Shown here piece after piece: positions 1 through 64,000 of a DNA stretch of 64,000 bases; the stretch's first letter is position 1; every line of letters begins with the position of its first letter. Source of the DNA: Nocardiopsis ansamitocini (GTDB taxonomy: Bacteria > Actinomycetota > Actinomycetes > Streptosporangiales > Streptosporangiaceae); NCBI RefSeq assembly GCF_030268225.1, contig NZ_BSQG01000006.1, forward strand, positions 1 through 64,000, read 5' to 3'. A model generated the notes under the pieces. It searched no databases and was not told the origin of the DNA. It saw only the letters and a list, made by a program, of their open reading frames with translations. A program made the translations under genes and the position numbers.

Positions 1-368
1 GCCCCAAGATCAGCCGTGCCACCGCCCCGGGTGCGATCATCATCCACTTCTTCGGCGGCATCCACGAGATCTACTTCCCCTACATCCTGGCCCAGCCCAA
101 GCTGATCCTCGCGGTGATCGCCGGCGGCATGGCGGGTGTGACCACCTTCATGATCTTCGGTGCCGGCCTGGTGGCCTCCCCCTCCCCGGGCAGCATCATC
201 GCCCTGATGGCGGTTACGCCCAAGGGCGGACACCTGGGAGTCTTGGCGGGTGTCTTCGTGGCCACAGCGGTCTCCTTCGCCGTGGCCTCGCTCCTGCTCG
301 GCTTCGGCCGCGCGGAGCGCGCCAAGGAGAAGGCTGAGAACGACAACTCGGAGGTTTCAGCAGCATGA
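1..368 (+). CDS. mtlA: PTS mannitol EIIC, C-terminal part (5' cut by window)
   Basis: This is the C-terminal end of the membrane permease (EIIC) of a mannitol-type phosphotransferase system, which carries the polyol across the membrane while EIIB phosphorylates it. The first complete codon is at position 3 and the upstream part lies outside the window. Seen: the EIIC-like stretch GGIHEIYFPYIL, then two hydrophobic segments (about codons 36-62 and 78-100), and a short charged tail without a fused EIIB domain. In Escherichia coli MtlA the C, B and A domains are one chain; here EIIB is the next gene, overlapping by ATGA at 365-368, so the two are translationally coupled. Confidence 0.9.
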   Translation, partial: PKISRATAPGAIIIHFFGGIHEIYFPYILAQPKLILAVIAGGMAGVTTFMIFGAGLVASPSPGSIIALMAVTPKGGHLGVLAGVFVATAVSFAVASLLLGFGRAERAKEKAENDNSEVSAA

Positions 369-673
369 GCAGCATCAACGGTTCTGACGTCAAGAAGGTC
401 ATCGTGGCCTGCGACGCGGGGATGGGCAGCAGCGTCCTGCTGACCTCCCAGCTGTCCAAGAGCCTTGCCCCCTACTCGGTCAAGGTCGCGCACGCCCCGG
501 TCAACCGGATCCCCGACGACGCCGACGTGGTCCTGTGCCACACCGGTCTGGTGGACCGGGCCCGCGCCGGTGCCCCCGACAAGGTCGTCATCGGATTCCA
601 GATGTTCCTGGGCGACCCGGCGTTCGCGCGGCTGGAGCAGGCGATCAAGGCCGGTGAGACGATTGCCGACTGA
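365..673 (+). CDS. PTS mannitol-type EIIB component
   Basis: Cytoplasmic EIIB phosphocarrier of 102 residues. It takes phosphate from EIIA on a cysteine and passes it to the incoming polyol. The phospho-cysteine motif CDAGMGSS is at residues 16-23, with Cys16 as the active residue, followed by the P-loop-like segment typical of lactose/mannitol-type EIIB domains. It starts in the ATGA overlap with the EIIC gene and overlaps the likely start of the EIIA gene by about 11 bases. The compact arrangement shows one operon. A mannitol rather than other polyol specificity is inferred from the family pattern and is not proven. Confidence 0.92.
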   Translation: MSSINGSDVKKVIVACDAGMGSSVLLTSQLSKSLAPYSVKVAHAPVNRIPDDADVVLCHTGLVDRARAGAPDKVVIGFQMFLGDPAFARLEQAIKAGETIAD

Positions 674-1106
674 CCTTTCGGTCGGTCCCGAGGCGGTGCG
701 GCTGGACCGCACCGCCTCGGACAAGTCCGACGCCATCGACCAGTGCGGCCAGCTCCTGCTGGAGCTCGGCGCGGTCGAGCCCGGTTACCTGCCCGCCATG
801 CACGAGCGCGAGCTGTCGATCCCCACCTACATCGGTGAGGGCGTCGCCATCCCGCACGGCACCGACGCCGCCCGCGCGTTGGTCAAGCACAGCGCGCTGG
901 CCGTCATCCAGTTCCCCGACGGAGTGGACTGGGACGGCAACACCGTCACCGTGGCCATCGGCATCGCAGCCAGCGGCGAGGATCACGTGGGAGTGCTCTC
1001 GGCGCTGGCCACCGTCCTCACCGACCCCGCGAAGGCCGAGCGGCTGCGCACCGCGCCCGACGCGGCCACCGTGATCGACCTGCTCCGGCCGGTCCAGGCG
1101 AACTAG
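663..1106 (+). CDS. mtlF: PTS mannitol-type EIIA component
   Basis: Soluble EIIA phosphocarrier that receives phosphate from HPr and hands it to EIIB. I place the start at TTG 663, because GGTGAG lies a few bases upstream and this gives 147 residues, the usual length for a stand-alone mannitol EIIA. GTG 706 is the alternative. The active-site motif IPHGT carries the phosphorylated His65. The C-terminal half (VGVLSALATVL and following) matches the family. The gene overlaps the end of EIIB and is followed 27 bases later by a zinc dehydrogenase, which probably works on the transported sugar alcohol phosphate. Confidence 0.9.
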   Translation: MPTDLSVGPEAVRLDRTASDKSDAIDQCGQLLLELGAVEPGYLPAMHERELSIPTYIGEGVAIPHGTDAARALVKHSALAVIQFPDGVDWDGNTVTVAIGIAASGEDHVGVLSALATVLTDPAKAERLRTAPDAATVIDLLRPVQAN

Positions 1107-1133
1107 GCAGTACACAGAGAGAAGGCAGCACAC

Positions 1134-2174
1134 ATGTTGGTCGCCCGTTTCTACGCGCCCGGCGATGTCCGCATCGAAGACGCACCCGAGCCCGACGCCG
1201 GCCCCGGCGAGGTCAAGATCCGGGTCCGCAACTGCTCCACCTGCGGAACCGACGTCAAGATCCACCGGCACGGTCACCACCACATCTCGCCGCCGCGCGT
1301 CATCGGCCACGAGATCGCCGGTGAGGTCGTCGCCGCGGGCGAGGGTGTGGAGGGCTGGGCCGAGGGCGACCGCGTCCAGGTGATCGCCGCCATCCCGTGT
1401 GGCAAGTGCCCGGACTGTCAGCGCGGGTGGATGACCATCTGCCCCAACCAGGAGTCCATGGGCTACCAGTACGAGGGCGGTTTCGCCGAGTACATGATCG
1501 TCCCGGCCAAGGTCCTGGCCGTGGACGGTCTGAACCGCATTCCCGAGGGCGTGGGCTTCGACGAGGCATCCGTCGCCGAGCCGCTGGCCTGCGCCCTCAA
1601 CGCCCAGGAGTTCGCCGGTGTGAACAAGGGCGACACCGTCGTGGTCGTGGGCGCCGGCCCCATCGGCTGCCTGCACGTGCGCCTGGCCCGGGCACGCGGG
1701 GCCGAGAAGGTCTTCCTGGTCGAGCTCAACCGCGGCCGTCTGGACATGTCCGCCGACGTCGTCCACCCCGACGCCGCCATCTGCGGCGCCGAGGTCGACG
1801 CGGTCGAGGAGGTCAAGCGCCTCACCGACGGTCGTGGTGTGGACGTGGTCATCACCGCGGCCGCCTCCGGCAAGGCCCAGGAGGACGCCCTGCAGATGGT
1901 GGCGCGGCGCGGCCGCATCAGTTTCTTCGGTGGCCTGCCCAAGGACAAGCCGACCATCACGCTGGACTCCAACGTGGTGCACTACCGCGAGATCACCATC
2001 TACGGCGCCAACGGCTCCAGCCCCGACCACAACAAGCGCGCCCTGGAGCTGATCGCCTCCGGTCAGGTCCCGGTGTCCGACCTCATCACCCACCGCATGC
2101 CGCTGTCCGATGTGCTCACCGCCATCGAGACCGTGGCCTCCGGCACGGCCATCAAGGTAACGATCGAGCCGTGA
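1134..2174 (+). CDS. zinc-dependent MDR-family polyol dehydrogenase
   Basis: Medium-chain alcohol dehydrogenase of 346 residues, of the sorbitol/threonine dehydrogenase type. Visible features are the catalytic zinc site (CGTD near residue 37, GHE near 62), a structural zinc cluster of four cysteines in CGKCPDCQRGWMTIC (residues 88-102), and a Rossmann loop VVGAGPIG near residue 174 for NAD(P). It lies between EIIA and Enzyme I, so it probably oxidises the sugar-alcohol phosphate made by this PTS. No classical MtlD (long-chain mannitol-1-phosphate dehydrogenase) is present in the window, so this enzyme may take its place; that is inference. The RBS is GAGAAGG ahead of ATG. Confidence 0.88.
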   Translation: MLVARFYAPGDVRIEDAPEPDAGPGEVKIRVRNCSTCGTDVKIHRHGHHHISPPRVIGHEIAGEVVAAGEGVEGWAEGDRVQVIAAIPCGKCPDCQRGWMTICPNQESMGYQYEGGFAEYMIVPAKVLAVDGLNRIPEGVGFDEASVAEPLACALNAQEFAGVNKGDTVVVVGAGPIGCLHVRLARARGAEKVFLVELNRGRLDMSADVVHPDAAICGAEVDAVEEVKRLTDGRGVDVVITAAASGKAQEDALQMVARRGRISFFGGLPKDKPTITLDSNVVHYREITIYGANGSSPDHNKRALELIASGQVPVSDLITHRMPLSDVLTAIETVASGTAIKVTIEP

Positions 2175-2190
2175 CCATCGAGCCGTGACC
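2163..2190. repeat. perfect 14-bp tandem duplication over the dehydrogenase stop codon
   Basis: ATCGAGCCGTGACC occurs twice in direct succession, at 2163-2176 and 2177-2190. The first copy encodes the last two codons and stop of the polyol dehydrogenase. The second lies just behind it and repeats the same end in another frame. It looks like a recent slippage or micro-duplication. Confidence 0.9.
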
Positions 2191-2204
2191 ATGCCATCCG
2201 CCCC

Positions 2205-2229
2205 CGCCCCCGCCCGCGCGGCGGGGGCG
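2205..2229 (+). terminator. G+C-rich hairpin between dehydrogenase and ptsI
   Basis: Ten-base-pair perfect stem (CGCCCCCGCC / GGCGGGGGCG) with a CGCGC loop, 28 bases before the Enzyme I start. No T-run follows, so it may weaken rather than end transcription into ptsI, or protect the upstream mRNA end. Confidence 0.5.
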
Positions 2230-2256
2230 CCTGGAACGACAGAGGGAACAGGGATC

Positions 2257-4008
2257 ATGTCGCAGAGCACGCCCGAAGCGACCGTGCAGGCCGAGGAGAC
2301 AGCGGTGTCGCAGACGCATCCGGAGCCCGCCGAGGGCGAGACTCAGACGATCACCGGGACCCCCGGCAGCCCCGGAAGCGCGGTCGCCCCGGTGGCGGTG
2401 CTGGCCGCGCCTCCGGCGCTCCCGGAGCAGCGGCCCGAGGTGACCGACACCGCAGCCGAGACCGACCGCGCCCACGCGGCGCTGGAGCAGGTCGCGGTGG
2501 GTCTTGAGACCCGGGCGGCCGGCAGCGGGCCCGAAGCGGCCGCGGTGCTGGGCGCCCAGGCGCTCATGGCACGCGACCCGCAGCTGGGCACCAACATCGC
2601 CAAGGAGATCGGCGAGGGTGTTCCGGCCGCCTGGGCTGTGCACAGCGCGGTGGCCGGTTACCAGGACCTCCTGCGCGCGGCCGGCGGCTACCTGGCCGAG
2701 CGTGCGGCGGACCTGGCGGACATCCGCGACCGCACGGTGGCCGTGCTGCTGGGCGTCCCGATGCCGGGGCTGCCCGACCCGGGGCACCCCTACGTCTTGG
2801 TCGCCGACGACTTGGCGCCCGCTGACACCGCTCAGCTGGACCCCGCCAAGGTTCTGGCGATCGTCACCAGGCGAGGCGGCCCCACCAGCCACACCGTGAT
2901 CCTGGCGCGCTCGTTGGGCATCCCCGCGGTCATCGCCTGCGGTCGGGCCGGGGAGCTCACCGACGGCGTCGAGGTCGCGGTGGACGGCGATCGGGGAGAG
3001 GTCGTCCTCAACCCGACAGCGACCCAGGTCGCCGCCGCGGTCGAGCGCGCCGAGCGTCGGCAGAAGATCCTCGCGCACAGCAGTGGCGCCGGGCGCACCG
3101 AGGACGGTGTGGCGGTGAAACTGCTGCTCAACGTCGGAGCGGAGGACCCTGGCGAGTCCGCCGCGCACGACTGCGAGGGTGTGGGCCTGCTGCGCACCGA
3201 GTTCCTGTTCCTGGACCGCGACACCGAGCCCACCCCCGATGAGCAGTACGAGAGCTACGCGCGGTTGTTCCGGGCCTTCGGGGACCGGATCATCACCGTG
3301 CGCACCCTCGACGCGGGCTCGGACAAGCCCTTGGCCTTCGTGGCGCAGGGCGAGGAGCCCAACCCTGCTCTCGGGGTGCGGGGTTTCCGCACGGCACGGG
3401 CACTGCCCGGCCTGCTGGAGCGTCAGCTCGCGGCGATCGCGCGGGCCGCGTCCGACACCGGTGCCCACGTGCGGGTCATGGCACCGATGATCTCCACGCC
3501 TGCCGAGGCCGCGGAGTTCGCGGAGCTCGCCCGCGCGGCCGGCCTCGCCGAGGTCGGCGTCATGATCGAGGTTCCCGGTGCGGCCCTCCTGGCCCGCCAG
3601 GTTCTCGACCGGGTGGACTTCGTCTCGATCGGGACCAACGACCTCGCCCAGTACACCCTGGCCACCGACCGGATGCTGGACTCGTTGCCGGATCTGCTGG
3701 ACCCGTGGCAGCCGGGGCTGTTGCGGCTGATCCAGGAGGTCGGAACCGCCGGTGTCGCCACGGACAAGCCCGTGGGCGTGTGCGGCGAGGCGGCCGCCGA
3801 CCCGCTGCTTGCCCTGGTCCTGGTCGGGTTGGGGGTGAGCAGCCTGTCGATGTCGGCTCCGTCCCTTGCGGCGGTCCGCTACGCCCTGGCCCGGCACACC
3901 CTCGCCGACTGCCGTGACCTCGCCGAGCTCGCTTTGGCCGCGGCCGGTCCGGCTCAGGCCCGCGACGCAGTGCGTGGCGCGGCCGACGACGAGGTCGCCG
4001 GTCTCTGA
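2257..4008 (+). CDS. ptsI: PTS Enzyme I (phosphoenolpyruvate-protein phosphotransferase)
   Basis: Enzyme I autophosphorylates with phosphoenolpyruvate and passes phosphate to HPr. The ATG at 2257 has GAGGGAACAGGG upstream and gives 583 residues; an upstream GTG at 2185 would cross the hairpin at 2205 and is less likely. The first 70 residues or so are a Pro/Glu/Thr-rich extension before the usual start of EI. The phospho-histidine motif GGPTSHT carries His212, the PEP-binding barrel has LRTEFLFLDR, IGTNDLAQYT and the catalytic Cys509 in GVCGEA. No HPr gene is next to it in the window. An EI gene inside a sugar-specific operon suggests co-expression with the polyol permease. Confidence 0.93.
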   Translation: MSQSTPEATVQAEETAVSQTHPEPAEGETQTITGTPGSPGSAVAPVAVLAAPPALPEQRPEVTDTAAETDRAHAALEQVAVGLETRAAGSGPEAAAVLGAQALMARDPQLGTNIAKEIGEGVPAAWAVHSAVAGYQDLLRAAGGYLAERAADLADIRDRTVAVLLGVPMPGLPDPGHPYVLVADDLAPADTAQLDPAKVLAIVTRRGGPTSHTVILARSLGIPAVIACGRAGELTDGVEVAVDGDRGEVVLNPTATQVAAAVERAERRQKILAHSSGAGRTEDGVAVKLLLNVGAEDPGESAAHDCEGVGLLRTEFLFLDRDTEPTPDEQYESYARLFRAFGDRIITVRTLDAGSDKPLAFVAQGEEPNPALGVRGFRTARALPGLLERQLAAIARAASDTGAHVRVMAPMISTPAEAAEFAELARAAGLAEVGVMIEVPGAALLARQVLDRVDFVSIGTNDLAQYTLATDRMLDSLPDLLDPWQPGLLRLIQEVGTAGVATDKPVGVCGEAAADPLLALVLVGLGVSSLSMSAPSLAAVRYALARHTLADCRDLAELALAAAGPAQARDAVRGAADDEVAGL

Positions 4009-4027
4009 CCCACGTATGCCGTTGGAT

Positions 4028-4062
4028 GCGGCCCTCACCGTCTTCACGACGGTGGGGGCCGC
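4028..4062 (+). terminator. terminator after the PTS operon
   Basis: Fifteen-base stem (GCGGCCCTCACCGTC / GACGGTGGGGGCCGC, one wobble pair) with loop TTCAC, 20 bases after the ptsI stop. It separates ptsI from the convergent methyltransferase gene and may work both ways. Confidence 0.75.
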
Positions 4063-4121
4063 CGGCGTTGGGGACCCGCATCGAGGGTGTCGCGCGTGCT
4101 TTCGTGGCCCGGCCCGGGGGC

Positions 4122-4766
4122 TCAGGCGGAGCGGGGAGCCCGGTAGGTCAGGAGGTAGCGCCAGAACAACAGGCGGCGCACCCTCGCGCCGGGGAGGTGC
4201 GCGGCGGCGACGGCCCGGACACGGGGCAGCGTCGTCTCAGGATCGAGCACCGGCATGGCAGGGCCGCCGGCACGGTCGGGATCGACGACCCCGGACACGG
4301 CGCGGCCCACCGCCAGTCCCGCGCCCGTCGTCCACTGGGGGATCAGCGCTGCGACGGAGGCGGCGGTGTCGCCGATGCCGTTCGACCGGTAGAGACCGCA
4401 CACCGCCAGAACCCCGCCGGGGGCCAGCATCGAGCGCAGCCGCGCGGTGGACTCGGCCAGCGGCATGTGGTGGATGCTGGCGATGGCGGCGATGAAGTCG
4501 TAGCCGTGTGGATCGGGGACGAAACGGGCCAGTCCGGCCACGCTGTAGTGGATGGCGAGCCGGGGCGGTGTGCGCTCGCGTGCGGTGGCCACCATCTCCG
4601 CTGACGCGTCGAACGCGTCCACCTGGTCCACGTGCCGGGCGAGGCGCCGGGCGAAGCGCCCTGATCCGCACCCCACGTCCAGCGCGCGCACGGCGCCGAC
4701 GGGGACATGGCGCAGCAGCAGGGGGTGGTAGTGGGAGTTGTGGCTCCAACTCAGGTCGAAGGGCAC
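4122..4766 (-). CDS. class I SAM-dependent methyltransferase
   Basis: Soluble methyltransferase of 214 residues with the SAM-binding motif I LDVGCGSGRF, an acidic residue ending the second strand (DAFDAS), and a later IASIHHMPL segment as in UbiE/ArsM-like enzymes. I chose GTG 4766 because GAAAGG lies five bases upstream and the protein then begins at the conserved start of the domain (PFDLSWSHNSHYHP); an upstream in-frame ATG at 4841 would run through a hairpin. The substrate cannot be read from the sequence. It stands alone, convergent with ptsI. Confidence 0.82.
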   Translation of the reverse strand: MPFDLSWSHNSHYHPLLLRHVPVGAVRALDVGCGSGRFARRLARHVDQVDAFDASAEMVATARERTPPRLAIHYSVAGLARFVPDPHGYDFIAAIASIHHMPLAESTARLRSMLAPGGVLAVCGLYRSNGIGDTAASVAALIPQWTTGAGLAVGRAVSGVVDPDRAGGPAMPVLDPETTLPRVRAVAAAHLPGARVRRLLFWRYLLTYRAPRSA

Positions 4767-4824
4767 GTGGACCTTTCGGGTGCGTGCTCCGGGAGGACGC
4801 ACCCGCCGGGCGGTGCCGGACAAG

Positions 4825-4856
4825 CGAACCGGTGGGGTCACGACCCCACCGGTTCG
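4825..4856. terminator. perfect 15-bp hairpin between STAS gene and methyltransferase
   Basis: CGAACCGGTGGGGTC and its exact reverse complement are separated by only two bases (effective loop CACG). It lies downstream of the STAS gene and upstream of the methyltransferase, both on the minus strand, so it most likely ends the STAS transcript. Confidence 0.7.
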
Positions 4857-4999
4857 ATGGCTGTCGCGTGCGCGCCGGTGCGGAGCCGGTGCCGCTCAGG
4901 CGGGGGCCGAAGCGGTGGAGTCGGCGGGGCCGGTCTGTTCTGGGGCGGCGCGGTCGCGGGAATCGGGGTTTGGGTCGGTCCGGCCCCTTGGCGGTGCGG

Positions 5000-5371
5000 T
5001 TATCCGGCTTCCTTCTTGGCTTCGAGCGCCTCCATCGCGATGAGGGCTGCCGAGACCGTCCGGTGGACCGGTACCTGGCGGTGCAGGCCGACCAGGCGGA
5101 TGACCTTGGTGACCCGCTCGTTCGGAGCGGCCAACGCGAGACTGCCCCCGCGTTCCCGAACCAGTCGGTAGGCGTTGATGACCGCATTGAGTCCGCTTGA
5201 GTCCATGAACTCCAATGCGGAGAAATCAAGGATCAGCCACGGCCCGTGCGCGTCGATAGCGTTTTGGACGTTCTCGCGGAGGTCGCCAGCGGTCGCGATG
5301 TCGAGTTCGCCCTCGACGGAAACGATCACACTGTGGTTCTCGACCCGAGTGCTCACCCCAAGTCTGTGCAC
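5000..5371 (-). CDS. STAS-domain anti-sigma factor antagonist
   Basis: Single STAS domain of 123 residues, as in SpoIIAA/RsbV. Such proteins release a sigma factor by binding its anti-sigma kinase when a conserved serine is unphosphorylated. The motif FMDSSGLNAV is present, with the phospho-acceptor at about Ser58/59. GTG 5371 is preferred because GGAGGAG lies six bases upstream; the GTG two codons earlier would overlap that site. No kinase or sigma factor gene is adjacent, so its partner is encoded elsewhere (inference). Confidence 0.87.
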   Translation of the reverse strand: MHRLGVSTRVENHSVIVSVEGELDIATAGDLRENVQNAIDAHGPWLILDFSALEFMDSSGLNAVINAYRLVRERGGSLALAAPNERVTKVIRLVGLHRQVPVHRTVSAALIAMEALEAKKEAG

Positions 5372-5700
5372 GTTCACTCCTCCCCAGCCCCACGTACGTA
5401 TGAGGGTCCCCTCGTGGCAACCATAACCAGCAATGGAGAACCGGTGACTCCCGCACGGCGCGGTCCCTGTTCACGCCGACGCGTCCGCTGCCGGACGGCC
5501 TCCATCCTCCACCGACAGGCCGCGGACCCACTCCCCGGTACCACTTGGCCACCCTTAGGGCTTTGGACACACACGGTATTAGGCGAATCGCCCCTCGGGA
5601 ATGGCGAACCGGTAGAAATTTTCGCCCGCCGGTCACAAAACCGGTTGGGAAGTGCGGTGTTCTGGGGGCGTATGGGTGTTCAATGCCCCGGATTCCGCCA
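5372..5700. other. intergenic region upstream of the STAS gene
   Basis: This 329-base gap lies between the STAS gene start and the end of meaB, both on the minus strand. It is A+T-richer than its flanks near 5570-5640 and probably holds the STAS promoter and the meaB transcript end. I see no convincing gene, terminator stem or operator in it. Confidence 0.5.
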
Positions 5701-6714
5701 TTACGGTTCGGCTTCGACAGTGGTTTGGTTCGCGCCACTGAAGGCGCTGAGTAGTCGTTCGGCGGCCAACGTGGCGGTGATCTCCCCGTCACGCACCGTC
5801 GTTTCCAGATCCGGTGCGAGCGCGCGGACCGCGGGGTCGGTGCGCAACCGGTGCAGCAGCCGGTCCCGGACCTGCGCCCACATCCAGTCGACCTGCTGGG
5901 TGGCGCGGCGCGTCGCCAGCTCACCGGCGTCCTCCAACGCCGTACGGTGCGCCAGCACCTGCTCCCATACGGCATCGAGCCCGTTCCCCTCCAGGCCACT
6001 ACAGGTCAGCACGGGGGGCGTCCATGACGGGCTGACCGGTTGCAACAGGTGCAGCGCGCGAGACAGTTCGCGCGCGGCCTTGCGGGCGTCCGCCTCGTGC
6101 GGGCCGTCGGCCTTGTTCACCGCGACCACGTCCACCAGTTCCAGAACGCCTTTCTTGATCCCCTGCAACTGGTCCCCGGTACGCGCCAGGGTCAGGAACA
6201 GGAAGCAGTCCACCATGGCGGCCACCGCCACTTCCGACTGGCCGACGCCCACCGTCTCCACCAGTACGACGTCGAATCCGGCGGCCTCCATGAGGACCAT
6301 GGTCTCCCGGGTGGCCCGCGCCACCCCGCCGAGCGTCCCGGCTGTGGGGGAGGGACGCACGAACGCGTTGGGGTCCACCGCCAGGCGCGCCATCCGGGTC
6401 TTGTCCCCCAGGATGCTGCCGCCGCTGCGAGTGGAGGAAGGGTCCACCGCCAGCACCGCGACCCGGTGCCCGTCACCGGTCAGCCTCGTGCCGAGGGTGT
6501 CGATGAAGGTGGACTTGCCCACGCCGGGCACCCCGGTGACGCCGACCCGGTGCGCGGCCCCGCTGTGCGGGAGCAATCGCACCAGGAGCTCCTGGGCCAG
6601 CGCGGCGTGGTCGGCGCGTCGCGACTCCACCAGGGTGATGGCCCGCGCCAGGGTGGGGCGGTGCCCCGCGAGGACGCCCTCGGCGTAGGTGTCGATGTCG
6701 ATGGATGTGGCCAT
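5701..6714 (-). CDS. meaB: methylmalonyl-CoA mutase-associated GTPase MeaB
   Basis: G3E-family GTPase (337 residues) that chaperones adenosylcobalamin loading and repair of methylmalonyl-CoA mutase. Visible: Walker [10 protein letters not shown] near residue 60, a Walker-B-like [14 protein letters not shown], and the guanine motif NKAD. A long open frame continues upstream in the same phase, but ATG 6714 begins the family domain. The gene follows mutB after 182 bases in the same direction, so the three genes probably form one transcript. The homologous human gene is MMAA. Confidence 0.93.
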
Positions 6715-6896
6715 GTCTTCTCTTCCGCCTACGCCGGATCGTCGCCTGGACGCGGGAACGTCCCCGGACCCGGGGGCCGCCTTGGGGTGAGGGAGGACCG
6801 TGTGCGCCCACCCGCCATCAGACCAGGTCCGCGCAGGAGTCTGGCGCACCGGGCCCGGTGGCCGTGGACAACGGGATGGCCGCGCAGCGGAACCTC

Positions 6897-9119
6897 CTAG
6901 TGGCCGAGTCGTTCGCCGAGGGTGCCGAGCAGGTCCAGCGCGGCCTCGGAGATGACCGTGCCCGGCGGGAAGATCGCCGAGGCCCCCGCCGCGCGCAGGG
7001 CGTCGAAGTCCGCGGGCGGGATGACGCCGCCGACCACGATCATGATGTCGGGGCGGCCCAGCCCCGTCAGTTCCTCGCGCAGCGCCGGCACCAGCGTCAG
7101 GTGCCCCGCAGCCAGCGACGACACCCCGACGATGTGCACGTCGGCCTCCACCGCCTGGACCGCGACCTCCGCGGGGGTCTGGAACAGCGGGCCCACGTCC
7201 ACGTCGAAGCCGAGATCGGCGAAGGCCGTCGCGATGACCTTCTGCCCCCGGTCGTGGCCGTCCTGACCCATCTTCGCGACCAGGATGCGGGGACGGCGCC
7301 CCTCCGCCTCCTCGAACTCCACTACTCGCGCCGCGACCGCGTCCATGGTCGCCGTCCCCCCGCTCGAAGAACCCGCCTCGTCCCGGTACACCCCTGAAAT
7401 GGTACGGATCTGCCCGGAGTGGCGACCGAACACCTTTTCCATCGCGTCGGAGATCTCCCCGACCGTCGCGTAGGCCCGCGCGGCGTCCACCGCGTGGGCC
7501 AGCAGGTTGTTCTCCAGCGTCGTTCCGTCGGAGGCGGCTCCCGCCGCATTGGTCAGCCGCTCCAGTGCCGCACGGGTCGCGTCCTCGTCGCGCTCCTCGC
7601 GCAGCCGCCGCAGCTTGTCCAACTGCTCGGCGCGCACCCGGCTGTTCTCGACCTTCAACACGTCGATCTCGTCGTCGTGGTCGGGACGGTACTTGTTGAC
7701 GCCGATGACCGGTTGGCGACCCGAGTCGATCCGGGCCTGGGTGCGCGCCGCGGCCTCCTCGATCCGCATCTTGGGGATGCCGGCGTCGATGGCCTTGGCC
7801 ATCCCGCCGGCCTCCTCCACCTCGCGGATGTGGCCCCAGGCGCGCGCGGCCAGCTCGTAGGTCAGGCGTTCGACGTAGTCGCTGCCGCCCCACGGGTCGA
7901 TCACCCGCGTGGTGCCCGACTCCTGCTGCAGCAACAGCTGGGTGTTGCGCGCGATACGCGCGGAGAAGTCCGTGGGCAGCGCCAGCGCCTCGTCCAGGGC
8001 GTTGGTGTGCAGCGACTGGGTGTGGCCCTGGGTCGCGGCCATCGCCTCCACACAGGTGCGCACCACGTTGTTGAAGACGTCCTGGGCGGTCAGCGACCAG
8101 CCCGAGGTCTGGGAGTGCGTGCGCAGGCTCAGCGACTTGGTGTTGGCGGGTGCGAAGCCGTTGACGAGCCTGGCCCACAGCAGCCGCGCCGCGCGCAGCT
8201 TGGCGACCTCCATGAAGAAGTTCATCCCGATCGCCCAGAAGAACGACAGCCGCGGCGCGAAGGAGTCCACGTCCAGCCCGGCCGCGCGGCCGGCCCGGAT
8301 GTACTCCACGCCGTCGGCCAGTGTGTAGGCCAGTTCCAGGTCGGCGGTGGCCCCGGCCTCCTGCATGTGGTAGCCGGAAATGGAGATGGAGTTGTAGCGC
8401 GGCATCTTCTGCGAGGTGAAGGCGAAGATGTCGGAGATGATCCGCATGGAGGGCTGCGGGGGGTAGATGTAGGTGTTGCGGACCATGAACTCCTTGAGGA
8501 TGTCGTTCTGGATGGTTCCCGAGAGTTTGTCCGCGCTCACCCCCTGCTCCTCGGCGGCCACGATGTACAGCGCCAGCACCGGCAGCACCGCGCCGTTCAT
8601 CGTCATCGACACGCTCATCCGATCCAAGGGGATGCCGTCGAAGAGCCGGCGCATGTCGTAGATGGAGTCGATGGCCACCCCGGCCATGCCCACGTCGCCC
8701 GACACCCGCGGGTGGTCGGAGTCGTAGCCGCGGTGCGTCGCCAGGTCGAAGGCCACCGACAGGCCCTTCTGCCCCGCGGCGAGGTTCCTTCGGTAGAAGG
8801 CGTTGGACTCCTCGGCGGTGGAGAAGCCCGCGTACTGGCGGATCGTCCACGGCTGGTTGACGTACATCGTCGGATAGGGGCCCCGTAGGAACGGTGCGAT
8901 TCCCGGATAGGTGCCCACGAAGTCCAGCCCGGCGCGGTCGGCGCGGGTGTACAGCGGTCGGACACCGATGCCCTCCGGGGTCTCCCACACCAGGGCATCG
9001 GGCCCCTTGCCGGTGGCCGCCGCCAGTGCCTCGCGCCACTGCCCGCTCAGCGCAGGACTGTCGCAGACCGGGAGGGCGCCGCCCTCGACCGCGGCGAAGT
9101 TCGGGATGTTCGCGCTCAT
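6897..9119 (-). CDS. mutB: methylmalonyl-CoA mutase large (catalytic) subunit
   Basis: Adenosylcobalamin-dependent mutase that interconverts (R)-methylmalonyl-CoA and succinyl-CoA, linking propionate, odd-chain and branched-chain catabolism with the TCA cycle and supplying polyketide precursors. 740 residues: an N-terminal substrate TIM barrel (for example [18 protein letters not shown]) and a C-terminal B12-binding domain with DGHDRG, whose His622 is the cobalt ligand. ATG 9119 overlaps the mutA stop (ATGA), so the subunits are translationally coupled. Upstream in-frame codons would lie in mutA and are rejected as the start. Confidence 0.97.
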
Positions 9120-11002
9120 CGCGCCGCCCCCAGGGTGTCGTTGAGTCGTGTCAACAGGGTGAGTGCGTCGCAACCGGCGAAGACGAAACCGTCCACCCCG
9201 GCCCGTTCCAGCTCCGCGGACCGTTTTCCGGCGAGCAGCACCTGCTCGGCGCCGGCCGCCTTCAACGCGGCGGCCGCATCGGCTGCGTGCTCCGCGTAGA
9301 CCTTGTCGCTCGAGCAGAGGCAGGCGATGCGCGCGCCGCTGGCGGTGAAGGCGGCGGCCACCGCCTCAGGCCCCTCGGCGCCGCCCCCGGGGGTGGTCGC
9401 GATCCCGCCCGCCTGGAACAGGTTGGCGGCGAAGGTGGCCCGGGCCGTGTGGGCGGCCACCGGTCCGAGCGTCGCGAGGAAGACGTGCGGTCGCGCACCG
9501 GTTGCCGCGAGTACGGCGTCGGAGCGATCGCGCAGCGCCTCGTAGTCCTCGGCGTAGCGGTGGACGGGCAGCGCACCCGGTGCGGCAGGTGCGGAAGGTG
9601 CGGCCGGACGGACCAGCGGCTTCTCGGCCAGGTTGGGAAATTCGCTCACCCCGGTCAGCGGATCGCGTCGGTGCGCCAGGTTGGCCCGGCGTCGCTCCCA
9701 GACCTCCCGTACCCGTTCGGCCACCACCCCGTCCGCCAACGCCGTTGCGGCGCCGCCGGCGCCCTCAAGTTCACGCAGGAACGCCCACCCGTGCTCGTAG
9801 AGGTCCGCGGTGAGGCGCTCCACGTAGAACGAGCCACCGGCGGGGTCGATCACCCTCGCCACGTGCGACTCCTCCACCAGCAGCGCCTGGGTGTTGCGGG
9901 CGATGCGCCGGGACAGGCCGTCGGGCAGTCCCACTGCCGTGTCGAAGGGCAGCACCGTGATCGCGTCGGCGCCGCCGGCGCCCGCACCGAAGCAGGCCAG
10001 TGTGGTGCGCAGCATGTTCACGTAAGGGTCCCGCCGCGTCATCATCGCCGCCGAGGTGACCGCGTGCTGGCGCATCCCCCGGTGGTGCGGTGCCAGGCCG
10101 CACACCTCGGTGACCCGGTTCCACATGGCGCGTGCGGCCCGCAACTTGGCGATGGTCAGGAACTGGTCCGCCGTCGCGGCGAAGCGGAACTCGATCCGGG
10201 AGGCGGCATCGGCCGTGCTCAGCCCGGCATCGGTGAGGGCCCGCAGGTAGGCGACACCCGCGGCCACGGCCGCGCCCAGTTCCTGGGCCTCCGAGCCGCC
10301 CGCGTCGTGGACGGGCGTCCCGTCGGCCACCATCAGCCGCAGGGCCGGGTAGCGGGCGGCGTAGGGTGCCGCCAACCCCGCGGCCTCCGCGACCTCGGCC
10401 CGGCCACCGGTGCGCGCGGCGGTCCCCAAGGGGTCGATGCCAAGGCAGCCGACCACAGCGCTGTCGGGAACGCGGCGGTCGGAGTGCGCCTGGAGCAGGG
10501 CCCGCGCTGCCGCCTCGTAATCGGTTCCGGCGTCCAGGGTGACAGGGGCGAGGTCGAGGTAGACGTCGGCGAGGACCTCACCGATGTGCTCCGTGGCGAC
10601 CCCGGCGGCGCCCGTGGCCAGCCAGAGGGAGGTGACGCCGTTCTCCAGGTCGGCCATTACCGCCTTGCGGGTGGCGGCGGGGTCGGGATCGGCGTGACGC
10701 TGGCGGACGTCCCAGCCGTTGGGCACCGCACCCTGCGGCCGTGAGCCGCGGGTGAACGGTGCCAGGCCGGGGAAGCCGGAGTCGAGGCCGTCGTCCCCGG
10801 TGTAGAGCGGTCGGATCGTGATCCGGTCGTAGGTGGTCGAGTTGAGCAGGTCCTCGGGAGAACGGGCGGAGTCGGGGTCGGCCCCGCTCTTGCGCAGCAC
10901 CCCCGCCACCAACTCGCGCCACTGCCCGGGATCGGCCGAGGGGAACTCGGCTGCCAGGGCCAGTGCCTCGGGTGCGGTGGCTGCGTTCTCCGGCACACTC
11001 AT
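9116..11002 (-). CDS. mutA: methylmalonyl-CoA mutase small subunit
   Basis: Non-catalytic partner of MutB, 628 residues, with the same barrel plus B12-fold architecture. The C-terminal domain lacks the DGHDRG cobalt-ligand motif seen in MutB, as expected for the small subunit. It is first in the operon mutA-mutB-meaB and ends in the 4-base overlap with mutB. The ribosome site before ATG 11002 is weak. An inverted repeat about 40-80 bases upstream is a likely control site. No cobalamin riboswitch was recognised upstream. Confidence 0.95.
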
Positions 11003-11042
11003 AGCCGAAAGCGTAGAGAACGCCGTTCGGTATCGGGTCCAC

Positions 11043-11083
11043 CAGGGTGCACAAAATTTTCGTTCCCGAGCTGGTGCACCCTG
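11043..11083. promoter_or_regulatory. inverted repeat upstream of mutA
   Basis: CAGGGTGCAC at 11043-11052 and its exact reverse complement GTGCACCCTG at 11074-11083 flank an A+T-rich core (AAAATTTT). The right half is preceded by CTG, giving CTGGTGCACC, also found in a dyad near bldC. The position, 41-81 bases upstream of mutA, fits an operator over the promoter. It could instead form a 10-bp hairpin with a 21-base loop. Confidence 0.55.
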
Positions 11084-11132
11084 CCAGTGACCGGGCCGGG
11101 ACCGAAAGTGCCCCGGGTGACGGACCGCGTCC

Positions 11133-12617
11133 TCACGCCCCGGGGCCGGGGGAATCGCTGGGCCGGGGAGCGTCCGGTTCGGGAGCGAACACGAAACGCT
11201 GACGGTTCTGTACGACCAGGGCGTGACCGTCCCGGGTGATCGCCTCCACGTAGCCGGTCAGCTCGTCGGAGACCGCTGCCTTGTCGTCGGCCTCCAGCAC
11301 CACCTGGCCGCTGTCGTCCTCGGCGCCCCGGGAGTCGCCGTAGATGTAGCCCCCCAGTGCGAACCGCGGCACGATCGAGCGTTCCTCCTGGTCCTCGAAC
11401 TGCCAGCGCACCGCGCCCGTGGCCAGATCCACCGCGATCATCGGGGTGGTGCCGCTGGACTGGGGCAGCAGCAGGGTGTCGGTGGTCGGGTCGAGGACCG
11501 TACCGGGGACCGGCGCGGTACCCAGGGACGCGCTGACGGGGTTGGCACCGGGTTCGGCGAGCGACCACACCAGTGCGCCGTCGTCCAGATCGTGCAGCGA
11601 CAGGACCGACGGCTCCTCGGGCATGCCCCAACGCACCAGTACGGTCTCGCGCTCCTCGGGCGGGGCGGGAGAGGCCGAGGGGGCCGGGCTCGGACGTGCA
11701 CTGGTCGAAGGCGTTGCCGGCCCGGTCGCCTCGGCATCGGGGGGCACGTCCAGCGTGTAGAACCCGGCCACCTGGGGGCGGGCGCCACTCAGCACGGTGT
11801 CCTCGGCGAGTTCCGGGGATTCGCCGGACACGCTCCACAGCAACGCGCCGTCGTCGTCGAGATCGCGGGCCTGTAGACGTCCCGCGCCGTCGTCGAGCAG
11901 GACCACCTCGCCGCGTGCGGTCACCGGCACGCCCAGGTGCGCGACGGCCTCCTCCGCCTCTGCGCTGTCGGTCGGGTCCGCCGCCTCCTCGTCGTCCTCC
12001 TTCTCGGGGGCGGCAGGCGGTTCGGGCTCGGTGAACTCGTACTCCCAGACCGCTTCGCCGTCGGGGCGCGCGATGGCGAACGCGCCGTAGGGCTCGTTCG
12101 GCGTCCAGTCGGCGGGACGCCGCACCACCCATCCGTTGAGGTAGCCCTCGCGGGGGTCCGAGCCGCTCCACACCTGCTCGCCGGCATCGTCCAGGACCGT
12201 GGTGACGGTTGTGCCGTCGCCGGGGCGGCTCACCTCGAACACGTCGTCGCCGGAGTCGTCGGTGGTGAACCGCTCCACGCGCTGGGAGTCCTCCCAGAGC
12301 GTGCGGCCGTCGGCGGCGTCCTGGAGAAGGTGCCGTTCCTCGCTGTTGGCGGAGATCAGGAAGGAGTCGCCGACCGCCTGGATGCGCACGCCGAGAGGGT
12401 CGTCGAGGAGGTCGGGGCCACTGCCCTCGGGCCCGTGCAGGAACCGCAGCGCCTTCCCGGACAGCCCTGGCGGGGCCGCACCGTCATAGGTGGTGGGCAA
12501 GGGGGGCGGAGAACCGGTCGGGGCCTCGGGTTCGGGGTCGTCGGTACAGGCCGCGGCGGTGACGAGCAGACACGCCCCGGCCGTCAGCGCCAGTACCCCT
12601 CGCGCCCGGCTGCGCAT
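11133..12617 (-). CDS. lipoprotein with PQQ-like beta-propeller repeats
   Basis: Probable surface lipoprotein of 494 residues. A signal peptide (residues 1-23) with arginines, a hydrophobic core and the lipobox TAAAC puts the lipidated Cys at residue 24. A Pro-rich linker follows, and the rest shows repeated segments such as DGRTLWED, DGALLWSV, DGALVWSL and TGAVRWQFE that mark blades of a PQQ-dehydrogenase-like beta-propeller. An acidic low-complexity insert (PEKEDDEEAADPTDSAEAEE) and a Ser/Pro-rich stretch interrupt it. Enzyme residues for PQQ were not identified, so a binding or scaffold role is more likely. It is divergent from the peroxidase gene. Confidence 0.75.
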   Translation of the reverse strand: MRSRARGVLALTAGACLLVTAAACTDDPEPEAPTGSPPPLPTTYDGAAPPGLSGKALRFLHGPEGSGPDLLDDPLGVRIQAVGDSFLISANSEERHLLQDAADGRTLWEDSQRVERFTTDDSGDDVFEVSRPGDGTTVTTVLDDAGEQVWSGSDPREGYLNGWVVRRPADWTPNEPYGAFAIARPDGEAVWEYEFTEPEPPAAPEKEDDEEAADPTDSAEAEEAVAHLGVPVTARGEVVLLDDGAGRLQARDLDDDGALLWSVSGESPELAEDTVLSGARPQVAGFYTLDVPPDAEATGPATPSTSARPSPAPSASPAPPEERETVLVRWGMPEEPSVLSLHDLDDGALVWSLAEPGANPVSASLGTAPVPGTVLDPTTDTLLLPQSSGTTPMIAVDLATGAVRWQFEDQEERSIVPRFALGGYIYGDSRGAEDDSGQVVLEADDKAAVSDELTGYVEAITRDGHALVVQNRQRFVFAPEPDAPRPSDSPGPGA

Positions 12618-12803
12618 TCCCGTTCACTCCCCTCGCGACGGCTGTCCCTGTTGACCGATCCTAGAACCAGCTGTCGTACCGTGACACAGCCCTTGTCCGT
12701 CCCGTTACGGTACGCGTCGCCGGGCACGTCCGCGGCTTGCGGGGCGCCGCTTGGGCTCCCGCGAACCGCGGCGACCACCCGAGGCGGGTTAGGCTCCGGT
12801 GCC

Positions 12804-13286
12804 ATGAGGATTTATCAGAGCGAACTGCGCTCCCTGGAAGGTGAGTCGTTCCGGCTGCCGCAGGACCAGCTGCTGCTGATTGTCAACGTCGCCTCCAAGT
12901 GCGGCGCGACTCCGCAGTACAGCGGCCTGGAGCGTTTGCAGGAAGGGTACGCCTACCGGGGTTTCTCCGTCATCGGCGTTCCGTGCGACCAGTTCGCCGG
13001 TCAGGAGCCGGGTTCCGCGGAGGAGATCCGGCTGTTCTGTGCCATGACCTACGGCATCAGCTTCCCCCTGCTGGAGAAGAGCGAGGTCAACGGGCCGAAG
13101 AGGTTGCCGCTCTACGCGGAGCTCACCAAGACCCGCGATTCCTCCGGACTGGCCGGAGACGTCGCGTGGAACTTCGAGAAGTTCCTCGTCGCCCCCGGCG
13201 GCAAGGTGCTCAATCGTTTCCGGACCAGCGTCCAGCCCGAGGATCCCGAGGTCATCTCGGCGATCGAGGAGAACCTTCCCGGATAG
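12804..13286 (+). CDS. glutathione-peroxidase-family thiol peroxidase
   Basis: Cysteine-type GPx protein of 160 residues. It reduces peroxides, in bacteria usually with thioredoxin rather than glutathione; in an actinomycete that makes mycothiol this is the likely donor set (inference). The peroxidatic Cys33 is in NVASKCGATPQY, and the catalytic tetrad partner Trp-Asn is in WNFEKFL. The start ATG 12804 begins the domain directly. The gene is divergent from the lipoprotein gene; about 190 bases between them hold both promoters. Confidence 0.9.
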   Translation: MRIYQSELRSLEGESFRLPQDQLLLIVNVASKCGATPQYSGLERLQEGYAYRGFSVIGVPCDQFAGQEPGSAEEIRLFCAMTYGISFPLLEKSEVNGPKRLPLYAELTKTRDSSGLAGDVAWNFEKFLVAPGGKVLNRFRTSVQPEDPEVISAIEENLPG

Positions 13287-13446
13287 CCCGCCAGCGGCGC
13301 GTACGGACGCAGTCCTCGGCCGGGTCCGCGGCACAGGCGGTCACGTCGTGCCTGCCGGCCCGGCGCAGCCGTGCGCTGCGCCGGGAGCGGTGTTTCGCCC
13401 AGTGGGAGCGCCCGGCCGTTTGCCAGGCGCTCTACGATGTCTTGCG

Positions 13447-14124
13447 ATGCGCATACTGGTGGTCGAGGACGACGATCGCGTCGCGCGGGGACTGGTCACC
13501 GCGTTGCGCAACGCGTCCTACGAGGTGAACCGGGTCTCCACCGCCGCTGCTGCGCTGCGTGCGCCAGCGGCGGACGTCGTGCTGCTCGACCTCGGACTGC
13601 CCGACGCGGACGGCATCGACCTGCTGCGCAAGCTCCGGGAACGACCCGAGATCGCGATCATCGCCGTCACCGCACGCGCAGAGGAACGGGAACGGGTCCG
13701 GGGCCTGCGTTCCGGCGCCGACGACTACGTCGTCAAGCCCTTTGGGATCGCCGAGCTTCTGGCGCGCATCGACGCCGTGCTGCGCAGGACCCGAGCGGCC
13801 CGCGCCGGGGCCGATCCCGAACCCCCGTTGAGGATCGGGCCGCTCACGGTGGACACCGAAGCCAGGGAGGCGAGCCTGGGCGGTGCGGCACTGTCGCTGA
13901 CCCGCAAGGAGTTCGACCTGCTGGCTCTGCTGGCCGGTCGGGCGCCGGGAGTGGTGGGCCGTGACGTCATCCTGGACCAGGTGTGGGGGGCCACCTGGGA
14001 GTCGTCCTCGCGGACCCTGGACACCCACATCGCCGCCCTGCGCGGCAAGCTCGGTGATCAGGTCCGCATCCAGACCGCGCGCGGGGTCGGCTACCGGCTC
14101 CTCGCCGAGGCGGAACCGGGCTAG
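13447..14124 (+). CDS. OmpR-family response regulator
   Basis: DNA-binding response regulator of 225 residues. The receiver domain (1-115) has the acidic pair EDD at 8-10, phospho-acceptor Asp48 in LLDLGLPD, Thr in the VTA segment and Lys in YVVKPF. The C-terminal winged helix (about 130-222) includes RTLDTHIAALRGKLG and the wing RGVGYRLL. It is followed after three bases by the sensor kinase gene, so the two form a pair. The nearby TAXI lipoprotein and dicarboxylate symporter suggest it controls uptake of a carboxylate. Confidence 0.93.
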   Translation: MRILVVEDDDRVARGLVTALRNASYEVNRVSTAAAALRAPAADVVLLDLGLPDADGIDLLRKLRERPEIAIIAVTARAEERERVRGLRSGADDYVVKPFGIAELLARIDAVLRRTRAARAGADPEPPLRIGPLTVDTEAREASLGGAALSLTRKEFDLLALLAGRAPGVVGRDVILDQVWGATWESSSRTLDTHIAALRGKLGDQVRIQTARGVGYRLLAEAEPG

Positions 14125-14127
14125 CCG

Positions 14128-15528
14128 GTGCTGCGCAGGCTGCTGATCGTCCTGTTGCCGCTGGCGTTCGTCCTGGTGGCGGCGCTGGGTGTGCCGCTGA
14201 GCACCATCGTGGCCCAACAGGAGACCCAAGAGGTCTACGTGGACCGGCTCAACGACATCGGTCGGTTCTCCTCGCTGGCGGCGACCGCACTGGCCGCCGA
14301 GCGCACCGAGTCGTTGGCCATGGAACTGACCCGCTACGAGGATCTCTACGGCATCCCGGTGGCGCTCCTCGACCCCGCGGGTGAGGTGCTGTTGTCCTCG
14401 GGGCCCGGGCACGAGGTCGAGAACGTGCTAGCCGACCCCGCCACCCGCGGCGTACTGAACGAGGCACTGGCCGGGTACCGCCCGGAGGCGCCCACGGCGG
14501 TGTGGCCCTGGAATCCCGCCCCCCTGATCCTCGCCGAGCCCATCGGGCGCGACAGCGAGGTGGTGGGGGTGATGGTGCTGGTGTCGCCCACCGCGAAGCT
14601 GCGCGACCAGATCCTTGTCAGCTGGGGCAGGCTCGCCCTGGTCGGGCTGTTGCCCACGGCCGCGCTCGCAGCCGTGGCCTGGCCGGTCTCGCGCTGGGTG
14701 CTCCTGCCGGTGCGTCGCCTGGACGCGGCCACCGCCAAGATCGCCGACGGTGACCTGTCGGTGCGCGCCGACGCGGAGGGCGGCCCACCCGAGCTGCGCA
14801 CCCTGGCCGGGTCCTTCAACGCGATGGTGGACGTCGTGGAGCGCTCCCTGCACCGTCAACGGGCGTTCGTCTCCGACGCCTCCCACCAACTGCGCAATCC
14901 ACTGGCCAGCCTGCGTCTGGCGGTGGAGAACATCGAGCCCCACCTGGAGGGCGAGCAGGCCCGCGAAGCCCACGCCGACGCGGTCGAGGAAGCGAAGGCC
15001 ATGCACCGTATGCTCAACGCGCTGTTGGCCGCGACCCGGTTGGAGAGCTTCAATCAGGCCGAGCCGGTCGAACTGGACGAGGTCTTCGACACCCGCCTGG
15101 AGCGTTGGCGGGTGCTGTGCGCAGAGCGCGGACTCGACCTGGAGACGCACATCCCGCCGGGGCTGCGCATCCTGGAACCGCCGGGCGGCCTGGGCAGCGT
15201 TCTCGACGAGCTGATGAGCAACGCCATCCGGCTCTCGGGCGGCTCCCGCGTCGTGCTGCGCGCGCGTCCCGGCGATCCGGTGGAGCTGTCGGTGATCGAC
15301 GACGGAGTCGGCCTGGACTCCGACGAGCGCGTGCAGGCGCTGCAGCGCTTCTGGCGGGCGACCAAACACCAGAACACCGTCGGCACCGGGTTGGGGTTGG
15401 CCATCTGCGCCGAACTCGTGCAGGCCGCGGGCGGTGAGTTGCGTCTGCGCCCGGGGCTGCCCCGGGACGGCGGCTACGGCCTGGCGGTGGTCATCGGTCT
15501 GCCGCGCGCCGAGGACGACCCCCGCTGA
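14128..15528 (+). CDS. sensor histidine kinase
   Basis: Membrane histidine kinase of 466 residues starting at GTG 14128. Membrane segments lie at about 5-27 and 165-188 and enclose an extracytoplasmic sensor domain of about 135 residues. A HAMP linker follows, then the H-box DASHQLRNPLASLR with His253, and an ATPase domain with the N-box NAIRLSGG, the G1 box DDGVGLD and the G2 box GTGLGLAI. It pairs with the upstream regulator. The ligand is unknown; a TAXI binding lipoprotein encoded 600 bases downstream on the other strand could present it (inference). Confidence 0.92.
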   Translation: MLRRLLIVLLPLAFVLVAALGVPLSTIVAQQETQEVYVDRLNDIGRFSSLAATALAAERTESLAMELTRYEDLYGIPVALLDPAGEVLLSSGPGHEVENVLADPATRGVLNEALAGYRPEAPTAVWPWNPAPLILAEPIGRDSEVVGVMVLVSPTAKLRDQILVSWGRLALVGLLPTAALAAVAWPVSRWVLLPVRRLDAATAKIADGDLSVRADAEGGPPELRTLAGSFNAMVDVVERSLHRQRAFVSDASHQLRNPLASLRLAVENIEPHLEGEQAREAHADAVEEAKAMHRMLNALLAATRLESFNQAEPVELDEVFDTRLERWRVLCAERGLDLETHIPPGLRILEPPGGLGSVLDELMSNAIRLSGGSRVVLRARPGDPVELSVIDDGVGLDSDERVQALQRFWRATKHQNTVGTGLGLAICAELVQAAGGELRLRPGLPRDGGYGLAVVIGLPRAEDDPR

Positions 15529-15585
15529 CCGCGGCGTCCCCGTCCACCCCGGGGTAATGGCGGAAACCGTGCGGCCGGGGTGGGA

Positions 15586-16077
15586 TCACGGGGTCCAGGG
15601 GCCGGTGCGGTCGGGGTCGAACCAGCCGCTGACACCGGCGCGCGCCTGGTCGATGCGCCGCATGAGGCGTTCGTGCATCGGGGGCAGGTCGGCGTAGGCG
15701 AACCAGCCGACCTCCAAGGACTCGTCGTCGTTGACCCGAGGGGTGCCGCTCACCGGATGGCAGCGAAACGCGAGGTCCAGAAACTGGACCCGGTCGTCGT
15801 TGGGGTAGGTGTGGGGCTCCTCCATCACCACGCTGACCAGTTCCGCCACCCGTATCCGCACGCCGGTCTCCTCCTCGATCTCGCGCACGAGGGCGGCCGC
15901 CGGCTGCTCGCCCGGCTCGACGATTCCCCCCGGGGTGGCCCAGTGGCCGTCGTCGGCGCGCCGGTGCAGCAGGATTCGGTCTTGGTCGTCGATGACGATC
16001 GCCGTCGCACCGATCAGCAGCAGAAGGTCGTGGCCAAGGCGCTCGCGCAGTTCGAGGACGAAGGAGGGAGTCGGCAT
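15586..16077 (-). CDS. NUDIX hydrolase
   Basis: Protein of 163 residues with an intact Nudix box at about residues 50-72 (GG..EPGE...ALVREIEEETG), which binds the metal and hydrolyses a nucleoside-diphosphate-linked compound. The preceding strand LLHRRADDGHWATPGG is typical of MutT-like members. The substrate cannot be inferred. It lies between the histidine kinase and the TAXI gene, on the minus strand like the latter, 59 bases after it, so it may be co-transcribed. Confidence 0.88.
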   Translation of the reverse strand: MPTPSFVLELRERLGHDLLLLIGATAIVIDDQDRILLHRRADDGHWATPGGIVEPGEQPAAALVREIEEETGVRIRVAELVSVVMEEPHTYPNDDRVQFLDLAFRCHPVSGTPRVNDDESLEVGWFAYADLPPMHERLMRRIDQARAGVSGWFDPDRTGPWTP

Positions 16078-16136
16078 GTCCCGACCCTACAGAGCGCCCG
16101 CCGCCGGGGCGGCCGCTGCGGGGCGCGCCGCACCGG

Positions 16137-17069
16137 TCACTTCTTGGCGGCCCGGAACCACGTCTGCGCGCCCGGGTGCAGCGGCACGGGGCCGGTGGCG
16201 ATGCCGGTGCGCACGTTGATGTGCGCGGCCTCGGGACGGTCGGCGGCGATCACCGAGGACTGGGTGAAGACGGTCTCGGTGACGATCGCGCCGACCTCCG
16301 GGGCCAGGTCGGCCCGGCACAGCAGCAGGTTGGGGATGGCCACGGTGCGGCAGGGCGGCACCCCCGGGTACGCAGTGGACGGCACGGTCGCGGGAATGTA
16401 GGGACCGGGGTAGGTGTCCACCAGGTCGGTCGCCTGCTCCTCCAGAGGGATGAAGCGGACGTCGTGGTCCCGGGCCAACGCCTCGATCGCGGGGGTGGGG
16501 ATACCGGTCAGGGAGAACAGGGCGTCGATCTCGCCGTCGACCAGTGCCCGTGCCGACTCGGCCTGGTCCAGGCGCACGTCGTCGATGCCCAGACCGGTCA
16601 GGCGGATCAACCGTTCGCAGGTGAACTCGGTGCCCGAGCCTTCCGCGCCCAGGGAGACGACCCGACCGGCCAGGTCCGCGTATTCCTCGACGGGGGAACC
16701 GGCGAGCACCACGAGGTGCAGGTGGCTGTCGTAGACCCGGCCCAGTGATCGTGCCCAGGGCGGTGGGGTGGCGTTCTCGCCGACCACCGCGTCCAGACTG
16801 GCGAACCCCAACTGTGCCTGGTTCCTGCTGAGCATTCGCAGATTGTCCGCCGAGGCACCCGTCTCCACCGACCGCACTCTCGTCTGTGTCAGCCGGGTGG
16901 CCAGGACCCCCGCCAGAGCAGCGCCGATCTCGCGGAACACCGCGCCGGGCGGACCGGTGGCAAGGATCAGCTCCGCGGGGTCCACAACGGTGTCGGAGGC
17001 GCATCCGCTCAGCACCGCGAGGCCGCCCAGCAGGGCGGCACGGCGGGTGAGACCGGGGCGTTCGAGCAC
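16137..17069 (-). CDS. TAXI-family TRAP-type solute-binding lipoprotein
   Basis: Substrate-binding protein of 310 residues. The N-terminus LTRRAALLGGLAVLSGC combines a twin-arginine signal with a lipobox, so it is probably exported folded and lipidated on Cys23. The body matches the TAXI family: ATGPPGAVFREIGAALA, ASADNLRMLSRNQAQLGFASLDAV and FSLTGIPTPAIEALA. TAXI proteins normally feed a fused TRAP permease for carboxylates or glutamate. No TRAP permease gene is in the window; instead a two-component system and a DctA-like symporter flank it. Confidence 0.85.
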   Translation of the reverse strand: MLERPGLTRRAALLGGLAVLSGCASDTVVDPAELILATGPPGAVFREIGAALAGVLATRLTQTRVRSVETGASADNLRMLSRNQAQLGFASLDAVVGENATPPPWARSLGRVYDSHLHLVVLAGSPVEEYADLAGRVVSLGAEGSGTEFTCERLIRLTGLGIDDVRLDQAESARALVDGEIDALFSLTGIPTPAIEALARDHDVRFIPLEEQATDLVDTYPGPYIPATVPSTAYPGVPPCRTVAIPNLLLCRADLAPEVGAIVTETVFTQSSVIAADRPEAAHINVRTGIATGPVPLHPGAQTWFRAAKK

Positions 17070-17290
17070 GCCGCAAGCCTACGCGCTCTGTTTCGGGGTG
17101 CGACCCCGCTCACAGCCGCGTGCCAACGGTGGCCACACAGGGAGACGGGCGTCACACAGTGTGCATTCCGGTGACCCAGCGCACCGGAATGTCAGACGAA
17201 CCTGAAGTTTCAACCGTGTGGCTTGCTCGTAAAACACGACTGTGGCGAGAGTCATGTGACGCCCCGCACAAACCCGCTAGGAGGTCCGAC

Positions 17291-18811
17291 GTGTCAGCCC
17301 TCGGACAAGCCGCACCATCCCCGGAAGGCCCGGACACCGGTTCCGCGAAGCCGGCCCGACGCAAGCGCATCTACCACCAGCTCTATTTCTGGGTGCTGGT
17401 CGCAATCGCGTTGGGCATCACCTTCGGCCTGACCTTCCCGGAGCAGGCGGCCCAGACCAAGTGGCTGGCCGACTTCTTCATCAAGCTCGTCAAGGTCGTC
17501 ATCGCCCCCACGATCTTCTGCACGGTCGTCGTGGGTATCGCCAACCTCGGCAACCTGGCCAGGGCCGGAGGGCTGGCGCTCAAGACCGTCCTCTACTTCA
17601 ACGTCACCACGGTCTTCGCCCTGGGCATCGGCCTCGTCACGATCAACCTGCTCCAGCCCGGCGTGGGGCTGAACATCACCCTGGACGAGTCGGCGGCGGC
17701 CGGAACCATCCAACAGGTTCAGGAGACCGGAGGCGAGGGCCTCACCGGCTTCCTGCTCAGCCTGATCCCCACCACGTTCTTCTCCGCCTTCACCGAGGGC
17801 CAGCTGATCCAGGTCCTGGTACTGGCGATCCTCGTGGCGTGCGCGCTGTCCATGATGGGTGAGCGCGGCAAGCCCGCGATCCGCGCCCTGGACACCATGT
17901 CCCACATCATGTTCGGTGTCATCAAGATCGTGATGTACGCGGCCCCCATCGGCGCGTTCGGCGGAATGGCCTTCACCGTCGGCGAGTACGGCGAGCAGGT
18001 CCTCGGCAGCCTCGCCTACTTCATGCTCAGCTTCTACATCACCTGCATCCTGTTCATCGGCCTGGTCCTGGGTGCGGTCTGCCGGATGACGGGCTTCAGC
18101 CTGCTGAAGTACATCCGGTTCATCCGCGACGAGCTGCTCATCGTCCTGGGCACCTCCTCCAGCGAGTCGGTCCTGCCCCGGATGCTGGTGAAGCTGGAGG
18201 CGGCCGGCGCCAAGAAGTCGGTGGTCGGCCTGACCATCCCGACCGGCTACTCGTTCAACCTGGACGGCACCGCCATCTACATGACCATGGGTGCCATCTT
18301 CATCGCCCAGGTGACCGGCGTCGAGGTGTCCATCTGGACCCAGATCGGCCTGCTGCTGTTCATGCTGATCTCCAGCAACGGCGCCGCGGGTGTCAGTGGT
18401 GCCGGCCTGGTCACGCTGGCGGCGTCCCTGGCGGCCTTCGACGACGTGATCCCGCTGGCCGGCATCGCGCTCATCGTCGGTATCGACCGCTTCATGTCCG
18501 AGGCCCGTGCGCTCACCAACCTGACCGGCAACGGCATCGGGACGCTGGCGATCGCCCGCTGGAACGGCGAGCTCGACCGGGAGCGTCTGCGCTACGTGCT
18601 GGACAACCCCAACTCCGTCGACATGGACGCCCTGATGAAGTTCGACCCGCACTCCGAGGCGGAGACCTCCGGTGCGGTATCCACCGAGACCGCGTCCACC
18701 GAGGCCGCGTCCGCCCAGACCGCGTCCGCAGAAGGGGGCACCGATCCCGCGCCGCCCGGCGACGGGGGCGACAGGGCCGGTGCCTCGGCCGGGCACCCCA
18801 AGACCGGCTGA
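17291..18811 (+). CDS. dicarboxylate/amino acid:cation symporter (DAACS family)
   Basis: Membrane symporter of 506 residues for C4-dicarboxylates or acidic amino acids with H+ or Na+. GTG 17291 is chosen because AGGAGG lies six bases upstream; an in-frame ATG at 17120 adds an implausible hydrophilic leader. Family signatures are the serine-rich hairpin LGTSSSESVLPRM, TGYSFNLDGTAIYM and SSNGAAGVSGAGLVTLA. The C-terminal 60 residues are a Thr/Ala/Glu-rich cytoplasmic tail. A perfect 17-bp terminator follows. The TAXI gene and two-component system upstream suggest regulation by an outside carboxylate signal. Confidence 0.93.
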   Translation: MSALGQAAPSPEGPDTGSAKPARRKRIYHQLYFWVLVAIALGITFGLTFPEQAAQTKWLADFFIKLVKVVIAPTIFCTVVVGIANLGNLARAGGLALKTVLYFNVTTVFALGIGLVTINLLQPGVGLNITLDESAAAGTIQQVQETGGEGLTGFLLSLIPTTFFSAFTEGQLIQVLVLAILVACALSMMGERGKPAIRALDTMSHIMFGVIKIVMYAAPIGAFGGMAFTVGEYGEQVLGSLAYFMLSFYITCILFIGLVLGAVCRMTGFSLLKYIRFIRDELLIVLGTSSSESVLPRMLVKLEAAGAKKSVVGLTIPTGYSFNLDGTAIYMTMGAIFIAQVTGVEVSIWTQIGLLLFMLISSNGAAGVSGAGLVTLAASLAAFDDVIPLAGIALIVGIDRFMSEARALTNLTGNGIGTLAIARWNGELDRERLRYVLDNPNSVDMDALMKFDPHSEAETSGAVSTETASTEAASAQTASAEGGTDPAPPGDGGDRAGASAGHPKTG

Positions 18812-18852
18812 CCGCCTTCCCGTCCCTCCCCGGCTGGTCGGTCCGGAGAAAA

Positions 18853-18895
18853 CGGGTACCCGCGCCGCTTCCCCTCCCAGCGGCGCGGGTACCCG
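18853..18895 (+). terminator. perfect 17-bp terminator hairpin after the symporter gene
   Basis: CGGGTACCCGCGCCGCT pairs exactly with AGCGGCGCGGGTACCCG across the loop TCCCCTCCC, 42 bases after the stop codon. There is no U-run, as is common in high-G+C actinobacterial terminators. Confidence 0.8.
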
Positions 18896-18916
18896 CGTCC
18901 TGTCCCCAGGGCAGGG

Positions 18917-18950
18917 CGTACGTGCCGGCGCGGGGGCGCCGGCACGTACG
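18917..18950. promoter_or_regulatory. second perfect hairpin/dyad just before yigZ
   Basis: CGTACGTGCCGGCGC and its exact reverse complement are separated by GGGG. It ends 12 bases before the ATG of yigZ, so it would cover that gene's ribosome site if transcribed. It may be a backup terminator for the symporter, an operator, or a translation-control hairpin. Confidence 0.55.
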
Positions 18951-18962
18951 ATCGGGTCGGCG

Positions 18963-19586
18963 ATGAGAACGATCAAGCACGACGGCGAGCACGAGCTCGA
19001 CATCAAGAAGTCCCGGTTCATCTGCGCGCTCGCCCGGGTCGGCGACGAGGCCGCGGCCCGCGCGTTCATTGCACAACGACGCAGACTGCACTGGGGTGCC
19101 GGCCACAACTGCACCGCGTACGTGCTCGGTGCCGACGGCGGTGTGCAGCGCTCCAGTGATGACGGTGAACCTTCGGGCACGGCCGGGGTCCCGATGCTGG
19201 AGGTGCTGCGCCACCGCGGGATCACCGACACCGTCGCGGTGGTGACCCGCTACTTCGGTGGGGTGAAGCTCGGTGCAGGCGGTCTGATCAGGGCGTACGG
19301 GAACGCCGTTGCTGCTGCCGTCGACGTGTCCGGGCTGCTGGAGCTGCGTACGCTCCTGGTCGTCGAGGTCCTCGCCGACTATCAGCAGGCCGGACGTCTG
19401 GAGAGCGATCTGCGCGACTCCCGCCACCGGGTCCTGGCAGTGCGCTACGAGACCGATGTCCAGGTGGACGTGGCGGTGTCCGACGAGGAACTTCCCGGGT
19501 TCCTGGCCTGGATCGCCGAGCTCACCGCCGGCCAGGCTCTGTGCGAGGTGCGAGGGAGCACAGTGGTGGAGGTCGATCCCGGCTGA
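18963..19586 (+). CDS. yigZ: YigZ/IMPACT-family protein
   Basis: Protein of 207 residues with the UPF0029 (IMPACT) N-terminal domain: the motifs KKSRFICALARV, NCTAYVLG, SDDGEPSGTAGVPMLEVL and VTRYFGGVKLGAGGLIRAYG are all clear. A small C-terminal ferredoxin-like domain (about 135-205) completes the YigZ architecture. Eukaryotic IMPACT modulates Gcn2 signalling; the bacterial function is not settled, although ribosome or tRNA contact has been proposed for the fold. It stands alone behind a strong hairpin. Confidence 0.9.
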   Translation: MRTIKHDGEHELDIKKSRFICALARVGDEAAARAFIAQRRRLHWGAGHNCTAYVLGADGGVQRSSDDGEPSGTAGVPMLEVLRHRGITDTVAVVTRYFGGVKLGAGGLIRAYGNAVAAAVDVSGLLELRTLLVVEVLADYQQAGRLESDLRDSRHRVLAVRYETDVQVDVAVSDEELPGFLAWIAELTAGQALCEVRGSTVVEVDPG

Positions 19587-19627
19587 GCCGGGCTTTCCCT
19601 GCCGCTTGAGCGGGACGAGAATCACAG

Positions 19628-19637
19628 ACCGGTCGGT
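19628..19637. promoter_or_regulatory. possible TetR-type operator upstream of the TetR gene
   Basis: ACCGGTCGGT lies 72 bases before the TetR-family start. It contains the dyad ACCGGT and resembles the ACCGACCGGT-like elements bound by many actinobacterial TetR regulators. Autoregulation is plausible but the site is short. Confidence 0.35.
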
Positions 19638-19708
19638 ATGTAGGTGGCCTATCCTGGTCGGGAAGGGGCCCGGGGCGTCCGAGGCCGCACGACGCGGGAG
19701 GCGGACAC

Positions 19709-20323
19709 ATGACCAAGCCGGTGGAACCGGACGCGGGTGCTGCTGAAACCGCCCCACTCTCGGTCCCGGACCGGCTGACCGCCGCGGCGACCCGGCTCTT
19801 CGCCGAGCACGGGTTCGAGCGAACCTCGGTGCAGGAACTGGTGGAGGCCGCAGGGGTCACCAAGGGCGCGATGTACCACTACTTCACCTCGAAGGACGAT
19901 CTGCTCTTCGCCGTGTACGAGCGGGTGCTGAGTATGCAGACGCGGCGGCTCGCCGCGTTCGCCGAGGCGGAGGGGCCGGTGGCCCGGCGGTTGCACCAGG
20001 CCGCGGCCGATGTCGTCATCACCACGGTGGACAACCTCGACGACACCCTCATCTTCTTCCGTTCCCTGCACATGCTCTCTCCCGCGCGCCAGTCGCAGGT
20101 GCGCAAAGAACGCCGCTCCTACCACGAACTGTTCCGGTCGCTTGTCGAGGAGGGGGCCCGCGAGGGCGCCTTCCGGACCGACGTGCCGCCCGACATCGTG
20201 GTCAGCCAGTATTTCGGCGCGGTCCACCACCTCGGCATGTGGTACCACGCCGACGGCGAGTTGAGCGGTGCCCAGGTCGGCGAGCACTTCGCGGACCTGC
20301 TCCTGGCCAGCCTCCGGACGTGA
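19709..20323 (+). CDS. TetR/AcrR-family transcriptional regulator
   Basis: Regulator of 204 residues. After a 20-residue flexible leader, the helix-turn-helix lies at about 21-67 (AATRLFAEHGFERTSVQELV, then VTKGAMYHYFTSKDDLL). The C-terminal ligand/dimer domain has a TetR_C pattern like that of fatty-acid or steroid-CoA regulators (KstR2/FadR-like), but the ligand is unknown. It is not next to an obvious target gene; the downstream neighbour is convergent. Confidence 0.88.
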   Translation: MTKPVEPDAGAAETAPLSVPDRLTAAATRLFAEHGFERTSVQELVEAAGVTKGAMYHYFTSKDDLLFAVYERVLSMQTRRLAAFAEAEGPVARRLHQAAADVVITTVDNLDDTLIFFRSLHMLSPARQSQVRKERRSYHELFRSLVEEGAREGAFRTDVPPDIVVSQYFGAVHHLGMWYHADGELSGAQVGEHFADLLLASLRT

Positions 20324-20355
20324 GCCCCGGCCGGCGGGCGGTCTGTTGTCGTGCG

Positions 20356-20385
20356 CCTGACCTGACCTGACCTGACCTGACCTGA
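20356..20385. repeat. six tandem CCTGA pentamers
   Basis: Exact pentanucleotide array (CCTGA x6) in the gap between convergent tetR and M48 protease genes, 33 bases after the tetR stop. It is intergenic and not near a start codon, so a phase-variation role is unlikely, but copy number may differ between strains. Confidence 0.92.
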
Positions 20386-20621
20386 CCCGGCCCGGCCTCT
20401 GCCCTCTCTTGTCCCGACGCCGCCGTAGCGGGGGTGTCTGCCGTCCCGAGTCCGCGGTTCCGTTGAGGCGGACCGACGGCCGGGGAGGGGAAGACGCCGT
20501 GACCTCAACCGACGGCAGTATCCGGGAACGGCGTCCGCACCGGTCGTGGGGGAGCGGCTGCACCCGTTGGTCGGGGGTGCGGGCGCTCAGGGAGGGGGAG
20601 GGCGCACCGCACCGCGCCTCG

Positions 20622-21557
20622 TCAGCCGAACACCCGTCCGGGGCGGCTTCGGTCCCGGACGGCGGCGAGGCGACGCACCGTGCTCGGCCGCCGCGACAGC
20701 AGGTTGTGCAGGAGGGAGAAGAACCCCCGTTCGGTTCGGGCGCGCTCGGCCATCTCGCCCAGGTTGATGTAGGGGTACAGGTACTTGCCGCCGACCAGCA
20801 CCCGAAGGCCGTGTGCGCCGTCAGGGCAGTGCGCGTAGGCGTGGTCGTCGGCGGTGTACTCCATCGCCCGTGACAGTGACGAGCCCACCCCGGGCAGGAG
20901 GGAACCCGCGCAACTGCCCAGACGGCGCCAGTAGCCGGTGTGACCGGCGGCGATGTGGCCGAGCTCGTGGGCGATCAGGAACCGCAGTGCCTCGGGGTCG
21001 CGGAGCCGCCCGCCCAGTTCGAAGAGGTCGGGGTCGAGGACCACGTAGCGCCGGGAGCCGTGCCCGGCCGCACCGAGGAGCGGTCGACGGCCGGGTCCCA
21101 CGTACACGGCCGGGACGCGCCGCAGGTCCATCGCAGCGGACAGCTCGCGCAGCATTCGGTACACCTCGGGGAACTGGGTGGGCGAGACCTTGGCCGAGCG
21201 CGCCTTGTGATCGGCCTCGATGAGTCCTCTGATCAGCCAGTATCCCGTTATCGTGCCGAGCATGGCGAGGGCGGCCGTGCCGGGGGTGCCCGAGTGGATC
21301 CACAGGGCGCGGCTCAGGGCAGCGGCCATGCCCACTGTGATCACCAGGCAGGTGAGGAGCAGCGGAAGCTCCCAGGGATGTCGTCTCGCCGACGCGGCGC
21401 CGGCCGGAACGGTCCGTGACCGTTGCCCGGGTACCTGCTGGGATCGGTAAGGCGTCCCCGGTGCGTATCCCTGGGGAAACTGTGCGGGAAGAGGCGCCGC
21501 GCCATAGGGGAATCGGGCGGTGTCGTCGTGGTTCTCGGGGAGTTTCGCCTGGGCCAT
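20622..21557 (-). CDS. M48-family zinc metalloprotease, membrane-bound
   Basis: Peptidase of 311 residues, HtpX/Ste24-like. Two membrane segments lie near residues 63-83 and 88-108. The zinc motif HELGH is followed by the third ligand region in RAMEYTADDHAY, with the glutamate in the usual EXXAD position. An N-terminal Pro/Gln/Tyr-rich tail is cytoplasmic. ATG 21557 is the start that removes a poorly conserved leader. M48 proteases degrade misfolded membrane proteins; the substrate here is unknown. The C-terminal SRRPSTVRRLAAVRD ends the family domain. Confidence 0.87.
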   Translation of the reverse strand: MAQAKLPENHDDTARFPYGAAPLPAQFPQGYAPGTPYRSQQVPGQRSRTVPAGAASARRHPWELPLLLTCLVITVGMAAALSRALWIHSGTPGTAALAMLGTITGYWLIRGLIEADHKARSAKVSPTQFPEVYRMLRELSAAMDLRRVPAVYVGPGRRPLLGAAGHGSRRYVVLDPDLFELGGRLRDPEALRFLIAHELGHIAAGHTGYWRRLGSCAGSLLPGVGSSLSRAMEYTADDHAYAHCPDGAHGLRVLVGGKYLYPYINLGEMAERARTERGFFSLLHNLLSRRPSTVRRLAAVRDRSRPGRVFG

Positions 21558-22040
21558 TTCCGCACCCTGCCGTTCGCATCGCGGCCCGCCAGCCACATAA
21601 TGGCTACTTCAAGTAATGGAATATTACTTTCCGTATCTGGTTGTGATCGAATCATCCACGCGTGTTCCGCGCGATTCGGGGCGGCGGAGGCGGAATAATC
21701 CACTCGGCACCTCGACCGATACCCCAATGGGGTATCGGTCGAGGTGGGACGCTGAACGGGCGGGCGGGACGCGGACGACACGGTTCACCAGGCGCAGGCA
21801 ACCGCACCGCGGGTTCCGCGCCAGGTTCTGGTGGAGCCCTGTCCTGTCGTTGTCGGGGGTGACGCGATCGCCGCCCCACCGGCGGTCGGGGTGCCGGCGC
21901 CCTCTTCGGGATCGTCCTGTCGCCGGCAGCGGTGGTGACGAGCCCGTCCGCCCTCGCCACCCGACTGCCGTGCAGGGCGGACCGCCCGTTGCTTCGTGAA
22001 GCGGGCCCCGTGGAGACGGGACCTCCTCCAGGGGCGGGCC
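21558..22040. other. 483-base gap with one strong hairpin
   Basis: No gene with family similarity or good start was seen between the M48 protease and the DivIVA-repeat gene. The segment 21590-21710 is A+T-richer and probably carries the protease promoter. The only strong signal is the perfect hairpin at 21709-21745. Confidence 0.55.
21709..21745. terminator. perfect 17-bp hairpin downstream of the DivIVA-repeat gene
   Basis: ACCTCGACCGATACCCC and its exact reverse complement are separated by AAT. It lies 296 bases after the DivIVA-repeat gene end and 150 bases before the protease start on the minus strand. Terminator is the simplest reading; an operator is possible because the loop is only three bases. 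Confidence 0.6.
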
Positions 22041-22667
22041 TCAGTGCAGGCCGTGGTGTTCGAGTTCGTCGACGAGGAGGTCGAGGAACTGGTCGACCTC
22101 GTCCTCGGCGTAACCGCTGCGCAGCCGGGCCGAGGTGAACCGGACCGCGCGCACCTCTGTCGCACTCAGCGGTTCGGTTGCGTCGGCTCCGTTGAGCGCC
22201 GCGGAGATCGTCGCCTCTGCCCGGTCCAAAAAGGCGTCGACCTCGTCCTCGACGTAGCCGCTGCGCAGCCGGGTGGTGGTGAACCCCTTGTTCCGAATGT
22301 CCTCGGGGCGCAGCCGAAAGACCGTCCCGGCCGGCTTGTTCGGGACACCGGTTCGCTTGAACTGTCCGGTGTTCACGCTTGCGGCGTACAGTCCGGCAGC
22401 GCGCAGGCTCTCGGCGACCCGGTCGAGGAACTCGTCGACTTCTTCCTCGTCGTAGCCGCTACGGACAAGAGTGGTCCGGAACTGCGACCGCATGACATCC
22501 GAGGCTGTGATCAGGTCGCCGCCGCGCTGTCCGTTCGCTACCGCGGTGAGGGTGGCCTCGACCCTGCGCAGCAATAGGTCCACGTCATCCCGGACGTATC
22601 CGGGGCGCAGGCGCGAGGTGCTGAACCGCTTGTTGCGGATGTCCGCGGGCGTCAGTGGCATAGCCAT
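22041..22667 (-). CDS. protein of four tandem DivIVA-type (DivI1A) repeats
   Basis: Protein of 208 residues made of four copies of a roughly 36-residue motif resembling the N-terminal membrane-binding part of DivIVA. The repeats are at about 5-40 (LTPADIRNKRFSTSRLRPGY), 53-89, 119-154 and 167-202, each with an R-x-GY-x-E/D-D/E-VD-x-(F/L)LD signature. The coiled-coil tail of true DivIVA is missing. DivIVA/Wag31 marks growing poles in actinomycetes, so this protein may bind curved membrane or pole complexes (inference). The start is uncertain: ATG 22667 or 22661, neither with a clear Shine-Dalgarno site. Confidence 0.82.
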   Translation of the reverse strand: MAMPLTPADIRNKRFSTSRLRPGYVRDDVDLLLRRVEATLTAVANGQRGGDLITASDVMRSQFRTTLVRSGYDEEEVDEFLDRVAESLRAAGLYAASVNTGQFKRTGVPNKPAGTVFRLRPEDIRNKGFTTTRLRSGYVEDEVDAFLDRAEATISAALNGADATEPLSATEVRAVRFTSARLRSGYAEDEVDQFLDLLVDELEHHGLH

Positions 22668-22916
22668 ATTGTGCATATCCGACGTGACCCACACCATATC
22701 TGCGCCCGATTGCGCGCGTCTTTGCTCCAGATCTCCGGTATTGCTGCGGCGGTCGACCGGATCGCTTCGTCCGTAGGGGATCGCGGGTCCGCCAGGCCGG
22801 GCCGGACGCTGTGCAGTCCTCTTCGGCCCGCCGGTGGCGACGGTCGGCCGGAACCCGCGAAGCCCTGCAACGGTCGCACCGAAAACAGGGCGCGGGGCGG
22901 ACCGGATATTCCTGGG

Positions 22917-23726
22917 TCAGTCCCGAAGAAGATAGCGGGAGAGGCCCGCAGTGATGGCCTCGGCCGCCTCGTCGCGCCAATCGGGGTCGGTGAGGTTGGC
23001 GGCGTCGGTGCTGTTGCGCATGTTGCCGACCTCGAGGAAGACCTTGGGCACAGTGGACATGTTCAGCCCGCCCAGGTCGGTACGGAAGTCCAGTCCCTCG
23101 TCGGCGAGGTAGTCGGCGTGCGGTTGCACCTCGACGAACTCGTCGCGCAGGTCCTCGGCGAGTATGCGGGAGGGCTCCAGGATGGGTTCGGTGTACCCGG
23201 CCACCTCGCCCGGGGCGATGACGTGGAAGCCGCGTCCGCTCGCGGGTCCGCCGTCGGCGTGGATGGAGATCGCGACGTCGGCCTCGGCGTCGTTGCCGAT
23301 CTGCGCGCGCTCGTTCACACAGGGGCCGACGCCTTTGTTGTCCGGCCTGGTCAGCACGACCGTCGCCCCCTCGGCGGCGAGGCGGTCACGCACACGTAGC
23401 GACAGATCCCAGTTGAACTCGTGCTCGGGGTACCCGTCGCCGGTGGAAGCACCGACGGTGTCGCACGCCTTCTTCTCGGGGCCTGCGGGAACCTGCTTGT
23501 TGATCTCGCTCGCGGCCTCGGCGTTCCCGCCGTTGTGCCCGGGGTCCACCACCACGGTGGCACCCGAGAGGGGCAGCTGCGGCCGCGGAGGTGCCGCGTT
23601 GTCGCCGGCGGCCGTTTCGCCCGCCCCGGGGGTCGGAAGGGGCAGGTCGGCGGTGCCCTCAGGATTGGGCCGGGCACCCTCGGGCAGGGAACCTGCGCAT
23701 CCGGTCGCCAGGGACAGGCACAGCAC
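22917..23726 (-). CDS. N-acetylmuramoyl-L-alanine amidase (Amidase_3), lipoprotein
   Basis: Cell-wall hydrolase that cuts the amide between N-acetylmuramate and L-alanine. The Amidase_3 fold is clear from VVVDPGHNGG (first zinc His), E in the YPEHEFN segment, SIHADG (second metal His) and the catalytic Glu in VFLEVGNMRN. The only standard start is GTG 23726, giving a signal of just nine residues before the lipobox LATGC. In the same frame upstream, ATC at 23792 is preceded by GGGGG and would give a normal Arg-rich lipoprotein signal (GLRRSRSSRIQALALLPVL), so the true start may be non-standard. Confidence 0.85.
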   Translation of the reverse strand: MLCLSLATGCAGSLPEGARPNPEGTADLPLPTPGAGETAAGDNAAPPRPQLPLSGATVVVDPGHNGGNAEAASEINKQVPAGPEKKACDTVGASTGDGYPEHEFNWDLSLRVRDRLAAEGATVVLTRPDNKGVGPCVNERAQIGNDAEADVAISIHADGGPASGRGFHVIAPGEVAGYTEPILEPSRILAEDLRDEFVEVQPHADYLADEGLDFRTDLGGLNMSTVPKVFLEVGNMRNSTDAANLTDPDWRDEAAEAITAGLSRYLLRD

Positions 23727-24019
23727 GGGAAGCAGGGCGAGCGCCTGGATGCGCGATGATCGAGAGCGGCGGAGGCCGCGGGTGGTGCCGATGCTTGCCC
23801 CCGTTGGGATGAAGTGGGGTGGTTCGGTCGGGTCTGCGTGAACAACCTATGTCACGCACCGACTCTCCGGCTCGCGTCCGATGGCCGGGGTGAGGCCCAT
23901 TTCACCGCGGAGTCCGCATAACACCGCCACTTGGCGGGAACAGAACGGGGCAGGGACGCGTCATATCGCAAGAGCACTCGGAGCGTCCCGAGCGCACCGA
24001 TCTTGTCGAGGTGAAGCGA

Positions 24020-24382
24020 ATGCGCAAGTCCAACCGAGCCGCGGCCGGCGCGGCAGCCTGGAAGGTCGTCAGTGAGGCCAACCAGCCGGGTAAGCCCCCC
24101 GTCGCCGACCGGATCAAGGCGCTGCCCCGGATGCTCGGGGCCAAGGCCAGGGGGCGTTACGACCAGCTCCCGGCATCCCGCGTACTGCTGTTCCTGGCCG
24201 GAATCGCCTACATCGCCTCTCCGGTCGACCTCATCCCGGAGCTGTTCATCCCGTTCCTCGGGCTGGCCGACGACATCGGTGTCGCGGTCTGGCTGACCAG
24301 TGCCCTGCTCGGCGAATCCGAACGTTTTCTCGCCTGGGAGCAGGTGGGTACCGACTACGTCGAGGGCCGGGTCGTCTCCTAG
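24020..24382 (+). CDS. DUF1232 (YkvA-like) membrane protein
   Basis: Protein of 120 residues with the DUF1232 core (LFLAGIAYIASPVDLIPELFIPFLG), which forms a membrane hairpin with the conserved SPVDLIPE motif. ATG 24020 has AGGTGA five bases upstream; GTG 24011 is the alternative. The function of this family is not known. A strong bidirectional terminator follows and separates it from bldC. Confidence 0.85.
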   Translation: MRKSNRAAAGAAAWKVVSEANQPGKPPVADRIKALPRMLGAKARGRYDQLPASRVLLFLAGIAYIASPVDLIPELFIPFLGLADDIGVAVWLTSALLGESERFLAWEQVGTDYVEGRVVS

Positions 24383-24395
24383 CCCCGGACATGCC

Positions 24396-24429
24396 GAGGG
24401 CGGGTCGCTTTCCTCGGCGACCCGCCCTC
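24396..24429. terminator. bidirectional terminator between DUF1232 gene and bldC
   Basis: Perfect 13-bp stem (GAGGGCGGGTCGC / GCGACCCGCCCTC) with loop TTTCCTCG. It is 13 bases after the DUF1232 stop and 61 bases after the bldC end, between convergent genes. Confidence 0.85.
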
Positions 24430-24490
24430 GTGCGTCGGGCAGTCATTCTCCCCCAGCGATCCTTCCGGACTCCGGAAGTTGGAGGGCGGG

Positions 24491-24694
24491 CTACTCGCTG
24501 CGCTGGCTCGGAATCCCGGCCAGGAGTGCACGGACTTCGGTCTCGCGGTAGCGGCGGTGGCCGCCCAGAGTCCGAATCGAGGTCAGCTTGCCGGCCTTCG
24601 CCCAGCGCGTGACGGTCTTGGGGTCCACGCGGAACATGGTGGCCACCTCGGCAGGGGTCAACAGGGGCTCCGCCTCGGGCGTGCGAGTTGACAT
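24491..24694 (-). CDS. bldC: developmental regulator BldC (small MerR-like HTH)
   Basis: DNA-binding protein of 67 residues, a stand-alone winged helix of the MerR type (LLTPAEVATMFRVDPKTVTRWAKAGKL, with wing GGHRRYRE). It matches BldC of Streptomyces, which binds cooperatively to direct repeats and delays entry into sporulation. The gene ends near a bidirectional terminator, and more than 700 bases of non-coding DNA lie upstream, suggesting complex control. The identification rests on length, sequence and the neighbourhood (DUF3073, purM, purF), which I recall from Streptomyces. Confidence 0.95.
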   Translation of the reverse strand: MSTRTPEAEPLLTPAEVATMFRVDPKTVTRWAKAGKLTSIRTLGGHRRYRETEVRALLAGIPSQRSE

Positions 24695-25403
24695 TTGTAC
24701 GGCCTCTCCTCCTGGATCTGTGTGCCGATCCTTGAGACTTCAATCCTGGCACTTGGCCCGGATGTCCAATATTGCCCTTAGGTCTACATATTGGCATCAC
24801 CCGAGGTGATTGCGCGACCACTTAACGCGACTTTGTTGGATGGGAGCTCCAAAGTCGCACATGCGTTGCGTCACGCTGAGTGATTCTAGCGACACGTTTA
24901 GTGGCATGTGGCGTATTCGGTCAAAACTTCGTCCTCCGGCCCTGTCGTTCTCGATTCAACGACCTTGGGGTGCTAGGGCGGCGTTGGTCGATGCTCTGGA
25001 TGCCCCGTCGGCTGGGCGGGGCTGCCGGGCCACCCATCAGCAGTTTTGCCTGCTGGGCATGAATGCCTGGTGCGTGTGTCGGCGCCTGTCAGGTGCCATG
25101 TGAACCCCCTTTGCGGCACGGGTGTTCAGTTACACAGAGTGCGCTCTGTAACGGTCTCAACACAGTCTATGTCGATATCTATCGGATGGTATGCCCATTT
25201 TCAGCAAAGTTGATGCCAACTGTGTAGCTCGTCATGACCTGTCCCACCTCTACCTGTTCGAAAATCGGTGGAACACCCTGAGAAACCTGGTGCACCAGGT
25301 TGACCCCGAGGGGTGGGAAAGACAGGGAACCGGGCCCGCGCCCGACCGCTCGCAGCCCCCCGCCAGAGCGCCGGATGGGGGCTCAGGGGCCTGCTGCCTG
25401 CGT
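24695..25403 (-). promoter_or_regulatory. long non-coding leader upstream of bldC
   Basis: About 700 bases without a convincing gene and clearly A+T-richer than the flanks, especially 24710-24960 and 25130-25260. It holds several dyads: GTTAC/GTAAC flanks around CAGAG-TGCG-CTCTG at 25129-25152, CGATA-TC-TATCG at 25173-25184, and a perfect 18-bp palindrome at 25284-25301. These look like binding sites for regulators of bldC, whose start is at 24694. A promoter for a small RNA cannot be excluded. Confidence 0.6.
25284..25301. promoter_or_regulatory. perfect 18-bp palindrome upstream of bldC
   Basis: AACCTGGTGCACCAGGTT reads the same on both strands with no spacer. It is about 590 bases upstream of bldC and 103 bases downstream of the neighbouring gene's end. 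The core CTGGTGCACC is shared with the inverted repeat in front of mutA. It looks like a protein-binding dyad rather than a terminator because no loop is available. Confidence 0.6.
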
Positions 25404-26327
25404 TCAGTTGGCGTTGCGCAGTGCCCGAACAGCGTTCCAGCGCTGTCGAAGCCGCCCGGCCATGGCCTTGGCCAACTCGGGGTGCCCCGTCTCCAGGCCG
25501 ATGAGCGCCGCGGACGCCTCCGCTACGGAGTGGTCGTCGCGCAGGGCGCTGTCGTCCATGAGATGCACCAGGCCGCCGTAGTCGAGCTCGAGGAGGGCCC
25601 GTGGGTGGGCCAGTTCGACCAACCACTCCTCCAGGCGCTCGACCGCGAACAGTAACGAGGAACCGGCCGCAGCAACCCCGCCCAGCAGGGATACCGCCCG
25701 GGTCAGCCGGGAGCGGGCGTCGGCCATCTCAGCGACGTACAGCAGGGTTCGGGGCTCGTGGCGTGGGGCGGGCTGCGGGGCAGTCTCCCCGAGGGCTCCG
25801 GTTCCGCCCGGGATGGGGAAGGACAGGTCGCGATCGGCACCGCGAGCAGGCCCCAGGACCAGGCAGCGCTCGTCGGCCTCGAACGGCAGCAGCCACGCGA
25901 GCGGGACCCGCCAGGTGCTGGTCAGGATCTGTGGGCTGGCGGGCTCGCCGCGCTCTCGCCAGCGGGCGAAGTCCGCGCGTACCTCTCCGGCCACCGTCTC
26001 TGTGATGAACGCCCCGCGCCGGCGCTCGTCGGTTTGGGTCTCGAACGACTCGAATGCCAGCCAGGAGCGCAGTCTGGTCTGCCATGGGCAGATGAACAGT
26101 TCGTCGCCGATCCTGCGCACATAGGCGTCGCCGCTCTCCTTCGCCGGTGCGACCACCGGAGGGGTGGCGCTCAGCCGGACCAGGCTCTGTGCGTGCTCGA
26201 CCGCCATGGCCTCCACCCGTCGCGGCCGCGCGGGCGAGTCCGCGTACGCGCGCCAGTACGCCCGGTCGCGGCTGGAGAACGCCACAATCGGCTGGTAGAG
26301 CCGGAGATAGGCCGTATAGGGGAGCAC
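25404..26327 (-). CDS. conserved actinobacterial protein of unknown function
   Basis: Protein of 307 residues starting at GTG 26327 with LPYTAYLRLYQP, a start I recall for homologues beside bldC in Streptomyces. It is rich in Trp and Arg and has no membrane segment or signal; WRAYADSP, FICPWQTRLRSWLAFE and the C-terminal helix AMAGRLRQRWNAVRALRNAN stand out. No catalytic motif was recognised. A much longer frame continues upstream but lacks a ribosome site and looks like G+C run-through. Conservation next to bldC hints at a developmental link, but that is inference. Confidence 0.75.
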   Translation of the reverse strand: MLPYTAYLRLYQPIVAFSSRDRAYWRAYADSPARPRRVEAMAVEHAQSLVRLSATPPVVAPAKESGDAYVRRIGDELFICPWQTRLRSWLAFESFETQTDERRRGAFITETVAGEVRADFARWRERGEPASPQILTSTWRVPLAWLLPFEADERCLVLGPARGADRDLSFPIPGGTGALGETAPQPAPRHEPRTLLYVAEMADARSRLTRAVSLLGGVAAAGSSLLFAVERLEEWLVELAHPRALLELDYGGLVHLMDDSALRDDHSVAEASAALIGLETGHPELAKAMAGRLRQRWNAVRALRNAN

Positions 26328-26824
26328 GCCTGAATCGTGGCACACGACAGGGGATTTTCGGGGGACCTCCGCCCCTGCCAGCAAGCCACTTGTGGTCACT
26401 TCGCTGGCATGCCGATGCCGTCCCTTAAATGCGGAGACGGTACCGTGTCTGTGGCACTCCACGGGGCGTGACCCGCGTGCCGGGGGAACAGCGGGCGGCG
26501 TGAGCCGTGCGCCGACTCCTCCGGTCGCACCGGTCGTCCCCCGATGTCTGCGAAGCGAGCCCGGAGGGCGACGAGCGCTGGCACGTGAGTGTGCAGGGGC
26601 GGTGCGGGGGACGCCGGAGAGTGTCGGCGTCGTTCCGGCTTTGTGCGGCACGCTCGGTTCCGAGCGGGCGGCGTAGGCAGGTTGGTCCTGAACCGGGTAC
26701 GGTTGTATCCGTACGTAAGCTGGCGCCTGTCCTCGTCAGTGCGGTGATGGTCGCCAGCCAGGCATTGTGGTTTTGCTAGTGATCTGGGGTTTGTGAGAAC
26801 CCAATCGTTGAGGGGGTCGAGCCA
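26328..26824 (+). other. intergenic region carrying divergent promoters
   Basis: The region separates the minus-strand conserved gene from the plus-strand DUF3073 gene. A dyad GTACGG-TTGTAT-CCGTAC lies at 26697-26714, and the A+T-richer stretch 26760-26800 probably belongs to the DUF3073 promoter and leader. The ribosome site GAGGGGG lies eight bases before ATG 26825. I see no gene in the G+C-rich part. Confidence 0.5.
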
Positions 26825-27091
26825 ATGGGGCGCGGCCGAGCCAAGGCCAAGCAGCAGAAGGTCGCCCGGCGGTTGAAGTACAGCGCCGGTGGTACCGACC
26901 TTGATCGGCTTCGGTCAGAGCTGGGTGTCGCTGAGGAAGACGTGTCGGTTGCGGAGCCTTCGGGCCCTCCGGATGACACCGAAGACCCTTACGACGACCT
27001 GGTCGACCGTTACGCGGACTACGCCGATCGGTACGCGGGTGGTGAAGAGGGCGCAGGGGACGATTCCGAACGTTCGGACAATCGTCGCTGA
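26825..27091 (+). CDS. DUF3073 family protein
   Basis: Small acidic protein of 88 residues with the DUF3073 signature at its start: GRGRAKAKQQKVARRLKYS, then an acidic tail (DDTEDPYDDLVDRYADYADRY). The basic head suggests nucleic-acid or ribosome contact, but function is unknown. It is a widespread actinobacterial gene beside purM. A structured non-coding tail follows. Confidence 0.9.
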   Translation: MGRGRAKAKQQKVARRLKYSAGGTDLDRLRSELGVAEEDVSVAEPSGPPDDTEDPYDDLVDRYADYADRYAGGEEGAGDDSERSDNRR

Positions 27092-27188
27092 TGCGCCCGG
27101 TAGTACCGTCAGCAGGCTGCAATATCCGCTCAACCGGGTTCATCGGTGTTGAGCAGGCCCTGCCGGTCCGGTCCACGTCAGTGGGCTG

Positions 27189-27283
27189 GGCCACGGAGTC
27201 TGTGGCCGGTGAAACGAGGCAGGTAACCCCGCCAGCGGGGCGTCGAAACCCGGGGCCGTCTCACTGAGACAGGCCCCGGTTTC
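27189..27283. terminator. cluster of three hairpins between DUF3073 gene and purM
   Basis: Three successive stems lie between these convergent genes: GGCCAC/GTGGCC (27189-27207), CCCCG/CGGGG with loop CCAG (27227-27240), and a long stem GAAACCCGGGGCC/GGCCCCGGTTTC with an inner GTCTC/GAGAC (27245-27283). The last is a strong bidirectional terminator. The first two may be part of the same tail or of a structured RNA. Confidence 0.7.
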
Positions 27284-27307
27284 GCATGTCTGCACCAAGG
27301 ACCCGAG

Positions 27308-28363
27308 CTAGGCGTACTCACCGGTGAGAACGGCTTCGCCCGTCCCCGGGGCGAGCGTCCCCATCGTCCAGGCCCGCACGCCGCGTTCTGCGAGAACCGC
27401 CAGCGAGCGCTCAGCCGAGGCCGGTGCGACGATCGCGACCATTCCCACACCCATGTTGAAGGTCGCCTCCATGTCCGCGCGGGACACCTTTCCCTGCTCG
27501 GCGAGATAGCCGAAGACCGGGTCCGGGCTCCACGTCGAGCGGTCCAGCGTCGCGTCCACCGTGCCGGGAAGGGACCGTGCCAGATTCGCGGCGAGGCCGC
27601 CTCCCGTGATGTGGGAGAACGCGTGGACCTCCGCCGCCTCGATCAGCGCCAGGCAGTCCTTGGCGTACACCTTGGTCGGGGTGAGCAACACGTCCCCCAG
27701 CACCCCGCCCAACGCGGGCACCTCGGCGCGCAGGTCGAGCCCCGCCCGGTCGATCACGTGCCGGATCAGTGAGTAGCCGTTGGAGTGCGGGCCGGAAGAA
27801 GCCAGCGCGATCACCACGTCGCCCGCCCGCACCCGGTCGGGGCCCAGGATGGCATCCGCCTCGACGATGCCGGTCCCCGCGCCGGCGAGGTCGTACTCGT
27901 CGGCCCCCATCGCTCCGGGGTGTTCGGCGGTCTCGCCGCCGATCAACGCGCATCCGGCCTGACGGCAGCCCTCGGCGATCCCGCCGACGATCTCGGCGAT
28001 CCGCTCGGGCACCACCGATCCGCAGGCGATGTAGTCGGTCATGAACAGCGGTTCGGCGCCGCTGACCACCAGATCGTCCACGACCATGCCGACCAGGTCG
28101 ATGCCGATGGTGTCGTGCTTGCCCAACGTCTGGGCGAGCATGACCTTCGTGCCGACACCGTCGGTCGAGGTCGCAAGGACGGGCGCGGTGTACTTGGTCG
28201 GGTCCAGCCGAAACAGACCGGCGAACCCGCTGGAGTCGGTGACGAGCTCGGGGCGGTGGGTCCGTGCCACGTGCTTCTTCATCAGGTCCACCGCGCGCTC
28301 ACCAGCGGCGATGTCGACCCCGGCAGCGGCGTAGGCCGGAGTGGTGTTGGTGCCCTCGGACAC
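27308..28363 (-). CDS. purM: phosphoribosylformylglycinamidine cyclo-ligase (AIR synthetase)
   Basis: Fifth step of de novo purine synthesis: ATP-dependent ring closure of FGAM to AIR. 351 residues with the PurM/AIRS fold. Visible landmarks are the N-terminal YAAAGVDIAAG, DGVGTKVMLA, IGIDLVGMVVDDLVVSGAEPLFMTDYIA, IGGETAEHPG and ASSGPHSNGYSLIR. The gene follows purF on the minus strand by 75 bases, so the two are co-transcribed. Confidence 0.97.
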   Translation of the reverse strand: MSEGTNTTPAYAAAGVDIAAGERAVDLMKKHVARTHRPELVTDSSGFAGLFRLDPTKYTAPVLATSTDGVGTKVMLAQTLGKHDTIGIDLVGMVVDDLVVSGAEPLFMTDYIACGSVVPERIAEIVGGIAEGCRQAGCALIGGETAEHPGAMGADEYDLAGAGTGIVEADAILGPDRVRAGDVVIALASSGPHSNGYSLIRHVIDRAGLDLRAEVPALGGVLGDVLLTPTKVYAKDCLALIEAAEVHAFSHITGGGLAANLARSLPGTVDATLDRSTWSPDPVFGYLAEQGKVSRADMEATFNMGVGMVAIVAPASAERSLAVLAERGVRAWTMGTLAPGTGEAVLTGEYA

Positions 28364-28438
28364 GCGGAAAACCTCTTCTTCGCTCGACTGGCGTCCCGGC
28401 GGGCCCGTGCTGGGGCCGCCGGGACGGGGAGAACTTGA

Positions 28439-29905
28439 CTACGCCGACACCGACGCGCTCTTGGGGGTGCCGCACGACTTCTCCAGCAGGTACTTGCCTC
28501 TGGAGTCCTCGTCCACCTCGATGGGGTAGACGCCGTCGAAGCAGGCCCGGCACAGCCGGTCCTTGCGTACCTCGGTGGCCGAGATCAACTCGTCCAGACC
28601 GATGTAGGCGAGGGAGTCGGCGCCGATGGACCGGCAGATCTCCTCGGTGGAGAGGTTCCCCGCGATCAGTTCGGCCTTCGTTGCGAAGTCGATGCCGTAG
28701 TAGCAGGGCCACAACACCGGCGGGCTGGAGATGCGCACGTGCACCTCGGCGGCACCCGCCTCGCGCAGCATTCGCACCAGTGCCCGCTGTGTGTTGCCCC
28801 GCACGATCGAGTCGTCCACGACCACCAGCCGCTTGCCCCCGATGACATCGCGCAGGGGGTTGAGCTTGAGCCGGATGCCGAGTTCGCGCAGGGTCTGGCT
28901 GGGCTGGATGAAAGTACGGCCCACGTAGGAGTTCTTCACTAGCCCCTGCGCGAACGGGATGCCGCTGCCCTCTGCGTAGCCCACCGCGGCGGGAGTCCCC
29001 GACTCGGGAACCGGGATGACGATGTCGGCCTCGGCCGGGTGCTCCTTGGCGAGTCGCCGCCCCACCTCCACCCGTGCGCTGTTGACGTTGCGTCCTGCGA
29101 TGGTGGTGTCGGGACGGGCAAGGTACACGTACTCGAACAGGCAGCCCTTGGGCTCTGCCGGAGTGAACCGTTTGGCGCTCACGCCGTTGGCGTTGATGAC
29201 GAGCATCTCGCCCGGTTCCACCTCGCGGACCACGGTGGCCCCGACGATGTCGAGTGCCGCGGTCTCGCTGGCCACCACCCATCCGCTGTCGAGGCGTCCG
29301 AGCACCAGCGGGCGGATGCCCTGCGGGTCGCGTGCCGCGTAAAGCGTGTCCTCGTCCATGAAGACCAGGGAGAAGGCGCCCTTGACCTTGGGAAGCAGCT
29401 CCATCGCGGCTTCCTCGGTGGTGCGGTCGGGATTGGACGCCAGGAGGCTGGTGAGCACCTCGGTGTCGGTGGTGGCGGTGAGCCGGTCCGAAGGCAGCAT
29501 CGCTGCGAGTTCGGGGGTGTTGATGAGGTTGCCGTTGTGGCCCAGCGCCAGACCGCCCTCACGGGCGGAGTAGAAGGTCGGCTGTGCGTTCTCCCACACC
29601 GGGGAACCGGTGGTGGAGTAACGGCAGTGGCCGATCGCCAGATGACCTCGGAGCGATTCGAGGGTCGCCTCATTGAAAACCTGGGAGACGAGCCCCATGT
29701 CCTTGTATACGACGATGCGTTCGCCATCGCTGAGGGCGATGCCCGCGGACTCCTGTCCACGGTGCTGCAAAGCGTAGAGACCGAAATAGGTGAGCTTGCT
29801 GACTTCTTCGCCGGGAGCCCAGACCCCGAACACTCCGCAGGCGTCCTGCGGTCCGCGTTCTTGTGGATCGATATCCATGGTCAGCCGGCCGTCGGGATGC
29901 GACAC
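28439..29905 (-). CDS. purF: amidophosphoribosyltransferase
   Basis: First committed step of purine synthesis: PRPP plus glutamine gives phosphoribosylamine. 488 residues. GTG 29905 is used because the protein then has the short N-terminal propeptide usual in actinobacteria; cleavage would expose Cys23 (DACGVFGVW), the glutaminase nucleophile. The PRPP-binding loop VVVDDSIVRGNT and the iron-sulfur-type cysteines near the C-terminus (CYYGIDF, CRACFDG) place it in the Bacillus-like, Fe-S-containing class. An in-frame ATG at 29878 is less likely. Confidence 0.96.
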   Translation of the reverse strand: MSHPDGRLTMDIDPQERGPQDACGVFGVWAPGEEVSKLTYFGLYALQHRGQESAGIALSDGERIVVYKDMGLVSQVFNEATLESLRGHLAIGHCRYSTTGSPVWENAQPTFYSAREGGLALGHNGNLINTPELAAMLPSDRLTATTDTEVLTSLLASNPDRTTEEAAMELLPKVKGAFSLVFMDEDTLYAARDPQGIRPLVLGRLDSGWVVASETAALDIVGATVVREVEPGEMLVINANGVSAKRFTPAEPKGCLFEYVYLARPDTTIAGRNVNSARVEVGRRLAKEHPAEADIVIPVPESGTPAAVGYAEGSGIPFAQGLVKNSYVGRTFIQPSQTLRELGIRLKLNPLRDVIGGKRLVVVDDSIVRGNTQRALVRMLREAGAAEVHVRISSPPVLWPCYYGIDFATKAELIAGNLSTEEICRSIGADSLAYIGLDELISATEVRKDRLCRACFDGVYPIEVDEDSRGKYLLEKSCGTPKSASVSA

Positions 29906-29940
29906 GTGCTTCAGCTTAACGTCTCATGTCCAAGCCCGTG

Positions 29941-30420
29941 TCAAGCAGGTCGGGACTCGTGTCCCCAGAGCGGAAGCAGGGCGGACAGGTCGGCGCGCAC
30001 TCCACTGGCCGAGACCCGGTGCGCAGAGGTGGCTTCGGGCCAGTCCAGAGTTCCTGCGGCCAGCGCGATCCAGGTGAGTGGGTCGGTCTCCACGACGCCG
30101 GGCGGAGTGCCCCGGGTGTGCCGTGGCCCGGACAGGCACTGCACCGCTCCGAAAGGGGGAACCCTGACCTCCAGGGCGTGCCCGGGGACGCGCTCGGCCA
30201 GTTCGACCAGGGTTGCGCGCACCACCGCCTTCACCGCAGAGCGTTCGGGGGCGGCCCCGCTGTCCTGGGCGCGCAGCACGGCGTGCGCGCACGCCCGGAG
30301 GACATCTGTAGGAAGGTCGGGGCCGCAATAGGGGGCCTCGTCCAGGGCCTTGAGCTGGTCGTCGAGGGCGGTCCGCAATGCGGCGCGGCGTCGCTGGGTC
30401 GAGGTGGGCTTGGCGGGCAC
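29941..30420 (-). CDS. small SCP-like (sterol carrier family) protein
   Basis: Protein of 159 residues starting at GTG 30420. The N-terminal half is helical and basic (TSTQRRRAALRTALDDQL), the C-terminal half resembles the SCP2-like fold seen with maleylpyruvate-isomerase-type proteins (LEVRVPPFGAVQCLSG, ETDPLTWIALAAGTLDW). A homologue beside purF is familiar from Streptomyces. The ligand and role are unknown. It lies 35 bases upstream of purF in the same direction and could be in the purine operon. Confidence 0.75.
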   Translation of the reverse strand: MPAKPTSTQRRRAALRTALDDQLKALDEAPYCGPDLPTDVLRACAHAVLRAQDSGAAPERSAVKAVVRATLVELAERVPGHALEVRVPPFGAVQCLSGPRHTRGTPPGVVETDPLTWIALAAGTLDWPEATSAHRVSASGVRADLSALLPLWGHESRPA

Positions 30421-30873
30421 CCCACGACCCTAGCCCGTCTCGCGACGATCACGATCCCGAAACGATCGACAATGTCTCACCCGTCTGACGTGCGGTTACG
30501 ACACGGACGAAGACGGCGATTGGGAAAACTGCCCCCAACGAGTAAGTTGATCAAATGTGTCATGTGGGTTACATGAGCCGAGGAGGGCGCTCTTCAAGGG
30601 CACCGCACCCGGATTCCCGTGCCCTGTCGGCGCATGTCACCGTGAAAAGGCCCAATACGCCCGGATACCCCGCACCGAGAGCAGGGGTGGTTAGGATGAT
30701 TGCGCCACTACGTCGGCATTTGACGCCGGTGCGGTTCAAGTGAACATCGAGTGACGCGCCCCTGCGTCAGCTAACGAAGGGGTGCCGCGCGGCCACGCCC
30801 AGGGGAGGGGTGGCCATCGAACGCGGCTGCCCCAAATGGACCACGAGCCCCACCGCACTCCCGGGAGAGAGAT
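30421..30873 (+). promoter_or_regulatory. leader region of the Pit phosphate operon
   Basis: Non-coding region between divergent genes. Dyads are GTTCA-AG-TGAAC at 30734-30745, CATGT-GGGTT-ACATG at 30561-30575, and a near-perfect GGCCAC...GTGGCC hairpin at 30791-30815 close to the start of the DUF47 gene. No two 11-base PHO repeats like those before pstS were found. A small open frame at 30555-30743 is not credible. Confidence 0.45.
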
Positions 30874-31491
30874 GTGCGTCTTCGCCTGACACCGCGCGAC
30901 GACAGTTATTACGAGATGTTCGCCGACTCGGCGAACAACTTGGTCATCGCGTCGAGACTACTGGTGGAGCTGATCAGCGACGGTGCTGATCGCGAGGCCA
31001 TCACCGAGAAGATGCGGGCCTGCGAGCACGCCGGTGACGACCGCACCCACGCCATCATGCGAAGGCTCAACGAGAGCTTCGTCACCCCGTTCGACCGCGA
31101 GGATATCTACCGGCTCGCCTCCTGTCTCGACGACGTCATGGACTCCATGGACGCGGCCGTCGACCTCATCGGCCTCTACAGCCTCGATCGGTTGCCCAAG
31201 GGCATCATCGACCAGGTCGAGGTCCTGGAACGGGCCGCGGAGCTCACCGCCGAGGCCATGACGCGGTTGCGCTCCATGAAGAACCTCACCAGCTACTGGA
31301 TCGAGATCAACCGGCTGGAGAACCAGGCCGACCAGATCTACCGGCGGTTGCTGGCGCACCTGTTCAGCGGTGAGTACGACGCGCTGACCGTGCTCAAGCT
31401 CAAGGACGTCATCGAGGAGCTGGAGAAGGCCGCGGACGCGTTCGAGCACGTGGCCAACACTGTCGAGAGCATCGCCGTGAAGGAATCCTGA
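30874..31491 (+). CDS. DUF47 (PhoU-like) Pit-accessory protein
   Basis: Helical protein of 205 residues, the DUF47/PhoU-like partner usually encoded with PiT transporters. GTG 30874 follows GGGAGAG. The sequence shows two repeats of three-helix bundles with the E/DxxxD metal-binding pattern (HAGDDRTHAIMRRL, ENQADQIYRRLLAHLF). Such proteins are thought to control the transporter. It ends 31 bases before the transporter gene, so they are one operon. Confidence 0.9.
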   Translation: MRLRLTPRDDSYYEMFADSANNLVIASRLLVELISDGADREAITEKMRACEHAGDDRTHAIMRRLNESFVTPFDREDIYRLASCLDDVMDSMDAAVDLIGLYSLDRLPKGIIDQVEVLERAAELTAEAMTRLRSMKNLTSYWIEINRLENQADQIYRRLLAHLFSGEYDALTVLKLKDVIEELEKAADAFEHVANTVESIAVKES

Positions 31492-31522
31492 GCCCGTCGC
31501 CCAGGGGGAAACCCAGCTGATC

Positions 31523-32515
31523 GTGCCAACCGACCCCGCTCTGCTCGCCGTCGTCGCCGTCGCGTTGGTGTTCGCCTTCACCAACGGTTTTCACGACGCC
31601 GCCAACTCCATCGCCACCTCGATCTCGACCCGTGCCCTGACCCCGAGGGTCGCTGTCGTCATGGCCGCGTGCATGAACCTGCTGGGCGCCTTCCTCGGGG
31701 AAGGAGTGGCCCGCACGATCAGCCAGAACATCATCGCTCCGCCGCCGGGTCATCCGGGCCTCATGGTGCTCTTCGCAGCGTTGTGCGGTGCCATCGCCTG
31801 GAACGTCTTCACCTGGTACCGGGGGATGCCTTCCTCGGCTTCGCACGCCTTGGTGGGCGGGATGCTGGGGGCGGCGTTGGTGTCGGCGGCCACTGTCGAC
31901 TGGGGCGGAGTGGGAACCAGCTTCCTGATCCCGATGCTGGTGTCGCCGCTCATGGGTGCGTTGCTGGGCTACCTGCTGATGCTGGCGATCCTGTGGGGTT
32001 TTCGCAACGCCCGTCCGCGCTCGGTGGGCCGTAAGTTCAGGCTCGCGCAGAGCGTGTCGGCTGCCGCCATGGCGCTGGGCAATGGGCTCCAGGACGCGCA
32101 GAAGACGATGGGGATCGTGGTCCTCGCGCTGGTCACCACCGGCTATCAGCAGTCCTACGACGTCCCCACCTGGGCAATCGTCGGCGCCGCGGTCGCGATG
32201 TCCTTGGGGACGGCGACCGGCGGTTGGCGGATCATGCGCACACTGGGCCATCGGGTCATCCAACTGGACGCACCCAAGGGGTTCGCGGCAGAGGCCACCG
32301 TCTCGCTGATCATGGGCGCCACTTCGTTCATCTGGCACGTACCGGTCTCCAGTACGCACATCATCACGTCGGCGATCGTGGGGGTCGGTTCGACGCGCAG
32401 GCTCTCGGCGGTGCGCTGGGGAGTGGCCGGCGACATCGTGGTGATCTGGCTGCTGACCGTTCCCAGCGCCGCCCTCATCGCAGCCGGCGTCTACGGTCTG
32501 CTGTACCTGATGTGA
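31523..32515 (+). CDS. pit: low-affinity inorganic phosphate transporter (PiT family)
   Basis: Membrane symporter of 330 residues that takes up metal-phosphate with protons. The two family signatures are present as an inverted pair: FTNGFHDAANSIATSISTRAL near the start and LGNGLQDAQKTMGIV near the middle, with about ten membrane segments. GTG 31523 is used; the ribosome site GGGGGAA is rather far upstream, so the start could be a few codons earlier. It is convergent with pstB. Confidence 0.92.
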   Translation: MPTDPALLAVVAVALVFAFTNGFHDAANSIATSISTRALTPRVAVVMAACMNLLGAFLGEGVARTISQNIIAPPPGHPGLMVLFAALCGAIAWNVFTWYRGMPSSASHALVGGMLGAALVSAATVDWGGVGTSFLIPMLVSPLMGALLGYLLMLAILWGFRNARPRSVGRKFRLAQSVSAAAMALGNGLQDAQKTMGIVVLALVTTGYQQSYDVPTWAIVGAAVAMSLGTATGGWRIMRTLGHRVIQLDAPKGFAAEATVSLIMGATSFIWHVPVSSTHIITSAIVGVGSTRRLSAVRWGVAGDIVVIWLLTVPSAALIAAGVYGLLYLM

Positions 32516-32617
32516 GCCTGTTCCGTGCGGTTGGTCCGGCCCGCAACAGCCGCGGGGCGTCCCGCGGCCCCTGGAGGGCCACTGAGACGCCCCGCGTCGA
32601 TGGCCGGGGGGCGAGGG

Positions 32618-33397
32618 CTACCCGAAGCGACCGGTGATGTAGTTCTCGGTCTCCTTCTTCTCCGGGTTGGTGAAGATCCGGTTCGTTTCGCCCATCTCGA
32701 TCAGCTTTCCGGGCTTGCCGGTGCCGGCCAGGTTGAAGAACGCCGTGACGTCGCTGACCCGGGCGGCCTGCTGCATGTTGTGCGTGACGATCACGATCGT
32801 GTAGTTCTCCTTGAGCTTGGAGATCAGGTCCTCGATCGCGAGGGTGGAAATCGGGTCCAGCGCCGAGCAGGGCTCGTCCATCAGCAGCACGCTGGGCTCG
32901 ACGGCGATCGCCCGCGCGATGCACAGACGCTGCTGCTGGCCGCCGGACAGGCCGGCTCCCGGCTTGTTGAGCCGGTCCTTGACTTCTTCCCACAGGTTCG
33001 CGCCGCGCAGCGCGTTCTCCACCGTCTCGTCGGCGACGGCCTTGCTCATCCGCTGGTTGTTGAGCTTGGAGCCGGCGATGACGTTGTCGTAGATCGACAT
33101 CGTGGGGAACGGGTTGGGGCGCTGGAACACCATGCCGACCTCGCGCCGTACCGCCACCGGGTCGACCTCGGGGCCGTACACGTCCTGGTCGTCGAGCATG
33201 ACCTTGCCCTGGACACGGGCCCCAGGGGTGACCTCGTGCATGCGGTTGAGGGTGCGCAGGAAGGTGGACTTGCCGCAGCCGGAGGAGCCGATGAAGGCGG
33301 TCACCGAGCGGGGTTCGATGGTCATCGAGACGTCTTCGACGGCGAGGAAGTCGCCGTAGTAGACGTGCAGTCCGGAGACGTCGATTCGTTTGGCCAC
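32618..33397 (-). CDS. pstB: phosphate ABC transporter ATPase
   Basis: ATP-hydrolysing subunit of the high-affinity phosphate importer, 259 residues. Walker [10 protein letters not shown], the Q-loop, the ABC signature LSGGQQQR, Walker [14 protein letters not shown] and the H-loop VTHNMQQA are all intact. It is the last gene of pstS-pstC-pstA-pstB and follows pstA after 59 bases. Confidence 0.97.
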
Positions 33398-33456
33398 TGA
33401 AAGTTCCTCAGGTTCTCAAGAGTAGGGGAGCGGGGGCGTCGGCGAGGGGCACGGCC

Positions 33457-34551
33457 TCACCGCCCGAGCTTGGGTGCGAAGAGACGCGAGATCATCCGAG
33501 CCGCGAAGAACAGCAGCATGACCACGATGATCAGCGTCAGCGCAGCGGCCCAGGCCCGCTCGTAGTTGATGGCGCCGCCCATCCGCACCTGCGAGTAGAT
33601 GAACACGGGGAGGCTCATCATCTGGCCCTCGAAGAGGTTCCAGTTGATCGCCACCGCGGAGGAGCCGGCGGTCAGGATGAGGGGCGCGGTCTCGCCGATG
33701 ACGCGGGCCAGCGCCAGCATGATGCCGGTGGTGATACCGGCGATCGCGGTGGGCAGGACCACTTTCACGATGGTCAGCCACTTGGGTACGCCCAGTGCAT
33801 ACGAGGCCTCCCGAAGCTCGTTGGGAACCAGGCGCAGCATCTCCTCGCAGGAGCGCACCACGACCGGGATCATCAGCACCGACAGGGCGATCGCTCCGGC
33901 GGCGCCGTTGGTCTTGCCCGGGCCGAACAGCATGATCCACAGCGCGACCACGAACAGGCCGGCCACGATGGAGGGGATGCCGGTCATGACGTCCACGAAG
34001 AACGTGATGGCCTGCTTGAGCCGGCCGCGACCGTACTCGACGAGGTAGACGGCGGTGAGCAGGCCGATCGGAATGGACACCACCGCGGCGAAGCCGGTGA
34101 TCATCAGGGTCCCCACGATGGCGTGGTAGGCACCGCCCGCGTCCATGCTCGGGGTGACCCCGTTCATGGACACCTGGAGGAAGTAGCCGTCCAGGCGGAC
34201 CAGGCCCGAGCTGAGAACCGTCCACAGCACCGAGACGAGCGGCACCATCGCCAGCGCGAAACAGGTGTAGACGACCGCGGTGACGAGCCGGTCCTTGGCC
34301 TTGCGGCCGTTCTCGTAGAAGGCGGAGGCGGTGGTGATCGCGACCATGTAGCCCACGATGGTGATCACGGCCAGCATCGGCAGGCTCCACGCGTCCAGGG
34401 CGTAGAGGGTGCCGGCGCCGAGCACCACGATCGCGGCCAGGGTCGCCGGCGGCATCGGCTTGGGCAGTGTCCCGCCGAGGGAGAGTGTGTTCGCCGACGG
34501 GGTGGATCCGCCTTCGGTGGAGGACGGAGACAGTTGCGTGGAGGCGGACAT
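33457..34551 (-). CDS. pstA: phosphate ABC transporter permease PstA
   Basis: Inner-membrane channel subunit of 364 residues. A cytoplasmic Ser/Thr/Pro-rich tail (1-35) is followed by extra membrane helices typical of actinobacterial PstA, then the core permease helices. The coupling-helix EAA loop ELREASYALGVPKWLTIVKVVLPTAIAGI contacts PstB. It starts one base after the pstC stop (stop and start adjoin at 34551-34552), so translation is coupled. Confidence 0.95.
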   Translation of the reverse strand: MSASTQLSPSSTEGGSTPSANTLSLGGTLPKPMPPATLAAIVVLGAGTLYALDAWSLPMLAVITIVGYMVAITTASAFYENGRKAKDRLVTAVVYTCFALAMVPLVSVLWTVLSSGLVRLDGYFLQVSMNGVTPSMDAGGAYHAIVGTLMITGFAAVVSIPIGLLTAVYLVEYGRGRLKQAITFFVDVMTGIPSIVAGLFVVALWIMLFGPGKTNGAAGAIALSVLMIPVVVRSCEEMLRLVPNELREASYALGVPKWLTIVKVVLPTAIAGITTGIMLALARVIGETAPLILTAGSSAVAINWNLFEGQMMSLPVFIYSQVRMGGAINYERAWAAALTLIIVVMLLFFAARMISRLFAPKLGR

Positions 34552-35514
34552 TTACGCGAACTCCTTGCGGCGCGACACCACGAAGCGCGCTGCCATGTTG
34601 ACGACGAGCGTGATGGCGAACAGGACCAGGCCGGCCGAGATCAGCGCGGAGACGCCGTAGCCGGTGGCCTCTGGGTACTGCAGGGCGATGTGTGCGGCGA
34701 TCGTCTGGTTGCCGCTCTGTAGCAGGAACCACGAGATGACCAGGGAGGGCGACAAGATCATGGCGACGGCCATGGTCTCGCCCAGCGCCCGGCCCAGACC
34801 CAGCATCGCGCCGCCGATGATGCCGGGGCGGCCGAAGGGGAGTACCGCCATCCGGATCATCTCCCAGCGCGTGGCGCCCAGGGCGAGGGCCGCCTCGCGG
34901 TGGGACTGGGGGACCTGCTGGAAGACGTCGCGCGACATCGCGGTGATGATCGGCAGGATCATCACCGCGAGCACGATGCCCACCGTCAGCATGGTGCGCC
35001 CTGTCGTGGAGACCGGTCCGGAGAAGAACGGGATCCAGCCCAGGTACGTCTCCAGGGAGGCGTAGAAGGGAACCAGTTGCACGACCAGCCAGCCGATGCC
35101 CCAGAGGCCGTAGACGACGCTGGGGATCGCGGCGAGGAGGTCCACCACGTAGCCCAGGACCGCCGCGACGCGCCGCGGCGCGTAGTAGACGATGAACAGC
35201 GCGATGCCGATGGCGATGGGAGTCGCGATGATCAGGGCGATCGCTGCGGCGAGCACGGTGCCGAAGGCCAGTGCGGCCACACCGAACGCGGGTGCCTCGC
35301 GCGTGTTGGCGCCCCATTCGGAGCTGGTGAAGAAGTTTGCGGTGTTCGCGGCGAGTGAGTCGTAGGACTGGCCGATCAAGAACGCCGCGACACCCGCCAG
35401 GATCGCGAGGATCAGGATCCCCGATCCCTTCGCGCTGTTGGCGAAGACGACGTCGCCGACGCGACGTTTGCCCTGCGGTTCGCGGGCCGTCACAGACGGG
35501 TCTGTGGTGGTCAT
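34552..35514 (-). CDS. pstC: phosphate ABC transporter permease PstC
   Basis: Second permease subunit, 320 residues. ATG 35514 begins MTTTDPSVTA; an in-frame upstream ATG at 35553 is less likely. Membrane helices run from about residue 35, and the EAA loop SHREAALALGATRWEMIRMAVLPFGRPGI is clear. It follows pstS after 310 bases that hold a strong hairpin, which may lower its expression compared with the binding protein. Confidence 0.95.
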   Translation of the reverse strand: MTTTDPSVTAREPQGKRRVGDVVFANSAKGSGILILAILAGVAAFLIGQSYDSLAANTANFFTSSEWGANTREAPAFGVAALAFGTVLAAAIALIIATPIAIGIALFIVYYAPRRVAAVLGYVVDLLAAIPSVVYGLWGIGWLVVQLVPFYASLETYLGWIPFFSGPVSTTGRTMLTVGIVLAVMILPIITAMSRDVFQQVPQSHREAALALGATRWEMIRMAVLPFGRPGIIGGAMLGLGRALGETMAVAMILSPSLVISWFLLQSGNQTIAAHIALQYPEATGYGVSALISAGLVLFAITLVVNMAARFVVSRRKEFA

Positions 35515-35824
35515 GTGAGACTCCGGTCGAGATGGTTCAAGGTCCGCCCCCATGCAGAGCGTTCTTCTGCGCGTTTTCCAGACAGACGATGGCGGGGCCT
35601 GTTACATTGTGGAGCTTGCCCGCCGCGGGTTGGAACGCGACTGCCGGTTGGGCGATACAGGGCGCTCTGACCTGCGGTGATGGACCGGTTTTGCTTGGCG
35701 TTCCCAGTGCGTGGGAGGAGCCGGGCGCCGACTCCGCCGAGCGGGCCGCGGGTGACCAACGCGACCAAGGGCAGGGCCCACCTCGCTCGGTGGAGCCCTA
35801 CCCTCGACGGAGTCGACGCGCTGA
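35515..35824 (-). other. pstS-pstC intercistronic region
   Basis: The 310 bases hold no gene. The imperfect stem at 35768-35804 lies 20 bases after the pstS stop; the rest appears unstructured apart from a small GCAGA/TCTGC dyad near 35555. Confidence 0.55.
35768..35804 (-). terminator. attenuating hairpin after pstS
   Basis: Reading on the minus strand, AGGGTAGGGCTCCACC pairs with GGTGGGCCCTGCCCT across GAGCGA with one wobble pair and one bulge. It is 20 bases after the pstS stop and before pstC, where partial termination would make binding protein in excess over permease. Confidence 0.65.
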
Positions 35825-36940
35825 TCAGGCCGCGGCCTCGATCTTGTCCAGCGTCGCCTGGATCTTGTCGCGTGCCTCGGCGGAGATCGGCGCGGAGCCG
35901 GCCTCGTCGGCGGCGGCCTGCTGGCCCTCTTCGCTGATGACGTAGCTCAGGAAGCCCTTCACCAGGTCGGCGTCGCTCTGCTCCGCGTAGCTGAGGCAGG
36001 CGATGTGGTAGCTGACCAGGACGATCGGGTAGACCGAGCTGTCGGAGGTCCCGTAGTCCAGCGTGATGGCGAGGTCGTTGTCGTTGCCCGGGGCGGGCTC
36101 GGCGCTGTCCACGATCGCAGCGGCTGCCTCGGGGCTGTACTCGACGAAGCTGTCACCCACGCCCACGGAGGCGGTGCCCAGTTCGCCGGCGTGCGAGGCG
36201 TCGACGTAGCCGATGGTCCCGTTGCCGCCCTCGACCGCGGAGACCACACCGGAAGAGCCCTGAGCGGCCTCCTTGGGCTCGTAGGGCCACACCTTCTCCG
36301 GCTCGTTGGGCCAGGCGTCGCCGGCGGCGCCGGCCAGGTAGGCGGTGAAGTTCTCGGTGGTGCCGGACTCGTCGGAGCGGTTCACCGGGGTGATCGTGGT
36401 GTCGGGGAGGTCGGCGTCGGGGTTGTCCGCGGCGATGGCCTCGTCGTTCCACGTGGTGATCTCGCCGTTGAAGATGTTGGCGATCACCTCGGGCTTGAGG
36501 TTCAGCGAGTCGATGCCGTCGAGATTGAAGATGACGGCGATCGGGCTGATGTAGACCGGGAGGTTGACGGCGTCGGCGCCGGTGCATCGCTCGGTGGCCA
36601 GGTCCAGCTCCTCGCCCTCGACCGCGCCGTCGGAGCCCGCGAAGGCCACCGCACCGTCGAGGAACTGGTCGACACCCGCGCCGGAACCCACTGCGTCGTA
36701 GTTGACGGTGGTGCCCTCGCAGGAGCCGGTGTAGGCGGCGACCCAGGCCGCCATGGCCTTCTCCTGGGAGCTGGCGCCGGCGCCGGCGAGGGTGCCACCG
36801 CCGTCGACGCAGTCGGCGTTGCCGGCCGCGGTAGCGCCGTCGCCGGCCGGGTCGACGGCCTGGTCGCTGCCGCAGGCGGAGAGCGCAAGGGCGCCGGCGA
36901 GGGTCACGCCCGCGATTCGGCCATACCTAGAGAGCTTCAC
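35825..36940 (-). CDS. pstS: phosphate-binding lipoprotein PstS
   Basis: Extracellular phosphate receptor of the Pst importer, 371 residues. Signal peptide with lipobox LSAC puts the lipid on Cys23, followed by an acidic/Gly linker. The phosphate-binding motifs GAGASSQEKAMAAW, VNRSDESGTTENF and GGNGTIGYV are clear. A PHO box lies about 100 bases upstream, so expression should rise at low phosphate through PhoP. Confidence 0.96.
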   Translation of the reverse strand: MKLSRYGRIAGVTLAGALALSACGSDQAVDPAGDGATAAGNADCVDGGGTLAGAGASSQEKAMAAWVAAYTGSCEGTTVNYDAVGSGAGVDQFLDGAVAFAGSDGAVEGEELDLATERCTGADAVNLPVYISPIAVIFNLDGIDSLNLKPEVIANIFNGEITTWNDEAIAADNPDADLPDTTITPVNRSDESGTTENFTAYLAGAAGDAWPNEPEKVWPYEPKEAAQGSSGVVSAVEGGNGTIGYVDASHAGELGTASVGVGDSFVEYSPEAAAAIVDSAEPAPGNDNDLAITLDYGTSDSSVYPIVLVSYHIACLSYAEQSDADLVKGFLSYVISEEGQQAAADEAGSAPISAEARDKIQATLDKIEAAA

Positions 36941-37042
36941 AGCCCGGGGGTCCTTCCTTTGAGCATGGTCACCTGTGGACGAGTTCGACTGCCGTTCCCG
37001 TCAAATGTGAAGGTAGGCAGCCCAGGTGGCCAGTCGGACCAG

Positions 37043-37064
37043 GGAGGATGAACGAACGGTGAAC
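37043..37064 (-). promoter_or_regulatory. PHO box upstream of pstS
   Basis: On the minus strand two adjoining 11-base direct repeats read GTTCACCGTTC and GTTCATCCTCC, fitting the actinobacterial PhoP-binding repeat GTTCACCCGTT-like. They lie 103-124 bases upstream of the pstS start. Confidence 0.75.
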
Positions 37065-37168
37065 GTGGCGGTGAGAGTCCACGAAAAAGACGCGGCTTTC
37101 TGGTGTCCACCAGATGAACCGCGCCCCTTTTGTGAATTATGTCGGTAACTGAGCTGCGATTATCGCAC

Positions 37169-37189
37169 TGTGTCTATCGAGAAGACACA
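37169..37189 (-). terminator. hairpin between pstS promoter and mshD
   Basis: TGTGTCT and AGACACA flank a seven-base loop. It lies upstream of mshD (start at 38191, end 37223) on the downstream side, about 35 bases after the mshD stop, so it could end the mshD transcript. The stem is short and A+T-rich. Confidence 0.4.
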
Positions 37190-37222
37190 TAGAGTTGCCA
37201 TTGTGTTGGGTCCGCCGAGAGG

Positions 37223-38191
37223 TCAGTTTCCCGGCTTGGCGTACATCACGTCGGCGTCCCACAGGGTGAAGCCCAGCGACTCGTAGAGACGCACCGCAGC
37301 CCGGTTCTCCTCATCCACGTACAGCAGTACCCAGGGCAGACCGCGGTCGCGCAGGTGCACCAGCCCCGCGAGGGTCAGGGCCCGTCCCAGCCCGCTGCCC
37401 TGCCACCGCGGATCGACGCCCACCACGTAGACCTCGCCCACCGCTTCCCCGTCGGTCAGTCCGGCACCGTCGGCGTGCGTCTTGGTCCAGTGGTAGCCGG
37501 CCACGTCGCCGCTGCCGTGTTCGACGGCCACGAAGAAGCCGGCGGGGTCGAACCAGTCTTCGGCTTCGCGTTGGCGCAGGTCCTCCAAAGTGATCTGCCC
37601 CTGCTCCGGGTGGTCGGCGAAGGCACGCGCGTTGGCGGTCAGCCAGCCCGCCTCGTCCTCGCCCACTCGGAAAGCCCGCAGCTCCAACCGTTGCGCGGTC
37701 TCGGGGCGCAGGACCGGCGCGGGCAGGTCGGGGACCGGCGCGCCTGCCGACGTGTTCAGTGCCATCCGCATCTTCAACAGCCCCCGGACCTGCTCCAGTC
37801 CGGCGGAACGGGCAAGAGCCACCGCGCCCGGCAGGCGTCCGTGCGCCCAGACCCGCAGGCCGGGGCCCACGGAGGCGGTCAGCAGGTCCCCCAACAGCCA
37901 TCCACCCAGCCCCTGGCGTCGCCGATCCGGGGCCACCACCAACTCGGCCGACTCGGGTTCGCCCGGCGCGATCTCGGTGAACGCGAAGGCGCTCAGGCGC
38001 TCGCCGTCGGCTTCCTCCTCGTAGAGCAAGGAGAAGCGCCCCGTCCCCTCCGGCGCGCCGTGGCGGACCCGCAGCAGGGTCTGTTCGGACAGGGGGGCCA
38101 CCTGGTCCGCCTCCCGGGCGGCCTCGGCCAGGGCCAGTACGGCGTCGCGACGGCTGGGATCCAGTGCTTCCGCAGTGATGATGTGGCTCAT
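37223..38191 (-). CDS. mshD: mycothiol synthase
   Basis: Last step of mycothiol synthesis: acetylation of Cys-GlcN-Ins by acetyl-CoA. 322 residues with two GNAT domains in tandem; the first is degenerate (APDRRRQGLGGWLLGDLL) and the second has the active acetyl-CoA loop VVGVDPRWQGSGLGRALTL and the end YVDEENRAAVRLYESLGFTLWDAD. ATG 38191 is the start that matches the family N-terminus (ITAEALDPSRRDAVLAL). Mycothiol marks the organism as an actinobacterium. Confidence 0.95.
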   Translation of the reverse strand: MSHIITAEALDPSRRDAVLALAEAAREADQVAPLSEQTLLRVRHGAPEGTGRFSLLYEEEADGERLSAFAFTEIAPGEPESAELVVAPDRRRQGLGGWLLGDLLTASVGPGLRVWAHGRLPGAVALARSAGLEQVRGLLKMRMALNTSAGAPVPDLPAPVLRPETAQRLELRAFRVGEDEAGWLTANARAFADHPEQGQITLEDLRQREAEDWFDPAGFFVAVEHGSGDVAGYHWTKTHADGAGLTDGEAVGEVYVVGVDPRWQGSGLGRALTLAGLVHLRDRGLPWVLLYVDEENRAAVRLYESLGFTLWDADVMYAKPGN

Positions 38192-38234
38192 GGGCCCGAG
38201 CCTATGACCAGTGCGGGGCCATTGGGCGGAGCGG

Positions 38235-39290
38235 TTACTTCCTGCGCCGCTTGCCGGTGTAGGCGCCGCCGACCCTGACCCGCCGGGCCGGTGCAAGCGG
38301 GGCGGACAGGAGCAGGAGCAGGAGCAGGAACATCAACAGGATGCTCGGTGTGATGGAGCCGCGCAGGTCCTGGGACTCCTGGGCCACGGTGGTCGCGGCC
38401 TCCTCGTCCTCGCCCGGGGAGACCAGCGGAAGGTCCAACGGGCCGCTGTCGGCCCCGCTCTCGCCGGGGGCGGTGAGGTCGGGGAGTTGGGCGTTGCCGG
38501 TGGGCAGCCCGAAGCGGTCGTCGGCGGCGTCCGAACGCGTGGTCGAGACGGGGCTGTGCGGTGCCGCCGGACGTCGGATGCCCGGGGAGGAGGGGCGGTT
38601 GGCCGGGGTAGAGGGCCGTGCGGTCGGCGCGCTCGAACTCGGCGGGTTCGACGTCGGCGGCGTCGTGGTCGGCTTGTCCGACGGCGGGGGCGGGGGCGAC
38701 GTGGACGGTGGCGGCGGAGTGCTCGGCTCCGACGGCTCCGGTGAGGGGGCGGGCTTCCTCAGCGTGACCGACCGGGTGATCTCGGTCGTGCCCTTGTGCT
38801 GCTCCCGCGGGCACGACTCGGGCGCCGGCGACGCGCTGGGGTCGGCGGGCGAGGGGGACGGCTCGCGGTCGCAGTCCTCGGGGACGATCGCGTACTCGTA
38901 GGACACCCGCACGGTGAACGCCACCGGCTCGGCGGCCTCCGCGGGCGCCTGGCCGGTGATCGTCGCCGGCGCCTGCCCGCCGGCGTCGAGGGCGGCGGGC
39001 AACCGGGTGATGTTCATCCCCATGCCCGACTCCGTCACCGTGGCACCGGTGATGGTGAGCGCGGTGTCCGTGCGGTTGTTGGTCAGGGTCAGCGGCAGGG
39101 AGAAGTCCGCTCTGGGGGCGACGGTGGGCCCTGCGACACCGAGTCCCAGCGTGCGGGAGTCGGCCCAGGCGGGGGAGGTCAACGACGACCCGATCAGAGT
39201 GCATCCGATGAACACCGCGCACAGCGGAACGCCGGCCCATACCCGCGGGAAGGATCGAGGCGCGGTGGTCGCCGTCGATTCTTTCGGCAT
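38235..39290 (-). CDS. secreted, cell-wall-spanning Pro-rich protein
   Basis: Protein of 351 residues with a signal peptide (about 1-43), a beta-rich extracellular domain (44-165, LPLTLTNNRTDTALTITGA), a long Pro/Ser/Thr-rich stalk (about 190-260) able to cross the wall, and a C-terminal membrane helix (SITPSILLMFLLLLLLLSA) with a basic tail (RRVRVGGAYTGKRRRK). No LPXTG motif was seen. The architecture is that of a surface protein held by its C-terminus. Function unknown. It is on the same strand between mshD and glnR. Confidence 0.7.
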   Translation of the reverse strand: MPKESTATTAPRSFPRVWAGVPLCAVFIGCTLIGSSLTSPAWADSRTLGLGVAGPTVAPRADFSLPLTLTNNRTDTALTITGATVTESGMGMNITRLPAALDAGGQAPATITGQAPAEAAEPVAFTVRVSYEYAIVPEDCDREPSPSPADPSASPAPESCPREQHKGTTEITRSVTLRKPAPSPEPSEPSTPPPPSTSPPPPPSDKPTTTPPTSNPPSSSAPTARPSTPANRPSSPGIRRPAAPHSPVSTTRSDAADDRFGLPTGNAQLPDLTAPGESGADSGPLDLPLVSPGEDEEAATTVAQESQDLRGSITPSILLMFLLLLLLLSAPLAPARRVRVGGAYTGKRRRK

Positions 39291-39542
39291 GCGGGCGGTC
39301 CTCCTCGGTCGGGGCGGCGCCAGGCCGATCTGCGGGCTGGGCGTCCCAAATTAACCCAGTCGCCCGGGTGTGCCTAGCCCGTTTCCGTGCAATGCGGCCG
39401 ATTTCTCGCGAAACCGGCCGCACAGCGACTGCTGTCCAGCATCTTAAGCGTTCCGGCCCTGGATGACGAGCCTTGAGTGACGATCCGTAACGAAGGAATC
39501 ACCCTGCCCCGGGTTCCTGGAAGCCGCGTGTCCACTCCCGGC

Positions 39543-40301
39543 TCAGACCCGGTTGGCGAGCTGCTCCGGGGTTTCGACCTGCCGTGCGGCCTCCTCGCTC
39601 GCCGCCTTGGTGGCGGGATCGGGGACGAACCGGTACCCCACGTTGCGCACGGTGCCGATCAGCGACTCGTATTCGCTGCCGAGCTTGGCGCGCAGACGCC
39701 GCACATGGACGTCGATGGTGCGGGTGCCTCCGAAGTAGTCGTATCCCCACACCTCCTGCAGCAGTTGTGCTCGGGTGAAAACCCGGCCCGGGTGCTGGGC
39801 GAGGAACTTCAGGAGCTCGAACTCCTTGAAGGTCAGGTCCAGGATGCGCCCGCGCAACCGCGCGATGTAGGTGGCCTCGTCGATGGTGAGGTCGCCGCGG
39901 CGGATCTCGTCGGGGTCGTCGGTGGCGCTGTCGGCTTGGCCGATCGACAGACGCAGCCGGGCCTCGACCTCGGCCGGTCCGGCGGAGGTGAGCAGGAAGT
40001 CCGTCACCTGCCAGTCCGGGGTGAGTGCGGCGACGCCGCCCTCGGTGAGAATGGTGATGAGCGGGCAGTCGAGCCCCGTGGTGTTGAGCAGGCGGCACAG
40101 GTTGCGCACCGCTGCGAGGTCGGTCCGGGCGTCCACCAGGATGGCGTCCACCGGCAGGCCCGCCGTACGGTCGTGACCGGGGGTCAGCAGGGCGCTGGCC
40201 TCCGCGGGCGCGATCCGCACCGAGTGCAGGAGCAGCCCGAGTGCGGGCAGGACATGGTCGGACGGTTCGTTGGAGTTCGTCAGTAGCAGGAGATGGCTCA
40301 T
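39543..40301 (-). CDS. glnR: orphan OmpR-type nitrogen regulator GlnR
   Basis: Global nitrogen regulator of actinobacteria, 252 residues. The receiver domain starts [25 protein letters not shown] and has the Asp region ILVDARTDL, but lacks the usual acidic pocket, as GlnR acts as an unphosphorylated dimer. The winged helix is very conserved ([19 protein letters not shown], then [14 protein letters not shown]). ATG 40301 matches the family start; a longer frame to 40394 is not supported. Targets elsewhere include glutamine synthetase genes. It is divergent from the MoaD-like gene. Confidence 0.95.
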
Positions 40302-40407
40302 GCGCTTCTTCCCGTCGCCCGCGCTGCGCGGCTGATCGAAGGCCCCATTGCCCTCGGTGAAAATGCTGTGGAAATTGCCTCCGAGTAAACACAAGGATAA
40401 TCAATCA

Positions 40408-40668
40408 ATGGCAAACGGGACCATGCGGTACTGGGCAGCGGCCAAAGATGCTGCCGGCACGGGGGAGGAGACCCTCGACGCCGACTCCCTGGCCGAGGCA
40501 CTTGACCTGGTAAGGGGCAGGCGCAGCGGCGATCACCGGTTCCTTGAGGTGCTGCGTCGCTCGTCTCTGCTGGTGAACGGGGTGTCTGTGGGAAAACGTC
40601 CGCCCGCGGGCGTGTCGCTGTCCAACGGATGGGTCGTCGAGGTCCTTCCGCCGTTCGCAGGAGGGTGA
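40408..40668 (+). CDS. MoaD/ThiS-family sulfur-carrier protein
   Basis: Protein of 86 residues with a beta-grasp fold and the C-terminal PFAGG, whose terminal Gly-Gly is adenylated and thiocarboxylated to deliver sulfur. A MoaD-like role in molybdopterin synthesis or a ThiS-like role is possible; no molybdenum-cofactor genes are adjacent. AAGGA lies nine bases before ATG 40408. It begins about 107 bases from glnR, with the divergent promoters between them. Confidence 0.82.
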   Translation: MANGTMRYWAAAKDAAGTGEETLDADSLAEALDLVRGRRSGDHRFLEVLRRSSLLVNGVSVGKRPPAGVSLSNGWVVEVLPPFAGG

Positions 40669-40677
40669 TCAGCGGTT

Positions 40678-40959
40678 ATGCCGTTGTGGAAATCAGGTCG
40701 ACGTCACAGTGAAACGCCTCACGTCATTACGATGTTGGGCAAACCGGGCTGCCATCTCTGCGACGAGGCGCTGGCCGTCATCGAGCGGGTCGCCGCCGAC
40801 CTGGACATCCCCTACGAGGTCCGCGACATCACCTGCTCCGATCAAGAGGAGAAGGACGAGTACTGGGAGAAGATCCCGGTCACCTTCATCGACGGTGCGC
40901 AGCACGATTTCTGGCGGGTGAGCGAGTCCCGGCTACGTGCGGCCCTGGCCGGGAAGTAG
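40678..40959 (+). CDS. glutaredoxin-family thiol protein
   Basis: Protein of 93 residues with the redox motif CHLC (MLGKPGCHLCDEALAVIERV) in a DUF836/glutaredoxin-like fold and the cis-proline region KIPVTFIDG. It probably handles small thiols or protein disulfides in an organism using mycothiol. It starts nine bases after the MoaD-like gene, and a co-transcript is likely. It is just upstream of the Rex operator. Confidence 0.85.
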   Translation: MPLWKSGRRHSETPHVITMLGKPGCHLCDEALAVIERVAADLDIPYEVRDITCSDQEEKDEYWEKIPVTFIDGAQHDFWRVSESRLRAALAGK

Positions 40960-41005
40960 CGCCCGGTCCCGACCGCCGTGCGGTTCTGTTAATTCGGCAT
41001 CCACT

Positions 41006-41023
41006 TTGTGCGTGCATTCACAA
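41006..41023. promoter_or_regulatory. Rex operator (ROP) before rex-hem operon
   Basis: TTGTGCGTGCATTCACAA fits the Rex consensus TTGTGAANNNNTTCACAA with intact outer half-sites (TTGTG / TTCACAA). It is 136-153 bases upstream of the rex GTG. Rex bound here would block transcription of its own gene and the linked haem genes when NAD+ is high relative to NADH. Confidence 0.85.
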
Positions 41024-41158
41024 GGGCGTAATCTGGACGCACGGTCTTTTCCGGTTCGGTTCTCGGCGGACACCGGAGGCGCCCCGAATCGGGGCGCGTC
41101 GGTCCGAGGCGTCCGAAGAGGATCAATAACGCCGATAGTCGCCCAGGAGCGCACACCT

Positions 41159-41851
41159 GTGACCAGCCGTACCCCACGGCCTCGGGAGAGGGGAATCCCG
41201 GAGGCGACAGTCGCGAGGCTTCCGCTCTACCTGAGGGCGCTGCACGGTCTGAGCGAGCGTGGCACGCCCACTGTGTCTTCGGAGGAACTGGCCTCGGTGG
41301 CCGGTGTCAACTCCGCAAAATTGCGTAAGGACCTCTCCCACCTGGGGTCCTACGGAACTCGCGGGGTCGGCTATGACGTCGAGTACCTCATCTACCAGAT
41401 CTCCCGTGAGCTTGGTCTCACCCAGGACTGGTCGGTCGCGATCACCGGTGCGGGCAATCTCGGGCGCGCCCTCGCCAACTACGGGGGTTTCGGCACGCGG
41501 GGCTTCCGGATCGCCGCGCTCCTGGACGCCGATCCGGCCATGGTGGGCCATGAGGTCGCGGGCCTTCAGGTGCGGCATATTGACACTCTTGAAGACGTTG
41601 TCGCCAAGGAGAACGTCTCCATATGCGTCATCGCGACCCCGGCCGCGGCGGCCCAGGGGGTGTGTGACCGGTTCGTCGGTGCCGGAGTGACCAGCATCCT
41701 GAACTTCGCTCCGATGGTCCTCAATGTGCCGGACCATGTGGATGTGCGTAAGGTCGATCTATCCATCGAACTCCAAATCCTCGCCTTCCACGAACAGCGC
41801 AAGGCCGGCGGGGACAAAGGGCCCGAATGGGTCGGCGCCCTGGACCAGTGA
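41159..41851 (+). CDS. rex: redox-sensing transcriptional repressor Rex
   Basis: DNA-binding redox sensor, 230 residues. The winged helix (about 1-80) has SSEELASVAGVNSAKLRKDLSHLGSYGTRGVGYDV, and the Rossmann domain has the loop ITGAGNLGRALANYGGF that distinguishes NADH from NAD+. GTG 41159 follows AGGAG. The operator at 41006-41023 suggests autoregulation. It is the first gene of rex-hemA-hemC-hemD-hemB, an order known from Streptomyces. Confidence 0.96.
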   Translation: MTSRTPRPRERGIPEATVARLPLYLRALHGLSERGTPTVSSEELASVAGVNSAKLRKDLSHLGSYGTRGVGYDVEYLIYQISRELGLTQDWSVAITGAGNLGRALANYGGFGTRGFRIAALLDADPAMVGHEVAGLQVRHIDTLEDVVAKENVSICVIATPAAAAQGVCDRFVGAGVTSILNFAPMVLNVPDHVDVRKVDLSIELQILAFHEQRKAGGDKGPEWVGALDQ

Positions 41852-41936
41852 GGTGGCCGGGGCCGGCGCGCGCGTAGGCGGGCGGGTGCCGAGTCGTGAC
41901 AAAAGCGTTGAGCAACGTGCCTGCATTGGAGTACGG

Positions 41937-43379
41937 ATGAGTGTCCTCGCCGTTGGGATGAGCCACCGAAGCTCGCCCGTGGCGCTGCTTGAGCGCGTTG
42001 CCCTGAGTGGCGAGGTGCGCCTCAAGGTCATGTCCGAGATCATGGGCGCGACAGCGGTCAACGAGGTGATGATGGTCGCCACGTGCAACCGCGTCGAGGT
42101 CTATGCCGACGTCGACCAGTTCCACCCCGGTGTCGCCGCGATCTCCGAGCTGCTCTCCTGGCACACGGGCGTCTCGCTCGGTGAACTCACCCGCCACCTC
42201 TACGTCCACTACGAGGAACGCGCAGTCCAGCACCTGTTCTCGGTGGCCTGCGGTCTGGACTCGATGGTCGTGGGTGAGGGCCAGATCCTGGGGCAGGTCC
42301 GCAACTCCCTCAAGGACGCCCAGCAGGCGGGAACGCTGGGCCGGGTCCTCAACGACCTCGGCCAGCGGGCCCTGAGGGTCGGCAAGCGCGCCCACACCGA
42401 CACCCACCTCGACCAGGCCGGCGCGGGGATGGTCACCCTCGGTCTCGCCGTCGCCCAGCAACACCTGCCCGCGGCCTCCGCCGACGCCGCCCGTTCGGGC
42501 GCCCGCTGCCCCATGGACGACGCACATGCGGGGATCGCCGGCGAGATCGCGGCCGCGCTGCCCCGGCCCCAGAACCTCACCGGTTACCGCGTCATGGTGC
42601 TCGGAGCGGGCTCGATGAGCGCGTTGTCGGCCAACACCGTGGCCCGCCAGGGAGCCAGCTCCGTCATCGTGGCCAACCGCACCTTCGAACGCGCCGCACG
42701 CCTGGCCGAGTGCCTCACCGAGGCATACGACTCCCTGGCCGGCAGAGCCGTTCCCTTTGCGGACGCCGCCGCCCACCTGGCAGAGGTGGACCTGGTCATC
42801 TCCTGTACCGGAGCGCAGGGACTCGTCCTCGACGCCCCCGACGTCGCAGCCGCCATCCGCAACCGCCCGGGCCGCCCCCTGGTGTTCGTGGACCTCGCAC
42901 TGCCGCACGACATCGACCCGGCCGTCCGCGAGCTGCCCGGCGCGATCCTCATCGACATCGAAGACCTGCGCGCCGCCGCGCAGGCTGCCACCGGCTCCGC
43001 CACCAGCGCCGCAGACGTCTCCGTCGTTCGCGACATCGTGGACGAGGAGGTCGCCGAGTACCAGTCGGTGCGCCGCGCCGAGAGCGTCGCTCCCACCATC
43101 GTCGCCCTGCGCGGCAAGGCTCGCACGGTCGTCGACACCGAGCTCGCCCGGTTGAACGGGCGGCTTCCCGACCTCGACGACAAGGCCCGGGGTGAGATCA
43201 CCCACGCCCTGCGCCGCGTCGCGGACAAGCTCCTGCACCAGCCCACGGTCCGCGTCAAGCAGCTCGCGGCCCAGCCCGACGGAGGGGCGTACGAGGCGGC
43301 GCTGCGGGCTCTGTTCGACCTCGACCCCGCGATCACCGACGCGGTCGCCACCCCCAAGCCCGCCGCCGAGGAGAGCTGA
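41937..43379 (+). CDS. hemA: glutamyl-tRNA reductase
   Basis: First step of the C5 pathway of tetrapyrrole synthesis, reducing glutamyl-tRNA to glutamate-1-semialdehyde. 480 residues. The catalytic Cys50 is in ATCNRVEVY, the substrate pocket has ACGLDSMVVGEGQILGQV, and the NADPH loop is VMVLGAGSMS. An insert of about 35 residues (SADAARSGARCPMDDAHAGI) precedes the NADPH domain, as in other actinobacteria. ATG 41937 matches the family start. Confidence 0.97.
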   Translation: MSVLAVGMSHRSSPVALLERVALSGEVRLKVMSEIMGATAVNEVMMVATCNRVEVYADVDQFHPGVAAISELLSWHTGVSLGELTRHLYVHYEERAVQHLFSVACGLDSMVVGEGQILGQVRNSLKDAQQAGTLGRVLNDLGQRALRVGKRAHTDTHLDQAGAGMVTLGLAVAQQHLPAASADAARSGARCPMDDAHAGIAGEIAAALPRPQNLTGYRVMVLGAGSMSALSANTVARQGASSVIVANRTFERAARLAECLTEAYDSLAGRAVPFADAAAHLAEVDLVISCTGAQGLVLDAPDVAAAIRNRPGRPLVFVDLALPHDIDPAVRELPGAILIDIEDLRAAAQAATGSATSAADVSVVRDIVDEEVAEYQSVRRAESVAPTIVALRGKARTVVDTELARLNGRLPDLDDKARGEITHALRRVADKLLHQPTVRVKQLAAQPDGGAYEAALRALFDLDPAITDAVATPKPAAEES

Positions 43380-43380
43380 C

Positions 43381-44331
43381 ATGGCCCCGGTTCCCGCACG
43401 CCTGGGCACTCGCCGCAGCACCATGGCCACCAGCCAGTCCCAGCTGGTCGCGGACGCCATCACCGAGCACACCGGTGTCCCGATCGAACTGGTGCTCATC
43501 ACCAGTTTCGGCGACGTCACCAAGGCCCACCTGACCCAGCTCGGTGGAACCGGCGTCTTCGTCAACGCGCTGCGCGACGAGCTGCTGGCCGGCAGCGTCG
43601 ACTTCGCCGTGCACTCCCTCAAGGACCTGCCCACCGCACCCGCCGACGGACTCACCCTCGCCGCGATCCCCGAACGCGACGACCCCCGCGACGCCCTGTG
43701 CGCCCGTGACGGCCTCAAGTTCGCCGACCTGCCTGCCGGCGCGACGATCGGCACCGGTTCGCCCAGGCGGGTCGCCCAACTGGCCGCGCTGCGGCCCGAC
43801 CTGCGCTACCTGCCGATCCGCGGCAATGCCGAGACCCGCCTGGGCAAGGTGACCTCCGGTGAGCTCGACGCGGTCGTACTGGCCTACGCCGGTCTGGTCC
43901 GCGTGGGCCGCGTCGACGACGTCACCGACGTGTTCGAGCCAGAGCAGATGCTTCCCGCGCCTGGGCAGGGCGCGCTCGCCGTGGAGTGCCCCATCGGCGT
44001 GGCCGCACTGGACTACCTCACCGCCGTCGATCACCTCGAAACCAGGGCAGCCGTTACCGCCGAACGCGTGGTCCTGGCCGAGTTGGAGGCCGGCTGCGCC
44101 GCACCCGTCGGGGCCTATGCCGAGTTCACGGGGCAGGGGCGCCTGCGCCTGCGCGCCGCGGTGGTGTCCACCGACGGCGCGGAGGCCGTACGCATGGAGC
44201 GCGCCGTCTCCACCAGCGACTTCCCCGACTCCGTCGAGGCGGCCGCGCACCTCGGCCGCGACCTCGCGCGCGAGATGATCGCGCATGGGGCGGACCGGAT
44301 TGTGGCAGAAGCGGCCCAGAGAGACAGCTAG
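43381..44331 (+). CDS. hemC: porphobilinogen deaminase (hydroxymethylbilane synthase)
   Basis: Joins four porphobilinogens to hydroxymethylbilane. 316 residues. The dipyrromethane cofactor Cys239 is in AELEAGCAAPVGA, and FVNALRDELLAG, VHSLKDLPT and IGTGSPRRVAQL are clear. ATG 43381 follows the hemA stop by one base, so translation is coupled. A short conserved N-terminus suggests no leader is missing. Confidence 0.97.
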   Translation: MAPVPARLGTRRSTMATSQSQLVADAITEHTGVPIELVLITSFGDVTKAHLTQLGGTGVFVNALRDELLAGSVDFAVHSLKDLPTAPADGLTLAAIPERDDPRDALCARDGLKFADLPAGATIGTGSPRRVAQLAALRPDLRYLPIRGNAETRLGKVTSGELDAVVLAYAGLVRVGRVDDVTDVFEPEQMLPAPGQGALAVECPIGVAALDYLTAVDHLETRAAVTAERVVLAELEAGCAAPVGAYAEFTGQGRLRLRAAVVSTDGAEAVRMERAVSTSDFPDSVEAAAHLGRDLAREMIAHGADRIVAEAAQRDS

Positions 44332-44392
44332 CACTGGATGTCCCATCCGCGCAGCACCACCGGGGCAGGCCAGGCAAGTACGAAGGAGTCAA

Positions 44393-46078
44393 GTGAACGC
44401 GCAGACCGAGAACCGCGAGCCGGGGTCGCAGAAGCCGGCCGAGCCCGCAGTCGGCCACATCGCCCTGGTCGGGGCCGGCCCGGGTGACGCCGATCTGCTC
44501 ACCCTGCGGGGGGCCGCGCTTCTCGCGCGCGCCGATGTCGTCTTCACGCTGCGCGAGCCCGGGCCGGAACTCGCGAAGTACCGGCCGGCGCTGCTGAGCC
44601 ACTGTCGCCCCGACGTCCTGGTCGTGGACGCCGCCGAGTGCGGTGGCGACGCCGACGGGTTGGCTCTGGCACACGCCCGCGACGGTCAGCGCGTGGTCCG
44701 CCTCTACAGCGGGGACCCGCTGCTGGGCTGCCGCGGCGCGGACCTGGCCGCCGCCGCTCGCGCGGCCGATGTCGAGTACGAGATCGTGCCGGGTCTGTCG
44801 GCCGTCACGGCTGTCCCCGCCTACGCCGGGCTCCCGCTGCTGCCCGAGGGAATCGGGGAGCTGCGCGTCCTCAACGCCAAGGAGACCGGTCTCGACTGGG
44901 ACCGCGCGGCGGAGGGAAACGCCACGCTGCTCGTGATGTTCCCCGATGCGTCCGACGACGAGGACCCCGGAGCGGGAGGCCCCGGCTTCGACCGGCTCTG
45001 CAAGACCCTCATCGCAGGCGGACGTCCCGACACCACGCCTGTCGCCGTCACCCGGATGGGGACCACCACCGAGCAGACCACCGTCTCCTCGACGCTGGCG
45101 CGACTCACCGCGGACCTCAAGGCCGCCGACGCCAAGGGGCACACCGTCACCAAGCCGGCCCTCATGGTGGTCGGCGAGGGAGCGCGCCGACAGCGGGAGC
45201 TCTCCTGGTTCGAGACCCGTCCGCTGTTCGGCTGGCGCGTACTCGTCCCGCGTACCCGTGAGCAGGCCGCGAGCCTCTCCGAGCAGCTGCGCGGATACGG
45301 TGCGGTGCCCGAGGAGGTCCCCACCATCTCGGTGGAGCCGCCCCGGACCCCCCAGCAGATGGAGCGGGCCGTGCGCGGCCTGGTCACCGGCCGCTACCAG
45401 TGGGTCGCTTTCACCTCGGTCAACGCGGTCAAGGCCATCCGGGAGCGGTTGGAGGAGTACGGCCTGGACGCACGCGCCTTCGCCGGCGTGCGCGTCGCGG
45501 CCGTGGGCGACCAGACCGCTGCGGCGTTGGTGGCCTTCGGCATCCAGCCCGATCTCGTCCCGCCGGCCCACGACCAGTCCGGTGCCGGACTGGTCGCGGT
45601 GTGGCCTCCTTACGACGCGGAGATCGACCCGATCGAACGCGTCCTGTTGCCGCGTGCCGACATCGCGACCGAGACCCTCGCCGCGGGCGTCGCCGACCTC
45701 GGGTGGGAGGTGGACGACGTCACCGCCTACCGCACCGTGCGCGCCGCGCCGCCGCCCGCCCCGATCCGTGAGGCCATCAAGGGGGGCGGCTTCGACGCGG
45801 TCCTGTTCACCTCCTCCTCCACGGTGCGCAACCTGGTCGGTATCGCCGGGAAACCGCATGCGACCACGGTGATCGCCGTGATTGGTCCGGAGACCGCGAA
45901 GACCGCGGAGGAGTTCGGTCTGCGCGTCGACGTCATCGCACCCAAAACCTCGGTTTCAGCCCTGGCAGAGGCGCTTTCGCAGTACGGTTCCGCACAACGG
46001 AAAGCGGCTGTGGAGGCTGGGAAGCCCGTCCTGCGTCCCAGCCAGAAGCGCCGCGGCCGTCGCCGCAAGACGCTTTGA
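44393..46078 (+). CDS. hemD: fused uroporphyrinogen-III methyltransferase / uroporphyrinogen-III synthase
   Basis: Bifunctional tetrapyrrole enzyme of 561 residues, GTG start after AAGGAG. The N-terminal half (about 15-260) has the SAM-dependent methylase fold with the loop LVGAGPGDADLLTLRGA, SGDPLLGCRG and IVPGLSAVTAVPAYAG; the C-terminal half (about 280-545) is the HemD lobe pair that closes uroporphyrinogen III (WRVLVPRTREQAASLSEQL, VAFTSVNAVKAI, VLFTSSSTVRNLVG). Whether the methylase half is active toward precorrin-2 cannot be judged. This fusion is typical of actinobacterial hem operons. Confidence 0.95.
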   Translation: MNAQTENREPGSQKPAEPAVGHIALVGAGPGDADLLTLRGAALLARADVVFTLREPGPELAKYRPALLSHCRPDVLVVDAAECGGDADGLALAHARDGQRVVRLYSGDPLLGCRGADLAAAARAADVEYEIVPGLSAVTAVPAYAGLPLLPEGIGELRVLNAKETGLDWDRAAEGNATLLVMFPDASDDEDPGAGGPGFDRLCKTLIAGGRPDTTPVAVTRMGTTTEQTTVSSTLARLTADLKAADAKGHTVTKPALMVVGEGARRQRELSWFETRPLFGWRVLVPRTREQAASLSEQLRGYGAVPEEVPTISVEPPRTPQQMERAVRGLVTGRYQWVAFTSVNAVKAIRERLEEYGLDARAFAGVRVAAVGDQTAAALVAFGIQPDLVPPAHDQSGAGLVAVWPPYDAEIDPIERVLLPRADIATETLAAGVADLGWEVDDVTAYRTVRAAPPPAPIREAIKGGGFDAVLFTSSSTVRNLVGIAGKPHATTVIAVIGPETAKTAEEFGLRVDVIAPKTSVSALAEALSQYGSAQRKAAVEAGKPVLRPSQKRRGRRRKTL

Positions 46079-46110
46079 CGCTCCGCGAGCAGTAGTTAAG
46101 GGGTAACGCC

Positions 46111-47094
46111 ATGACCGCCCGTTTCCCGGTGGCCCGTCCGCGCCGGTTGCGCACCACGCCCGCTATGCGGCGCCTGGTCGCACAGACGCGGGTCCACCCC
46201 GGTGAGCTCATCCTGCCGATGTTCGTCAAGGAGGGCATCGAGTCGCCGCACCCGGTGTCGTCCATGCCCGGCGTCTACCAGCACACCCGCGAGAGCCTGC
46301 GAAAGGCAGCCCACGAGGCCGTCGAGGCCGGAGTGGGCGCCATCATGCTGTTCGGCATCCCGGAATTCAAGGACGAGCACGGCTCCTCCGCCGACGATCC
46401 CGCGGGCATCGTGCAGAAGGCATTGCGGGATCTCTCCGCCGACCTCGGCGACGACATCGTGCTCATGGCCGACCTCTGTCTGGACGAGTACACCTCGCAC
46501 GGGCACTGCGGCCTGCTCACCGACTCCGGTGAGGTGGACAACGACGCGACCTTGGAGCGCTACGCCTCCATCGCCTTGGCCCAGGCCGCAGCGGGCGTGC
46601 AGGTGGTCGGCCCCAGCGGAATGATGGACGGCCAGGTCGGCGCGATCCGTACCGCGCTCGACAAGGCCGGCCGTACCGACGTCGCGATCCTCGCCTACGC
46701 CGCCAAGTACTCTTCGGCCTTCTACGGACCCTTCCGCGAGGCAGCCGAGTGTGCACCGCAGTTCGGCGATCGCGCCAGCTATCAGCAGGATCCCGCCAAC
46801 GCGTCGGAGGCACTGCGCGAGGCCGAGTTGGACATCGCCGAGGGTGCGGACATGGTGATGGTCAAACCGGGGCTCGCCTACCTGGACATCGTGGCCAGGA
46901 TCGCCGACTCCGTCCGGGTCCCCGTATCGGCCTACCAGGTCAGCGGGGAGTACGCGATGGTGGAGGCAGCAGCCCAGAACGGGTGGCTGGACCGTGAGCG
47001 GGTCATCCTGGAGACCCTCACCTCCTACCGCCGGGCAGGTGCGGGACAGATCCTCACCTACTGGGCGACCGAGGCAGCGCGCCTGCTCAGGTAA
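46111..47094 (+). CDS. hemB: delta-aminolevulinic acid dehydratase (porphobilinogen synthase)
   Basis: Condenses two aminolevulinates to porphobilinogen. 327 residues. The two active lysines lie in AYAAKYSSAFYGPFRE and MVKPGLAYLDI. The metal region DLCLDEYTSHGHCG has Asp in place of the zinc cysteines, so it is the magnesium-type enzyme. It ends immediately at a terminator stem (47094-47113), the end of the rex-hem operon. Confidence 0.97.
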   Translation: MTARFPVARPRRLRTTPAMRRLVAQTRVHPGELILPMFVKEGIESPHPVSSMPGVYQHTRESLRKAAHEAVEAGVGAIMLFGIPEFKDEHGSSADDPAGIVQKALRDLSADLGDDIVLMADLCLDEYTSHGHCGLLTDSGEVDNDATLERYASIALAQAAAGVQVVGPSGMMDGQVGAIRTALDKAGRTDVAILAYAAKYSSAFYGPFREAAECAPQFGDRASYQQDPANASEALREAELDIAEGADMVMVKPGLAYLDIVARIADSVRVPVSAYQVSGEYAMVEAAAQNGWLDRERVILETLTSYRRAGAGQILTYWATEAARLLR

Positions 47095-47113
47095 CCGGGA
47101 AGCTTCTCCCGGT
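47094..47113 (+). terminator. terminator after hemB
   Basis: ACCGGGA and TCCCGGT flank loop AGCTTC; the stem starts at the last base of the hemB stop codon. No U-run. It marks the end of the conserved haem block. Confidence 0.6.
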
Positions 47114-47233
47114 CGGGCTCCGTCCGAGGTCGGGAGGTGACGAAGAACCGACCACGATGCTCTGTGCACCCGGCCCAGCCGGTTCCACTCACGGAGCGTC
47201 AGCCGACGGGCACGACCGCGAGGGGGATATCCA

Positions 47234-47899
47234 GTGGCCGACGTTTTGAGCGGTAGGCGTAAACGGCGCAAGCGTCAGGAACCGGGCGGCATGCTCGCGT
47301 CGGCCCAGGAGTATGCGGCTCTGGGCTGGCCGGTGTGCCGGGGTGCGTCCCCCGATCGGGTCGGCCCCCGCTCGTGTACCTGCGATCGCATGGGCTGTCC
47401 GGACCCCGGAGTGCACCCGATGTCGGCTGCCTGGGCGACCGAGGCCACCACTGACGCCGCCGTCCTGGAACGCTGGTGGAAGATCGAACCCGACGCCAAC
47501 ATCATCTTGGCGACCGGCCGGGTCTTCGACGTCCTGGACGTCCCCGCCGACACGGGCACGCTCGCCCTGGCCAGGATGGACGCCCATCACGGGTTCGCCC
47601 CGGGGCCGGTCGCCTCGGTGGGCGGTCTGCGCACGCTGTTCTTCGTCGCCACCCGATCACCCGTCGACGAGGACGAGTGGTGGTCCTGCAGTCTGGACTG
47701 CGTCCCCGAGACCGTCGACGACTCGCCCGGTCTGCGCTGGCACTGCCGTGACAGCTATGTTCCGGCCCCGGGGTCGGTTCTTCCCGGCAACGGTGAGGTG
47801 ACCTGGATCCGTTCGGCCTTCGTCCTGGGCGCTACGCCACCGGTCCTGCCGGACCCGATCGCCGCGCTGAGCCTTCTCGCCGACGTCTACGAGGCGTGA
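47234..47899 (+). CDS. prim-pol-like bifunctional primase/polymerase N-terminal-domain protein
   Basis: Protein of 221 residues with the archaeo-eukaryotic primase-like (Prim-Pol) N-terminal pattern known from plasmid and phage proteins: ALGWPVCRGA at the start, WWKIEPDANIILATGRVFDVLDV in the middle, with the acidic residue pair weakened, and the later GSVLPGNGEVTWI segment. No helicase domain follows. It may be a degenerate primase fragment or a nucleotide-binding protein. GTG 47234 start. Confidence 0.6.
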   Translation: MADVLSGRRKRRKRQEPGGMLASAQEYAALGWPVCRGASPDRVGPRSCTCDRMGCPDPGVHPMSAAWATEATTDAAVLERWWKIEPDANIILATGRVFDVLDVPADTGTLALARMDAHHGFAPGPVASVGGLRTLFFVATRSPVDEDEWWSCSLDCVPETVDDSPGLRWHCRDSYVPAPGSVLPGNGEVTWIRSAFVLGATPPVLPDPIAALSLLADVYEA

Positions 47900-48022
47900 T
47901 CCCACTTCTTCGGCGCCGGTGCCCGGCCGCTGCCGAGGGACGATCGTCATGACGCGCGTCGGACACGGCGCTTGCGCGCGTGGCCGCGTGGTCCTGTCCG
48001 CGGAGGCGGGCACACTTGGGGT

Positions 48023-48352
48023 ATGCCTCTCCCCGTGCACTCCCAGCCACCCCTGGTCACTGTCGACGACCCGGTCGTCGAGCACCTGGTGGCCCAGCTC
48101 AGGAGGGTCCGCGAGGACCTCGCCGACGCCCACGGCGCCGTGATCGGCGATGCCCGCGTGGTGCACGCGCTCACCACCCAGATGTGGGCGGGCCTCCCGG
48201 TCCCCGGTGTGGCCTGCCACGCCACCGCCGACCCGTTGCGCCTGCGCGCCGTGTCCGAGCCGGTGACCTGCCGTCGTTGCCGGGCCCGCTCCCACACGGG
48301 TTCCGACCGCATTCCCGGGCAGACCATCCTGGCGGTGGAGGTCGGAAGGTGA
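48023..48352 (+). CDS. small conserved protein with zinc-ribbon-like Cys pair
   Basis: Protein of 109 residues. N-terminal helix-rich part (VVEHLVAQLRRVREDLADAHGAVIGDARVVHALTTQM) and a C-terminal CRRCRARSHTG, which could be half of a zinc-binding knuckle together with the Cys in VACHATAD. No family function recognised. The start ATG 48023 is fair; a longer frame upstream lacks a ribosome site. It is 124 bases after the primase-like gene. Confidence 0.55.
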   Translation: MPLPVHSQPPLVTVDDPVVEHLVAQLRRVREDLADAHGAVIGDARVVHALTTQMWAGLPVPGVACHATADPLRLRAVSEPVTCRRCRARSHTGSDRIPGQTILAVEVGR

Positions 48353-48476
48353 GTCGCCCGCCGGTTCCGTGGCGCGCTCTCCTGGTGGTCCCGGCCTGGT
48401 GAGGCGCAGGGGGCGGTTGCGCCTCCGGCCTGGACTCTCCCCGGGTGACGGCGGCCGGGCGGTGACGTCCGCTGCG

Positions 48477-48884
48477 ATGATGGCCGCCATGCAGATCCCG
48501 TTGCTCCTCGCCGACATCGAGCGTGCCGTGCGCGCCAGTTGGGACGCCGATACGTGCACACCGGATTTTCGGCCGTACTGGAGCAGGGACAATCCGGCCC
48601 GCAACCAGTGCGGTGTGACCGCCCTTGTGCTCAACGACCTGCTCGGCGGTGCGCTGATCCGCGGAGAGGTCCGGGTCGGGGGAGAACAGACGGACTACCA
48701 CTGGTGGAACAGCCTGGGGATGGGGGTGGAGATCGATCTCACCCGCGAACAGTTTCGTTCGGAGGAAGTCGTCACCGGGGGACGCGTCATCCCTCGGCCG
48801 CCCAGAATCACCCGGTTGCGCATGGAGTACGAACTCCTGCACAACCGGGTGGTGGATCGACTCCACAGCGGCCGGCAACGCTAG
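48477..48884 (+). CDS. YunG-family protein
   Basis: Protein of 135 residues resembling Bacillus YunG: NPARNQCGVTALVLNDLLGGALIRGEV, then HWWNSLGMGVEIDLTREQF. The conserved Cys, His and Trp/Asp residues suggest a papain-like or transglutaminase-like core (inference), but no enzymatic activity is established. ATG 48477 is used. It stands alone. Confidence 0.7.
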   Translation: MMAAMQIPLLLADIERAVRASWDADTCTPDFRPYWSRDNPARNQCGVTALVLNDLLGGALIRGEVRVGGEQTDYHWWNSLGMGVEIDLTREQFRSEEVVTGGRVIPRPPRITRLRMEYELLHNRVVDRLHSGRQR

Positions 48885-48999
48885 GAAGGACACCGCCGCT
48901 TCCCCGCCCTCGGCCGGGCGTCCGTCCCGCCCGCGATCGGTATTTCCTGGTCGGGACGGGCCGAGGAGCGAACCGGGAAGGAGTCGGTGTCCGCCGGGG

Positions 49000-49566
49000 C
49001 TACTGCACGGAGGCCTTGATGGTGTTGTCGCCGAACAAGCCCTCAGCGAACTCCACCGAGGCGGGAACGAATGAACCCTTCGCGGTGACCACTCCGGTGG
49101 CGTTCTCGCCGGCGTCGAGCGTGAGGGTGTCGATCTGGCCTTCCGCCATGCCCAGGCCGCCGGCGGTGGAGTGCTTGGTGCCGCTGTCGTCGGTGATGGA
49201 GAACAACAACGGGTTGACCTCCACCGATTCCTCACCGTTGTTGGTCACCGTGACCTGGACGCTCGTGTAGTCGCTGCCGTCGGCGAGAACGCTCGGCACG
49301 AACTCGGCCGCCTGCGCCTCCAGCGTGACCGGGCCCTCCTGTTCCTCGACCGCGTCGTCGGCTGCGCCGTCAGCGGCCGGTTCCACGGACTCCGAGGCCG
49401 AACCGCCGGTGGCCTCGCCGCCGCCACCGCTGGTCAGTGCGGCACCGATACCGCCGATGATCAGAAACAGGACGAGCAGGCCACTGCAACCGAGGCACCC
49501 CCACAGCAGTGGGGACTTCTTCTTGGGCTGACCGCCGGGCTGGGGGTAGGGGGATTGGGGCTGCAA
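49000..49566 (-). CDS. membrane-anchored DUF4352 protein
   Basis: Protein of 188 residues: Pro/Gln-rich cytoplasmic head, one membrane anchor (LLWGCLGCSGLLVLFLIIGGIGAAL) and an extracellular immunoglobulin-like DUF4352/telomeric-repeat-binding-like domain (VTLEAQAAEFVPSVLADGSDY..VEVNPLLFSITDDSGTKH). TTG 49566 is chosen because CAGGAG lies six bases upstream; the long frame to 49671 has no ribosome site. Function unknown. Confidence 0.7.
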   Translation of the reverse strand: MQPQSPYPQPGGQPKKKSPLLWGCLGCSGLLVLFLIIGGIGAALTSGGGGEATGGSASESVEPAADGAADDAVEEQEGPVTLEAQAAEFVPSVLADGSDYTSVQVTVTNNGEESVEVNPLLFSITDDSGTKHSTAGGLGMAEGQIDTLTLDAGENATGVVTAKGSFVPASVEFAEGLFGDNTIKASVQ

Positions 49567-50363
49567 TGGGTTCTCCTGAAGGGGGATGGGGGGCGACGTT
49601 GTGTCGCGCCGACATATCGGACCATAACGGGGCCAAGCGTTAGAAATCTTCCAGTTGCCGGTATCGGTCACCGCTGGAGCTGATCTTCGTCAGATTTTGG
49701 GACGGTGCCACACGCCCTGGTCGGTGTGTCCGGCGCCGAACAACGCCGGGCGGGCACGCGCAAGGGCGCCGTGCCTGCTCAGTGTCCCCGTGCTGTCCAG
49801 GTCAGGCCGCCACGCTGATGGCTTGACGACCCTGCGTGATTGTTGTCGATCGAGCGTCGGCCGGGACCATCGCCCCACGCCGGTGACGAACGTGCGGGAG
49901 TGCCACGCCGGGGCGCGATGCCGACCAACGCGGGCAGTCGCTCCGCCCAGGTCCCTTGCTCACAGGTGGGACGCGCCCGGGGGAGCGCGTCGCCCCGCGT
50001 GGGCCGAAGCACCGGGTCCCAGTCGTCCACGAGGGCCCCGAACGTCGAGGCCGAGGTGGTGCCACTCGTGGGGATCACCCCCGCTTCCTGATCCACCGCG
50101 AAGTCCCCATCGGCCCAGCCTCCGCGAAACAGCGCGACGAGCGGTCCGGCCCCATCGGTCCTGGACGGACGGAGCCCGGGGCCGGCGCCCGCGTGCGCTC
50201 CGCCTCAAGCTGCTGCGGCCAGGAGGATTCGGTATCTCAGCAGGTCAAAGGATCGACGGCGCGTCCTTGGGAGGCCCAGTCCGCCACACGGCCGGAGACC
50301 TCCCCGGCCGCCGGGCCGCAGTTCTACGGGTCGCTCCTCGTCCGTCGCGCCCCTGGAGTTGTC
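49567..50363. other. 797-base gap without a recognisable gene
   Basis: Several open frames run through this stretch on both strands, but none has a known motif, a good ribosome site or a stable codon pattern. It is the longest gap of this kind in the accessory region. It may be a decayed gene, non-coding DNA or a site of past insertion; I see no inverted-repeat ends or transposase remains. Confidence 0.5.
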
Positions 50364-51152
50364 CTAGGGCCGGAGGGCCGCTTCGGCAAGGAACGCCAGC
50401 ACGAGTGGGCTCGCGACGGCACGGAACTCCTCGAAGTAGGCGTGCCGCGCTCCGGGGATCAGTTCGAGCCGGGCGCCGGGGATGCGGTCCGCGATCAGGT
50501 ACGCGTTCGCGGCAGGGTTGAGCAGGTCGTCGGTTCCGTGCACCACCAGGGTGGGTGCCGAGACGGCGGGCAGTGCGTCCCACGCGTCGTGCTGGTTGCT
50601 GGCCACCAGGTGCCGACGTTTGGCGTGTGGCGGCATGTCGGGGTCACCGAGGGTCGGGTAGGGGCCCGGGTGGGTCGCCAGCCAGGCCGGTGTGTACATC
50701 AGTTCGAGCAGGGCCCACCTGGTCGCGGTCGGGTCCGTCCCCGCCAGCGACCTGCGCACCTCGTTGTCGCGTTCGACGCTGTGCCGGCCGCCGGGCGACG
50801 TGCAGCCCAGTACGAGGGAGCGGACCCGGTCGGGATGGCGGGCCGCGAGCTTCTGGGCGACGCGTCCACCCATCGACGTGCCGTAGACGTCAGCCCGTTC
50901 GACACCGAGGTCGTCCAGCACCGCTACCACGTCTTCGGCGAAGCCTTCGGTGCTGTAGGGCGCGTCGGGTTTGTCGCTCTCCCCGGTGCCGCGGTAGTCG
51001 AGCGTGACGGTGCGGTGATCGGGGAAGTCGTCGCGGACGTCGTCCCACCAGTGGTGGTTGTTCGCCTGCCCCGCCAGCAGGACGAGCGGTGCGCCCTCAC
51101 CCCTGGGCTGGTAGGCGATGCGGGTCCCGTCCGGGCTCGTCGCGTGCGGCAC
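50364..51152 (-). CDS. alpha/beta hydrolase
   Basis: Hydrolase of 262 residues starting at GTG 51152 with AAAGGA upstream. The nucleophile elbow GTSMGG has Ser93, the catalytic Asp is in HGTDDLLNP and the His in GARHAYF; the oxyanion region is LAGQANNHHWW. The C-terminal lobe matches esterase/lactonase-like or haloalkane-dehalogenase-like enzymes such as TetR-linked hydrolases. Substrate unknown. Confidence 0.86.
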   Translation of the reverse strand: MPHATSPDGTRIAYQPRGEGAPLVLLAGQANNHHWWDDVRDDFPDHRTVTLDYRGTGESDKPDAPYSTEGFAEDVVAVLDDLGVERADVYGTSMGGRVAQKLAARHPDRVRSLVLGCTSPGGRHSVERDNEVRRSLAGTDPTATRWALLELMYTPAWLATHPGPYPTLGDPDMPPHAKRRHLVASNQHDAWDALPAVSAPTLVVHGTDDLLNPAANAYLIADRIPGARLELIPGARHAYFEEFRAVASPLVLAFLAEAALRP

Positions 51153-51389
51153 AGCTGCGTCCTTTCGGAAGGGGCCGGTGCCGCGCGGTAGGTACCGTCG
51201 GGCCTGTTGCGCGCGGGAGACCGGACACGTGTCGGGTTCCATCGGTACAACACGGCCGCGAGCGGCGCGAACCGGTCCGCCGCGCTTTTCGTGTCCCCGG
51301 GATCTGGCGACAGGGCCCCGTTGTGCCTTCCGGAGGCCGCCGCGTACCGGGGAGGCGACCCGGTGGCCGTCCGTTGGAACCGGCCCCGA

Positions 51390-51956
51390 TCAACTCTCCG
51401 TGAGCCGTTCCCCCGTACCAGCGGTCAGGCGCGCGATCGCGTCGACGGTCAGTGCGCGATCGTGGGGTTCGGTCTCCAGCGCCCGATGGATGACCAGACC
51501 CTCGATCAGCGCGTCCACCTGTCGTGCGGTCAGCGGATCGAAGTGCTGTTCGAGGGCGTTCCTGCTGCGGTGCATCCACGATCGTGTGAGCTGGCGGTAT
51601 GCGGGATCGCGCGCGGCCAGGGTGTAGAGCTCGTGGGTCAGTACGAGGTCGCGCGGTGAGTCCGCGAGGTCCTGGTGGACGAGGTCCGCGACCGCGCGCC
51701 GGGCCTCGTCCGGGGTGGTGGCCGCGAAGAGGCGCTTCTCGAACCGGTCGCTGATCGTGATCGAGAATCGGGTGAAGACCTCGCGCAGCAGCTCGTCCAT
51801 GTTCTCGAAGTGGTAGGTCATGGACCCGAGAGGCACGTCGGCCCGGGCGGCGACCTTGCGGTGTGAGGTCCCTGCGACCCCCACCTCGGCGATCAGCGAG
51901 GTGGCGGCGGCGATGATCCGGTCCCGCCGCTCGGGGTCCACCCGCCTGGTCGCCAC
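51390..51956 (-). CDS. TetR/AcrR-family regulator of the acetyltransferase/MFS locus
   Basis: Regulator of 188 residues, GTG start with AGGAGG five bases upstream inside the acetyltransferase stop region. The helix-turn-helix lies at about 10-55 (DRIIAAATSLIAEVGVAGTSH, then VPLGSMTYHFENMDELL). It is second in an operon with the acetyltransferase (10 bases apart) and likely binds the twin GTACGATCGTAC palindromes between that operon and the MFS gene. Confidence 0.88.
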   Translation of the reverse strand: MATRRVDPERRDRIIAAATSLIAEVGVAGTSHRKVAARADVPLGSMTYHFENMDELLREVFTRFSITISDRFEKRLFAATTPDEARRAVADLVHQDLADSPRDLVLTHELYTLAARDPAYRQLTRSWMHRSRNALEQHFDPLTARQVDALIEGLVIHRALETEPHDRALTVDAIARLTAGTGERLTES

Positions 51957-51965
51957 TGCCGCCTC

Positions 51966-52544
51966 CTAGATCGACCGGATCACCCGTGCCGGGTTGCCGA
52001 CGGCGACCACGTCGGCGGGGATGTCCTTGGTCACGACTGCGCCCGCGCCGACGACGCTGTTGTCCCCGATCGTGACTCCGGGCAGGACGATCACCCCGCC
52101 GCCGAGCCACACGTTGTCGCCGATCACGATCGGCTCGGCTGCCTCAAGTTTGTCACGTCGCTGCTGCGGTTCAACGGGATGCGTGGGCGTCAGCAACTGC
52201 ACGTTCGGGCCGATCTGGCAGTCCTCGCCGATCGTGATCGGCGCGACGTCCAGGGCGGTGAAGTTGAAGTTGATGAAGGTGCGCGCGCCCACGGAGATGT
52301 AGCTGCCGTAGTCCACGGCCAGTGGGGGCCTGATGACGGCCTCCTCACCGAGGAAGCCGAGGAGTTCGACGAGGATCGGGCGCGCGGTTTCGGGGTTCTG
52401 GACAGAGGCGGCCAGATACTCGGCGGCCAGTCGCACGGCCCGCTGCGATTCCCGGGCGATGTCGGGGTCGTCGGCGATGTAGAGGTCGCCGGCGAGCATG
52501 CGTTCACGGTTGGTTCGGGGGTCCCCCGCGAAGTAGTCCTTCAT
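51966..52544 (-). CDS. Maa/LacA-type sugar or maltose O-acetyltransferase
   Basis: Hexapeptide-repeat acetyltransferase of 192 residues using acetyl-CoA. The left-handed beta-helix repeats are clear in the middle and end (TFINFNFTALDVAPITIG, ITIGDNSVVGAGAVVTKD), with the active His in PTHPVE. ATG 52544 sits at the edge of an operator palindrome with no Shine-Dalgarno site, so the mRNA may be leaderless. It shares an operon with the TetR gene and probably modifies a small molecule also exported by the MFS protein (inference). Confidence 0.9.
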   Translation of the reverse strand: MKDYFAGDPRTNRERMLAGDLYIADDPDIARESQRAVRLAAEYLAASVQNPETARPILVELLGFLGEEAVIRPPLAVDYGSYISVGARTFINFNFTALDVAPITIGEDCQIGPNVQLLTPTHPVEPQQRRDKLEAAEPIVIGDNVWLGGGVIVLPGVTIGDNSVVGAGAVVTKDIPADVVAVGNPARVIRSI

Positions 52545-52546
52545 AT

Positions 52547-52579
52547 GTACGATCGTACTCTTCTGACGTACGATCGTAC
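52547..52579. promoter_or_regulatory. twin TetR operators between acetyltransferase and MFS genes
   Basis: GTACGATCGTAC occurs perfectly at 52547-52558 and at 52568-52579, centres 21 bases apart (two helical turns). They sit between the divergent acetyltransferase-tetR operon and the MFS gene, and the first abuts the acetyltransferase ATG. Two dimers on one face of DNA would shut both promoters. Confidence 0.85.
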
Positions 52580-52697
52580 ATTGGAAGTTCGTTTTCCCCG
52601 GGAACCCTCGGAGCCGACGGTCTCCGAGCCGGCTCTTCCCCGTGCCGCCCCTTGCTCGCACGCCCTTTTGTGTCCCCGTGAAGACAGACGCACCCTT

Positions 52698-53933
52698 ATG
52701 ACTGCGACCATCAGTGCATCCCCCGTCCCGGTGGCCCCGGAGGACCGTCGTGCCCGAATCGCCGTGGCACTGCTCTTCCTCACCAACGGGGCGGTGCCCG
52801 CCAACCTGATCCCGCGCTACCCGGCGATCGTGGCGAGTCTGGAGCCGACCAACGCCGAGTTCGGGCTGGCCGTGGCCGCCGGTCCGTTGGGCGCTCTCTC
52901 CTCCGGTTTGCTGGCCGGGATGCTGATCAGGCGTTTTCGTTCCTCCCGCGTGGCGGTGGCCTGCATGGTGGCGTCGAGCGTGTGCGTCCTCCTGGCCGGG
53001 GTCTCGCCGATGCTGGTCCTCCTGGGCGCGGCGCTGTTCATGGTCGGTGCACTGGACTCGGTCGCCGACGTCGCCCAGAACTCCCACGGGTTGCGCGTGC
53101 AGCGTCGCTACGGCCGCTCGATCCTCAACTCCTTCCACGCGATCTGGAGTGTGGGGGCCATGCTCGGGGGGCTGATGGGCGGAGCGGCCGCCGGCCTGGG
53201 CATCCCTCCGGGGCTGCACCTGGCCGCCTCCGCGCTCGTCTTCTCCCTCGTCAACCTCCTGTGTTACCGGTTCCTGCTCGCCGGGCCCGAGCCCACGCGC
53301 GTCGAAGGGGAGGCGGCCGTACAGGACGAGGCCGCCTCCGGGACCCGCGCAGCCGCGCGCCTGGGCACCTACGCGATCCTGTTGGCCCTCGGCATGATCG
53401 CGGTCAGCGGTTCTCTCGTGGAGGACTCAGGAGGCACGTGGGCAGCCCTCTACCTGTCGGGGTCTCTGGGGGCGGCCCCGACGGTCGCCGCACTGGGTTT
53501 CGTGGCGCTCGCCGGAATGCAGTTCGTGGGCCGCATCATCGGCGACGGCCTGGTGGACCGGTTCGGCCAACGGGCCGTCGCCAGGGTCGGCGGAGCGACC
53601 ACCGCCCTCGGGATGGGGCTTGCCCTGGTCTTTCCCACCATCGGGGGCACGATCATCGGCTTCGGGCTGGCCGGTCTCGGGATCGCCACCCTGGCGCCCG
53701 CGGCCATGCACACCGCGGACCAACTCCCCGGTCTGCGCTCCGGCAGCGGTCTGACGATGTTGAGTTGGCTGATGCGGCTCGGTTTCCTGCTCTCCCCGCC
53801 CGTGGTGGGACTCGTCGCCGACGCGACCGCACTGCGCTACGGCCTGGTGGTCGTCCCGCTCGCGGGGCTGGTGGCCGTCGTGCTCTCCGGATTCCTGCCG
53901 ACCCGATCCACCCCGGAGGCCAGACGATCGTGA
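52698..53933 (+). CDS. MFS transporter
   Basis: Major facilitator of 411 residues with about 12 membrane helices. The loop between helices 2 and 3 is LIRRFRSSRVAVA, and the second-half counterpart [15 protein letters not shown] polar loop of about 30 residues separates the halves. ATG 52698 has no strong ribosome site. The divergent TetR gene and the operators suggest a drug or metabolite exporter or importer induced by its ligand; the substrate is unknown. It ends in a stem that also contains the stop of the convergent gene. Confidence 0.88.
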   Translation: MTATISASPVPVAPEDRRARIAVALLFLTNGAVPANLIPRYPAIVASLEPTNAEFGLAVAAGPLGALSSGLLAGMLIRRFRSSRVAVACMVASSVCVLLAGVSPMLVLLGAALFMVGALDSVADVAQNSHGLRVQRRYGRSILNSFHAIWSVGAMLGGLMGGAAAGLGIPPGLHLAASALVFSLVNLLCYRFLLAGPEPTRVEGEAAVQDEAASGTRAAARLGTYAILLALGMIAVSGSLVEDSGGTWAALYLSGSLGAAPTVAALGFVALAGMQFVGRIIGDGLVDRFGQRAVARVGGATTALGMGLALVFPTIGGTIIGFGLAGLGIATLAPAAMHTADQLPGLRSGSGLTMLSWLMRLGFLLSPPVVGLVADATALRYGLVVVPLAGLVAVVLSGFLPTRSTPEARRS

Positions 53934-53951
53934 CCGGGACGGTCACGATCG
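53925..53951. terminator. bidirectional terminator containing both stop codons
   Basis: CGATCGTGACC and its exact reverse complement flank GGGAC. The stem covers the TGA of the MFS gene (53931-53933) and the TGA of the convergent CoiA-like gene (53943-53945). Confidence 0.8.
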
Positions 53952-55115
53952 GGGAGCGTGGGCCGGGCAGCGCCATCCGCCCAGGTAGAGGCGAGCGGGG
54001 CCGGCGCACCCGTGGAGGCAGCCGTCCTGGGTGAGCAGGGCGGTCGTGGTGGCCGACTGTGCGCTTATCGTGTGCACGGGCAGGCGCGGTTCGCAGAGAG
54101 GTGTGCTCCCGCGGCGCGGTGCGGTTCGCCGGTCCTGCCCGGGGGTGTGCAGGGGGGAGTCGTTCCAGTTCTCCCGGTCCGGGGTACGGGGGTGGGGCAC
54201 CCTTCCGGGGAACGCAGGGGACAAGGTCTCCTCGGTACAGGGTTTCTTGATGGCGTGTGCGTAGCGTTCGCGGTCGGAAGCCGGTACCCAGCGTCGTACG
54301 ACGCCGCCGTCGGGGGTTGGGATGGCCATGGGAACGTAGACGCCGCCGGCGGTCGCACCCACCAGTTCCTCTACGAGCAGGCGTACCGCCTCCCAGTGGG
54401 AGTGTCGTTTACCGCAGTCGACAGTCAGGCGTCCGGGTACTGGATCGGGGCAGACGCCGCCGAGGTCCTTGCACAGCGGGTAGCGAAGCCGGTACACGCC
54501 TCCCGCCACCCGCAGGGAACGGTCACGCAGGACGGTCTGCCAGGGCATGTCGTTGGCCAGGGTCCAGGGCACCCGGTCGACGAGGGGCGACCGGCCGTCG
54601 GTGGTCAGCCAGGAAGGGGTGAGCCCATCCCGGCGGGCGAGACCGGCGTGCCGGACGACCGTCGCTCGCCGCAGGCGACTCAGCTGAATCCTCCAGCCCA
54701 GGTCCAGACCGTCGCCGTGCACCACGACATCGGATGTGGGGGCGCGGCGAGCGGCTGTGGCTTCGACAACCACGCTGTATCCGGCGCGCTGGGCATCTGC
54801 CGCCACCCGTTCCTTCCACGCCTTGTGCTCGTCGCTTTCGGGTTCATGGCAGGGGCCCTCGGCAGAGCCGTGGTGCACGATCTGCCGACTGCCGTCGCGT
54901 TGTTCGCGCAGATGGACCCAGGGTGAGGCGCGGCCGATGGAGACGCATCCCTGGCACTGGAGTTCGCCTCGGCTGATGCTGCGACGCCGCCCTTCAGGGG
55001 TCGTGCGCAATTCGTCCCAGAGCCCGGGATGGCGACTGAATCCGAGGTCGTCTTCGTTGGGGTCGAGGTAGATGTCGCGGGCGAGATAACGGATGAGTGC
55101 GAGCCTCGTCGACAC
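53943..55115 (-). CDS. CoiA-like nuclease with Cys-rich zinc elements
   Basis: Protein of 390 residues, GTG start with GGGAG upstream. The N-terminal part has a zinc-finger-like CQGC (about 54-57) with HHGSAEGPCH (82-90), then a PD-(D/E)XK-type core resembling competence protein CoiA: ESDEHKAWKERVA, TSDVVV (Asp near 129) and RIQLSRLRRATVVRHAGL. A Cys-rich tail (CLHGCAGPARLYLGGWRCPAH) may bind another zinc. In competent bacteria CoiA acts on incoming DNA; here it has no competence neighbours, so a defence or mobile-element role is possible. Family assignment is by motif only. Confidence 0.6.
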   Translation of the reverse strand: MSTRLALIRYLARDIYLDPNEDDLGFSRHPGLWDELRTTPEGRRRSISRGELQCQGCVSIGRASPWVHLREQRDGSRQIVHHGSAEGPCHEPESDEHKAWKERVAADAQRAGYSVVVEATAARRAPTSDVVVHGDGLDLGWRIQLSRLRRATVVRHAGLARRDGLTPSWLTTDGRSPLVDRVPWTLANDMPWQTVLRDRSLRVAGGVYRLRYPLCKDLGGVCPDPVPGRLTVDCGKRHSHWEAVRLLVEELVGATAGGVYVPMAIPTPDGGVVRRWVPASDRERYAHAIKKPCTEETLSPAFPGRVPHPRTPDRENWNDSPLHTPGQDRRTAPRRGSTPLCEPRLPVHTISAQSATTTALLTQDGCLHGCAGPARLYLGGWRCPAHAPRS

Positions 55116-55646
55116 GGTGCTCCCTGCGGGCCGGGGCAGCGCGGGCAACTGCCGGTTGACCGGGTACTTTCCCGGACGGCCGGTCCGGCGTCCCTTTTTG
55201 GCCGGATGCGGCCCAAAGGGAAAGGTTGCCCGACGGTTCGCAAAGGTGGTTCCCATCTGCGCGGGAGGTACCACGGGAGTGGTGCGGCCATCGTCGAACA
55301 GGCTTCCCCGGAGCCGGGGCCGCTCAGGTCACGAACTCCTTCCCCAGGGCCTCGACTCGGACGGCGATGGCGCGGACACGCCGATCGTGAGGTCCGACGC
55401 CTTGGACAGGCCCCGGGCGCTCGCTCGCAGAACGGTTCGGTGGAACCGGGCGGTCCGAGCCGTTCGATCAGGGCCGCCCCGTCCGCTCTACCGTCGGGTC
55501 GGGGCCGTCGCGGCTCCGACGCCCCAGGTGGGGAAAGTGGCCGATTGCGGCCGGGGCAAGCGGCGGCCGAGCGGGGAGAACTATCCTGGCCTGTCCGTCA
55601 ATCCTGGTGCTACTCGGCGCGGGATCGGATCGGTTGAGGAGGCGAA
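55116..55646. other. 531-base gap upstream of the CoiA-like gene
   Basis: No convincing gene. A stem TCCCTTTTTGGCCG...CGGCCCAAAGGGA lies at 55191-55221, in the leader of the CoiA-like gene. The right part (55600-55646) carries the ribosome site AGGAGG of the next gene. Open frames on both strands are G+C artefacts. Confidence 0.45.
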
Positions 55647-56129
55647 ATGGACCCGATAGCGGTGACACTGGCGGCGAGCGCGGCCACGACGTTGGTACAG
55701 GCCATGATCACCGACGGCTGGGAGGCCGTACGGGACCGCTTCGCGGGCCTGTTCGGCCGTGCCGCCACGGGCGTGGTCGCGGAGCTGGAACGCTCCCGCC
55801 TCGATGCGCTTGCCGGCCCGGAGCTGGCGGAGGAGGTCGTGGGCGAGTGGAAGCCGAAGCTGCGGCGCCTGCTCACCGACAACCCCGAGGCGGTCCAGGA
55901 ATTGCGCGCTCTCCTGGAGGAGCTCGCCCCCCGCGCGGAAGAGAGCGGGGTCGCGAACACGATCACGGGTGACGTGTCGGGGATCGCGGTGCAGGCCCGC
56001 ACCATCCACGGTGGAGTCGCCGCCACCGCTTACCGTGGCGATCACCTCGATCAGCGGGTGGCACGGGCGGGCCGCGACGTGATCGGGGGGCAGCACGACG
56101 ATCCGCGAGGGCCGGGGCAGGACGGCTGA
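55647..56129 (+). CDS. small helical protein, possible NLR-associated N-terminal domain
   Basis: Protein of 160 residues, ATG after AGGAGG. The first 100 residues are helix-rich (IAVTLAASAATTLVQAMITDGWEAVRDRFAGLF), then a short beta segment NTITGDVSGIAVQARTIHGG. Proteins of this kind occur as stand-alone genes or as N-terminal parts of STAND NTPases in Streptomyces, but no NTPase follows here. Function unknown. Confidence 0.65.
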   Translation: MDPIAVTLAASAATTLVQAMITDGWEAVRDRFAGLFGRAATGVVAELERSRLDALAGPELAEEVVGEWKPKLRRLLTDNPEAVQELRALLEELAPRAEESGVANTITGDVSGIAVQARTIHGGVAATAYRGDHLDQRVARAGRDVIGGQHDDPRGPGQDG

Positions 56130-56630
56130 GGCGGGTCGTGGTCACCGTCCGGCCCGACTGCCCTGACGGCCGCAATGAGTGCCGGGCCGTGCGTCGGGCA
56201 CGGCTGCGCGCACGTATGCCGGATCGTTCGACGCCCTGCTCGACCGTTCACCGATGCCGGAACCGACGAGCGGTGCAGTGGCTGCCTGCCGCCACGCGGT
56301 GACAGATGTCATCGGGTTTTCGTGACTGGCGCATCTGGGGGGAAGGGCGCACGCCTGTGACGATGGGGACGCAGTGGCCGACACTCTGCCGGGGGCGTGG
56401 CCACGCGAGGCGAACGGTCGCGGGATGCGGGCGCGCTGTCCGCGACCGTTCGCAGCATCCACCCCTCCGGCGCGGCCTGGTTCGGTGGCCCAACCGGTCG
56501 TTTCGGTCGGTTCGGCGGTGCTGCGGCCGGGCACTGAGCGATCACCGGCGCTCCGGCGCAACCCACCTCCATGATTGCAGCTCCGCGTGTCTTGACCTGC
56601 ATAGACGTGCTGCTGGGTGATGATGGTCCC
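56130..56630. other. 501-base gap before the SSI gene
   Basis: No gene seen. The last 60 bases are A+T-richer and should hold the SSI promoter. Longer minus-strand frames here are unsupported. Confidence 0.45.
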
Positions 56631-57038
56631 ATGATCGCTCGCACCTTTGCCCGGCGGATCGCCGGTGCCTCACTGGTCGCCGCGGTACTGGCCGGTCCAC
56701 TCGTGGTTGTGCAGTCGGCGAGCGCAGCCCCGGTGGGGCCGGGGCTTTTCCTCACGGTTTCCGGCTCCAACGACACGTGGATCCGCGGGGTCGATCTGGA
56801 CTGCGAATCGGGCAGGGGCGGGGACCACCCCAACGCGGAAGCGGCCTGCGCGGCGCTGGACCGGGCCCGTGGCGACCTCGATGCGCTGCCGGGCAGGCCG
56901 CGGCCCTGTACCAAGGAGTACGACCCCGTTACCGCCACCGCAGTCGGCGAGCACCGCGGGCGTTCCGTCGACTGGACCAGGACGTACCCCAACGCCTGTG
57001 TGTTGTGGTCGGCGACGGACCCGGTCTTCGACTTCTGA
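56631..57038 (+). CDS. secreted subtilisin-inhibitor-like (SSI-family) protein
   Basis: Precursor of 135 residues with a Sec signal (about 1-31, ARTFARRIAGASLVAAVLAG, cleavage after SASA) and a mature SSI-type domain with four cysteines in the usual pattern. The reactive loop reads PRPCTKEYDPV; by alignment the P1 residue is Lys95 of the precursor, suggesting trypsin-like targets rather than subtilisin, and P1' is Glu. SSI proteins guard against or restrain secreted proteases during differentiation. ATG 56631 is the start with the best signal peptide. Confidence 0.88.
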   Translation: MIARTFARRIAGASLVAAVLAGPLVVVQSASAAPVGPGLFLTVSGSNDTWIRGVDLDCESGRGGDHPNAEAACAALDRARGDLDALPGRPRPCTKEYDPVTATAVGEHRGRSVDWTRTYPNACVLWSATDPVFDF

Positions 57039-57306
57039 CAGGTGTATGCCCGGCGACAGTGAAAGCGGCCCGAGAGACAGGGCGGCGTGGCGCCCACGAG
57101 CATCCGCTCCCGCGTTCCGGAGGGAACCGCCACGTAGCGCCCGGCCGGCGTGGCCCGCAGGGATGCCCCCTCTGCGGGCCACATGGCACCGACTTCCGGC
57201 AGTACCGACTTCCGGCAGTACCGATGGTGGTTCGGGAAAGTCGTGCCGAGCAGGAGAGGACGCGATGGCGTGCGGTGCCTTTCGCCCGTCTGGTCAAGGA
57301 GGGTCC

Positions 57307-57675
57307 GTGCTCGTTTTCCGCCGTGTCGCCGCCGTGATGGTCGTCGCCGATGACCCCGACGTGTCCGCCCGGTGGTGGGCCGATGTCCTGGGTGTCACCG
57401 TGCACCGCGATGTGGCGCCGCACGGGGCGGTCTACGCGTGGATCGAGCTCGGCGGGGTCGAGTACGGTTTCCACCCCGCCGACGACGAGCGCAACCCCCG
57501 CGGTGCCAGTCCGGTCGTCTACTGGGCCGTGGAAGGAGATCTGGAGCAGGCGCTGGAGTCATTGCTGGCAGTGGGCTGCACCCGCCACCGGGGCCCTCTC
57601 GATGTGCGGCCGGGACGCCGCATCGCCCAGATCGTGGACCCGTTCGGCACCGTCATCGGCATCGAGGGCAGGTGA
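57307..57675 (+). CDS. VOC-family (glyoxalase/bleomycin-resistance-like) protein
   Basis: Protein of 122 residues with one VOC fold: VMVVADDPDVSARWWADVLG at the start and RIAQIVDPFGTVIGIEG at the end. GTG 57307 follows AGGAGG by four bases; the upstream ATG at 57265 is less likely. The metal-binding residues typical of the active pairs are not all present, so it may bind a small molecule rather than catalyse. Located 268 bases after the SSI gene. Confidence 0.78.
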   Translation: MLVFRRVAAVMVVADDPDVSARWWADVLGVTVHRDVAPHGAVYAWIELGGVEYGFHPADDERNPRGASPVVYWAVEGDLEQALESLLAVGCTRHRGPLDVRPGRRIAQIVDPFGTVIGIEGR

Positions 57676-57838
57676 GCGCCCCGGCCGATGTCACCACAGG
57701 GCTCGGGACACCGAGGAGCCGAGCACTGCCGGCGGGGATCTCGTCAGGACCGCGGACGGTCGCGTTCCGGTCGGCCGCGGTGAACCCCGAACGCTCGGAG
57801 ATGGACCCTGGCCCGGTGCCGCTACTAGGGTCGGGCGG

Positions 57839-58387
57839 ATGAGCGCTGATCCCACGGAGTCCTTCTCCCGCCCCCGAGCAGCGGCCGGCGTGCTGTTCTT
57901 CGACGGGCAGGGGCACGTGATGCTGGTGGTCCCCTCCTACAAGAACCACCGTGACCTTCCCGGCGGCTACATCGAGCACGGGGAGACGCCGAGCCGCGCG
58001 GCCGCCAGGGAGGTCCAGGAGGAACTGGGAATCGAACCGCCCATCGGTCGGCTGCTCGCCATCGACTGGGCGCCCAGTCGCGTGGAGGGGGACAAGCAGC
58101 TGTTCATTTTCGACGGCGGGCGACTGGCACAGGATCATCTCGACGCCGTGGTCCTCGACCAGGTCGAGCTGACCGGTTACGGCTTCCACGACGTCGCCGT
58201 GCTCCACGAACGGACCACGCCCCGCCTGGCCCGCCGAATCACCCATGCCGTCCAGGCCCGGGCAGAAGGTGCGATCGCCTACCTGGAGAACGGCGAACCG
58301 CTCGGTCGGCCGTCGACGGGCGGGGTGGACGAGCCTCGCGAAACGACTCCGGATGCCCGCCCCGACAGGCAGACGTTCCTTTCTTGA
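57839..58387 (+). CDS. NUDIX hydrolase
   Basis: Protein of 182 residues with a full Nudix box at about 42-64 (GG..EHGE...AAREVQEELG) preceded by LPGGYIEHG and by a variable N-terminal strand. The C-terminal 40 residues are polar and unlike the fold. It hydrolyses a nucleoside-diphosphate-linked substrate of unknown kind. ATG 57839 has GGGCGG upstream. Confidence 0.88.
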   Translation: MSADPTESFSRPRAAAGVLFFDGQGHVMLVVPSYKNHRDLPGGYIEHGETPSRAAAREVQEELGIEPPIGRLLAIDWAPSRVEGDKQLFIFDGGRLAQDHLDAVVLDQVELTGYGFHDVAVLHERTTPRLARRITHAVQARAEGAIAYLENGEPLGRPSTGGVDEPRETTPDARPDRQTFLS

Positions 58388-58794
58388 CCGGTTCGGTCCA
58401 CGGGCTTCGCCCGACAGGGACGAAAAACCGGCCACACTTCCGCCCCGTCGCAGCTTAGGCGGCCAAAGCCCCGGGTAGGGGCTGTTCCTGGAGCGTCGCG
58501 TCACCCTCTCACGATCGCTGGCCGGCGGGCACCGGCGTTAAAAAGCAGCGCACAGGTGCCAGGGCTTCCCGTCATAGGAGTGACGTCAAGAAGCAGCGTC
58601 CGCATCCCGGGACACGCCCCCCGAGCGCGGGGAGCTCTCTCCACCTACCGGTGCCCGGCGAAGAGCGCCCGATCGACCCTCTGCGCGTCTTCCGTTCCGT
58701 GTCAGTCGGGGAAGGTGAACCCGCGTTCCTACGCCCCCGGGGCACCGGTGTGTGCCCCATCGCGTTCACCGCGTCGGTGGTGGGCGGTCGCGTA
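58388..58794. other. 407-base gap with a short terminator-like hairpin
   Basis: No gene. A stem AGCCCC-GGGTA-GGGGCT at 58467-58483 may end the NUDIX transcript. The remaining sequence shows no repeat or operator I trust. Confidence 0.45.
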
Positions 58795-59469
58795 TCAGCA
58801 CACGGGGGAACGCGCGATGCGAAAACCTACGTCGTCGATCCGGAAGGTCGGATGACTGCGACGGCGCACCGAGGCCCGGCAGCTCCAGTGCTCGTCCGCC
58901 CACCCGCCGCCGCGCAGTACCCGGTAGGTGCCGTAGACCTCCGCGTCGTAGACGTCCCAGCACCATTCCCAGACGTTGCCCAGCATGTCGTACAGGCCCC
59001 ACGCGTTGGGCTGTTTGCCGCCCACGGAGTGGGCCCGTTCGGTTGAGTTGCGGCGGTGCCAAGCGATCGCGTCGAGCTCCCCGTACCGTGCGCCGGTCGT
59101 ACCGGCCCGGCAGGCGTGTTCCCATTCGGCCTCGGTCGGCAGCCGGTACCCGTCGGCGGAGGTGTTCCACCCGGCGGTCTCCGTACCGGCATGCAGGTCG
59201 TACACGGGGGTCAGGCCCTCGCGTCGGGACAGTGTGTTGCAGAACCGAACCGCGTCCCACCAGGAAACGCCTTCGACCGGCAACCGGTCACCGCGTGCGG
59301 TGCCCGGCTGCCGGCCGGTGACCTGTGCATAGCGTGCCCGGGTGATCGGGTACGTGCCGAGTTCGTACGGCGCGACCTCGACTGACCATGTGCGCTGCGT
59401 CCGCCGGTCCGACAGCATCACCTGCCCCGGAGAGACGGCCACCATCGTGTTCTCCGCAGGCGCGTTCAT
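58795..59469 (-). CDS. FGE-sulfatase-superfamily (SUMF1-like) protein
   Basis: Protein of 224 residues with the SUMF1/FGE fold: YPITRARYAQVTG, PVEGVSWWDAVRFCNTLSRREG, GYRLPTEAEWEHACRAGT, GNVWEWCWD and VLRGGGWADEHWSCRASVRRRSHP. In true formylglycine-generating enzymes two cysteines sit in the GGSFLC..SYC region; here the first is replaced and only the Cys of WSC remains, so it probably does not make formylglycine. It could act like other superfamily members. The start ATG 59469 is weakly supported. Confidence 0.82.
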   Translation of the reverse strand: MNAPAENTMVAVSPGQVMLSDRRTQRTWSVEVAPYELGTYPITRARYAQVTGRQPGTARGDRLPVEGVSWWDAVRFCNTLSRREGLTPVYDLHAGTETAGWNTSADGYRLPTEAEWEHACRAGTTGARYGELDAIAWHRRNSTERAHSVGGKQPNAWGLYDMLGNVWEWCWDVYDAEVYGTYRVLRGGGWADEHWSCRASVRRRSHPTFRIDDVGFRIARSPVC

Positions 59470-59929
59470 GGGCGATGATCCTAGCCGTCCGATGCCGTGC
59501 GCCGACGTCCGCCGTCGGGTCGCATGCCCGGGCGCATGGCGTGGCGAGTAATTACTCTGTGTAGTGATTCTCTATAATCGGTTACCTAGAGTCATCTAGT
59601 GGTTGGTGGGTCCTGCGGTGCGTTCCCACCGCATCGGGCGCCATCGGCCCGGTCTGTCCGCAGATTCAGTCCGATCCTTACGAGAAGGCCGAAGAAGAGT
59701 GCAGAAAACTCATGGGCCCCGAGCGCGAACGATGCTCTTTTCTCCAGCGGCTCCGACCTCTGTCCCCAGACTTCGCAGGGCATCGTTGCCGGGGGGCGCC
59801 TGCCCGGCCCGCCGGGTTCGAGGGGAACGGATCCGCCCGGGCGCGGCGAGACGCGCCATCGATGTGCGGGCGGTGCGCGAACAGTCCGCGCCGGTTCGCC
59901 GGGCCGCCCCGTCCCCGGTTGCGGACGGG
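59470..59929. other. 460-base gap with an A+T-rich patch
   Basis: Bases 59549-59600 are much more A+T-rich than the rest and contain an exact TATAAT at 59573-59578, which resembles a -10 element but has no clear -35 partner. No gene is seen in the gap. The patch may be the promoter of the secreted protein at 59930 or a trace of foreign DNA. Confidence 0.5.
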
Positions 59930-60328
59930 ATGCCGCCGCTGGTCGTCCGGCGTTCGGTCGAGGTACCGGCTGTCACCGGTCCGACGGGGCCCAGGGCGCC
60001 TCGCGTCCTCGGTATGTGTACGGCCGCCGCGGCCCTGATCCTGGTCACGGTCTTTCCGGCCCAGGCCGCCCACGGTGACATCCTGCTGTGGGACCCGCTC
60101 AACAACACGGAGTACACGATCTCCGCACCCCAGGGCGGGGAGTGCTACAACAGCAGCGACGACGGTTCGCAGTTCTCCGCCAGCAGGGTGCGCAACAAGA
60201 CCGACCGCACCATTGTGCTGTTCGAGAACGGTGCGTGTGACGGGCGTATCGGTGCGGTGGCCGCGGGGGAGACCTACGAGTTGGACGTTCCGGCCGTGAG
60301 TTCGCTCCGGATCCTGGGCGAGGAGTAG
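59930..60328 (+). CDS. small secreted protein of unknown function
   Basis: Protein of 132 residues. A signal segment (GMCTAAAALILVTVFPAQAAHG) is clear; ATG 59930 adds an arginine-containing n-region (PRAPRVLG), while ATG 60014 would leave no basic residues, so I prefer 59930. The mature part is about 85 residues with two cysteines and a beta-rich pattern (LLWDPLNNTEYTISAP, NKTDRTIVLFENGACDG), reminiscent of small secreted I36-type inhibitors. No homologue function is certain. Confidence 0.65.
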   Translation: MPPLVVRRSVEVPAVTGPTGPRAPRVLGMCTAAAALILVTVFPAQAAHGDILLWDPLNNTEYTISAPQGGECYNSSDDGSQFSASRVRNKTDRTIVLFENGACDGRIGAVAAGETYELDVPAVSSLRILGEE

Positions 60329-60688
60329 CCGTTCGGTCGGCGCCCGCTCCCGGGGTGCGGGACGACCGCCCGAAGCGGTCCGCCGAGTTCGCTCGTGGCT
60401 CGAAGCAGCGCCCTTCGACCGGGCCGTTCGCGTTGTGCATCCCGTGCGGGCGCAGCGGGGTGCACAACCGTGTGCCATGCCGTCGCGCGGCCCCGGCTCG
60501 GCTGCCAGGGGGTCCCCTGGGGGCGAGCTCGACACTCGCTCCTCCGGGGCCGAGTTCGCCCGATGGTGTCCACCGGCCAAGGGTGAAAACTCTCCGAAAT
60601 CGATTGGCGACTTGGGGTAGCGTCCATTTCTGGGTGGGGCCCCATCCCTGTTCAGAACTGGTTTGCACACTTCACGAGGAGTACGGAT
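60329..60688. other. 360-base gap before the BP74-like gene
   Basis: No gene seen. The last 100 bases are A+T-richer and carry the ribosome site GAGGAG for the next gene. Confidence 0.45.
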
Positions 60689-61054
60689 ATGAGCGACCCC
60701 GTCTACTTCGCCTTCACCGCCAACGGCCATCCGGAGTTCATCTTCAAGCTCACCAGCGAGGCGCGAATCGCCGAGGCCCGCCGGATCGTCTCCGGCGAGG
60801 AGACGGAATCCGTGCATGTCATGGGCAGGATCAGGAAGCAGCGAAAGGACTACAACCCCCGTTGGGACTTCCACTTCGATCCCGACACCATTTCGTTCTT
60901 CACGATGGCGATCGAGGTGTGCGACGCCTCTCCCCACTACGTCAACGACCACCTCGATGAGGCGTGCGGCGCCTTCCTGCCGGGATGTTTCTGGTGCCCG
61001 TGGGATTCCAAGGTCACCCGCGAGGTCCCGGCAGCCGAGGTGGCCGCGGTCTGA
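60689..61054 (+). CDS. BP74-like protein
   Basis: Protein of 121 residues resembling the BP74 family first described as a calmodulin-binding secreted protein of Dictyostelium: AFTANGHPEFIFKLTSEARI, then RIVSGEETESVHVMGRI, WDFHFDPDTISFFTMAIEVCDASPHYVNDHLDE and the end PGCFWCPWDSKVTREVPA. No signal peptide was seen. Its bacterial role is unknown. GAGGAG precedes ATG 60689. Confidence 0.72.
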   Translation: MSDPVYFAFTANGHPEFIFKLTSEARIAEARRIVSGEETESVHVMGRIRKQRKDYNPRWDFHFDPDTISFFTMAIEVCDASPHYVNDHLDEACGAFLPGCFWCPWDSKVTREVPAAEVAAV

Positions 61055-61312
61055 CCGGACCCCTTCGGGGCAGCCGTTCGTCCCGAAGGAGTCGTGAGGA
61101 CGATGCGCCGGCCGGTTCCACCCGAGGCAGGGAAGCGCTTCCGCATATCGCGAGGTGGGAAGAAGCACCGGTCATCGTCCGTTGGCCTCCCCGCCGTGCC
61201 ACACCAGCGGCGGAGGGGGCAACCCCGCGGGATACGCGGGATACGGTCGTCGTCCGCGCGCCTCGCGGGCAACCACGTGGCCCCCACGCTCTGAGCTGCG
61301 TAGAGTCCCGTC

Positions 61313-62452
61313 ATGCCTTCCTCATACGACGTCATCGTGATCGGCCTCGGCGGTATGGGCAGCGCGGCGGTCTGCCACCTCGCCCGACGCGGACAGCGAG
61401 TGCTCGGCCTGGAGCAGTTCGGTCCGGCGCACAGCCTCGGCGCGAGTCACGGCGGTTCCCGCATCTACCGGCAGAGCTACGCCGAGGGCCCCCAGTACGT
61501 ACCGCTGCTGCTGCGGGCCCGGGAACTATGGGACCAGCTCGGGCGCGATGCAGGGGAGAGCGTCTTCACCCGGACCGGTTTCCTCACGGTCGGCAAGGAG
61601 GGCGGCCCGATGGTCGACGGATGCCTGCGCAGCGCCGACGAGTGGGGACTGGAACACGAACTCCTCGACGCGGTCGAGACCCGTCGCCGGTTCCCGACCT
61701 TCACCCCGGGGAGCGACGAGGTGGCCTTCTACGAGTCCCAAGGGGGAGTTGCCCGCCCGGAGGCCACAGTGACCGCCCACCTGACGGTGGCGGAACGCTC
61801 CGGAGCAGAGCTGCGCTTCCATACGCCGGCACTCCACTGGACCGCGGACGAGGGGGGAGGCGTGCGGGTCACCACCCCCAACGGTGTCGTCACGGCCGGT
61901 CGGCTGGTCGTGGCACCCGGTGCCTGGGCCCCGAAGCTGCTCCCCGGGCTCGCGGTCCCCCTCCGGGTGGAACGCCGGGTCATGTACTGGTTCGCCCCCG
62001 AGGGCGGTACGGCTGCCTTCGACGTCGCCCGTCATCCCGTCTACATCTGGGAGGAGTCGGCGGGGAGCGAGGTCTACGGCTTCCCCGCTCTCGACGGCCC
62101 CGGCGGCGGGGTCAAGGTCGGTTTCCATTCGGTGGGGGATCGGGCCGACCCGGACCGGCTCGACCGCGAGATCCACGACGTCGAGGCCGAGGCGCTGCGG
62201 ACGTTCCTGCGCCCTCGCATCCCGGCCCTGGCCGGCCCCCTGGTCAGGGGAGCGGCGTGCACCTACACGCTCACTCCCGACGCGCACTTCGTTGTGTCGC
62301 TCCATCCGGAGCATCCACAGGTGACAGTGGCGTGCGGCTTCTCCGGCCACGGCTTCAAGTTCGTGCCGGTGATCGGGGAGATCCTCGCCGACCTCGCGGT
62401 GGAGGGGACGACTCGACACCCCATCGCCCTGTTCGATGCCCGGAGACGGTAG
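61313..62452 (+). CDS. solA: monomeric sarcosine oxidase / N-methyl-amino-acid oxidase
   Basis: FAD-dependent oxidase of 379 residues that oxidises N-methyl amino acids (sarcosine, N-methyltryptophan) to the amine-free acid, formaldehyde and hydrogen peroxide. The FAD loop GLGGMGSA is at residues 9-16. The likely covalent-flavin Cys316 is in ACTYTLTPDAHFVV, and GFSGHGFKFVPVIGEILADL ends the fold. It is convergent with the broken rraA gene. Confidence 0.9.
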   Translation: MPSSYDVIVIGLGGMGSAAVCHLARRGQRVLGLEQFGPAHSLGASHGGSRIYRQSYAEGPQYVPLLLRARELWDQLGRDAGESVFTRTGFLTVGKEGGPMVDGCLRSADEWGLEHELLDAVETRRRFPTFTPGSDEVAFYESQGGVARPEATVTAHLTVAERSGAELRFHTPALHWTADEGGGVRVTTPNGVVTAGRLVVAPGAWAPKLLPGLAVPLRVERRVMYWFAPEGGTAAFDVARHPVYIWEESAGSEVYGFPALDGPGGGVKVGFHSVGDRADPDRLDREIHDVEAEALRTFLRPRIPALAGPLVRGAACTYTLTPDAHFVVSLHPEHPQVTVACGFSGHGFKFVPVIGEILADLAVEGTTRHPIALFDARRR

Positions 62453-62543
62453 GCCACGGCGGTTCCCGGGCGCGCGTCCTCACGAGAGCCGTCCGCGCAC
62501 GGCGTCCGCCCGGTCGGACACGGAATCGGAAACGAAGTCCTCG

Positions 62544-63029
62544 TCAACCCAGGTGCTCCTCGGCCACCACGGTGCCGTCCTCGTCGCTGTGGAGCCGGCC
62601 GCCCCGGGAGAAGAGGACGCCGCCGAAGAACACCGGGGCGCCCACGAGTCCCTTCCCGGCCGTGGCGGACGTGCGGGGGTCGGGCCCCGGCGCCTTGACG
62701 CCCAGACGCAGGGGCGACAGCTCAGCGACGTCGCGCACCGCCCCGTTGATGACCACGCCGGCCCAACCGTCGGCCTCCGCCGCCTTGGCGATCATGTCCC
62801 CCATGAGCGCGCCGCGCAGCGACCCGCAGCCGCCCACCACCAGCACCCGGCCACGACCCGGTTACCCCGACTGCTCCTTGACCAGGGCGTTGTCCTCGTG
62901 GCAGGCGACCGTCTCGATGGGTCCGGAAAAGACGCACGCCCCGCCGAACTGACGGAACCGGGTCGCACAACTGGCGATGGAGTCGCCGTGGTCGTCGATC
63001 AGGCCGGCGGTGGCGGGGCTCCCGGCCAT
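62544..63029 (-). pseudogene. rraA: rraA (ribonuclease activity regulator) interrupted by one stop codon
   Basis: The frame opens at ATG 63029 after AAGGAG with the RraA N-terminus ([37 protein letters not shown]), meets TAA at 62862-62864, and continues in the same frame with PGRGRVLVVGGCGSLRGALMGDMIAKAAEA and the rest to 62544. Aligned with the family, the stop sits where a residue such as Ala is expected, so it is a point nonsense change, not a frameshift. A short C-terminal protein could restart at GTG 62846. RraA binds RNase E or acts as an aldolase-like enzyme; the full product is not made unless read through. Confidence 0.85.
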
Positions 63030-63208
63030 GGCGGTCTCCTTCTTCGCTTCCGGGCGGTCCCGCCCAGCCACGCTACCCATCGTGCTTCCTCGTGCCCGGC
63101 ACCGGTCCGGGGCCGCCCGCGGAAGTGGCCGGGGACACCGTTGATCAGGGCTCGCCGCTCGACCGGTCCCCGATACGGGGCTGTCTCCGCAGCTGAGAGA
63201 CTGGACGG

Positions 63209-64000
63209 GTGGGTAATCATCAGACATCTCGTGAGCTGTTCAAACGCGCCGGCGCCGTCATCCCCGGTGGGGTGAATTCGCCGGTCCGCGCCTTCGGAGC
63301 GGTCGGGGGCACGCCCCCGTTCATGGCATCGGGCAAGGGCGCGTACCTGACCGACGTCGACGGGAAGGAGTACGTCGACCTGATCTGCTCGTGGGGACCG
63401 CTGATTCTCGGCCACGCCCACCCCGAGGTCGTCGCCGCGCTCGCCGAGGCCGCCGGCAAGGGCACCTCCTACGGTGCGCCCACCCCCGGTGAGGTGGAGC
63501 TGGCCGAGGAGATCGTCGCCCGTACCCCCGTGGAGAAGGTCCGCCTCGTCAACTCCGGCACCGAGGCGACCATGTCGGCGATCCGCCTGGCACGCGGAGC
63601 CACCGGACGCCCCAAGGTCGTCAAGTTCGCCGGGAACTACCACGGCCACGTCGACGCCCTGCTCGCCGCAGCCGGCTCCGGCGTCGCCACTTTTGCACTG
63701 CCCGACTCGCCCGGTGTCACCGGCGCCAGCGCGGCGGACACCATCGTGCTGCCCTACAACGACATCGCCGCGGTCGAGAGGGTCTTCGCCGAGTCCGGTG
63801 ACCAGATCGCCTGCGTCATCGCCGAGGCGTGCCCCGCCAACATGGGAGTCGTCCCGCCGCAGGCCGGTTTCAACGCCCGCCTCAAGGAGATCGCCGCCAG
63901 GCACGGTGCGCTGCTGGTCCTGGACGAGGTCCTCACCGGTTTCCGGGTGAGCGCGGCCGGCTGGTTCGGGCTGGAGGGCGTCGTCCCCGACCTCATGACC
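63209..64000 (+). CDS. hemL: glutamate-1-semialdehyde 2,1-aminomutase, 3' cut by window
   Basis: PLP enzyme that converts glutamate-1-semialdehyde to 5-aminolevulinate, the next step after HemA. 264 residues are visible, starting at GTG 63209 ([28 protein letters not shown]). The PLP-fold segments [18 protein letters not shown]-like and [14 protein letters not shown], and [10 protein letters not shown], are seen; the catalytic lysine lies beyond the window. It is separated from hemB by about 16 kb of other genes and is divergent from rraA. Confidence 0.95.

Follow-up and report, generated by a model that had tools for sequence, protein, structure and literature searches.

A conserved inverted repeat upstream of bldC in the Nocardiopsis group as a candidate operator of a predicted distal control unit

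The window analyzed here, a stretch of 64,000 nucleotides of Nocardiopsis ansamitocini DNA (contig NZ_BSQG01000006.1), contains on the minus strand the coding sequence of the developmental regulator BldC (24491-24694), a protein of 67 amino acids with a MerR-like helix-turn-helix. An intergenic region of 709 bp separates bldC from the upstream gene on the same strand (25404-26342, approximate coordinates), the product of which has no Pfam match. Within this region, 102 nt past the stop codon of the upstream gene and approximately 0.6 kb ahead of the bldC start, lies AACCTGGTGCACCAGGTT, an exact, gapless 18-bp palindrome (25284-25301), so that in position, exactness and gaplessness the window sequence bears out the original prediction. 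Assigned to the minus strand, this dyad consists of the arms AACCTGG (25284-25290) and CCAGGTT (25295-25301) and the center TGCA (25291-25294), a division that follows from the sequence itself and from the relatives, in which the arms are kept and the center is free. On the bldC side, the dyad is followed by the 3' flank TCTC (25280-25283, minus strand), which is conserved and asymmetric, as the opposite side lacks a corresponding A-run; the first and third positions of this flank are nearly invariant among relatives, and the flank is lost or changed in genomes G082 and G006.

Further toward bldC, also on the minus strand, a linker of 86 nt (25198-25283), diverged in sequence but of nearly constant length (84-87 nt in 57 loci), leads to a distal block delineated by alignment (25130-25219), which comprises TTGGCATCA, TGGGCATA (25197-25190), TAGACT (25169-25164) and a near-match to the BldD box (25130-25142) and is a putative promoter. 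The stretch from TGGGCATA to TAGACT (25164-25197) also contains an inverted repeat, GTCGAT-N4-ATCGAC, that in relatives reads GCCGAT-N4-ATCGGC, with paired changes between genera. The proximal bldC promoter region (24883-24930, minus strand), likewise a putative promoter, combines GAAGTTTTGACC with TAGAAT (24888-24883) and is nearly invariant in the clade. A sigma-70 scan of the bldC upstream region, the distal block included, returned no canonical promoter match, and no second copy of the module formed by the dyad and the distal block was found in the genome. A small open reading frame spanning the dyad and the distal block was considered and rejected: stop codons are widespread in and near the block in every forward frame, and there is no convincing coding signal.

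Palindromy as such is not rare in the window, for which a first-order Markov model predicts 0.93 palindromes of at least 18 bp per 64 kb and in which two are present, but is rare in the bldC intergenic region, where the same type of model gives a chance of about 0.002 for the 709 bp of 59% G+C alone; the claim that the palindrome is rare by chance thus holds for the intergenic region and not for the window. The other exact 18-bp palindrome in the window is CGACTGGGCGCCCAGTCG (58063-58080). With up to 3 mismatches allowed, AACCTGGTGCACCAGGTT is the sole match in the window, and the pattern AACCTGG-N1-8-CCAGGTT has no second exact occurrence in the whole genome of 5.53 Mb.

To examine the relatives, bldC loci were taken from 60 genomes by protein and aligned, and further species of the main genera were added. 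Of the 9 closest bldC loci in the protein-fetched, aligned set, 7 have the dyad in the corresponding position. The conserved unit consists of the two arms around a free center of 3-4 nt, for which we observed TACA, TGTA, TACG, TATG, TCTA, AGTA, GCTT, CGG/CCG and, in this window, TGCA, with TCGA, TCAA and TTCG additionally present in genus g85. The half-sites are separated by N4 in most genera and by N3 in genus g31, in which the center at bldC has 3 nt in all species read and the center of a similar site elsewhere in one genome has 4 nt. The gapless 18-mer as the functional unit is ruled out, given that the center differs among relatives in both sequence and length; to judge from the alignments, gaplessness and the core shared with the repeat upstream of mutA appear to be peculiar to this genome. 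The arms themselves hardly change. Among 19 distinct sequences from approximately 12 genera, the 14 arm positions vary once (A-U to G-U), 6 of the 7 stem pairs never vary and none changes on both sides; across genus representatives, the arms are 98% identical, compared with a mean of 47% for the linker. Because the arms are nearly invariant without compensatory change next to a diverged linker, it is the sequence that is selected, not only the structure.

The exceptions come from loci that were fetched independently of the pattern. In genome G256, the arms are altered, with one uncompensated C-A mismatch, and the site and its 86-nt spacing are kept; in G106 and G007, both arms are decayed and the spacing is still 86-87 nt. 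In G106, pairing is partly retained via G-U pairs, and in G007, 6 of the 7 positions are still paired with a changed sequence, so that these two are the possible exceptions to the finding that the stem shows no covariation, that is, no drift of sequence under a retained structure. The dyad is lost in G018, and in G082 the arms are intact and the extra T is lost.

In 57 loci, many of which were fetched via the pattern itself, a bias that affects arm counts and not spacing, the dyad and the TGGGCATA...TAGACTGT block are 84-87 nt apart (mean 86, sd 0.5), whereas the distance from the upstream stop codon to the dyad, which is partly a matter of where the upstream frame terminates, ranges from 37 to 280 nt (sd 36) in the same comparison. 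The medians for 12 genera give the same contrast (sd 1.0 versus 32). The sets free of this bias are those fetched by the BldC protein, by the neighboring gene or otherwise independently of the pattern. Given the frame dependence of the stop distances and the persistence of the spacing where the arms have decayed, the evidence from these sequences for coupling of the dyad to the downstream block is strong but not conclusive, and constraints of another kind may hold the length of the dyad-block region constant.

Comparison of bldC leaders in related species had been proposed as a check, with lack of conservation counting against a role of the palindrome; in fact, the dyad is conserved approximately 0.6 kb ahead of bldC in nearly all genomes of the Nocardiopsis group, a result in keeping with a site that would act on bldC. 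It is present in all organism-named loci of Actinorugispora, Allosalinactinospora, Nocardiopsis, Streptomonospora and Marinactinospora that were retrieved with the upstream protein, and lies at -604 to -631 in the loci of the group whose record includes bldC. In about 60 loci of Actinomadura, Nonomuraea, Microbispora and similar genera, the dyad is missing, as are both the TGGGCATA block and the GAAGTTTTGACC block, and among the dyad-less relatives measured, most intergenic regions span about 260-350 bp. The dyad therefore belongs to some 400 bp of additional upstream sequence specific to the Nocardiopsis group.

Elsewhere in the genome, the regulon search yielded one further site with at most one mismatch, AACCTGGTACACCAGCTT (C5:125451-125468, locus L207), and no convincing regulon; this site precedes by about 90 nt a gene that we denote GDPD-like on the strength of an AHRGG motif, the family being named by inspection and not by a profile match. 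From the 37 sites with two mismatches, about 2 sites with one mismatch are estimated by chance. The counterpart of the GDPD site in relatives is CACCTGGAATTCCAG[GC]TTT. A regulator common to the two sites is possible but not supported, because the GDPD site conserves the center while its arms drift, the reverse of the bldC dyad. The original prediction also pointed to a core shared with the inverted repeat CAGGGTGCAC...GTGCACCCTG (approximately 11044-11082) that precedes the methylmalonyl-CoA mutase gene mutA. The core GGTGCAC is indeed present in both places, but the link is rejected because it falls in the center, the variable part among relatives, and the resemblance, at the level of these sequences, is very likely a coincidence. 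In another genus, AACCTGGATTCCAGGTT or AACCTGGAATCCAGGTT (with a 3-nt center) occurs in several loci (L038-L040), in one of which (L038) the dyad-like site is located beside a possible GntR-type gene, as judged by eye; third sites near HNH/DUF222-like genes occur in a few genomes only.

The known regulators of development provide the obvious comparison. In Streptomyces, bldC is a listed target of BldD, the binding box of which is TNAC(N)5GTNA (PMC4151990). The proximal bldC region of the window contains two perfect boxes, TCACGCTGAGTGA (24871-24883) and TCACCCGAGGTGA (24797-24809), the first of which is present in all 60 clade loci and the second, in its exact form, in 54 of the 60; matching boxes are found also in the checked relatives without the dyad. 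This suggests that BldD may control bldC in this organism as well, an already established relationship that carries over here and does not involve the palindrome. The palindrome itself, by contrast, does not match the BldD box, nor did inspection of its sequence reveal the AT-rich 9-bp direct repeats of the BldC site, with the consensus AATTNNNNC (PMC5859096).

The explanation that we favor, with belief and doubt about evenly balanced, is that the dyad is a sequence-specific DNA element, an operator or activator site, that serves a distal promoter of bldC and is recognized by a predicted dimeric regulator. Such a dimer would bind the two inverted half-sites of AACCTGG-N3/4-CCAGGTT; the site would belong to a distal control unit of the Nocardiopsis clade, separated by an almost constant 86 nt from the promoter-like block downstream; the block, approximately 0.5 kb ahead of bldC, would be a second promoter that drives bldC; and the bound protein would act on this promoter as activator or repressor, through contact or through a loop of about 8 helical turns. 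We infer the promoter function of the distal block, its driving of bldC, the presence of a protein on the dyad and the direction of regulation alike. An operator explains the invariance of the arms, the free center, the uniqueness of the site and the fixed spacing, and these features, namely, two invariant inverted half-sites, a free center and a distance apparently tied to a promoter-like block, are also those of generic operators of dimeric factors; the bldC dyad differs in that its center has either 3 or 4 nt and that promoter and binding are, in this case, predicted. The variable center counts against an operator, since the 3-nt center of g31 next to the usual 4 nt is disfavored by a rigid dimer and tolerated by a hairpin, and so do the conservation of the TCT flank on one side only, the near-absence of further sites in the genome and the persistence of the 86-87 nt spacing with decayed arms in G106 and G007. 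The original proposal of a candidate operator acting on bldC accordingly fares well with respect to the conserved place and poorly in its details, the gapless 18-mer, the center shared with mutA and the denial of a hairpin.

The main competing explanation places the function in RNA: on the bldC-sense strand, a 7-bp stem, AACCUGG/CCAGGUU, with a free loop of 3-4 nt followed by UCUC, would form an intrinsic terminator or insulator that keeps transcription of the upstream gene from running on into the control region of bldC. Although the palindrome had been considered unusable as a hairpin, its RNA is predicted to fold, at -9 kcal/mol, into a stem of 7 bp closed by a TGCA loop, and most variants reach -8 to -10 kcal/mol. 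The GC-containing stem, the short loop that is free in both sequence and length (3-nt loops and a TTCG loop included), the T-containing flank on the downstream side only and the position after a same-strand gene are all shared with Rho-independent terminators, and the residual pairing in G106 and G007 fits as well. Unlike in ordinary terminators, however, the stem sequence hardly changes across genera and shows no compensatory change; the U-tract is weak (the sequence following the stem is GGUUUCUC here, with the T-run longer or absent in other genomes), and a canonical terminator scan requiring at least 5 T in 8 misses the dyad; and the G007 variant folds poorly, at -1.9 kcal/mol. Moreover, another terminator-like hairpin, with 8 pairs and a T-rich tail, is located nearer the upstream stop in the window (25328-25347, minus strand), in a scan, though, in which such matches were no more numerous than in shuffled sequences. 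The mismatch in G256 and the missing extra T in G082 argue against a strict need for hairpin and U-tract. Near-invariant arms without compensation, together with a distance of 84-87 nt to the block against 37-280 nt to the gene, lead us to prefer the operator and to regard termination as unlikely, if still deserving of serious attention.

Less probable still, in our assessment, is that the dyad is no dedicated operator but has a structural role, as a site at which a nucleoid-associated protein or some other broadly acting factor would shape the control region of bldC; conservation of the length of the linker and distal block as a whole, and a spacing that outlasts the decay of the arms, would suit such a site, but the high specificity of the arms and their near-uniqueness in the genome speak against it. 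A dyad of 14 invariant nt is rarely required by nucleoid proteins. A chance palindrome without function, for all that nearly one of this length is expected for the composition of the window, is already refuted by its recurrence at the same place across genera despite diverged flanks and deserves hardly any credence.

Returning to the operator, the functional unit would be redefined as AACCTGG-N3/4-CCAGGTT plus the distal block at a fixed distance. In full, and as a rather doubtful proposition, the Nocardiopsis group would possess a distal bldC unit of about 400 bp with a second promoter and a dedicated dimeric regulator of AACCTGG-N3/4-CCAGGTT at a fixed 86 bp. A literature search for the motif returned only unrelated papers, and we found no description for Streptomyces of a branch of the sporulation network with such a distal bldC unit. 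One parallel, by description and not by binding sequence, is BldO, which is reported to be in Streptomyces a dedicated repressor of a single developmental gene, whiB (PMC5485038); the bldC dyad would similarly be a near-single-target site on the gene of a developmental regulator, with a different target gene and in a different clade. In Streptomyces, BldC holds back the onset of development (PMC6428758); if the clade-specific control site is real and bound by a protein, the BldC switch in the Nocardiopsis group would have an additional input wired in. Being clade-wide and located on a developmental regulator gene, the dyad is of moderate interest, and it is a short, unique and tractable site.

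A search of positions 24200-25900 with Rfam covariance models detected nothing over the dyad and one sub-threshold match elsewhere. The predicted 5' leader of bldC (24694-24883) contains a perfect 9-bp inverted repeat, GCGACTTTG/CAAAGTCGC (24827-24858), that is largely kept in relatives and might represent a structured leader RNA with no counterpart in Rfam.
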